Source: Candidatus Cloacimonadota bacterium
GTDB taxonomy: Bacteria; Cloacimonadota; Cloacimonadia; JGIOTU-2
Assembly: GCA_016932035.1 (NCBI GenBank)
Contig: JAFGDR010000013.1
Coordinates: 1-34,754 of the forward strand
Length of the DNA stretch: 34,754 nucleotides
Direction of reading: 5' to 3'
Shown here: positions 1 to 34,754 of the stretch, piece after piece
How positions within the stretch are numbered: position 1 is the first letter of the stretch
Layout of the letters: each line of letters starts with the position of its first letter
Notes under the pieces: model-generated
The model's database searches: none
Told to the model about the DNA's origin: nothing
The model's input: the letters and a program-made list of their open reading frames with translations, nothing else
Made by a program: the position numbers and the translations under genes

Positions 1-104
1 ATAATTATTTATAAAACTTGACTCTATTTAGAGATGAGATAAGGAAAAATCGTTTGTTTGTAAATTTCTCAATTTTAAAACATTTTAAACGAAAGGAGAA
101 TTCT

Positions 105-1541
105 ATGTTGAAAAAGGGTATGAGTTTTTTGTTAATTTTCCTACTTGCCTCGTCGATAATACTTGCTCAGGAAGAGACAAAGGAAAGAGAAACCTGGACG
201 GTGAAAAACAACACATGGCTTTGCTGGGATACGTATCAATCAAAGGGTGAACCATCCATTGAACTCAAGCAGGTGTGGGCTGGCACTAAAGTTATTCCTT
301 TTGCTAACCAAGCATTCAGTTTTAAAGTAGAGTTGCCTTCTGGAGAATACGGACTTATTGTAGCCGATGATCTTGAAGAAGCACATTGGGTAGTAAATGA
401 ACGACCAGATTCAATTAAATTCTATCCGAACGCAGAATATGGACAGGGAAATTATGAACTGCTCCCCCCTGGTACAAGGGCATATCGAATAGCCACTATT
501 CAGAATGGTGGAGTATATACCGTCAGACTCGAAGATGGAAGGACCGGCTCTGTGATTCGTCATTACATGCGTTCCCCCTACTTCAAAAGCTTACCTGAGG
601 TAGATCAACAATTTCACAGAATTTTTGCTATAGACAAATTGCAAGATAATTTGATCAACAATACAAAGGAGCAGACGCTGGACTATCTTGGTCCTGCAAG
701 TGCGTTTGTATACACAAATAATGATCAAACATCCTCTGAACTCTATTTTGAATATGTGATAGCAGTACAACAAAAAATGCGTCATAACGGCATTAAAGTG
801 GTTTATGATAATGACCAAGCCAAGGAGATAGTTTTGCTTGGAAAAGCAAAAAAATCTATTGCTGAAAAGTTACCACTTGCCGGCTTAATACGCAATATCA
901 ATTTCAACTGGATCTCGAACAGTAAGAAGAGTTATTATGAGAAATCTGGTGAAAATTGGTGGTCGAAATTCCGGAAGAAAAATTTCTTCACAAAAGTGCT
1001 TGGCTTTATTGTATCGATTATTGGAATTTTCATTTTCTTCTCGATTCCACAGCTTATTTCCTGGCCTTTCAGGCGACTTATCATTGCTATAAAGCCGATG
1101 GGAAATGGATTGGTCAAATTCATTAACTTCATCCTTCTTACTGCGTTTATGTATTTCTTCTTCCTTGTGTTGACACTATATGTTATTCTTGATCAATTTC
1201 TCGTCATTGCGATATTCACTCTCATTCCATGGTTCATTTATGTAAAACGTAACAATAGCACGATCAACTATAATCGGTGCCCAAATTGTCATACCATGTG
1301 GAGTGCAGAGGATAAAGGATCCACACATACCGGTACCGACAAATCAAGAGCATGGAAGGCACGGGATGTGTATAAAGGCTCAACCACTTCCGGAAATGTA
1401 ACGACCAAACATTATGATCGACATTGGGATGAAGAGATCACAACGACCGAGAGTTATCTCGATCACAGAAAATGCCAAAACTGCGGATACGATTGGGATG
1501 TTCAACGCCAAGAAAGCAGTAAACATACTGTAAAGCATTAG
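105..1541 (+). CDS. Secreted/membrane protein with C-terminal split zinc ribbon, function unknown
   Basis: I do not recognise the family. From the ATG at 105 the product is 478 aa. I chose this start over an upstream in-frame ATG at 18 because GAAAGGAG lies just before it and a clean Sec signal peptide follows (LLIFLLASSIILAQ). The exported part holds an SH3-like stretch (about residues 120-155, LPPGTRAYR...GRTGSVIRHY). A segment NNTKEQTLDYLGPAS (about 185-200) resembles the start of SmpA/BamE-type domains. Two or three membrane segments follow (about 295-315 and 340-378). The C-terminus carries CPNC (Cys392/395) and CQNC (Cys457/460) about 60 residues apart, which could bind one zinc. Two membrane segments would place this tail outside the cytoplasm and three would place it inside; I cannot decide. 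A small decayed membrane gene follows after 11 bases. Confidence 0.75.
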   Translation: MLKKGMSFLLIFLLASSIILAQEETKERETWTVKNNTWLCWDTYQSKGEPSIELKQVWAGTKVIPFANQAFSFKVELPSGEYGLIVADDLEEAHWVVNERPDSIKFYPNAEYGQGNYELLPPGTRAYRIATIQNGGVYTVRLEDGRTGSVIRHYMRSPYFKSLPEVDQQFHRIFAIDKLQDNLINNTKEQTLDYLGPASAFVYTNNDQTSSELYFEYVIAVQQKMRHNGIKVVYDNDQAKEIVLLGKAKKSIAEKLPLAGLIRNINFNWISNSKKSYYEKSGENWWSKFRKKNFFTKVLGFIVSIIGIFIFFSIPQLISWPFRRLIIAIKPMGNGLVKFINFILLTAFMYFFFLVLTLYVILDQFLVIAIFTLIPWFIYVKRNNSTINYNRCPNCHTMWSAEDKGSTHTGTDKSRAWKARDVYKGSTTSGNVTTKHYDRHWDEEITTTESYLDHRKCQNCGYDWDVQRQESSKHTVKH

Positions 1542-1552
1542 CAAGGAGTGAC

Positions 1553-1750
1553 ATGTAATTTAAAGAATTCGTTATTCAGTTTATCATAACCTTTGTGGTT
1601 GCATTCATTTCTAGCACAGTTGTAATATTTCTTTATAATTTGATCATACATGGTCATGGAAGATTCATGTGGAGTATCAGTTTTATGTTGTCATTCACGA
1701 TTGGATTTGTGACTCCCTTTAGTACGTTATACACATCGAAGAAGAAATAA
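1553..1750 (+). pseudogene. Small two-helix membrane protein gene with stop at codon 2
   Basis: AAGGAG (1543-1548) precedes an ATG at 1553 with normal spacing, but the next codon is TAA (1556-1558). After that stop the same frame stays open for 63 codons to TAA at 1748-1750. It encodes FKEFVIQFIITFVVAFISS..., a typical small protein with a hydrophobic helix, a short polar turn (IHGHGRFMW) and a second hydrophobic stretch, ending in a lysine tail. The layout fits an intact small membrane-protein gene that acquired a nonsense codon (for example GAA to TAA) at position 2. No in-frame GTG or TTG with a usable ribosome binding site rescues it. A single sequencing error at 1556 is the main alternative. 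Family not recognised. Confidence 0.5.
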
Positions 1751-1775
1751 AAGCAAAAGTATAAACAAAAACAGT

Positions 1776-1802
1776 GCAATGATTGGTTTCATTGCCTTTT
1801 TT
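1776..1802 (+). terminator. Intrinsic terminator
   Basis: A perfect 7-bp stem, GCAATGA (1776-1782) and TCATTGC (1789-1795), with loop TTGGTT, is followed by C and six T (1797-1802). It lies 25 bases after the decayed small membrane gene and ends transcription of the 105-1750 unit. It also shows that the first in-frame ATG of the next reading frame (1779) cannot be its start. Confidence 0.8.
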
Positions 1803-1844
1803 GTGGCTAGACTTCATAATCCCGAAATGAGAATAGAGTTCAGA

Positions 1845-2201
1845 ATGATGAAAAATAAAATAACATTGGGATACTGTTTGTATTATTTGTTCTTAACTGC
1901 ATCAGCCAGTTGGGGGATGAAGTCCAGTTCGAACGGAACTCTACTGAGAACAATAAAATTTAACAGAAAAATTGTTGCATTTTCTGCTGCAGTTAGTGAT
2001 GTAGATAATGATGAAATTCCTGAGATCATATGCGCAGCACACGATCATAACCTCTATGTATTGAGACCCGATAGAACTGTCATGGATGTTTGGCCTCAGC
2101 TTGCTTATAACGGGGATGCCAATTATTGGAGCACATCTCCCATCCTTGCAAATCTTATAGAAGATGATGAACATGTTGGCAAGGTGGTTAAATGGAAGTA
2201 G
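1845..2201 (+). pseudogene. N-terminal remnant of an exported VCBS/FG-GAP-repeat protein
   Basis: The frame from the double ATG at 1845/1848 gives about 118 aa. It has a basic N-terminus, a hydrophobic signal-like stretch (about 6-22) and then one recognisable FG-GAP/VCBS-type blade: SDVDNDEIPEIICAAHDHNL, with the acidic D-x-D-N-D calcium-loop pattern, followed by YVLRPDRTVMDVWP. Proteins of this type normally carry several such blades forming a beta-propeller of several hundred residues. Here the frame stops just as a second blade would begin (STSPILANLIEDDEH). I therefore read it as a truncated gene, not a functional protein. No strong ribosome binding site is visible and there is no continuation in other frames before the next gene. 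Confidence 0.5.
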
Positions 2202-2204
2202 GGA

Positions 2205-2218
2205 TTTAACATGTTAAA
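2205..2218. repeat. 14-bp perfect palindrome
   Basis: TTTAACATGTTAAA is its own reverse complement. It lies in the 101-base gap between the VCBS remnant and the VirK-like gene, about 85 bases before that gene's start, so it could be an operator. In such AT-rich DNA it could also be chance. Confidence 0.3.
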
Positions 2219-2302
2219 CCCAAATACTTTCTAACTCCATAAAAATTGACAAATTTCCGGCAAATTTTCTCATATCCATACTACTATGTGCGGAGCCATG
2301 AC

Positions 2303-2782
2303 ATGATAAAACGGTTTATTCTATTGTTGCTGTTACTCATTCCTCTCGTATTTTGCCTTCATGCAGAATCTTGTGAAGTTGGATCGTTCACAGAACTGAT
2401 GTCCCTTTTGAACACCGGTGGAGAGGCGCGTGTGGTTATCCATTACGGTGATTGTACGCTGATCAGCAATAATGAAGAAAAAACATATTCTCCCAATGCA
2501 ATCGGCGGGATGAGCATTGATGTGTATGAATATTTCCCGGCTGGCATTTTCGGGAACAAAAACGCATATGTGGTCTTCTCTTCGAGTAAATTAATTGAAA
2601 ATCCAATTGGCGATGGGTACGTTTATAATTATGTAAAGATCAAGATATCTGATGATGATTCTGTTCGTATTATTGCCAGGTACCTTGATTCGATTACCTT
2701 TGATGAAATAATGGATGAGAGTTTCTATACAACAATCCACACAAAAGACAATGACGGTGGCGTTTACATCTATACTGATTGA
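2303..2782 (+). CDS. VirK-like periplasmic protein
   Basis: From the ATG at 2303 (GGAG at 2292-2295, 7-base spacing) the product is 159 aa with a Sec signal peptide (RFILLLLLLIPLVFCLHA). The mature part begins SFTELMSLLNTGGEARVVIHYGDC. This matches my memory of the VirK family (PF06903), in which a short helix is followed by a strand and a conserved Cys. Further blocks are GGMSIDVYEYFP, AYVVFSSSKL, VYNYVKIKI and GVYIYTD, a mostly beta pattern. VirK proteins are small exported proteins of uncertain role. The gene ends 10 bases before the TPR-GGDEF gene and is likely cotranscribed with it, so it could be a periplasmic partner of that sensor. The family assignment is from recall of the pattern, without a search. 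Confidence 0.6.
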   Translation: MIKRFILLLLLLIPLVFCLHAESCEVGSFTELMSLLNTGGEARVVIHYGDCTLISNNEEKTYSPNAIGGMSIDVYEYFPAGIFGNKNAYVVFSSSKLIENPIGDGYVYNYVKIKISDDDSVRIIARYLDSITFDEIMDESFYTTIHTKDNDGGVYIYTD

Positions 2783-2792
2783 TGAAGATCAT

Positions 2793-4871
2793 ATGAAAAA
2801 AAAGCAGGTTGATGTTCCTTTCTACAGGTTTGTAGTTATTACGCTTTTCCTGCTCATTGCTTGTGTATCTTTATTTGCGCAAGGAGATCTTAATCAAAAC
2901 GACGAGTGGATATACCAGCCAACTGAGGTGCGTTTTAAAATATATGATCTTATTTCAGGCGAGCGTATTGGATTTACTGCCACACAGAACCTCGGCTATG
3001 CCCGAAAGGTACTCGAAGCTCCAAAGATCGTGAAATCAAAGGATATCAATGCACTGATCCTTTACAACAAAGCGCTTATCCAGTACCTTCAGAAAAATTA
3101 CGAAAGAGCGATCGACTATTTTTTGCAGGTTCTGGAAAATAATGATGACGACCGGGAGTTAAAAGGAAAATTATATAATGTAATCGGGAACTGTTTCCTG
3201 TATCTCGACCAACCGGAAGAGGCATTAAAGTATTATGAAATGGGGTTGGAATTCGTGCAGGATTACGATTTTGAGGGAGATAGAACACGTTTGTTGAATA
3301 ACTTGGGAATCATCATGGAGCTTGATGGCGACTATGCTCATGCCATCGATTTCTACGTACGTGCAAAAGAAAGTGCGCAGCAGATTCATGATACCAGATA
3401 TTCCACATGGATCATTTACAATCTTGGAAATGTATATTATTACCTCGGCAATTATCAGAAGTCCCTTGATCATCATAAACAGGTTCTCGAATTACTCAGG
3501 GAAATGAACAGCGGAAAAGAAACTGCAGAAGCCCTTGGTAATCTTGGTGTGCTGTATGATGAGATCGGAGAGGAGAAGAAAGCACTCAACTTTCATCAGC
3601 GTAGTCTTGGATTCCTCGAAATGATCGGCACGAAGATGGAGCTTGATTATGTGCTCTGCAATGTTGCGAAGATTCATGAAGATCTGGGAAATATTGACGA
3701 AGCACTCAAATACTATATGAGAGCCCAGGACGTGGAAGAGGAACTTAACAGCCAGGAAAGACTTGTTTCAACAATCAATTGTATCGGTGCATTATATCTA
3801 AAAAAAGGTGATATTGATAAAGCTCTGAAATGTCATGATGAATCATGTTGTCTTGCCGTTAATGCTCATTATATGTCAGGGCAGATACAATCGCTTATAC
3901 ATATTGGTCATGATTTTCTCAAGAAGAATGAATTCTCTACTTCGAGAACATATTATACCGATGCCCTCGAACTTGCTCGTTCGTCGGGTGATCAGTATGG
4001 TGAACTGGACTCATATCATGCACTGTTCGATATCGACTATCTAACAGGATCATATCAAAATTCATACAGATATATGTCGCAGTATACAGAGTTGTGGGAT
4101 AGAGTTCACTCACGTGACATCGAAGCAAGGATTCAGGATCTGTTAAATAGATACGGTATTGAGAAGAAGGAAAGGGAATTGAGTCTCCTCAAAAGAGATC
4201 AGCAACTGAAGCAGGTCGCGATTAGCAGAAATAAGATTTTAAGTCTATTCTTGATCCTCATATGCGGGATCGTTTTAGTTCTTATTTTTGTGATTAAAAA
4301 ACGCAACAAAGAAAAGTATCAAGCGAACCTAGAACTTCAGAAGTACAATAAAAAACTCGATGTGCTATCTAAAACAGATGCCCTAACCACACTTAATAAT
4401 CGTCGTGCTATCGTAGAAAAAATAGAGTATCTTAAGATCGTATATGAACGAAACAAACGTCCCTTTACCGTTATTATTGCAGATATCGATGATTTTAAAA
4501 CAATCAATGACACCTTCGGACATGATGCCGGTGATCATATATTGATTTCTTTAGGGCAGCTTATTAAAGACAATATCAGAAAACAGGATTTCCTAGGTCG
4601 CTGGGGAGGTGATGAACTTATCCTTGTACTACCGGATACACCAACCAAAGGCGGCATAATACTTGGGGAGAAGATCAGGACAAAGGTAGATACAAGAAAT
4701 TTTTATTTCAATCAACACACGTTGAATGCATCCCTGACCATTGGTGTTGCAGAATACAAGTATGATATGGGAGTGAATGATCTCATCAAAAAAGCAGACC
4801 AGGCATTATATGATGGGAAACATCTCGGGAAAAACCGTGTCGTGAACTTTGAGGATGCAGTTAATGAGTAA
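2793..4871 (+). CDS. Membrane diguanylate cyclase with TPR sensor domain
   Basis: This is a predicted c-di-GMP synthase (2 GTP to c-di-GMP). From the ATG at 2793 it is 692 aa: signal peptide (about 11-30), about eight TPR units (about 85-435, for example ALKYYEMGL, ALKYYMRA and ALKCHDE), a coiled coil (EKKERELSLLKRDQQLKQ), one membrane helix (about 482-501) and a GGDEF domain (about 525-692). The TPR part is therefore periplasmic and the cyclase cytoplasmic. The active-site motif reads GGDEL (605-609), with Leu in place of Phe. The metal Asp is in ADIDDFK. An RxxD inhibitory site (RKQD, 596-599) sits at the canonical five-residue distance, implying product inhibition. The last codons overlap the pyk start (ATGAGTAA). 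A paralogue lies just beyond pyk. Confidence 0.9.
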   Translation: MKKKQVDVPFYRFVVITLFLLIACVSLFAQGDLNQNDEWIYQPTEVRFKIYDLISGERIGFTATQNLGYARKVLEAPKIVKSKDINALILYNKALIQYLQKNYERAIDYFLQVLENNDDDRELKGKLYNVIGNCFLYLDQPEEALKYYEMGLEFVQDYDFEGDRTRLLNNLGIIMELDGDYAHAIDFYVRAKESAQQIHDTRYSTWIIYNLGNVYYYLGNYQKSLDHHKQVLELLREMNSGKETAEALGNLGVLYDEIGEEKKALNFHQRSLGFLEMIGTKMELDYVLCNVAKIHEDLGNIDEALKYYMRAQDVEEELNSQERLVSTINCIGALYLKKGDIDKALKCHDESCCLAVNAHYMSGQIQSLIHIGHDFLKKNEFSTSRTYYTDALELARSSGDQYGELDSYHALFDIDYLTGSYQNSYRYMSQYTELWDRVHSRDIEARIQDLLNRYGIEKKERELSLLKRDQQLKQVAISRNKILSLFLILICGIVLVLIFVIKKRNKEKYQANLELQKYNKKLDVLSKTDALTTLNNRRAIVEKIEYLKIVYERNKRPFTVIIADIDDFKTINDTFGHDAGDHILISLGQLIKDNIRKQDFLGRWGGDELILVLPDTPTKGGIILGEKIRTKVDTRNFYFNQHTLNASLTIGVAEYKYDMGVNDLIKKADQALYDGKHLGKNRVVNFEDAVNE

Positions 4872-6285
4872 AGTGCTAACGACCAGGACAAAGATTATCT
4901 GTACGATCGGTCCTGCTACGGCAAGTATTGAAAAAATCGAATTATTGATTCGAGCCGGTATGAATGCAGCTCGTTTGAATTTCTCACATGGTACGCATGA
5001 CCAACATCTGCAATACATCAAAAATATTCGTGCTGCATCGGCAAAGTGCGGTTTAACGATTCCAATCATTGCAGACCTTGGCGGTCCAAAGTTGCGTATC
5101 GGTTTAGTTGAGAAGGAATTCTATGTGAATCCTCATGATACTTTGATCATAACAACTGAAGATGTGCCGGGTACTCCAACCAAGATCGGTACAACGTATA
5201 AAAATCTACCCCATGATGTTAAAAAAGGAGATGCCATCCTCATCGATGACGGATATATTTCTCTTACTGTCTCTTCTGTAAAGGGTAATGAAGTCCACTG
5301 TATTGTTGATAATGGTGGTGTGGTACGGTCACGAAAAGGGATTAACCTTCCGGGTGTGTCAATCAGTTCACCGACGATTACAGATAAAGACCTGAAAGAT
5401 ATAGATTTTGCCTGTAAACAGAATATTGATCTCCTTGCCCTTTCTTTTGTGCGCTCGCATAAAGACATCGAGCAGCTCAGGACTATTCTTAAGCAGAAGA
5501 ATTCACAGAAACCAATTATTGCAAAGATCGAGAAATCCGAAGCTATCGAAGATATAGACCAGATCATTGCTCATTCTGATATTGTTATGATCGCACGAGG
5601 GGATCTCGGTGTGGAGTTGCCGACCGAAGAAGTGCCGGTTCTTCAAAAGAAGATCATTGAAAAGTGCCTTAAAGCAAGTACTCCGGTTGTTACTGCAACA
5701 CAAATGCTTGAATCCATGGTGGAGAATTCTCTTCCGACACGAGCTGAAGCTAGCGATGTAGCTAATGCTGTTTTTGATGGAACAGATGCTGTTATGCTGA
5801 GCGCTGAAACTTCAATCGGTGCTCATCCAGAAGAAGCTGTTCGTATGATGAAGAAGATCATCACCCGTTCTGAGCAGGACTGTGTGCCAAGCACCGATCT
5901 TTTCAGTTCAACCTTCCGAACTGACCAATTTGTGATCGACCTGTCAAAAGCTGCATGTGCAATTGCACAGGAAACGAATGCATCGGCCATCTTTGCTGTC
6001 ACCAAAACAGGCAGAACAGCACGGCATCTTGCCAGGTATAGGGTACATACACCTGTCTTTGCTTTTACAGAACATATCCAAACTTTGAATCTTCTCCAGC
6101 TTGTCTGGGGCGTGAATGGTTATCTGATGCAGAATCTCGAAGAAACGGACATGACACTGCAAAAAGTAAAAAAGTTTGCCCATGAGAAAGGCTTCATCGA
6201 ACATAAAGATATTATTGTTTTTGTAGCCGGAATTCCTCTTAAGACCAGCACCGAAGTAAACATGATAAAATTGGACAGGGTGTGA
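4864..6285 (+). CDS. pyk: Pyruvate kinase
   Basis: Cytoplasmic glycolytic enzyme: phosphoenolpyruvate + ADP to pyruvate + ATP. The product is 473 aa, the usual bacterial length. The N-terminal TKIICTIGPA and NAARLNFSHG, the signature IIAKIEK, MIARGDLGVELP, and VTATQMLESM...PTRAEASDVANAV are all intact, including the catalytic Lys of AKIEK and the Mg-binding acidic residues. The C-terminal allosteric domain is complete (KTGRTARHLARYR). The ATG at 4864 overlaps the stop of the upstream cyclase, so translation is probably coupled. The next cyclase begins 2 bases after this stop. Being enclosed by two cyclase genes is unusual for pyk. Confidence 0.97.
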   Translation: MSKVLTTRTKIICTIGPATASIEKIELLIRAGMNAARLNFSHGTHDQHLQYIKNIRAASAKCGLTIPIIADLGGPKLRIGLVEKEFYVNPHDTLIITTEDVPGTPTKIGTTYKNLPHDVKKGDAILIDDGYISLTVSSVKGNEVHCIVDNGGVVRSRKGINLPGVSISSPTITDKDLKDIDFACKQNIDLLALSFVRSHKDIEQLRTILKQKNSQKPIIAKIEKSEAIEDIDQIIAHSDIVMIARGDLGVELPTEEVPVLQKKIIEKCLKASTPVVTATQMLESMVENSLPTRAEASDVANAVFDGTDAVMLSAETSIGAHPEEAVRMMKKIITRSEQDCVPSTDLFSSTFRTDQFVIDLSKAACAIAQETNASAIFAVTKTGRTARHLARYRVHTPVFAFTEHIQTLNLLQLVWGVNGYLMQNLEETDMTLQKVKKFAHEKGFIEHKDIIVFVAGIPLKTSTEVNMIKLDRV

Positions 6286-6287
6286 GA

Positions 6288-7280
6288 ATGCAAAAATCTT
6301 ACTTTTTCGTGTTAATTGTTGTGCTTCTTTTTGTGACAATCTCACTTTTAAATGCAGACGAATCCTTGGATTTTGAAAGTATTCAAAATGCGATTGTACA
6401 GGCGGAAAAAGACAGCAATAATTTCGATCTATCCCAGGCATACAAATCAATGGCAATATACTATGCCAACAGGGAAGATTATAAGGATGCATCATTCTAT
6501 TTTCTAAAATATATAAAACTGCATGAAGATATAATCATAAGTGAATTTGACTACAGGATCGAGCAGCTTGAATTCCGATACCAGGCATCTCAAAAAGAGA
6601 AGGAGCTTGAACTTCTCAGGAGAGAACAGAAACTGAAAGATTCGGAAGTAGCTAACTCAAGAAATGAACGCAACATGCTGATCGTCATCTCTCTCCTCGT
6701 AATAGCTCTTGTCGTCGTATTCTTGAATCGGTATCATCTTCATACAAGGCTTCATAAAAAACTCGATGAACTCAATAAAAAACTTATAGATCTTGCTGAA
6801 ACAGACTCCCTCACAAAACTTTATAACCGTCGATTTATAATCGATAAAATCAACTACCTTAAGCATCAGTTCGAACGAACGAAGACATCTTTTTCCATCA
6901 TTATAGGGGATATGAATAATTTCAAAGAGGTGAATGATACCTTTGGACATGATATTGGTGATATGGTTCTGATGCAGCTTAGCGAAACAATGGAAGAGCT
7001 TATCCGTAAGCAGGATTTCGTGGGACGATGGGGGGGTGATGAATTCATCCTTGTTTTACCAGATACTGATGAAGAGGGTGCACAAACCATTGCTTATAAG
7101 ATTGAAAATACTGTGGCTCAGACGAATTTTGGTGATCATAGCCATTTGGTCAATGTTGGTATTACCTTCGGTTTTGCAGAGTACGATAAAGTTCAGGAAG
7201 CAACTGAACTCGTAAAGAAAGCCGACATCTCACTCTATATCAGGAAAGAAGAGTATAAACAGTTTCGTGATGAAAGGTAA
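6288..7280 (+). CDS. Membrane diguanylate cyclase with short sensor region
   Basis: From the ATG at 6288 the product is 330 aa (a GTG at 6282 overlapping the pyk stop is an alternative). Order: signal peptide (about 4-22), roughly one and a half TPR-like helical units (AYKSMAIYYANREDYKDASFY), coiled coil (QKEKELELLRREQKLKDSEV), one membrane helix (about 130-147), GGDEF domain. GGDEF is canonical (249-253) and RKQD (240-243) forms the inhibitory site. The first metal Asp is present (GDMNNFK), but the usual second Asp of DxD is Asn210. The C-terminus ends SLYIRKEEYKQFRDER and lacks the usual YxxKxxGxNR. The coiled coil and GGDEF parts closely resemble the upstream TPR cyclase, so the two are likely duplicates that differ mainly in the sensor. 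Confidence 0.88.
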   Translation: MQKSYFFVLIVVLLFVTISLLNADESLDFESIQNAIVQAEKDSNNFDLSQAYKSMAIYYANREDYKDASFYFLKYIKLHEDIIISEFDYRIEQLEFRYQASQKEKELELLRREQKLKDSEVANSRNERNMLIVISLLVIALVVVFLNRYHLHTRLHKKLDELNKKLIDLAETDSLTKLYNRRFIIDKINYLKHQFERTKTSFSIIIGDMNNFKEVNDTFGHDIGDMVLMQLSETMEELIRKQDFVGRWGGDEFILVLPDTDEEGAQTIAYKIENTVAQTNFGDHSHLVNVGITFGFAEYDKVQEATELVKKADISLYIRKEEYKQFRDER

Positions 7281-7298
7281 TGGTAGATAGCAACAAAT

Positions 7299-7326
7299 TT
7301 GACAATCCATCTTAGTATGATATTTC
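7299..7326 (+). promoter_or_regulatory. Possible sigma70-type promoter for gcvT
   Basis: TTGACA (7299-7304), a 16-base spacer, then TATTTC (7321-7326), 35 bases before the gcvT ATG. The -35 is perfect and the -10 only moderate. The 80-base gap is too short and lacks the conserved cores of a glycine riboswitch. Confidence 0.35.
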
Positions 7327-7360
7327 TTACGATAAATTAGTAAAACTTTAAGGAGTAATA

Positions 7361-8464
7361 ATGGTCAAGAAGACACCATTTTATAAAGTTCATAAAGAGA
7401 AAGGTGCGAAGATTTTACCATTTGCCGGCTATGAAATGCCTATTCAATACAAGAACGGCATTGTACATGAACATAAAAAAGTACGTTCGTCCGTAGGCAT
7501 GTTTGATCTTAGCCATATGGGAGAATTTATTGTTAAGGGATCTCATGCGCTGGAATTTTTACAGATGACGACTATTAATGATGTGTCTGAGCTTGCGATC
7601 GGGCAGGTTCAGTACAGCAATATGTGTTATCCTGATGGGGGTATTGTTGACGATCTGCTTATATATAGAGATGAGGATTATTATTATCTTGTTGTGAATG
7701 CGTCGAATCTTGATAAAGATTTCGAGTGGCTCAAGAGCAACCTGATCGATGGAGTAGATATAGTCAATGTAAGTGACGAAACAGCATTGATCGGTGTACA
7801 AGGACCTCAGGCAGAACAGGTCGTACAAAAGCTCATTAAAGATGATCTCTCAATCCTCGAATACTACCATTTCATTCATTCTCAAATAGATGGAATGCCA
7901 GCCCTTATATCAAGGACAGGATATACAGGCGAGGATGGTTTTGAAATCTATTTCACTGATCTTACACGAGCTGAGGAGATGTGGAAAAAGGTTGAAGAGG
8001 CTGGAAAAGAGTTTGATATCGAACCGATCGGACTTGGTGCGCGCGATACACTTCGCCTTGAAATGAAATATCCTTTGTATGGTAATGATATTGACAAAGG
8101 CACAAATCCTCTCGAAGCTGGATTGAGATGGGTTGTGAAGTTTGATAAAGGTGACTTTATTGGAAAGCAAGCACTTGAAATAGTAAATCAGCAAAAGATC
8201 CAGAGAAAACTCGTGCCCTTTGTGATGGATGGTAAGGGCATCCCGCGTCCTCATTATAAAATCTTTAAAGATGGAAATGAGATCGGGGAAGTGAGAAGCG
8301 GTACGATGTCGCCGAGTCTTGGTATGGGCATTGGAACAGGATATGTGCATCGTGATTATATGAAATCAGGCAATCAGATTGATATTGATATACGAGGCAC
8401 ATTATATCCTGCCACAATAATAAAGCCACCATTTTATAAAGAGGGTACTGTTAAGAGTAAATAA
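7361..8464 (+). CDS. gcvT: Aminomethyltransferase (glycine cleavage T protein)
   Basis: T protein of the glycine cleavage system: it transfers the aminomethyl carbon from lipoyl-H protein to tetrahydrofolate and releases ammonia. It has 367 aa, the normal length. Visible family blocks are FAGYEMPIQY, VGMFDLSHMGE, QYSNMCYPDGGIVDDLLIYR, GVQGPQAE, SRTGYTGEDGFEIY, GLGARDTLRLEM, PLYGNDI and EIGEVRSGTMSPSLG. The ATG is preceded by AAGGAG with a 6-base spacer. The other glycine cleavage genes (gcvH, gcvP) are not adjacent: a terminator follows directly and the upstream neighbour is a cyclase, so gcvT stands alone here. Confidence 0.96.
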   Translation: MVKKTPFYKVHKEKGAKILPFAGYEMPIQYKNGIVHEHKKVRSSVGMFDLSHMGEFIVKGSHALEFLQMTTINDVSELAIGQVQYSNMCYPDGGIVDDLLIYRDEDYYYLVVNASNLDKDFEWLKSNLIDGVDIVNVSDETALIGVQGPQAEQVVQKLIKDDLSILEYYHFIHSQIDGMPALISRTGYTGEDGFEIYFTDLTRAEEMWKKVEEAGKEFDIEPIGLGARDTLRLEMKYPLYGNDIDKGTNPLEAGLRWVVKFDKGDFIGKQALEIVNQQKIQRKLVPFVMDGKGIPRPHYKIFKDGNEIGEVRSGTMSPSLGMGIGTGYVHRDYMKSGNQIDIDIRGTLYPATIIKPPFYKEGTVKSK

Positions 8465-8486
8465 TAATTGAAGTAATATAGTAGAG

Positions 8487-8515
8487 AAGGACTGTTTTTA
8501 TCAGTCCTTTTTTTT
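8487..8515 (+). terminator. Intrinsic terminator after gcvT
   Basis: An 8-bp perfect stem, AAGGACTG (8487-8494) and CAGTCCTT (8502-8509), has loop TTTTTAT and runs into T 8508-8515. It sits between the convergent gcvT and Ntn-hydrolase genes. The opposite strand lacks a T tract after the hairpin, so it acts on the plus strand. Confidence 0.9.
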
Positions 8516-8517
8516 AT

Positions 8518-9756
8518 CTAAAAATAGAAATCAACCCCGGCACTGATTGAGTTCACATTTTCGACCTTCTTACCAAAGATGATATCATTTCTCCATGTAA
8601 CAAAAGGGTGAATAGGAATGTGATTATCGGGTTCCCAGCCAAGATTTGATGTAATACCGACGACACTTTCATTGTCTTCGCCATAATGAAAATATCCGAT
8701 CGTGCCGATCGAAGAATTGAACCATCCCCATAGTATTTGTTCAAGCACAATACCCAACGAAAAAAACGTATCTCCTTTTCGGTCGAAATAGGTGACATCA
8801 AGTCCGTATCTTTGGCTTTCTCCAGTCTGCAGAAGAATTCTTGCTCCTGCATGGAAAAACTGTTGATTTCCAATAAAACCAAAACCACCGGTCGGTCTGA
8901 TAAGTACGTTGTTCCGTTCTTTAATCAATGGAATGGGAGTCGAGTTAGTAAGATGTCTGAGATCAAAACCGTGAGCTCCTGTATACAGTTGATCTTTCAA
9001 ACTAAACGCAACAACTTCCTCGTCTTTATAGGAAATATAGACGAGTTGTTTATTGAGATCGTATACGTTTGACCATATCGTACTATTTTGAGAGACATCT
9101 TCAAGAAGCTGCCAGACAAGCTGCTGTGAAGATTTTTCTTTTGCGAGGGTTTCGGTGAGTATTTCATACCGCCATCTTTTTTCATTTTCACTAAAAGCAA
9201 GTTCAGGCGCACTGACATAGAAATTCGTCATTGCTTGATAATTTTTAGTATTCTTTGTAACGACTATCTTGTCCTCAACAAGTTCAACAATTGCTGAATG
9301 TCCTTCTTTATCAACGATCATGTAATGGATAAGCGGGTAGCCGTATTGAGTTCCAATAGCAATTGAAAATTTATGAAAGTATGGAATCGCTTCTTCCACG
9401 TTAGCTGCATTTTCAAGAACAATGGTGACCATCTCGCAACTCACGCGGATTGGCTTAAGAATCGAGAAAGGCACTTTCGTTTTTGGAACTGCTGCTATTG
9501 CAATAAACAAACCCTGGTCATTCATGCCTTCATATGGGTATTCAAAACCTTCCTGCTCTATTATCAGAAATCCATGTTTGCCAGCATCCGGAGGTATGAA
9601 CCAGATCATTCCTCCATCCTTGTTCCAATCAAAATTTCTGCCGCATCGGACATTACCTGCTTCATCGGTTGTCTGGAATACAGAACATGCGTGCAGCTCG
9701 TGGGGGAAGGAAGAAAGAACAAGTATGCAGCTTAGAAGAAATAATATTTTTTTCAT
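8518..9756 (-). CDS. Exported Ntn-type amidohydrolase fused to a C-terminal beta-barrel-like domain
   Basis: From the ATG at 9756 (AGAGGTGA upstream) the product is 412 aa. The signal peptide ends LHA just before Cys24. An N-terminal Cys after cleavage is the expected nucleophile of the choloylglycine-hydrolase/linear-amide C-N hydrolase (Ntn) families. Supporting blocks are ACSVFQTTD, CGRNFDW, GMNDQGLFIAIAAVP and AMTNFY (about 24-265). Substrates in the family include linear amides such as conjugated bile acids and N-acyl amines; the substrate here is unknown. The last about 130 residues (284-412) are alternating aromatic/polar strands with tight turns and end VDFYF, the type of C-terminal signal recognised for outer-membrane barrel insertion. 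The enzyme may therefore be anchored in the outer membrane. The gene is convergent with gcvT and follows a HEAT-like gene by 11 bases. Confidence 0.8.
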   Translation of the reverse strand: MKKILFLLSCILVLSSFPHELHACSVFQTTDEAGNVRCGRNFDWNKDGGMIWFIPPDAGKHGFLIIEQEGFEYPYEGMNDQGLFIAIAAVPKTKVPFSILKPIRVSCEMVTIVLENAANVEEAIPYFHKFSIAIGTQYGYPLIHYMIVDKEGHSAIVELVEDKIVVTKNTKNYQAMTNFYVSAPELAFSENEKRWRYEILTETLAKEKSSQQLVWQLLEDVSQNSTIWSNVYDLNKQLVYISYKDEEVVAFSLKDQLYTGAHGFDLRHLTNSTPIPLIKERNNVLIRPTGGFGFIGNQQFFHAGARILLQTGESQRYGLDVTYFDRKGDTFFSLGIVLEQILWGWFNSSIGTIGYFHYGEDNESVVGITSNLGWEPDNHIPIHPFVTWRNDIIFGKKVENVNSISAGVDFYF

Positions 9757-9767
9757 CGGGATCACCT

Positions 9768-10169
9768 CTACCAATTTTCTCTTTTCTTATACATCCAGCT
9801 TGTAATGTTGCCGCTGGTGCACCATTTGATTGCTTTGTATAATTCGTAGCACATCTTTGATCTTTGAGTCGGATCGATGCAATCATATTTCTCCTGAAAT
9901 TCTTCAATATAGGGAATTGCTTCGCTGTCAGCTATCTGTCCCATGGCCCATACTGCATGGATCTTATCTTTTTCAGAATAGTTATCAGATCTGACTAAAA
10001 GAGCAAGTGACATAATGCAATCCTCTCCGAAATCACTCTTTGCCCGAATGCAGATATTTTTCACCCCGGTATAGATTGCATGCAAGGAGAAGATAACAGA
10101 TAATATTATAAAGAAAAGCGAGATAGCTATTACACAGATCATGATCTTTTTTGCTTTTCTTTTATTCAT
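9768..10169 (-). CDS. Small membrane-anchored HEAT-repeat-like protein
   Basis: 133 aa: a basic start (MNKRKAKK), one membrane helix (about 9-30, ICVIAISLFFIILSVIFSL) and a soluble domain. The domain includes YSEKDKIHAVWAMGQIADSEAIPYIEEF, one HEAT-like helical hairpin of the form found in proteins that monitor or scaffold others. The end, CYELYKAIKWCTSGNITSWM, is a conserved-looking tail I associate with small hypothetical proteins of this kind. There are two pairs of Cys. No enzymatic motif is visible. The gene starts 4 bases after the EamA stop and lies 11 bases before the Ntn hydrolase, so it is probably cotranscribed with both. Confidence 0.65.
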   Translation of the reverse strand: MNKRKAKKIMICVIAISLFFIILSVIFSLHAIYTGVKNICIRAKSDFGEDCIMSLALLVRSDNYSEKDKIHAVWAMGQIADSEAIPYIEEFQEKYDCIDPTQRSKMCYELYKAIKWCTSGNITSWMYKKRENW

Positions 10170-10173
10170 TTTA

Positions 10174-10596
10174 TCAGATAGTTAGTACAACAATACCGCT
10201 TATCGTCAGTAAGATACCTATCCCTGTTTTGAGTGATAACGGTTCCCCCGCAAAGATAATACCCATCAAAGCACCAAAAAGAGGTGAGGTGAATGCAATA
10301 GGCATAACCTGATCGAGATTGCCGCCTTTAAGCGCATGATAAAAACAAAGCATACCAACCGAACCAGCAACAATACCACCGCCCACGATCATATACGCAA
10401 GTGCCTTTGTCCCGGCTTGAGGAACAGTCTTCCAATAAGGCATACTGACGATCCCCAGTATTATAAGAGCAACAAATGTACGTATCGTTATACCCATTTG
10501 CGGTGCAAGGTTACCAAGATGCAAACCCTTTTTCTCGAAATATCCTCCAACACCCCAGGCAATCGCAGTAACAAGCGCAAACAGCTGTGGCTTCAT
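10174..10596 (-). CDS. Half-size EamA-family transporter
   Basis: 140 aa with about five hydrophobic segments and a single EamA unit (ALVTAIAWGVGGYFEKKGL... FTSPLFGALMGIIFAGEPLSLKTGIGILLTISG). Full EamA transporters have two such units and about 300 aa, like the one at 15501-16394. Single-unit versions of about 140 aa are a known type thought to work as dimers, so this is not necessarily a truncation. A strong AAGGAGG lies 7 bases before the ATG. Substrate unknown; members export metabolites or drugs across the inner membrane. Confidence 0.85.
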   Translation of the reverse strand: MKPQLFALVTAIAWGVGGYFEKKGLHLGNLAPQMGITIRTFVALIILGIVSMPYWKTVPQAGTKALAYMIVGGGIVAGSVGMLCFYHALKGGNLDQVMPIAFTSPLFGALMGIIFAGEPLSLKTGIGILLTISGIVVLTI

Positions 10597-10626
10597 TAGT
10601 ATACCTCCTTCAGAGCATCTTTTTGT

Positions 10627-11274
10627 CTAATCCTGATAATGATTTAGTAAGACCCTATGTAAAATCGGAATTATCAGGTACGGAACGGAAGAATACGTTG
10701 GAATAATAAAAGCGGTAAGCATACAAAAAATTGAAACAAGTGGAGTTACCCATGTTATAGATGTTATATATCTGATAAAGTTTTCTGTAACATCATCTTT
10801 TAACAAGCGTCGATTATTTGACGCGTACAACCAGCTCATCAGAAACGTTATGCTGATGAGAAACATATTCAAATGAAAAGGCATTTGACTCAACCAATAT
10901 GCCGGTAATTCTCCTGCAAGATCGGAGGTAAAAGGTAACAGCGCAGCAAACATGAGAAATACGATATTTAACCACAAATGTGTTGGGTTTGTCGCTTTGA
11001 GGTGAGAAAACTGTGAGTGATGGGCAGTCCAGAATCTTGCTAAGATCATGAAACTCAGGAAATAAATATACAGAACATGCCATTGGGAATGAAGGAACAT
11101 TTTTATTTCCGCATGATTAAATATCTCCACTTGCTGAGGGAGATCAAGTGTTAGAACGAGGAGGGTCATCACAATAGCAAAGATCCCATCTGTAAGAGCT
11201 GCGATTCTGTTTAGGGTTAGCCAGCGATGGTGTTTAACGTCGATTGTTTGACCGTTTTTGCTTGTTTCAGCCAT
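10627..11274 (-). CDS. TMEM175/DUF1211-type membrane protein, putative cation channel
   Basis: 215 aa with about six hydrophobic segments. The first helix reads RIAALTDGIFAIVMTLLVLTLDLP. This is the diagnostic TMEM175/DUF1211 pattern (R-x3-FSDG-x-FAI-x2-TLL), with the FSD core changed to LTD. Bacterial members are tetrameric potassium-permeable leak channels. The helix 3-4 block (WTAHHSQFSHLKATNPTHLW...LNIVFLMFAALLPF) also fits the family. No clear ribosome binding site precedes the ATG, which comes 5 bases after the stop of the upstream lipoprotein gene, so translation may depend on that gene. Confidence 0.85.
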   Translation of the reverse strand: MAETSKNGQTIDVKHHRWLTLNRIAALTDGIFAIVMTLLVLTLDLPQQVEIFNHAEIKMFLHSQWHVLYIYFLSFMILARFWTAHHSQFSHLKATNPTHLWLNIVFLMFAALLPFTSDLAGELPAYWLSQMPFHLNMFLISITFLMSWLYASNNRRLLKDDVTENFIRYITSITWVTPLVSIFCMLTAFIIPTYSSVPYLIIPILHRVLLNHYQD

Positions 11275-11279
11275 TGGAA

Positions 11280-11693
11280 TTATTGTTTTGTTACGGTATA
11301 TGTTCCAGACATTGGTGGATCATCTGTAAATGTGACATTGAATGTACCGTTCAATGATGTCTCACTCTGGAAAGTCCCATCAATAGTAATAGTATATAAA
11401 TCAGTATCTGTGTAAGAAAAACTGTCATCAATGATTTCAGTAAGTCCACTCGTGCTGGAGTTAATAAAATTAATGCTATCCCATTTTGCTGCTGCAATGA
11501 GTTCTATGTAGGTTATCTTCTGTTTATTGCTTACATTTGCCACACGTATTTCTACAGGATAGCTATAGCTGTTCTGACCGGTCCAGGTTCCAAGATATTT
11601 AAAATCCGGTGTGGGACCGCTTGATTTTGAGCAGAAAGAAAATGCTAACGCTATAAGTACGATAGCTGTGATGATGATAAGATTTTTTTTCAT
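11280..11693 (-). CDS. Probable lipoprotein, function unknown
   Basis: From the ATG at 11693 (AGGA 11 bases upstream) the product is 137 aa. The start MKKNLIIITAIVLIALAFSFC resembles a lipoprotein signal peptide with Cys21 as lipid site, although FSF-C is a poor lipobox. The mature part is a short beta-rich domain (YLGTWTGQNSYSYPVEIRV ... LNGTFNVTFTDDPPMSGTYTV), a pattern common in small lipocalin-like lipoproteins that begin with a LxGTWxG strand. I do not recognise a specific family. It lies between a methyltransferase and a TMEM175 protein with short gaps on both sides. Confidence 0.65.
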   Translation of the reverse strand: MKKNLIIITAIVLIALAFSFCSKSSGPTPDFKYLGTWTGQNSYSYPVEIRVANVSNKQKITYIELIAAAKWDSINFINSSTSGLTEIIDDSFSYTDTDLYTITIDGTFQSETSLNGTFNVTFTDDPPMSGTYTVTKQ

Positions 11694-11712
11694 TGTAAAT
11701 AATCCTATGAAT

Positions 11713-12291
11713 TTATCTGGTATAAATACCGGAATACTCTTTATTTTTTTTAATTGAAAAGTTCTCTTCTTTCTTGTCAATTTCCTTGAATAATTCCCGA
11801 ATTTCTTCGTAAGGCATACCATGGGACAACTTGATAGGTTCCCTGATATAGATCGTACCGTTATCTTTCAATACACGGGCGAGTTGCTTAAGTACTTCAA
11901 GCCGTTTTTGGGGATGGATATCATGCAGAACATGGTGGATGAGGATGATATCAAACGAGTCATCAGGAATATTTGAATTTTCAATGTACGTGTTAATGAA
12001 CGAAACGTTTTTATACATTCTCAACCTTCTTTTCAATCGTGTAATCCAGCATTTCGAAGGTTCAAGGCAGGTAAGATGTCCTTCGGGTATTCGTTTTACC
12101 AATATCTTAGAAGCAACTCCACCACCGCTGCCAAAATCAAGAATATTCTCGTTGCCCTTAAGAGGGATTGCATTTAAATAGTTATTGTAAAAACCCGCTC
12201 CACCGAAAAGATATACGAGGGAATCACTGAGTTTGAACAGAAATGAGGGTTTATCAAAATCGATTTCTTTGAATTCTTTGTAGTCTTTCAT
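11713..12291 (-). CDS. Class I SAM-dependent methyltransferase
   Basis: The ATG at 12291 is favoured over an in-frame GTG at 12306 because AAGAGA lies about 6 bases before it. The 192-aa product carries motif I (NILDFGSGGGVAS), motif II acid (LTCLEPSKCW), the DDSFDIILIHHVLHDI block (motif IV) and post-motif ARVLKDNGTIYIREP, all typical of the Methyltransf_11/UbiE-like fold. It probably methylates a small molecule; the substrate cannot be told. It is shorter than usual after motif VI, ending with a lysine/glutamate-rich tail. The lipoprotein gene follows after 19 bases. Confidence 0.85.
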   Translation of the reverse strand: MKDYKEFKEIDFDKPSFLFKLSDSLVYLFGGAGFYNNYLNAIPLKGNENILDFGSGGGVASKILVKRIPEGHLTCLEPSKCWITRLKRRLRMYKNVSFINTYIENSNIPDDSFDIILIHHVLHDIHPQKRLEVLKQLARVLKDNGTIYIREPIKLSHGMPYEEIRELFKEIDKKEENFSIKKNKEYSGIYTR

Positions 12292-12330
12292 GTTATTCTC
12301 TTTCACAAAACGTCTTTGCTGTATAATGTA

Positions 12331-12903
12331 TCATTGTATCTTCTTCAATAGCCATGCCATATTTTTGCCAAGATTCTGCATTGTTCGAATACCTTCTTCA
12401 TCCCCAGAAATATCCTTTGCCTTTCCTGAAACACCCACATTCCAGTAACTTGATCCCGGAATTATCATCTGGGAAATGAGAAAGAAATGATTGATCGAAT
12501 CGAATACATGTACGGCACCAGCACGACGAACTGCTACTACCGCAGCACCGAGTTTTCTTTTGTATAAGCCACCATTTGCAAATCCGACGAATCCTGCCCT
12601 GTCAATAAGCGCTTTTACTTCCGGGGTAAGATCGGAAAAATAAGTTGGTGAACCAATTAAAATTCCATCAGCCTCAATCATTTTTGCAATGCAATCGTTC
12701 ACCACATCATTGGTCTGGATACATTTGTTGTTCTTATTCTCAAAGCAATTCATGCAAGCAAGGCATCCATGGATAGGTTTACCTCCGATGTGAACAATCT
12801 CTGTATGAATTCCCTCATTTTCTATTTCCAGACATGCGATTTTGAGCAGTGAATACGTATTTCCCTCCTTATGAGGGCTACCATTAAATGCGATAACTTT
12901 CAT
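12331..12903 (-). CDS. Iron-sulfur flavoprotein (Isf-type), NADPH-dependent FMN reductase fold
   Basis: 190 aa flavodoxin-like protein. The FMN phosphate loop is FNGSPHKEGNTYSLL. A compact cysteine motif, C-x2-C-x2-C-x7-C (Cys47/50/53/61, GCLACMNCFENKNNKC), matches archaeal-type iron-sulfur flavoproteins that carry one 4Fe-4S cluster and FMN and move electrons from ferredoxin. IGSPTYFSDLTPEVKALIDR is the second conserved flavin-binding block. GGAG lies 4 bases before the ATG. The aminotransferase gene ends 12 bases upstream, and beyond it lies an 8Fe-8S ferredoxin-like protein that could be its electron partner. Isf-type proteins are most common in anaerobes. Confidence 0.88.
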   Translation of the reverse strand: MKVIAFNGSPHKEGNTYSLLKIACLEIENEGIHTEIVHIGGKPIHGCLACMNCFENKNNKCIQTNDVVNDCIAKMIEADGILIGSPTYFSDLTPEVKALIDRAGFVGFANGGLYKRKLGAAVVAVRRAGAVHVFDSINHFFLISQMIIPGSSYWNVGVSGKAKDISGDEEGIRTMQNLGKNMAWLLKKIQ

Positions 12904-12915
12904 ATTACTCCATTT

Positions 12916-14034
12916 TTATTTGAATAGGATTTTTATAACATCAATTGTTTTTTCGATATCATTTTCATTATTATAGAGATGAAAGGAAAAACGAAGATTG
13001 CCTTCCCTGCATGAGCAGAGTATTTTATTGTCCTGTAATTCACGGTGAACTTTTGCTGCATCCGGTACATGCACAGCAACAATTGGTGATCTCCTCTTTC
13101 CTCCTTCACTTACAATCTTCAATCCAAGTGATTTACACTCAGCGGTAAAATTCTGAGCTAATCCAAGCGCGTGATTCTGAATATTCCTGATACCGATTTC
13201 AGCAAGGAGAGAAACGGATGCATGCATTGCAAAAAGTGCCTGGTACGGATAGCTGCCGATTTCAAATCGAGAGGCATTTTCCGGTTCAGGAATGTCATAT
13301 TGCTGAACATTCGTAAAATCGAGGGTTTCTAAAAATCTATTGAGCCATCCCTGGAAAATACTTCTGATAGGAATATTTTTTCGAACATATAAAATTCCGG
13401 TTCCAGTGGGAGAGAGCAGCCATTTTTGCGCTCCTGCGGAGAAGGTATCCACTCCAGATTTCTCAAGATCTGGATACATTACACCTGCTCCCTGAATGCC
13501 ATCAACTGAGAGAAGTGCATTGCGTTTTTTTGCAATTTTCGAGCATTCTTTGAGATCAATTCTGTAACCATCATAGTAGCGTATCCAGGAAGGAGCAATG
13601 ACCTTTACTCCCTCAATATCAAGATATTCTTCCCCGTCATTTTTTGTGATTACTACTTCTGCACCTCTTGTTTCCTGTCCTTTCCATGGATACACATTTG
13701 CAGGAAATTCACCGGGAGGAATGACAATCTTGTCTCCTGATTTCAAATCTATTCCCCATCCAGCCATATTAATGCCGAATGATGTATTGTTCACAAGAGC
13801 GATATCTTCAGGAGATGCTCCCAGTAGTTCTCCAACTCTTTCTTTGATCGTTACTATTTTTTCAAAGGATTCAGGCTGTGTCTGAAGGGTAGCTCCCCGA
13901 TAAAAATCCATAAAACGGTTTTGCTCGGCTATTGCTGTTTCTGGCACAACGCCTGTCGATGCAGTATTCAGATAAGTACATGTTTTAAAAATTGGAAATA
14001 ATTCTCTACGCTCTTTTTCGGTGAATATAGACAT
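12916..14034 (-). CDS. Class V aminotransferase-fold PLP enzyme
   Basis: 372 aa, fold-type I PLP enzyme of the class V group (cysteine desulfurase, isopenicillin-N epimerase relatives). Visible landmarks are YLNTASTGVVP at the N-terminus, LVNNTSFGINMAG for cofactor binding, the Asp of LLSVDGIQGAG that contacts the pyridine nitrogen, and the Schiff-base Lys in SAGAQKWLLSPTGTGILYV. It lacks an obvious desulfurase Cys loop, so epimerase, lyase or transaminase activity is likelier than cysteine desulfurase. Its ATG overlaps the stop of the upstream DUF362 gene (TAATG), which predicts translational coupling. The two are separated from the Isf gene by only 12 bases. Confidence 0.85.
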   Translation of the reverse strand: MSIFTEKERRELFPIFKTCTYLNTASTGVVPETAIAEQNRFMDFYRGATLQTQPESFEKIVTIKERVGELLGASPEDIALVNNTSFGINMAGWGIDLKSGDKIVIPPGEFPANVYPWKGQETRGAEVVITKNDGEEYLDIEGVKVIAPSWIRYYDGYRIDLKECSKIAKKRNALLSVDGIQGAGVMYPDLEKSGVDTFSAGAQKWLLSPTGTGILYVRKNIPIRSIFQGWLNRFLETLDFTNVQQYDIPEPENASRFEIGSYPYQALFAMHASVSLLAEIGIRNIQNHALGLAQNFTAECKSLGLKIVSEGGKRRSPIVAVHVPDAAKVHRELQDNKILCSCREGNLRFSFHLYNNENDIEKTIDVIKILFK

Positions 14035-15140
14035 TATTCCTCATTCATTTGTTCATCAATATTTATTAAAATATATTCTTTGTTTCCCAGGCCAATAGAT
14101 TGTCCGTAGTCTGTTTGAGTATTGCCGCTTGTGCCGCTTTGATGCAGAAATGTATCGTCCATCTCTTGGAATTTATTAACCATATCAAGACATGCTTGAT
14201 CGATAGCTACAATATTAGTAGAGGCCATGATGCCAAGATCTTCCATGAATGGTGGAGGAGCATATGGAGAGCAATCGCATACTCGCGAAATATTGGCAAG
14301 CACGTTTATATAGACCATATTCAACGAATCGCACATTCCCTTTGCATATTCACATAATCGTTCTTGGAAGATCGGTTGGGAAGTACTGGACCAGGGAACT
14401 CCAAAAGCTCGTTGCGGACATATTCCAATGCAATCTGCACAACCGATACATTTGCTCGAATCAATAACAAGAGGATTGGTCGATATGGCATCTGCCGGGC
14501 AGTTACTAACACACAACCCACATGAGATACATCGTTTAGGATTTGTCGTTGGAATGGTGGATGCATGAAGTGCCATTTTTCCTGGAATTGCAGCAAGTCC
14601 CATTGAAACATTTTTAATTGCACCACCGAAACCTGCTGAAGTATGACCTTTATAATGAGATAGAATTATAAAAGAATCATAATCATCAACACCTCTTGCA
14701 ACCTTAATTTCCTTGAAATGTTTCAGGTCAACGGGAATAGATTTTATTCCTTTTTCATCGAGAATACCGATCGGTGCGAATCCAAAACCATGATCCTTTG
14801 CAAGTTGAATGTGACTTTCTGTATAACGCCGTTTACTCACATATAATACATTCGTTTCGACAAATGTTGCATCGGTTTCCTTAACAAGTGATCTCATGAT
14901 GTCTGGTTTAATAAAGTTCTTATTGCCTTCTTCACCAAAATGCACTTTTATGGCTACTTTTCCATGAACATTATCTTTTATATTCTGATAAATGCGCAGT
15001 AATGCTTCATCGGAAATTTCCTTTGTAAAATAGACCTTCGGTAATTCCAGCTCAGCCTGCACAACTGGATCACCTGTTAAGAAGGCACTCATGGCGATAA
15101 TGGAAAAAAGTGTACCGATTGATTTTAATATTCTTTTCAT
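14034..15140 (-). CDS. Exported DUF362 protein with two 4Fe-4S clusters
   Basis: 368 aa. A DUF362 domain (about 60-190; KVAIKVHFGEEGN, YKGHTSAGFGGAIKNVSMG) is followed by a dicluster ferredoxin with CISCGLCVSNCP (Cys204/207/210/214) and CIGCADCIGICP (231/234/237/241), then a DUF362-type tail (ASTNIVAIDQACLDMV). An unusual feature is the N-terminal signal-like segment (RILKSIGTLFSIIAMSAFL, then ...VVQAE). This implies export by Sec, without the twin-arginine motif expected for a protein folded around Fe-S clusters. DUF362 proteins are uncharacterised, ferredoxin-linked and frequent in anaerobes. The gene is translationally coupled to the following class V aminotransferase. Confidence 0.88.
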   Translation of the reverse strand: MKRILKSIGTLFSIIAMSAFLTGDPVVQAELELPKVYFTKEISDEALLRIYQNIKDNVHGKVAIKVHFGEEGNKNFIKPDIMRSLVKETDATFVETNVLYVSKRRYTESHIQLAKDHGFGFAPIGILDEKGIKSIPVDLKHFKEIKVARGVDDYDSFIILSHYKGHTSAGFGGAIKNVSMGLAAIPGKMALHASTIPTTNPKRCISCGLCVSNCPADAISTNPLVIDSSKCIGCADCIGICPQRAFGVPWSSTSQPIFQERLCEYAKGMCDSLNMVYINVLANISRVCDCSPYAPPPFMEDLGIMASTNIVAIDQACLDMVNKFQEMDDTFLHQSGTSGNTQTDYGQSIGLGNKEYILINIDEQMNEE

Positions 15141-15149
15141 GCTATGATA

Positions 15150-15488
15150 CTACGGGAGATTTTTATCCTTATCAACAGATTTCAAGGTATTCGTTCGGAC
15201 AAGAGCTACATTGAAAGGATACAGTTCAGCTGTCATGATACCTTGTTTAACAGCAGGATCTTTTTTCATGTATTCCCGTGCTTCATCTTCTGATTCAGTT
15301 TCGAGAATAACAATTCCGAAATCAGATGGATCTTTTCTGATCGTTCTTCCTGCAAGAATTACGATACCTTTTTCAGTCAAACTTTGAAGCGTTTTAAAAT
15401 GTATTGATACAATTTCTTCATCTTTATCAGTCCATGCGCTATCGTCAAGAAGAGGGTTTATGAGTTTCAGTTTATACATAAATTCCAT
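15150..15488 (-). CDS. YCII-related protein
   Basis: 112 aa. The pattern YKLKLINP...IVSIHFKTLQSLTEKGIVILAGRT...FGIVILETESEDEAREYMKKDPAVKQGIMTAELYPF is the YCII/dimeric alpha-beta-barrel fold: a start strand, helix, LAGR turn and a DP-x-V motif. Members are small enzymes or accessory domains with a His-Asp pair, of mostly unknown substrate. His30 and Asp77 could form that pair. AGGAT lies upstream of the chosen ATG; a second Met three codons later is an alternative start. It sits 9 bases before the DUF362 gene and 12 bases after the EamA gene. Confidence 0.8.
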   Translation of the reverse strand: MEFMYKLKLINPLLDDSAWTDKDEEIVSIHFKTLQSLTEKGIVILAGRTIRKDPSDFGIVILETESEDEAREYMKKDPAVKQGIMTAELYPFNVALVRTNTLKSVDKDKNLP

Positions 15489-15500
15489 TGTGCTATCCTA

Positions 15501-16394
15501 CTATGTATAATTATTTGATGTCTTCTGACTGCGAGACAAGAGCATTCCTGTCAACATTAATATACAGCCGATAATACCACGCATAGACAATCCCTCGTTG
15601 AGTAAGAGCCACCCGCCAATAACAGCGAATACTGCTTCAAGACTTAAAATGAGTGCTGCGTGCGAAGAGTGCGCTTCCTGTTGCGCAATTACCTGCAAAG
15701 TAAAAGCGATACCTACAGAAAATACGCCAGCAAATACGATTGATTGCCACGCAGAAATGATTGGAGAGATGTTGATTACCTCAAATAAGAGTGCACATAT
15801 AAAACTCAATATCGAAGCAAGAGCGAATTGGAAGAATGCTAATTTAATGGGGTGAATCTTCGTCGAAAAACATCCGATAACATGCACATGCACTGCCCAG
15901 AAAAATGCTCCTCCAAGAACAAGGAGATCCCCAACAAGAACATGAATGCTCTGATTGATCGATATCAAGTATAGTCCTATTAGAGCCAGCACTGCACCGA
16001 TCCATGTTCCCCAGTATGTTTTTTCTCTCCACGCAAGACCAAGCAAAGGGACAATGATCACATATAATCCGGTAATAAAACCCGCTTTTCCGGCAGTAGT
16101 GAATACGATCCCGTTTTGTTGAAGCGAGGTTGCTGCAAAGAGCGCTAGTCCGGCAGCGACGCTTCCATATAACGTTAAATTCTTTGAAGATATAGAATGG
16201 TCGTTTTTCGACCAATGTAAGAAGTCTTTTTTAAAGAAAAGAATTGGCATAAGGGTGATTGCACCCAACGCAAAACGGATAGCATTGAAGGTGAATGGTC
16301 CCACATATTCCATCCCTGCACGCTGTGCCACAAAACCGAATCCCCATATCGCAGCGGCAATGAAAAGGAGGATATTGGCTCTCACGGCTATCAA
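15501..16394 (-). CDS. EamA/DMT-superfamily transporter
   Basis: 297 aa with ten hydrophobic segments in two EamA units: FIAAAIWGFGFVAQRAGMEYVGPFTFNAIRFALGA and later HAALILSLEAVFAVIGGWLLLNEGLSMRGIIGC. It is predicted to be an inner-membrane exporter of small metabolites; the substrate is unknown. The start is unusual: the first in-frame initiator is TTG at 16394 with no Shine-Dalgarno, and a GTG lies three codons further in. Directly upstream are three short repeats that can form alternative hairpins (see 16399-16446), so initiation may be controlled by RNA structure. Confidence 0.9.
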   Translation of the reverse strand: MIAVRANILLFIAAAIWGFGFVAQRAGMEYVGPFTFNAIRFALGAITLMPILFFKKDFLHWSKNDHSISSKNLTLYGSVAAGLALFAATSLQQNGIVFTTAGKAGFITGLYVIIVPLLGLAWREKTYWGTWIGAVLALIGLYLISINQSIHVLVGDLLVLGGAFFWAVHVHVIGCFSTKIHPIKLAFFQFALASILSFICALLFEVINISPIISAWQSIVFAGVFSVGIAFTLQVIAQQEAHSSHAALILSLEAVFAVIGGWLLLNEGLSMRGIIGCILMLTGMLLSRSQKTSNNYT

Positions 16395-16398
16395 TTCG

Positions 16399-16446
16399 GG
16401 CTGATTATTTATACCCGATCAGCTATACAATGAATACTCATCAGCC
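16399..16446 (-). promoter_or_regulatory. Mutually exclusive hairpin elements upstream of EamA gene
   Basis: In the transcribed direction the order is GGCTGAT (16446-16440), AGCTGAT (16424-16418) and ATCAGCC (16405-16399). The third element pairs perfectly with the first (7 bp) or with GCTGAT of the second (6 bp), but not both. It ends 4 bases before the TTG start, so the choice of hairpin could expose or hide the initiation region. Only sequence complementarity supports this. Confidence 0.3.
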
Positions 16447-16472
16447 AGGTCCAGTATTGACGAAAATTGTGA

Positions 16473-17003
16473 CTAGTCGTTGCACTCTCCCTGTTTTTCC
16501 ATAAATTGGTCGAAGCTGATTTGACGGTCATAGCACTTCTGGCTGATGTATTTGAGAATGTTCAAAAAGAGTTCAGATTGCAGGTAACCCGGCACAACTG
16601 TGATCATATCTGCATCTTGGGTCATAAATGCATAGGAAGGGAAACCACTTATTCCAAAAGCTGATGTGAGTTCTCTCAAGTTAAGTGTCATTCCTTTGAA
16701 CGTGACATTTTCTGTCACAGATTCAGCATTTACGCGGACTGCAATAAAATTTTCATTCATGAATGATACGACAGAAGAATCTTTGAATGTGGTCTTATCC
16801 ATCTCATGACACCAGTGGCACCAGTTTGTATAGAAGTCTATTATAACATCTTTTCCTTCGATTGCTGCAGCGGAAATTCCTTCTTCAAAATCAAACCAGG
16901 TTATGGTCTCAACCGGCATTTCTGCTTCTTCGGCATGAAGCGGAATCATGCTGAGTAGAGCAATAGTTGATACTATGAGTATTTTTTGAATTTTATGTAA
17001 CAT
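16473..17003 (-). CDS. Periplasmic thioredoxin-fold protein (CHWC)
   Basis: 176 aa. A signal peptide ends LHA (about residue 24) and a thioredoxin-like domain follows with active site FYTNWCHWCHEMD (Cys62/Cys65). The WCHWCH form is typical of DUF255/thioredoxin_7 relatives and periplasmic reductases. The cis-Pro loop is visible as GISGFPSYAFM, and LQSELFLNIL is the last helix. It probably reduces or oxidises disulfides in the periplasm. It follows the two-domain TlpA-like lipoprotein by 18 bases, so the two may form a small redox relay. AAGGG precedes the ATG. Confidence 0.85.
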   Translation of the reverse strand: MLHKIQKILIVSTIALLSMIPLHAEEAEMPVETITWFDFEEGISAAAIEGKDVIIDFYTNWCHWCHEMDKTTFKDSSVVSFMNENFIAVRVNAESVTENVTFKGMTLNLRELTSAFGISGFPSYAFMTQDADMITVVPGYLQSELFLNILKYISQKCYDRQISFDQFMEKQGECND

Positions 17004-17021
17004 TATCTTACCCTTTAATTA

Positions 17022-17891
17022 TTATCTTGGAAGATTCTCTTCAATGATTCTTTGAAATTCCGGGACATATTCGTCTGCAAATCCAATTTCCTTTTTTATA
17101 AGAATACCTTCCGGAGAAATGAAATAGGTCGTTGGAATGTTTTTGATCCCGAGTATGGAAGATACTTTTCTTTCCTCATCAAGTAATATGGGATAGGTTA
17201 TTTCTGTTGAAAAGCCATCTATAAAGTTAGTCAATACATCAGGTGTTTCAGAACTAACACCAATAATTGAAAGACCGCGATTTTTATAAGAATTGTAAAA
17301 ATCTACAAGATAGGGGATTTCAGCTTTGCACGGTGGGCACCACGTAGCCCAGAAATCAAGAATAATGAGGTTGTTAATTTCACTGAGTGTTACTTCATTA
17401 CCATCAAGATCCTTTAAAGTGAAATCGAAAGCATCAAAAAAGGATGCTTTCCCAGCTTCGATATCCTCCCATTGACTCAACTTATTTTTTATATCATTTA
17501 TGATTGAAAAAATTTCTTCTTTGTTTTTTACTCCAACAAAATAGTCCTGCACATCACCTTTACTAAATATAATAACCGTTGGTTCTCCGGGTTGTGTATG
17601 AAAACGTATCTTATTGAGGAAATCAAGATTTTTTTCCACATCCATCATCGCAGCAACAATATTGTTATCTTCTTTTTGAATCTCCTCAATAATGGTTAAC
17701 ATTTCATCACAGCTATCGCAATCTGCAGGGATGAATTCTACAATGATGAACTCGTTCTGGATCAGTTCATCAAAGTTTTCTTCGGTCATTTCAATAACTG
17801 AACTCACCTTTCCTGTGCAGCCGATTGCGGTGAGTGCTATTACAAGAATAATAAAACTGTATTTCATAATGCTCATTCTATGATCTTTCAT
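17022..17891 (-). CDS. Lipoprotein with two thioredoxin domains (TlpA-like)
   Basis: 289 aa from the ATG at 17891. This start has AGGAG at a 5-base spacing, whereas the upstream Met at 17912 has none. Lipobox LTAIGC gives lipidated Cys25. Domain 1 (about 33-140) is thioredoxin-like with CDSC (Cys58/61) in FIPADCDSCDEM and a cis-Pro in GEPTVIIF. Domain 2 (about 153-289) is TlpA/ResA-like with FWATWCPPCKAEIPYL (Cys185/188) and IPTTYFISPEG. Such proteins keep periplasmic cysteines reduced, for example for cytochrome c or metal-centre assembly. Having both a degenerate and a canonical active site in one lipoprotein suggests an intramolecular relay. The gene starts 48 bases after the FAD-subunit gene ends. 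Confidence 0.9.
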   Translation of the reverse strand: MKDHRMSIMKYSFIILVIALTAIGCTGKVSSVIEMTEENFDELIQNEFIIVEFIPADCDSCDEMLTIIEEIQKEDNNIVAAMMDVEKNLDFLNKIRFHTQPGEPTVIIFSKGDVQDYFVGVKNKEEIFSIINDIKNKLSQWEDIEAGKASFFDAFDFTLKDLDGNEVTLSEINNLIILDFWATWCPPCKAEIPYLVDFYNSYKNRGLSIIGVSSETPDVLTNFIDGFSTEITYPILLDEERKVSSILGIKNIPTTYFISPEGILIKKEIGFADEYVPEFQRIIEENLPR

Positions 17892-17896
17892 TGTGT

Positions 17897-17901
17897 CTCC
17901 T
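17897..17901 (-). promoter_or_regulatory. Ribosome binding site fixing the TlpA-like start
   Basis: AGGAG followed by five bases and ATG at 17891. The alternative start at 17912 has no such site upstream and would place extra charged residues before the signal peptide. Confidence 0.7.
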
Positions 17902-17939
17902 GGAAATTTCATTATAGTACAATGTATAATATTACGTTG

Positions 17940-18800
17940 TTACGTCAAATTGATTAGGCTTGTAAAAAGAAGTTGTTGGAGAGCTGGCAATTTATAAGCA
18001 GTTGACCAGCGAACACCAGTTTCATCTAGGATTTGCCGGGCAACTTTCCTGCTCGTATCCTTCCAGAGTTGTTCTGATATTGTCTGATTATTGAGTTCTC
18101 GTTCAAGTTCAATAAGTCTTTTGGGTACTGAGAAAAGAGCTCCAAAAGCAAGACGGATTTCTTGAATAGTGTTGTTTTCAGATTTCAGCATGATGGCATA
18201 ACTCAATCTACTGATCGAGACACCTTGTCGGCGTCCGAGTTTATAAAATGTATATTTCCATGTTTTGTCAGGTAAGGGCATAAGAATATGGGTAAGAATC
18301 TCATCTTTATAAACCTCTGTTTTATAAGGTTTGAGTAATATGGTTACGAGGGGTACGATCCTCTCTTTGGTTAATGAGCAAAGTCTCACTTTTGCATCGT
18401 ATATGAGTAGTGGAGCGATACTGTCTGCGCAAGCAGCGAGATTACAGATGTTACCTCCTATGGTGGCGACGTTTCTGATTTGGGGTGATCCAATCTTATC
18501 GACTGCCATTTTCAGAACAGGAAAGTGATTTGCAATGATATCACTTCTGCTGATTTCAGAATGTGTGCAACATGCACCAATTGTACATATATCGTTTTCA
18601 ATTCTGATTTCTCTGAGTACAGGAATATCATGAATATCAACAATATTATGTATTCCCTTGAGCTTCTTGTCTTCCTTTCTGATCTCAATGAGGAGATCGG
18701 TCCCGCCTGCGATGATCTTGCTTGTTTCACGCTGTTTACAAATAAGTTCCAGCGCTGGTTCAAGACTCGAAAATTTATGAAAAGTGTAGGTGTTGTTCAT
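17940..18800 (-). CDS. FAD-binding subunit of a xanthine-dehydrogenase-family molybdoenzyme
   Basis: 286 aa, the normal length of the medium (FAD) subunit (XdhB/CoxM/YgfM type). The FAD pyrophosphate loop is KIIAGGTDLLIEI (about 28-40) and the second FAD motif is GSPQIRNVATIGGNICNLA (about 103-121). The C-terminal CO_dehydrogenase-type domain ends with the usual helices. It carries electrons from the iron-sulfur centre to NAD or ferredoxin. Its ATG overlaps the stop of the molybdopterin subunit as ATGA, so the two are translated together. In E. coli the equivalent order ssnA-ygfM-xdhD is also found next to purine catabolic genes. Confidence 0.9.
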   Translation of the reverse strand: MNNTYTFHKFSSLEPALELICKQRETSKIIAGGTDLLIEIRKEDKKLKGIHNIVDIHDIPVLREIRIENDICTIGACCTHSEISRSDIIANHFPVLKMAVDKIGSPQIRNVATIGGNICNLAACADSIAPLLIYDAKVRLCSLTKERIVPLVTILLKPYKTEVYKDEILTHILMPLPDKTWKYTFYKLGRRQGVSISRLSYAIMLKSENNTIQEIRLAFGALFSVPKRLIELERELNNQTISEQLWKDTSRKVARQILDETGVRWSTAYKLPALQQLLFTSLINLT

Positions 18801-21154
18801 TTTTTTATCTGATGAAGGGTTTTACTGGTTTTGATCTGTTCAAGATCGAGTGGGAGGTGATAAAATCTTTTTCCCAGTGCATGGGCTACGGCATTATTTA
18901 TTGCAGCTGCTGTTATCTCGAGTGTCGGCTCACCAAGGCTTTTCGCACCAAAAGGTCCAAAGGTATCTGGATTTTCAACAAAAAATGCTTTGATTTCCTC
19001 TATATCAACACTGGTTGGTATGAGGTATTCATCAAAGTTCACATTTTTGATCTCTGCATCCTTCACGATCACTTCTTCCATGGTGCCATATCCTGCACCT
19101 TGGGCAACACCTCCGTAGATTTGACCGAGTGCACCAAGCCGGTTGATAATCTGTCCTGCATCATGAACAGCTGTGATCCTTTTAATATAAATTTTTCCTG
19201 AAGCTTTGTTTATTTCCACTTCAGCAACCTGACACCCATAAACATAGGTGAAATATGCGGGCCCCTGACCAACTTCTTCATTCCAGTCCACATCAGGTGC
19301 TTTGAACCAGCCGTATGCATTCAGATTGATGCCCTGTAAGTATGCTTTGTTGCATGCTTCTGCAAACGAAATCTCATGGTTTGTCTCTTTATGTGAGATA
19401 GAGTGTTCTGAAAATTGGAGTTGAGTTTGTTCATCGAGTTCCCATTCCTCTAAAAGCATTTGCTCGATTCTCTGTTTTACGATACTAGCAGCATTTTTAA
19501 CAGCTTCACCTCCCATGAGTGTGGAGCGAGAAGCGACAGTTGGTCCGCCATCGGCAATCCTGCTTGTATCTTGTTCGAGATAATATATTTCATCGGGTGA
19601 GATCCCAAGTACTTCAGCAACTACCATGGAGAAGGTCATGCGCAATCCCTGACCGTTTTCTGCAAGTCCGTTTATAAGATATACACTACCGTCATTCTGA
19701 ATGCTGATCAGCGCTCCAGTTGCATCGATTCCTTCTGCACCGAGTGAACAACCTCGATAACTGCAAGCAAGGCCAATTCCCTTTCTGATGGGAGAGTCAG
19801 TTATAAAATCTTCATCATTCAATACTAGATCTTTGCTTTCGAAGCTTTTCAAAATCTTATTTCGTTCAGAATATTTTTTCTCAAAACCCGATTCTTCTGT
19901 TGCTTTATTAAGAACCTGATTCAGACTCACAACATGACTCGATAAAACCTGACCACTTGCTGTTTCAGAATTTTGTATAAGAGCATTGATCCTTCTGATC
20001 TCAAGGGGCGACATATGTAACGTTTCTGCGATTTCATCCATGAGAGATTCTTGGGCAAAGATGATCTGGGGTGAACCGAATCCTCTGAATGCACCGGTGT
20101 AGGGATTATTTGTGTATACTGCTCGCACATCGGTATAAACATGTTCAACTCTATAGGGACCGGTTGCCTGAACAACAGAGCGCCATGTAACAAAAGGACT
20201 CATCGAAGCATAAGCACCGCCATCTGCAATTATGTCAATTTTCATTGCTTTCAGTATACCTTGCTTGGTAACACCGACTTTATAACTCATCATATACGGG
20301 TGTCTTTTATAACTTTCAGTTATCGAGTCTTCTCTTGAAAGGTGAATACGAACAGGGTTTCTCACTTTTTTACATGCCACACACGCACCTATTGCAAGAA
20401 TATCCATCGTATCATCCTTACCACCAAATGAACCACCAAGTTCAGTTTGTATAATATGGATATTTGTCAAAGGTACATCCATTGCTCTGGCGACAAGTCG
20501 TCTGCATGTATAAGGATTCTGTACAGAGCCGTAAATCTTATATACATTCTTTCTAAAATCAGGAACAGCTGTAATACACTCCGGCTCGATATATGCATGC
20601 TCAACTGCAGGTGTTGTATATGTTCTTTCAAGAATAATATCTGATTCTGTAAATCCCTTTTCTATGTTGCCCTTTCTTAGGGGATAATAATTAATCAGAT
20701 TCGTTTTATTTTCAGTATGGATGATTGGAGCATCTTTTGCTAGTGATCGAGTGTAATCAGTTAGTAAAGGAAGTTCTTCGACCTCTACTTTTATGAGAGC
20801 GAGAGCTTCACTAATTGCATTTTTATCAGTCCCTACAACAAGGGCAACAACGTCTGCCGAACAATATATTTTATCATAGACAAACACGGGCTGGTCTTGC
20901 TTTACTACACCTGTTAAGAGAGAACCCGGTATGTCTTTGCTGGTAATAACAGCTTCTATTCCAGGCAGTTTTTCTGCTTTTGAAACATCGATACTTTTAA
21001 TAATACCATGAGCAATAGGGACTCTCTTTTGTCCTGTGAAGCACATGCCCGGAAAACGGATATCCGCTGCATACTGTGATCTTCCCGTTACTTTTTCGTA
21101 TGCATCTGTTCGGGGGAGCTTTTTACCTACTACGTCAAAGGTGTTATTGTTCAT
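18797..21154 (-). CDS. Molybdopterin-binding subunit of a xanthine-dehydrogenase-family hydroxylase
   Basis: 785 aa from the ATG at 21154, overlapping the end of the SsnA-like gene by 11 bases. It begins directly with the aldehyde oxidase/xanthine dehydrogenase hammerhead domain (GKKLPRTDAYEKVTGRSQYAADI). It contains the molybdopterin blocks TELGGSFGGKDD and GAFRGFGSPQ, and the catalytic Glu in FGAKSLGEPTLEITAA. No 2Fe-2S domain is present at its N-terminus, unlike XdhD. A separate small iron-sulfur subunit would be needed, and none is encoded in this window. The enzyme would hydroxylate a purine or similar N-heterocycle. The substrate is inferred only from its neighbours: SsnA-like, allantoinase-like and PLP enzymes. 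Confidence 0.93.
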   Translation of the reverse strand: MNNNTFDVVGKKLPRTDAYEKVTGRSQYAADIRFPGMCFTGQKRVPIAHGIIKSIDVSKAEKLPGIEAVITSKDIPGSLLTGVVKQDQPVFVYDKIYCSADVVALVVGTDKNAISEALALIKVEVEELPLLTDYTRSLAKDAPIIHTENKTNLINYYPLRKGNIEKGFTESDIILERTYTTPAVEHAYIEPECITAVPDFRKNVYKIYGSVQNPYTCRRLVARAMDVPLTNIHIIQTELGGSFGGKDDTMDILAIGACVACKKVRNPVRIHLSREDSITESYKRHPYMMSYKVGVTKQGILKAMKIDIIADGGAYASMSPFVTWRSVVQATGPYRVEHVYTDVRAVYTNNPYTGAFRGFGSPQIIFAQESLMDEIAETLHMSPLEIRRINALIQNSETASGQVLSSHVVSLNQVLNKATEESGFEKKYSERNKILKSFESKDLVLNDEDFITDSPIRKGIGLACSYRGCSLGAEGIDATGALISIQNDGSVYLINGLAENGQGLRMTFSMVVAEVLGISPDEIYYLEQDTSRIADGGPTVASRSTLMGGEAVKNAASIVKQRIEQMLLEEWELDEQTQLQFSEHSISHKETNHEISFAEACNKAYLQGINLNAYGWFKAPDVDWNEEVGQGPAYFTYVYGCQVAEVEINKASGKIYIKRITAVHDAGQIINRLGALGQIYGGVAQGAGYGTMEEVIVKDAEIKNVNFDEYLIPTSVDIEEIKAFFVENPDTFGPFGAKSLGEPTLEITAAAINNAVAHALGKRFYHLPLDLEQIKTSKTLHQIKK

Positions 21155-22511
21155 TTTGTAAAAACTGGAATTTCTCTCGGATTTCATCGGAAATTTCAAA
21201 TGCTTTTTTATATATTTCTTCCTCAGGATCAACCTCGAAATCTTTCATTAAATAATGTCCTTTCTTGAGTACAGTTTTAACTTGTGTTTCGCAGGCACCA
21301 TAAAGAAAATGTCCCAAGAAATTATTCTGATCGATAGGAGTATAGGGGAAATAATCAAGGATAATAAGATCTGCAGAGTCACCCTTTTGTAAAGTTGGTG
21401 TGGAGCCAAAAAATCTGCTGTGAATATCAAAGCTGTTTTTCAAAATACGAGCAATAAGATCGAAGCCGATCTCAGAGCTTTTATTGAGATGGCGACATGT
21501 TAAAAAAGCTATTTTAATCGTCTTAAGAATATTGCAGTGCATTCCGTCTGTGCCAAGAAGAAGAGGAATGTCTTTGGGGACATTTGCGATGTTCAATGTT
21601 CCTACAGCATTATTGAAATTGGAATCAGGATTATGAACAAGCGACGAATTATATTTAGAAATAAGTGAGAAATCATTGTCCATCAGATGATTTCCATGAG
21701 CAAGAAATGAGAGATCGTTCAGGAATCCAAATTTCTCAAGACGTTCGCATATTGTGAGTCCATATTTCTCTTCAGAGAAGGTTGCATCATATATATCTTC
21801 AGCAGCATGGATATGGTAACCACATCCAAGATTTTTTGTCTCTTGTTGAATATATTGAAGTGTGTCATCAGAAAGTGTAAACAGAGCATGCAAACCGAAC
21901 TGACCTTTGAAATCGGGAGTTGTACGATATTTAATGAAGGATAGATTTTCCTCAACCGATTCCTTCATGTTCTCTTTACCGTTCCTGTCAGAAACTTCAT
22001 ATGATAAGACTGCATTGAGTTCTCGGGCTTTTAACACTTTCTTTATGATCGTTTCACTTTCCTCTATAGCTTCCGGAGAAGAGTGATGATCAAAAAGTGT
22101 AAGCACTCCGTTTTTAATAGCTTCAATTGCAGTAAGTTCTGCACTTACTTCGATAGCTTTCTCACCAAGTGCTCTGTCCAGCTTCCACCAAAGATTTTCG
22201 AGTACATGAGTAAAATTATCGAGTTCTCCAGTTACCGGAAGACCTTTGCTTAAGCGTGAGTAGATATGTTCATGGAAATTGGTAAGAGGAGGAAGGACCA
22301 TACAGCCACGAGCATCGTATTCAACAAGATCATCCTCTTCAGTGATTAGTTTGTTTTGTATTACAGGTTCCCTTAAGAAATCAGAAAGGGATGTCTCTTT
22401 TATTTCAGATATAAGTTCATCCTCAATAATTATGTCACCAAAGAAGGGTTTATATGCTCCATCAATGAACTGACAGATACAGGCGTTTTTAATACGTATA
22501 GTGCTGTCCAT
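21144..22511 (-). CDS. ssnA: SsnA-like metal-dependent aminohydrolase
   Basis: 455 aa amidohydrolase-superfamily protein. Metal ligands are visible: HEH (His80/82 in TNFHEHIYSRLSKGLP), HIHAAED, AHGNH and the Asp of LGTDGMHCN. The block LENLWWKLDRALGEKAIEVSA with LFDHHSSP is characteristic of SsnA proteins (chlorohydrolase/guanine-deaminase relatives). ssnA is one of the genes reported as needed for anaerobic purine/urate breakdown in gut bacteria and is adjacent to xdhD in E. coli. The reaction is not certain, probably hydrolytic deamination or ring opening of a purine-derived intermediate. AAGGAT precedes the ATG. A possible promoter and palindrome lie in the 70-base gap from exbD. It overlaps the molybdopterin subunit gene by 11 bases. 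Confidence 0.88.
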   Translation of the reverse strand: MDSTIRIKNACICQFIDGAYKPFFGDIIIEDELISEIKETSLSDFLREPVIQNKLITEEDDLVEYDARGCMVLPPLTNFHEHIYSRLSKGLPVTGELDNFTHVLENLWWKLDRALGEKAIEVSAELTAIEAIKNGVLTLFDHHSSPEAIEESETIIKKVLKARELNAVLSYEVSDRNGKENMKESVEENLSFIKYRTTPDFKGQFGLHALFTLSDDTLQYIQQETKNLGCGYHIHAAEDIYDATFSEEKYGLTICERLEKFGFLNDLSFLAHGNHLMDNDFSLISKYNSSLVHNPDSNFNNAVGTLNIANVPKDIPLLLGTDGMHCNILKTIKIAFLTCRHLNKSSEIGFDLIARILKNSFDIHSRFFGSTPTLQKGDSADLIILDYFPYTPIDQNNFLGHFLYGACETQVKTVLKKGHYLMKDFEVDPEEEIYKKAFEISDEIREKFQFLQNEQ

Positions 22512-22523
22512 GTTTATCCTTAA

Positions 22524-22538
22524 ATCAATTCGATTGAT
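22524..22538. promoter_or_regulatory. 15-bp palindrome, candidate operator upstream of ssnA
   Basis: ATCAAT-TCG-ATTGAT: two perfect 6-bp half-sites around a 3-base centre. It is located 13 bases upstream of the ssnA start and just downstream of a TTGACA element on the same strand. This is a good position for a repressor of the molybdoenzyme genes. Confidence 0.35.
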
Positions 22539-22560
22539 AAAGAATTGAATTTTATGTCAA
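22534..22560 (-). promoter_or_regulatory. Possible promoter for ssnA and molybdoenzyme genes
   Basis: On the minus strand TTGACA (22560-22555) is followed after 15 bases by TATCAA (22539-22534). The -35 is perfect; the spacer is short. It would let ssnA and the two molybdoenzyme subunits be expressed separately from the TonB module. Confidence 0.3.
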
Positions 22561-22581
22561 TTTTATTTCAGCTAAGACCAA

Positions 22582-22986
22582 CTATTCTGGTTTTTTATTC
22601 GAAGCAATGACGATCTTTTTAATGCCCTCGACACGAGCGATGTCCATGACCTCGACGACAGTACCATGTTTGACATTCTCATCTGCTTTTAATAAAAGAC
22701 TTTTTTCTGAAGCTTCAGTGCTAAACTTTCCAAACTGGGTTCGAAGTTCCTCAAGCGTAATAGGTTCTCCATTAAAGAATATCGAACCATCAGGTTGTAT
22801 GATTATTTCCATTTCATTCTTTTCAGATGAAGCTGCTGATTCTGCGTCAGGCAGATCGAGTTTCATGCCGGGTTGCTCAATGAAGTTTGTCGATACCATA
22901 AAAAAAATCAGAAGCAGGAGCACAACATCGATGAGAGATGTGATATTGATTGTAACACTTCGCCTTTTTCGATTAAGAAGTTGCAT
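22582..22986 (-). CDS. exbD: ExbD/TolR-family biopolymer transport protein
   Basis: 134 aa from the ATG at 22986 (AGAGG upstream); a Met three codons earlier is possible. One membrane helix contains the essential Asp (INITSLIDVVLLLLIFFMVS), which conducts protons in the ExbB-ExbD motor. The periplasmic domain has the usual MKLDLPDAES, IIQPDGSIFFNGEPIT and VVEVMDIARVEGIKKIVIA blocks. The start lies inside the end of exbB (14-base overlap), so the two are translationally coupled. With exbB and tonB directly upstream, TonB function is more likely than Tol function. Confidence 0.93.
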   Translation of the reverse strand: MQLLNRKRRSVTINITSLIDVVLLLLIFFMVSTNFIEQPGMKLDLPDAESAASSEKNEMEIIIQPDGSIFFNGEPITLEELRTQFGKFSTEASEKSLLLKADENVKHGTVVEVMDIARVEGIKKIVIASNKKPE

Positions 22987-23614
22987 GATCAACATCCTCT
23001 TTATTGTGATTTATCTTTTTGACAAGGTTATTGGTTACATTTTCGATATCGAGGATAAGGTCGTCGGTTTTTCGTGTGAAATAGTTATAACATATCAGAG
23101 CGGGGATTGCAACAGTTAATCCAAAAGCTGTTGTAATAAGGGCTTCGGAAATACCACCGGACAGTGCCGATGCATTACCGACACCCTGCGAAGTGATCAC
23201 ACTAAAAACCTTGATCATACCGACAACAGTACCAAGTAGACCAAGAATGGGAGCAACCGCCGCGACCGTTTCAAGAATACCAAGCCTACTCTCGAGGGCT
23301 CGCAGTTCCTGCCGGACATTATTCTCAATTTCCTCTTTCATGCGGATATAGGGTAACTTTCTGTGATTCATTATAATCAGGATGATACGAGCAAGCAGAC
23401 TCTTATTCTGTTCACATACTGAAGAAACGAGCTTGATATCATCTTCATTTTTATAGTTCTGTACTATTTTCTCTACTTCGGGAGGAAGTACCTTATTTAC
23501 CCGTAGGGTGATAAGTTTCTCGATGATAACCGCCAGAGAAAGGATGCTGCAGATAAAAAGCGGGATCATCAAAACACCGCCTTTTGCTAAGAATACGAAC
23601 ATATCAGAAAACAT
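22973..23614 (-). CDS. exbB: ExbB/TolQ/MotA-family proton channel protein
   Basis: 213 aa with three membrane segments: GGVLMIPLFICSILSLAVIIEKL near the N-terminus, then AAVAPILGLLGTVVGMIKVF and GISEALITTAFGLTVAIPALICYNYF. The second and third helices carry the conserved GLLGTV and the TAxGL/AIP motifs. It forms a pentamer around ExbD and uses the proton gradient to drive TonB. AAGGAG stands 4 bases before the ATG. It follows tonB after 20 bases and overlaps exbD, forming a complete TonB-ExbB-ExbD operon unit. Confidence 0.95.
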   Translation of the reverse strand: MFSDMFVFLAKGGVLMIPLFICSILSLAVIIEKLITLRVNKVLPPEVEKIVQNYKNEDDIKLVSSVCEQNKSLLARIILIIMNHRKLPYIRMKEEIENNVRQELRALESRLGILETVAAVAPILGLLGTVVGMIKVFSVITSQGVGNASALSGGISEALITTAFGLTVAIPALICYNYFTRKTDDLILDIENVTNNLVKKINHNKEDVDHATS

Positions 23615-23634
23615 ATGACTCCTTTATTGTAAAT

Positions 23635-24477
23635 TTAATCTTTTTTTACGATATACGAGAATAACGAAGTAACTACCAGATAATCCTCCGGAAAATTTTC
23701 TGGAAGAGGAAGAAAGGGTGCTGAGATCGAAATGGCTCCTGTGCTTGCCTGTACAAGAGAATTATGAGCTTCTGCATGCAATACATTGAGATTTTTTAAC
23801 TCACCGCTTGGCAGAATAGTAAATCTGACAAGAACTTTTCCGTGGATCAAGCCGAGATGAGTAAATCCCGGAGGTGGATTAAGGTTGCCCTGAATTTTTT
23901 TCTTTAGATAGAGCATGTAAGGTGCAAAATCCCATTTATACGTATTAAAACTTACCCCCCCGGCATTTTCAACCTGCGAGATGATATTGGTATAATTCAA
24001 TTGCTGAGGATTATTATCACTTTCTGGTTGTGGAACGATAACCGGGGTGGGTTCTATATTCTGTAAAGCAAGATTCTGCTCCTGAGAGTCACCCGCGGTA
24101 TCATCTGCTTGTTCTGATAACGGTTCAGCTGGTTGTTCTTCTTGTGGGATTTCAGCTGATTCGATCATGGGAAACTGCTTGATCTCCGAATCTCCATCCT
24201 TATAAGGGATTTCATCTAATGGGAGTTTGTTTTCACGTTCGTCAGCTGCAGCTAAACTCTTGTCGGAAATCAAGTTGCTCTTTTCTGCGTGTTCTACTTC
24301 AGGAGCGACCGGTGTTTCTATGAATTCAAACACTATTGGCGTATCATCAAATTTAGCTTCATCTGGTTTGAGAGCAATAAGTTTCAATTCTGAAAGATGC
24401 GGAAAAAAAATAATAATGAGTAGATGCAGAAGTAGCGAAATGATCAAGGCAATCCAGAGTATTTTTTTTGAATTCAT
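23635..24477 (-). CDS. tonB: TonB-family energy transducer
   Basis: 280 aa. An N-terminal membrane anchor (ILWIALIISLLLHLLIIIFF; the SxxxH-like His is present) is followed by a long acidic and proline/glutamate-rich periplasm-spanning linker (about 45-165). A TonB C-terminal-like domain follows (about 180-280; LYLKKKIQGNLNPP, GKVLVRFTILPSGELKNLNVL, AISISAPFLPLPENFP). It transmits proton-motive energy to outer-membrane receptors or other envelope machines. A 164-base AT-rich gap separates it from the hydantoinase-type gene upstream, and exbB and exbD follow directly. No TonB-dependent receptor lies in this window. Confidence 0.9.
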   Translation of the reverse strand: MNSKKILWIALIISLLLHLLIIIFFPHLSELKLIALKPDEAKFDDTPIVFEFIETPVAPEVEHAEKSNLISDKSLAAADERENKLPLDEIPYKDGDSEIKQFPMIESAEIPQEEQPAEPLSEQADDTAGDSQEQNLALQNIEPTPVIVPQPESDNNPQQLNYTNIISQVENAGGVSFNTYKWDFAPYMLYLKKKIQGNLNPPPGFTHLGLIHGKVLVRFTILPSGELKNLNVLHAEAHNSLVQASTGAISISAPFLPLPENFPEDYLVVTSLFSYIVKKD

Positions 24478-24641
24478 GGAATATTGTTTGTCAAAAAAGG
24501 TTAAATTGTTTTGATAATAGTGCTGCTATGCATCCTGTAATAATATAACATATAAAAATTCATGAATAAAAAATTTTTTCTCTTATCACTTTCCCAGTAT
24601 GATAAAAAAAATGAGTTAAGGTTTAATTTGAAATACACTAT

Positions 24642-26066
24642 TCAATGTTCAATGGGACGACAGAACGAACCCTCACCAGCATTTCCAACAAATCGATCAT
24701 CATAGATGATCCTTTGACCTCTTAAGTATGTTGAGATGATTTTTCCCTTGAATGTTCTACCGTCGAAGGGAGAGTATTTTCCTTTTGAGTGAAGTTTGCT
24801 CTGGTCAATTACAACTAGCCCGGTTGGATCTATAAGAATAAAATCCGCATCTTTTCCCTGTTCTATCTTTCCTTTATGTGTGTTCAATCCAAATATATTT
24901 GCAGCATTTTCACAGAGAACCTTTTGGGTTTGATGAAGATCAAGTTTGCCTTTCATGAAGCCTTCTGAGAACATATAGGGGACCATAAGTTCGCTTCCTG
25001 GTATGCCGCCATAATCTGTCCAGATGTTCCCTGTCTGCTTTTCACGAGGAAAGTCACATCCTGCATGATCGGTCGTCACAAAACTGATCGTTCCAGTTTT
25101 AAGCCCATCCCAGAGCGCTCTCCTATCTTCTTTAAATTTAATTGAAGGTGCTGTTTTCAAGATACTGCCCTGCTCTTCGAAATCATCCTGTGTAAATGAA
25201 AGGAAATGAGGACAGGTCTCTGTTGTAATATATAGTCCTTTATCTTGAGCTTCTCCGATCAATTTCAAACCATTTTTGCTGCTTAGATGTACGATGTGAA
25301 AATAAGCCCCGGTTTTTTCTGCAACACGGATCACTGTTTTGATTGCTTGAACTTCTGCTTCGATGTTTCGTGTCTGGCAATAATGCTTGATCTCATTACT
25401 ATTTTCTTTTTGGAATTGTGCCCGTTTTTGCTCGATCAGGTTTTTATCTTCAGCATGAACACCAACGGGTAAATTGAGTTTTTTTGCAATAACTGCAATT
25501 TTTTCGAGTTGCTCTTCGTTAACTGAATTGAATTTCTCCATGCCCGAGATCAGGTAAGTTTTGAAGCCGATAACTCCTTCATTGTTGAGCTCATGCATGT
25601 TTCTAATGTATGAATCATCAGCAAGCTCTGTGCCGGAAACACCTCCCCAAAGAGCAAAATCGATGATCGCTTTTTTCTCGATTATCCTCAGTTTATGTTG
25701 GAGATTTGCTTTATTGATGACCGGAGGGATCGAGGTACATGGCATATCTGCAACAATCGTGATACCACCATATGCTGCGGCAAGAGTCCCTGTATAAAAA
25801 TCCTCCCGCCATTCAAAGCCCGGGTCATCATAATGTACATGCGGATCAATAGCCCCGGGCAAGACTATACAGAAATTCGCATCGATGATACCAGAAGGAA
25901 CATCATGAGATTTCCGTTTATTGCAAGTATAATCAACAAGCTCAGGTAGATTTAACGGAACATCTTCTTTCTCGATTATCTCGAGAATAGTGTCGTCAAA
26001 GAGTACATCACAAAGAACATTTCTTTTGTTTTGGGAGAGTATTGCATCGACAATTTTTTGAGGCAT
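24642..26066 (-). CDS. Allantoinase/dihydropyrimidinase-type cyclic amidohydrolase
   Basis: 474 aa amidohydrolase. The first metal motif is GAIDPHVHYDDPG (His76/His78). The position of the carboxylated Lys is in GFKTYL (Lys169). Further metal and substrate motifs are VGVHAED, HIVHLSS, TETCPHFL and TTDHAGCD. This set resembles allantoinase and hydantoinase (HyuA) more than dihydroorotase. These enzymes open cyclic ureides such as allantoin or hydantoins, which fits purine breakdown after hydroxylation and deamination. It begins one base after the stop of the PLP-enzyme gene, so they are cotranscribed. The exact substrate cannot be told from the sequence. Confidence 0.87.
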   Translation of the reverse strand: MPQKIVDAILSQNKRNVLCDVLFDDTILEIIEKEDVPLNLPELVDYTCNKRKSHDVPSGIIDANFCIVLPGAIDPHVHYDDPGFEWREDFYTGTLAAAYGGITIVADMPCTSIPPVINKANLQHKLRIIEKKAIIDFALWGGVSGTELADDSYIRNMHELNNEGVIGFKTYLISGMEKFNSVNEEQLEKIAVIAKKLNLPVGVHAEDKNLIEQKRAQFQKENSNEIKHYCQTRNIEAEVQAIKTVIRVAEKTGAYFHIVHLSSKNGLKLIGEAQDKGLYITTETCPHFLSFTQDDFEEQGSILKTAPSIKFKEDRRALWDGLKTGTISFVTTDHAGCDFPREKQTGNIWTDYGGIPGSELMVPYMFSEGFMKGKLDLHQTQKVLCENAANIFGLNTHKGKIEQGKDADFILIDPTGLVVIDQSKLHSKGKYSPFDGRTFKGKIISTYLRGQRIIYDDRFVGNAGEGSFCRPIEH

Positions 26067-26067
26067 T

Positions 26068-27552
26068 CTATGAATATTGTTTCAGCAGTCCGGTCCTGTC
26101 ATTGAATTCTCTGATGAAATCGTCCCACTGCTCATAGCTGTGCATTTTTTCTTTCCAGTAATTGTCATCATACCATTGAGCATTGAGTTCTTCGATTGTT
26201 TTTCCCTGCTGCTCAATCCACGTGAAATACTTAAGATTATGCATACGTTTCTTATCCCAGTATGAGAGCTCGAGCATATAGTCCACGGTGGTGCCCATAA
26301 GGTATCTTTCGAAATCTCCGACTGCGTTATAAGGTGTGTATTCATCAAACTTTTCATGCATCTCCTTCATACGGGATTGATAGAGTTCCATAGAGTCTGT
26401 TGCAACAGTGAAAAGTACATCATTTTCATTCATTTCATAATATTTTGCCATCTTGATCGTGCCGAGAAGGTTTGCGATTGAAGAAATCCCAAGCAAGTGA
26501 AGTTTGTCCACAAAATCTTTATCGATACCTTGGGAGATAAGGTACCTATGACCTGCAGGTTCATTGAAGAGACGCAGCAGATTCATACAGGCATTGTCAT
26601 CGATATCAGCTACCATATTCATGTTTTTTAGATTATGAATCCATGGCACATGTTTGTCACCGATGCCCTCGATGCGATGCCCACCATAACCATTGAATAA
26701 GAGCGTTGGACATTGAAGTGCTTCGCCGGCACAAACCTTTATTGTCGGATATTTTTCTCTGAGATATTCTGAACAGCCCAGTGTTCCGGCAGAACCCTGT
26801 GTGAGGAATAATCCGCTCATTCTTTGATCTGCGGTTTTAATGGTATCAAACACTTCTTCCATTGCGCGTCCAGTCACAGCATAATGCCATACAGCATTAC
26901 CAAATTCGGCAAATTGGTTGAGTACGACGATCTCATCACCACGGGCTTCTTTGAGTTCCTTTGTTTTGTCATATACTTCTTTTACATTACTTTCGCAACC
27001 GGGAGTTGGGTAAATTTCTGCTCCAACTTTTTCCAGCCACTCAAAACGTTCGCGAGACATCTCTTCAGGAAGCACTGCTATCGAAGGACATGCTAAAAGG
27101 TAAGAGTCATATGCACCACCACGGCAGTAATTACCGGTAGATGGCCAGAGGGCTTTCTGCCTGGTTGGATCAAAGTGACCACGTACAAGCTTTTCTACAA
27201 GTGGACCAAAGGTTGCACCAACCTTATGTGAACCGGTTGGGAAGTATTTTCCCAATAAAATAATTATGCGTGCTTTTACACCGGATAATTGGGAAGGGAT
27301 TTCAAGAAAATTCACTCCATCGAATCCACCACCTTTTTCTATGGGCTCGTTCTTCCAGGTTATTCTATAAAGGTTTCTTGGATGAAGATCCCATAATCCA
27401 ATTTCAGAAAGTTCCTTTTTTATTTTTTCAGGAACCTTTTCGGGATGTATCATTTCATCATAGGTCGGGATTATGATATTTCGTTCCCTGCAGCGTTGAA
27501 CAGTGTTTTCCAGGACCTTTTCATCAACAATATCAAAATTCTTTTTATTCAT
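26068..27552 (-). CDS. Fold-type II PLP-dependent enzyme of unknown reaction
   Basis: 494 aa from the ATG at 27552 (AAAGAG upstream). In-frame starts at 27579 (ATG, with AGGTG) and 27585 (GTG) are possible. Landmarks of tryptophan-synthase-beta-like PLP enzymes are FPTGSHKVGATF with Schiff-base Lys110, PSTGNYCRGGAYDS (the S-x-GN loop) and a phosphate-binding Gly loop TQGSAGTLGCS. I recall this long family as an uncharacterised 'PLP-dependent protein beta subunit'. It is clearly longer than, and different from, diaminopropionate ammonia-lyase YgeX. In purine clusters YgeX cleaves 2,3-diaminopropionate. Lying next to an allantoinase-like gene, this protein may do a comparable lyase step, which is inference only. 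First gene of the minus-strand cluster. Confidence 0.85.
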   Translation of the reverse strand: MNKKNFDIVDEKVLENTVQRCRERNIIIPTYDEMIHPEKVPEKIKKELSEIGLWDLHPRNLYRITWKNEPIEKGGGFDGVNFLEIPSQLSGVKARIIILLGKYFPTGSHKVGATFGPLVEKLVRGHFDPTRQKALWPSTGNYCRGGAYDSYLLACPSIAVLPEEMSRERFEWLEKVGAEIYPTPGCESNVKEVYDKTKELKEARGDEIVVLNQFAEFGNAVWHYAVTGRAMEEVFDTIKTADQRMSGLFLTQGSAGTLGCSEYLREKYPTIKVCAGEALQCPTLLFNGYGGHRIEGIGDKHVPWIHNLKNMNMVADIDDNACMNLLRLFNEPAGHRYLISQGIDKDFVDKLHLLGISSIANLLGTIKMAKYYEMNENDVLFTVATDSMELYQSRMKEMHEKFDEYTPYNAVGDFERYLMGTTVDYMLELSYWDKKRMHNLKYFTWIEQQGKTIEELNAQWYDDNYWKEKMHSYEQWDDFIREFNDRTGLLKQYS

Positions 27553-27719
27553 AGTTTTCACTCTTTCTAATATATTCATTTTCACCTACGAAAAATTTTT
27601 GATAGTAAAATACGTCAATATTTTCAATCCTCAAATCTGCTTTATTCCAATAAATTTGACAAGTCTCTCGCAATTCTGTGATTTCATTATAAGCATTAAA
27701 CCTGAATTAGAAAAAGTCC

Positions 27720-29150
27720 ATGACACGAAAAAGAATCAACTTATTATTTACCATACTTAAGATCATCAATGATATTTTTGCTGTGGCTTTGAGTTTCATA
27801 ATTGCGTATGAGATGAAATTTCGCTGGCTTATTCATATCAGTGATGTTCAGTCATATCCCGATGTTTATATCGATATGTATCTCCACATCCTTTGGCTTA
27901 TTGTGTTCGTCTGGATATTTTCGTTCATTGTGTCTGGTTTGTATAGAGAATACGGCGGACCTCTCAAGTGGATGAATGAGATAACTTCTATCGGTAAAGG
28001 GGCTTTTTTCGCAACGATGCTAACGTTTGCATTTACCTATGCATTCCAGGGATTACCCCAGTCCAGATATGTGATTGCATACTCTTTTCCAGTTTCATTT
28101 CTGATCATAGTGTTTACTCACTGGTTCATAAACAAGATCAAGAAGTTCGTACTCAGTCATAATATTGGGAACAGGAAAGCAGTTATCATAGGAGTGAATA
28201 ACATCGGGCAGGAACTTGCAGAGAAAATGATTCTCTATCCTGATCTTGGATTTAATTATGCTGGAAGTATCTCAAATATCACACCGGACAAACTTCGCTT
28301 TCATCTGAAAAATCATTTCATACAGCTGGGGATTGTTAAAAATTTCAAGAACATTGTTGAATCAACCGAAGCTGAAGCGCTTTTTATTGCTATTGACGAT
28401 ATCGATCAGAAAACACTGAATCAGATCATTATATATTGTAAAGAGAACGACATATTCCTTCGATTTACTCCCACGCGCTACCAGTTCAAAACAGGTTCGA
28501 CAGATTTTGATGATATGGACGGTATTCCATTAATCGGAGTTACCTATATTACCTTCAGCAAGTGGCGCAGCTTTGTTAAACGAACCTGTGATATCGTGCT
28601 GGTCGTTCCACTCATCATCTTGACCTCACCAATCCTACTTGTCCTGGCGATACTTGTAAAACTCAGTTCACCAGGCCCTGTGATCTATAAACAGGAGCGT
28701 GTTACAAGAGCTGGACGGATATTTTGGTTCCTTAAATTCCGCTCAATGTATGTGGATGCCGAGGATGAGTCTGGTCCAACATATTCAACCTCTGATCAGA
28801 AAGACAGGACCACGAAGATAGGGAATTTCCTGAGAAAGTCATCTCTGGATGAACTCCCGCAATTCTTCAACGTATTGAAAGGTGATATGTCTCTTGTAGG
28901 ACCGAGACCTGAACGTCCCTATTTTCATGATAGACTCTCACATGAAATTCAGAATTGGGATGACCGTCTTTTGGTTCGCGGTGGCATGACAGGATGGGCG
29001 CAAATTAATGGTCGTGCAGAACTCACGACCGAACCTCTGGAAAAACTCGCCTACGACCTGTACTATATTGAAAACTGGTCTCTCATCTTCGACTTGAAGA
29101 TCATGCTGCGTACTGTTACCGATGTGATACAGCATAAGAATGTTTATTGA
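27720..29150 (+). CDS. Undecaprenyl-phosphate sugar phosphotransferase (WbaP/WcaJ-like)
   Basis: 476 aa polyprenyl glycosylphosphotransferase. Four N-terminal membrane helices (about 8-135) are followed by a Rossmann-like CoA-binding-type domain (KAVIIGVNNIGQELAEKM), a fifth helix (TCDIVLVVPLIILTSPILLVLAILV) and the catalytic bacterial sugar-transferase domain with KFRSMYVDAED, SSLDELPQFFNVLKGDMSLVGPRPERP and RGGMTGWAQINGR. It moves a sugar-1-phosphate from a nucleotide sugar to undecaprenyl phosphate, the first step of capsule, O-antigen or exopolysaccharide synthesis. No other polysaccharide genes lie nearby. It is divergent from the PLP gene across a 130-170-base gap with no convincing promoter of either orientation. 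Confidence 0.94.
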   Translation: MTRKRINLLFTILKIINDIFAVALSFIIAYEMKFRWLIHISDVQSYPDVYIDMYLHILWLIVFVWIFSFIVSGLYREYGGPLKWMNEITSIGKGAFFATMLTFAFTYAFQGLPQSRYVIAYSFPVSFLIIVFTHWFINKIKKFVLSHNIGNRKAVIIGVNNIGQELAEKMILYPDLGFNYAGSISNITPDKLRFHLKNHFIQLGIVKNFKNIVESTEAEALFIAIDDIDQKTLNQIIIYCKENDIFLRFTPTRYQFKTGSTDFDDMDGIPLIGVTYITFSKWRSFVKRTCDIVLVVPLIILTSPILLVLAILVKLSSPGPVIYKQERVTRAGRIFWFLKFRSMYVDAEDESGPTYSTSDQKDRTTKIGNFLRKSSLDELPQFFNVLKGDMSLVGPRPERPYFHDRLSHEIQNWDDRLLVRGGMTGWAQINGRAELTTEPLEKLAYDLYYIENWSLIFDLKIMLRTVTDVIQHKNVY

Positions 29151-29212
29151 TTTTCATTATTAATTAGCACGTCGCGTTTCCAGTATTACATTACAATTTT
29201 CAATAAAATTCT

Positions 29213-29242
29213 TTGACAAAGAAACAAGCTATTTGCTATCAA
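29213..29242 (+). promoter_or_regulatory. Possible promoter for the potassium uptake genes
   Basis: TTGACA (29213-29218), an 18-base spacer and TATCAA (29237-29242), 30 bases before the trkH start. It lies in the 121-base gap after the sugar transferase, where no terminator is evident. Confidence 0.4.
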
Positions 29243-29271
29243 ATTGTAAGAAAAAATAATGAGGATAAATC

Positions 29272-30795
29272 ATGAATAGATCCTTAAGGAATCTCAGTGT
29301 GGTTTTCGGTTTTGTAGGATCGCTTCTCATTATTCTGGGAGTATTTTTGCTCATTCCCCTGCTTCTCACCTTCTTTTTTGGTGAATACGCACAAAGCCCT
29401 CTCACGTTCCATTCATTCCTTCTGGCTGCAGGTGTTGCTCTTGGTCTGGGAATTGTTTTTAAGATTTCATTCAAACAGCATTCACCTAATATTGTACAGG
29501 CGATCTTCATCTGTAGTTTCGGGTGGATCATCATTTCTGCTGTCAGTGCTATTCCTTTTCTAATTGCTCTCAAAACAAATTATCTGAATGCCTATTTCGA
29601 GACTATGAGTGGTTTCACCACAACCGGTATCACCATGTTTACTGGTTTGGACCAGATGCCCAAGAGTATTTTATTCTGGCGGAGTTTGATACAATGGATT
29701 GGTGGATTGGGTATCCTTACCTTCTTCCTTGCGATCACCTCACAAAGTGGTGGAGCTCACCGTCTTTTTGGTGCGGAAAGTCATAAAATCGATGTGGAGC
29801 GTCCGGTTCCCGGACTTGGTAATACGATTAAAATATTATGGACAATTTACATCGCGTTCACCCTCTTCATTATCCTCAGTTTAAAAATTGCAGGATGTTC
29901 AATTTTCGACAGTATCTGCCATAGCTTTACCGCACTTTCTACAGGTGGTTTCTCTCCCTACGATGCCAGTATTGCGCACTATCAATTGATCGGACATCCT
30001 CAATACAAACTCATTGAATATATTCTAATACTTGGCATGTTCCTTGGGGGGACTAATTTCATCATACATTATCGGGTGCTACGCGGTGAGTTCCGGGCAG
30101 CGATTGATACCACTGAGATGCGTTTCTGGATAGGTTTCATTGTAGTTTTTATCCTGCTTATTCTTGGCGAACGATACCTCAGGATCATCCAACCAGCGAA
30201 TATATCTCTCTCTGATGCATCGTTCTGGAAAACCTTCGAGTATAATGTCCGAAATGTGCTTTTTCAAGTACTCGCCATCATAACTACTACAGGCTTTGGC
30301 ACACAGGATATTGCATCACCTTTCTTTGGAGCAATGGCACGCCAGCTTTTCCTTGTTATGATGGTTATCGGAGGGTGCGTGGGTTCTACTGGAGGTGGAA
30401 TTAAAGTGCTTCGAATTAGCATCTTAGCAAAATTGGTAAAACGCGAGATATTTAAACTTTTCGCTCCTTCCAGGGCGATTTCCTATGTAAAACTCAATAA
30501 GAAAAATCTGAACTCTGATGAAATATACCGCGTAAGTGCACTCTTCTTTGCATGGATTGTGCTTCTACTCATTGGAGGATTGATCACAGCAATATTTTCT
30601 AAGTATGATGGCTACAGATCCGTCTCGGGAATGTTTAGTGCCTTGGGTAATATAGGTCCCTGCTATATTCCCGTCGCAGAAATGGGTCAACTCCATCCAG
30701 TCATAAAAATAACCTATATCATTGGCATGCTCGCAGGACGTCTTGAAATCCATCCCGTGCTTCTTCTCTTCAGTCCACGGGCATGGCAATCATAA
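29272..30795 (+). CDS. trkH: TrkH/KtrB-type potassium transporter subunit
   Basis: 507 aa inner-membrane potassium channel-like subunit. All four selectivity-filter loops are visible: SGFTTTGITMF, ALSTGGFSPYD, TTTGFGTQD and SALGNIGPCY. Helix 1 (RNLSVVFGFVGSLLIILGVFLLIPLL) and the C-terminal LAGRLEIHPVLLLFSPRAW are typical. It imports K+ under control of the RCK subunit encoded 13 bases downstream. Length and C-terminus are normal, so the extra frame overlapping its end is not a frameshift. Confidence 0.95.
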   Translation: MNRSLRNLSVVFGFVGSLLIILGVFLLIPLLLTFFFGEYAQSPLTFHSFLLAAGVALGLGIVFKISFKQHSPNIVQAIFICSFGWIIISAVSAIPFLIALKTNYLNAYFETMSGFTTTGITMFTGLDQMPKSILFWRSLIQWIGGLGILTFFLAITSQSGGAHRLFGAESHKIDVERPVPGLGNTIKILWTIYIAFTLFIILSLKIAGCSIFDSICHSFTALSTGGFSPYDASIAHYQLIGHPQYKLIEYILILGMFLGGTNFIIHYRVLRGEFRAAIDTTEMRFWIGFIVVFILLILGERYLRIIQPANISLSDASFWKTFEYNVRNVLFQVLAIITTTGFGTQDIASPFFGAMARQLFLVMMVIGGCVGSTGGGIKVLRISILAKLVKREIFKLFAPSRAISYVKLNKKNLNSDEIYRVSALFFAWIVLLLIGGLITAIFSKYDGYRSVSGMFSALGNIGPCYIPVAEMGQLHPVIKITYIIGMLAGRLEIHPVLLLFSPRAWQS

Positions 30796-30808
30796 ATTCG
30801 GAGGAACC

Positions 30809-31510
30809 ATGTTTATTATTATTGCAGGGGCGGGAATTATCGGATCACAGATCGCACATATGCTTGTACAGAATAAGCATAATGTGGTTGTCATAGATTT
30901 GGATAGAGATGTGTGCGAAACTATCTATGCAGAAACAGGGGCGATGACTATACATGGAAATGCCACACGCATCAAAGTACTTGAAGAAGCTGGTGTAAAA
31001 CGCTCAGATACTCTGTTATGCCTTATGAGGAATGATGCTGATAATATCTCCTGCGCACTTCTTGCAAAAAGTCTCGGTATTGAAAACATTATTGCTCGAC
31101 TCAGAAAACCGCAGTATGAACAAGCATATCAAATTGCAGGTGTCACAAGTATTGTGGACATTTCAGAACTTTTATTAGACAGGATAATCATCGAGGTTGA
31201 AAAACCAAAAGTGAGGAAGATATTCACTCTCGGTGTGGGCAAAGCATCGGTCTATGCAGTTCGTATTCCTGAAGGAGGAAAGGTTGTAGGCAAGAAGATC
31301 CATGAGATTGCGCAGGATAATGATTTTCCAGACGAATGTGTTTTCATGGGAATCTTCAGGAAAGACGAAGAAGACATTGTGATCCCCCGAGGTAATCATG
31401 CGTTAAAACAGGATGATTTGGTTTTTATATTCTCGAAAAGCCAATTTATTAAATCAGCGACTGATTATTTGACCAAAATCGGTCGTAGCAAGATCTTTAA
31501 CAAATCATAA
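30809..31510 (+). CDS. trkA: RCK-domain potassium uptake regulator (TrkA/KtrA)
   Basis: 233 aa from the ATG at 30809, with GGAGG 4 bases before it. The N-terminal RCK/Rossmann domain has GAGIIGSQIAHML and the acidic strand end VVVIDLDRD for nucleotide binding. The C-terminal RCK_C domain (about 135-225) has VRIPEGGKVVGKKIHEI and VIPRGNHALKQDDLVFIF. A single RCK unit makes it KtrA-like in length; E. coli TrkA has two. It forms a cytoplasmic ring that gates the TrkH channel in response to ATP/ADP or NAD(H). Confidence 0.93.
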   Translation: MFIIIAGAGIIGSQIAHMLVQNKHNVVVIDLDRDVCETIYAETGAMTIHGNATRIKVLEEAGVKRSDTLLCLMRNDADNISCALLAKSLGIENIIARLRKPQYEQAYQIAGVTSIVDISELLLDRIIIEVEKPKVRKIFTLGVGKASVYAVRIPEGGKVVGKKIHEIAQDNDFPDECVFMGIFRKDEEDIVIPRGNHALKQDDLVFIFSKSQFIKSATDYLTKIGRSKIFNKS

Positions 31511-31525
31511 CAATAAAGGAATACT

Positions 31526-31996
31526 ATGGCACTTACAATAGCAATTATCAGGATTTTTCTGGTTGCAATCTCGATCTTTCTGGGGATTTTCTGCCTACCG
31601 GATTTAAGTAGATCGATTGATCTGATTCTTCTTCTTGCAGTAGCTGTGATCGGCATTTTGAGTTTTTTCAGTCATGTAGTATTTCATACATCTGATGCAA
31701 AAAGACTCGGATGGGATACAGAGAATCCGGACTGGCAATTCGAAGTGGGATTTGCAAATCTTGCGATAGGTATCGTTGCACTCATTGCGTATATACTCAA
31801 TTGGGATATCCTTGCGAAATCAGGCATAATATTGATCTATGGCGTGTATCTGTTTCAGGCAGCGATTCTGCATACGGTAAGAGCTATCCAGAAGCATGAG
31901 GATGATGTCCAACGCCTTTTCATGAGCGTATTCAGTTCTCTTGCATTCAGCGGTTTCCTGATCTTCTTTGCAATTTTTGCAATAGTAACTACTTAA
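31526..31996 (+). CDS. Small four-helix membrane protein (DUF6790-like)
   Basis: 156 aa with four hydrophobic segments (about 5-22, 32-52, 76-92, 96-117, and a last one at 133-153, so four or five helices). The central block KRLGWDTENPDWQFEVGFANLAIGIVALIAYI is the part I associate with DUF6790-type membrane proteins. Function unknown. AAAGGA precedes the ATG. It follows trkA after 15 bases, so it may be cotranscribed with the potassium system. The next gene starts directly at its stop. Confidence 0.75.
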   Translation: MALTIAIIRIFLVAISIFLGIFCLPDLSRSIDLILLLAVAVIGILSFFSHVVFHTSDAKRLGWDTENPDWQFEVGFANLAIGIVALIAYILNWDILAKSGIILIYGVYLFQAAILHTVRAIQKHEDDVQRLFMSVFSSLAFSGFLIFFAIFAIVTT

Positions 31997-32515
31997 GTGG
32001 ATCGGATTGTCATTATCGGAACAAGCTGTTCCGGCAAAACGACCTTAGCCAGAAAACTCTCAGAAATACTTCATATTCCACATATCGAATTGGATACACT
32101 TTTCTGGAAGAAAAACTGGCAGATCGAGAAGAGGAACAGATTCCGGGAAAAAGTCTCTCGTGTTGTTAAGAAAAATCAATGGGTGATCGATGGGAATTTC
32201 AGCATTGTGCGTGATCTTGTTTGGAAACGCGCAGATACGATCATCTGGCTTGATTATCCATTTCATGTGATTTTCACGCAAGCACTTATTCGCTCGATAA
32301 AGAGGATCATCACAAAAGAAAAACTCTTTGCAGATAACGTTGAAAGTATCAAACAGACCTTTTTTTCTAAGAATTCAATTCTCTACTGGATTATCGTGTC
32401 TCATTGGGATTATAAACGCACATACACCCGTTTGCTCAGACATTCTAAGAAAGAAGTGATTATACTAAAGAGTACAAGAGAGAAAAATGAGTTTGTAAGG
32501 AGATTAGAAAGTTAA
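31997..32515 (+). CDS. P-loop kinase-like protein (adenylate kinase/topology modulator type)
   Basis: 172 aa, starting with GTG immediately after the TAA of the membrane-protein gene, so reinitiation is likely. The Walker A motif is IIGTSCSGKTTLARKL. The block HIELDTLFWKKNW and WVIDGNFSIVRDLVWKRADTIIWLDYP is characteristic of small 'topology modulation'/FlaR-like and adenylate-kinase-like ATPases. It presumably phosphorylates a nucleotide or other small molecule; substrate unknown. It is the last gene of the plus-strand group. Confidence 0.85.
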   Translation: MDRIVIIGTSCSGKTTLARKLSEILHIPHIELDTLFWKKNWQIEKRNRFREKVSRVVKKNQWVIDGNFSIVRDLVWKRADTIIWLDYPFHVIFTQALIRSIKRIITKEKLFADNVESIKQTFFSKNSILYWIIVSHWDYKRTYTRLLRHSKKEVIILKSTREKNEFVRRLES

Positions 32516-32630
32516 AAGGATAGAATGTTGGAAGGTTTGAATGTGTTGAAGAACTTTACTTATTTGAAGAAAAATTATTAAAATGAAATCAAGATAAAAT
32601 GAAGATCATATACATCTATTATTAAATCAT

Positions 32631-32670
32631 ATTCCTAGCAAGCCCTTTCAAGAGCAAGGAATTTATTTTT
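32631..32670 (+). terminator. Probable intrinsic terminator
   Basis: ATTCCT (32631-32636) pairs with AGGAAT (32657-32662). Inside an A-A mismatch, GC (32638-32639) pairs with GC (32654-32655), with a 14-base loop, and a T-rich run (32662-32670) follows. It lies 115 bases after the P-loop gene in an otherwise featureless AT-rich gap of 237 bases. Confidence 0.45.
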
Positions 32671-32752
32671 AAGTTAAAATATAAGACCAATATTATCATT
32701 ATTATCTCTATCTTGTGTTCTGCTAGTATTATCGGCTAAATTTCGCTTTAGA

Positions 32753-34754
32753 CTAGTATGGCACTTTACTACTTGCACCAACATTATACTGCCACTTGTC
32801 ATTCACATCACTTGTTTGAACCTGTCCGTTAAGATTAAAGTCAGATTCTATATATCCAGCTTGACCGACCTGTACATTCCAGTAGTCGTTCTTATCACTT
32901 GTTTGAATTTGTCCATTATTGTTTGCGTCACCAGCATACATTGCATAAACATCTGTTTCTACTTGTTTGAAACCTTCATCCCAGACACTACCAGAGGTGG
33001 TAAGATCAATACTTGTTGCCTGGTTTGCAAAATCACCAAAGGTATATGTAATCGCACTCATAATGCCAAGATGATTTCTGTGGTGAATAACAATATAATA
33101 TTCAATATCTGTGGTATAATAGAAGGGGAGGTTGTGATTACCTTCAGTATTAACAATCATACCATTATCAAGAACAAAGGCATTCGCTTCTTTTACTGTC
33201 TCGCCGGTTTCTGTAGTACGTAGTTCAATGTAGATCCAGTCAATCAAGGTGCGATCAACTACATTTGGAAGTGCACCAATGTCTTCAGAATTATATGGTG
33301 AGATTGTTGGAAGTGTCAAGCCGTAATTATTCATTGTTCCACCTGCGATATATGGACCTTCAAGGAATACTTTCATGTCTGCATAAGCAGGAAGGTTATC
33401 CCGTGCAGCAGCGCTCCCATATACCCATTCAGATTGAAAACTTCTTATATGTTTTCCAACGATCTTATCAGCACTATTCTTAGTTTTAGATGGATTAAAA
33501 ACAGAACATATACGATACGCATAAATAGAATCAGATCCTATTGAAGAAATCAACCTTGTTCTATAGTTAGATCCAGTACTTTCAGGTTCCCAATTATCAA
33601 TCACTGTCCATGTTGTATCTGCACTTGGAACTGGATCTATAGATCGATAAACATAATAGTCAGTTACTTCAGCGCAGTTGCCCCCTGTACCTATGTAAAA
33701 TGGATCATCAATCGACACTGTATATGTAAGGAGAATTAATCCACCATTATCATCTGGATTATCTGCAAATACTACACTTGTGGGGGGTGTAGGAGCTGAA
33801 GTTATGATTAAAGTTGTTGGAACAGTATAAGGAGAATCATCCGTATCATTGCTCGTTATAACAATATCAGCGTTATATGTGCTATCTGCTAATCCATTAG
33901 AATCAAATTCTACAAGTATTTCATCAGTAGGATTACTACCAGGTATTGAACCATTTACACTTGATCCTCCATTCAAAGTAATCCAATTATATGATGCTCC
34001 TATTGTACCAGTAATTTGAACATCATCTATACAAACTCCATATCCATAATTAGTTATGCCTTCAAATGCAATATAATAAGTTGAAGAAGGATCGGGTAAT
34101 GTAATTTCCCTTAATGTCCAGTCAGTGGTGTTTGTGGAATATGTTTGTAATAAATTCCATGAACTACCATTTGAAGTCCTGTAATATACTTTTAACTCAT
34201 CTTGATCTCCCAACCATTCTACCATTGCATGATAAAATTTCAATATTACATCACTTACTGAAGCCAAATCAATTTCAGGACTTATAAGTTTTGTTGTTGA
34301 ACTTGTAAAACTACCTAAATACAATAATGCATTATAATTTCCACCATGAGTGCTAGCTGGATTACTAGAATGACCTCCATTCTGATATGTCCAGTCAGTA
34401 GTTCCTATAACATTTTCTTGTGTCCATTCTGAAGGAATACTTCCACCATTTTCAAAATCTTCATTAAATAATAGATCACGATTTTTTGAACCATAGACAA
34501 CAGTTGCTGAGTAATTTAGTGTTTCTTCACCATCATTGCCAATAAACAATGTGTCCAATATTGTATTGTCTTTACTTGAAATCTTAGAGAAAGATTTTGG
34601 ATTTACTGTAATCTCACAAGGATTTAATCCTGATCCTGTCACTGCAAGATAATTTGTTGGATTATCCGGATCATTTGAAGTTATTATTAAATTATTATTA
34701 TAAGGGCCTGATATAGTAGGGGTAAAGGTGAGTTCATAAATTTGACTCTGACCG
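32753..34754 (-). CDS. Secreted multidomain protein with dockerin-like C-terminus (5' part outside window)
   Basis: The frame is open to the right edge, so about 667 C-terminal residues are seen and the start is missing. Order: the end of an Ig-like 'choice-of-anchor' domain (IITSNDPDNPTNYLAVTGSG), another beta domain start, then a MAM/cleaved-adhesin-like jelly roll (FNEDFENGGSIPSEW ... KLISPEIDLASVSDVILKFYHAM ... YYIAFEGITNYGYGVCIDDVQI). A second Ig-like unit (VITSNDTDDSPYTVPTTLII) and a fibronectin-like region (about 280-400) follow. The C-terminus has two calcium-loop repeats, DANNNGQIQTSD and DFNLNGQVQTSD, spaced 29 residues apart, as in type-I dockerins. It is probably a surface or secreted adhesin/enzyme anchored through these repeats. 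No catalytic motif is visible in this part. Confidence 0.85.
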   Translation of the reverse strand, partial: GQSQIYELTFTPTISGPYNNNLIITSNDPDNPTNYLAVTGSGLNPCEITVNPKSFSKISSKDNTILDTLFIGNDGEETLNYSATVVYGSKNRDLLFNEDFENGGSIPSEWTQENVIGTTDWTYQNGGHSSNPASTHGGNYNALLYLGSFTSSTTKLISPEIDLASVSDVILKFYHAMVEWLGDQDELKVYYRTSNGSSWNLLQTYSTNTTDWTLREITLPDPSSTYYIAFEGITNYGYGVCIDDVQITGTIGASYNWITLNGGSSVNGSIPGSNPTDEILVEFDSNGLADSTYNADIVITSNDTDDSPYTVPTTLIITSAPTPPTSVVFADNPDDNGGLILLTYTVSIDDPFYIGTGGNCAEVTDYYVYRSIDPVPSADTTWTVIDNWEPESTGSNYRTRLISSIGSDSIYAYRICSVFNPSKTKNSADKIVGKHIRSFQSEWVYGSAAARDNLPAYADMKVFLEGPYIAGGTMNNYGLTLPTISPYNSEDIGALPNVVDRTLIDWIYIELRTTETGETVKEANAFVLDNGMIVNTEGNHNLPFYYTTDIEYYIVIHHRNHLGIMSAITYTFGDFANQATSIDLTTSGSVWDEGFKQVETDVYAMYAGDANNNGQIQTSDKNDYWNVQVGQAGYIESDFNLNGQVQTSDVNDKWQYNVGASSKVPY

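Follow-up and report, generated by a model that had tools for sequence, protein, structure and literature searches.

A probable reductive urate-pathway gene cluster in a Cloacimonadota genome and the TonB cassette within it, probably a passenger

The window analyzed here, the whole 34,754-nt contig C13 of a 66-contig draft genome of 2.44 Mb (G000) from a Candidatus Cloacimonadota bacterium, carries on its minus strand a cluster of eight intact genes, in the order PLP enzyme, hydantoinase/allantoinase, tonB, exbB, exbD, ssnA, Mo subunit and FAD subunit. The cluster is probably best explained as one half of the reductive urate pathway together with a complete TonB cassette, which was acquired as a passenger and is not specially tied to the uptake of purines. 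The eight genes and their order agree with the original prediction. No gene for the 2Fe-2S subunit of a xanthine dehydrogenase-type enzyme (Xdh) was found within the cluster; candidates for it lie on contigs C27, where one adjoins ygfK, and C36.

Sixty related genomes were compared, every genome but one being a draft; G018, a member of the class, is a single contig. Because the same gene order recurs in congeneric genomes, the arrangement is not due to chance. The enzyme genes are tightly packed, with 1 nt between the PLP and hydantoinase genes, an overlap of 11 nt between ssnA and the Mo subunit gene and one of 4 nt between the Mo and FAD subunit genes. Unlike them, the TonB cassette is set apart by 164 nt on the hyuA side and 70 nt on the ssnA side. 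After the cluster, the same strand carries thioredoxin-like, EamA transporter, YciI-like and ferredoxin-type genes (14034–17912), which are partly conserved in congeners.

Probable urate-pathway enzymes of the window

The reductive uric-acid pathway, which degrades urate without oxygen, was described in 2025 by Li et al. for the E. coli/Clostridioides cluster (PMC12507026), and the chemistry given below follows that paper and PMC12990295. The described set combines SsnA, YgfK, HyuA and an Xdh-type enzyme with a carbamoyltransferase (PMC12507026), and we mapped the E. coli urate cluster onto the relatives to identify the pathway genes. The genome of the window holds SsnA, YgfK, HyuA and an Xdh-type Mo enzyme with its FAD partner.

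The best family for the gene at 21144–22511 (minus strand, as all genes of the cluster) is SsnA, the aminohydrolase of the pathway, with a score of 387.6 bits against NF005540, under its cut-off of 444, and 31% identity to E. coli SsnA; in relatives, ssnA is linked to ygfK, xdh and ygeY. The gene at 24642–26066 encodes a cyclic amidohydrolase (Amidohydro_1) that is 31% identical to E. coli HyuA, and the metal-ligand motifs DPHVH, GFKTYL, HAED, HIVHLSS and TTDHAG can be read in its sequence. It had been predicted to be an allantoinase-type enzyme and does score above the cut-off of the allantoinase model (TIGR03178, 375.7 vs. 357.9 bits), but judged by its gene context the protein is a HyuA-type hydantoinase. 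The Mo-cofactor subunit (18797–21154; PF01315, PF02738 and PF20256) belongs to the xanthine dehydrogenase family and is XdhA/XdhD-like, with 30% identity to E. coli XdhA and 28% to XdhD, and the FAD subunit (17940–18800; PF00941 and PF03450) is XdhB/YgfM-like; the scores of both as XdhA-like and XdhB-like proteins are below the equivalog cut-offs. Their 2Fe-2S partner is probably the one beside ygfK on C27.

These family assignments, the mapping onto relatives and the presence of YgfK on C27 bear out the predicted purine-catabolism-like cluster and sharpen it, as the window enzymes most likely represent one half of the reductive uric-acid catabolic pathway and serve urate catabolism. Going by homology, the Xdh-type enzyme, with Mo and FAD subunits from the window and the 2Fe-2S subunit probably from C27, would reduce urate to 2,8-dioxopurine, which YgfK (C27) would reduce further; SsnA would then open the ring, and HyuA would open the hydantoin to give 2,3-diureidopropionate.

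We also considered that the flanking enzymes might act on a heterocycle other than urate, for example in the breakdown of hydantoin, pyrimidines or nicotinate. The hydantoinase/allantoinase and Mo-hydroxylase families are broad, the XdhA, XdhB and SsnA scores fall below equivalog cut-offs, and contig C36 of the same genome holds a second heterocycle-type catabolic cluster (L052:1573-13894), with Xan_ur_permease, amidase, CoA-transferase, XdhABC, cyclase, AllG and an FdrA-like protein. However, the urate set described in PMC12507026 is the combination of SsnA, YgfK, HyuA, an Xdh-type enzyme and a carbamoyltransferase, YgfK exceeds its cut-off by a wide margin, and in relatives the urate set is contiguous, as PLP-ygeW-ygeY-ygfK-ssnA-xdhC-xdhB-xdhA in G025 and as PLP-ygeW-ygeY-ygfK-ssnA-hyuA in G050. 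We therefore regard another substrate as very unlikely. Urate catabolism here would extend the pathway to a little-studied phylum, since the SsnA survey of PMC12507026 names other phyla and Cloacimonadota is not among them.

Remaining pathway genes and a possible pathway variant

Further pathway genes lie on contig C27 of the same genome, where xdhC stands beside ygfK and where two carbamoyltransferase genes and a carbamate kinase gene are also located. YgfK (L048:16917-19997) reaches 1314.6 bits against TIGR03315, for which the cut-off is 835.3. The two carbamoyltransferases beside it are of the OTC type (358 and 345 aa) and lie with the carbamate kinase at L048:12522-15824; this block is also present in G012 (L241) and G015 (L238/L054). 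Other genes of C27 include mocA, yqeB, those of a second Xdh set and one for a 403-aa threonine-synthase-like PLP enzyme.

Both carbamoyltransferases keep the carbamoyl-phosphate motifs S-x-R-T-R and H-P-x-Q, and neither passes a model cut-off, with acetylornithine carbamoyltransferase as the nearest model (286.9 and 235.4 vs. 288 bits). An arginine-biosynthetic role would be compatible with their sequences, but their location argues against it. On the contigs of this genome that were read, there was no true YgeW, the two scores being 171 and 86 bits vs. a cut-off of 500, and YgeY had no good match in the genome, the best (E 2.8e-5) reaching 31% identity over part of the protein. The two carbamoyltransferases and the carbamate kinase would probably stand in for YgeW and YgeY. 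The relatives fall on both sides of this difference: a true YgeW (58-65% to that of E. coli) occurs with YgeY in G025, G050 and G044, and G000, G012 and G015 instead contain a pair of carbamoyltransferases with a carbamate kinase, next to ygfK, to the PLP gene or to both. In G059, the second carbamoyltransferase, the carbamate kinase and the PLP gene stand at a contig end.

For the last step, YgeX was found in only 2 of the 60 genomes and had no match at 1e-10 in G000. The PLP enzyme of the window (26068–27552; 494 aa, fold type II, PF00291) is not a YgeX orthologue, as E. coli YgeX gave no match to it at 1e-10, and both its PDB profile and its fold matches (model pLDDT 75.8) are to cysteine synthase/CBS. 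It has orthologues in 41 of the 60 relatives, and in relatives the gene adjoins ygeW or stands near carbamate kinase. With presence lists taken by hand at a bit score above about 200, the PLP gene and ssnA occurred together in 39 of the 60 genomes, alone in 2 and 5, respectively, and neither in 14 (Fisher 6e-8, ignoring relatedness). We therefore consider the 494-aa enzyme a candidate terminal lyase in the place of YgeX. The 403-aa threonine-synthase-like enzyme (L048:11238-12449) is an alternative candidate for the diaminopropionate lyase; its gene is found again within the urate clusters of G012, G018, G025, G044, G050 and G059.

On this gene content, the C27 carbamoyltransferases would take ureido groups off as carbamoyl phosphate, carbamate kinase would convert the carbamoyl phosphate into ATP, and a PLP enzyme would yield pyruvate and ammonia from the diaminopropionate that is left. 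The carbamoyl phosphate may come from both ureido groups. We tentatively propose, at somewhat less than even chances, that some Cloacimonadota use an energy-saving variant of the urate pathway, in which two different carbamoyltransferases phosphorolyse both ureido groups of 2,3-diureidopropionate and carbamate kinase gains 2 ATP from each urate rather than one; this variant would lack the YgeY hydrolase and have a cysteine-synthase-like PLP lyase in place of YgeX. No such variant appeared among the titles and abstracts listed by a literature search. Which ureido group YgeW attacks is an open question in PMC12507026, and genomes that apparently have two carbamoyltransferases and no YgeY provide a natural comparison for it, as they may hold one enzyme per ureido group.

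The TonB cassette: identity, distribution and role

The cassette consists of tonB (23635–24477), exbB (22973–23614) and exbD (22582–22995), whose products contain TonB_C (PF03544), MotA_ExbB (PF01618, 5.4e-34) and ExbD (PF02472, 6.7e-33) domains, all above the Pfam cut-offs, as in a TonB-ExbB-ExbD energiser. ExbB and ExbD score slightly better with TolQ/TolR models than with ExbB/ExbD models, all below the cut-offs, and we examined a Tol-Pal origin, in which the first protein would be TolA. This was rejected, since the PDB profile and the best fold matches favor TonB: a profile of eight orthologues matched TonB chains only (best H. pylori TonB, 1.4e-8), and the best fold match was the H. pylori TonB C-terminal domain (model mean pLDDT 65, the C-terminal part being well predicted). 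The transmembrane SxxxH motif is invariant. Across four species, the dN/dS of tonB is about 0.08-0.13, at a dS of about 3, which is near saturation. As it is intact and kept in four species, the cassette is selected for something.

The cassette lies between hyuA and ssnA in the congeners G000, G002, G003 and G005, and the ExbB of the window is 69-84% identical to those of G003, G002 and G005. In G001 and G006, hyuA and ssnA are kept, the cassette is gone, and decayed remnants of the exbD 3ʹ end are left in place. The G001 remnant (25 aa, 76%, E 4e-10) is part of a scar that spans the exbD 3ʹ end, the 70-nt spacer (22512–22581 in the window) and the start of ssnA, with 70% identity over 213 nt to the window and 87% over 199 nt to G005. 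The G006 remnant covers the same stretch with in-frame stops, and since the sequence just before the remnant is similar in both genomes, a single deletion is suggested. No window-type tonB was found anywhere in G001, G004 or G006; the contigs of G004 end inside the region, and its hyuA-ssnA junction cannot be read. In G011, hyuA and ssnA are adjacent without the cassette. The junction in G010 carries, in the position of the cassette, an open reading frame (L045:2510-3045) that reads as PyrR-like by eye.

Outside the genus, the cassette occurs apart from these enzymes. In 15 genomes of the class from other families, no uricolytic neighbors of the cassette were found in the stretches read, most of them extending no more than about 1.5 kb upstream of tonB. 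Among public genomes, a scan returned 80 cassette loci, which also included KSB1, Aminicenantes, Krumholzibacteriota and others, and the enzyme cluster stood beside the cassette in only the three congeneric loci; elsewhere near the cassette, ygeW alone matched in L223, and some partial matches resembled YgfK or regulators. Linkage to purine genes is thus confined to one genus, two genomes of which have lost it with scars, and the conserved linkage in relatives expected by the original prediction exists at the genus level only. The combination named as speaking against that prediction was found in part: the TonB module does stand alone in other families, but the flanking enzymes stay together without it (G001 and G006; hyuA-ssnA also in G011).

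The four copies of the genus group as a single clade in the ExbB tree, nested among copies from family f4 (96/91 support), and the cassette was not found in other genera of the window genome's own family. The cassette was most likely acquired once, at or near the base of the genus, from another Cloacimonadota family, if this tree position is read as the direction of transfer; alternatively, the cassette was lost repeatedly in the family. The cassette would have been inserted once at the hyuA-ssnA junction of the operon and then deleted in one sub-lineage.

The original prediction was that the TonB complex drives outer-membrane uptake of a purine, urate or cyclic ureide coupled to its breakdown. 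There is no TonB-dependent receptor in the window, and neither a receptor nor the purine permease expected just outside the cluster lies there: the three candidate receptors of the genome are on C31, C22 and C57, and a xanthine/uracil-family permease is on C36, away from the cluster. The C31 receptor is BtuB-like and adjoins B12-type ABC transporter genes; the C22 receptor is followed by its own exbB-exbD-exbD-tonB (L050:4698-10090), with a similar ExbB in nearly all relatives; and the C57 receptor has no purine neighbors. A tie between the cassette and the BtuB-like receptor, the only one traced through the 60 relatives, was rejected, as this receptor occurs in congeners with and without the cassette.

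For functional linkage to urate, xanthine or ureide uptake speak the common strand, the position inside the operon, the retention in four species, the intact TonB-type protein, and the presence of ssnA in all ten cassette-bearing relatives (10/0/34/16; Fisher 0.05, and 0.16 outside the genus). However, the window has no receptor, the traced one is independent of the cassette, the scars record loss of the cassette with the enzymes kept, cassette and purine genes are unlinked in all other families in the stretches read, and the occurrence of tonB is not associated with that of the PLP gene (Fisher 0.48, and 1.0 outside the genus). Urate is small enough for porins. We thus consider TonB-driven uptake of the pathway substrate highly improbable. 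A literature search of titles and abstracts found nothing relevant on TonB with purine uptake, and TonB, purine and xanthine are absent from the main text of an Antarctic-lake paper on Celaenobacter.

Shared regulation rather than shared function is a further explanation, with the passenger expressed from the urate operon or driving ssnA-xdh from its own promoter. Cassette and ssnA lie on a single strand with a gap of 70 nt and could be co-transcribed, and the 164-nt AT-rich gap upstream of tonB (24478–24641) contains a weak promoter-like site (24541-24514). But promoter-like sites in the region do not exceed those in shuffled sequences (23 vs. 27.6), terminator-like counts are likewise not above shuffles, and the gap upstream of tonB is poorly conserved among congeners. 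A promoter before tonB was rejected, as its signal was no higher than in shuffles, and we judge shared regulation unlikely. The preferred reading is that the cassette is a complete, self-contained passenger, which probably serves to energise an outer-membrane receptor encoded at another place in the genome, its linkage to the urate genes being most likely incidental and limited to the genus. Operon linkage, even across four species, need not mean a common task, and scars in sister species are more telling than linkage.

Comparison with known systems

The cassette resembles a TonB-ExbB-ExbD energiser in gene content, in the transmembrane motif with SxxxH and in the TonB-type C-terminal domain. 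It differs in having no adjoining receptor, and in ExbB and ExbD proteins that are nearer to TolQ/TolR models.

This genome shares with the E. coli/Clostridioides cluster (PMC12507026) SsnA, HyuA, the Xdh-type Mo enzyme with its FAD subunit, YgfK, carbamoyltransferases and carbamate kinase. In contrast to that cluster, the pathway here is split over two contigs, and the 2Fe-2S subunit lies away from its Mo and FAD partners. YgeX was not found, and the cluster has the 494-aa cysteine-synthase-like PLP enzyme; no good match to YgeY turned up, and YgfK is accompanied by two carbamoyltransferases and carbamate kinase. Finally, a TonB cassette is inserted in the cluster described here.
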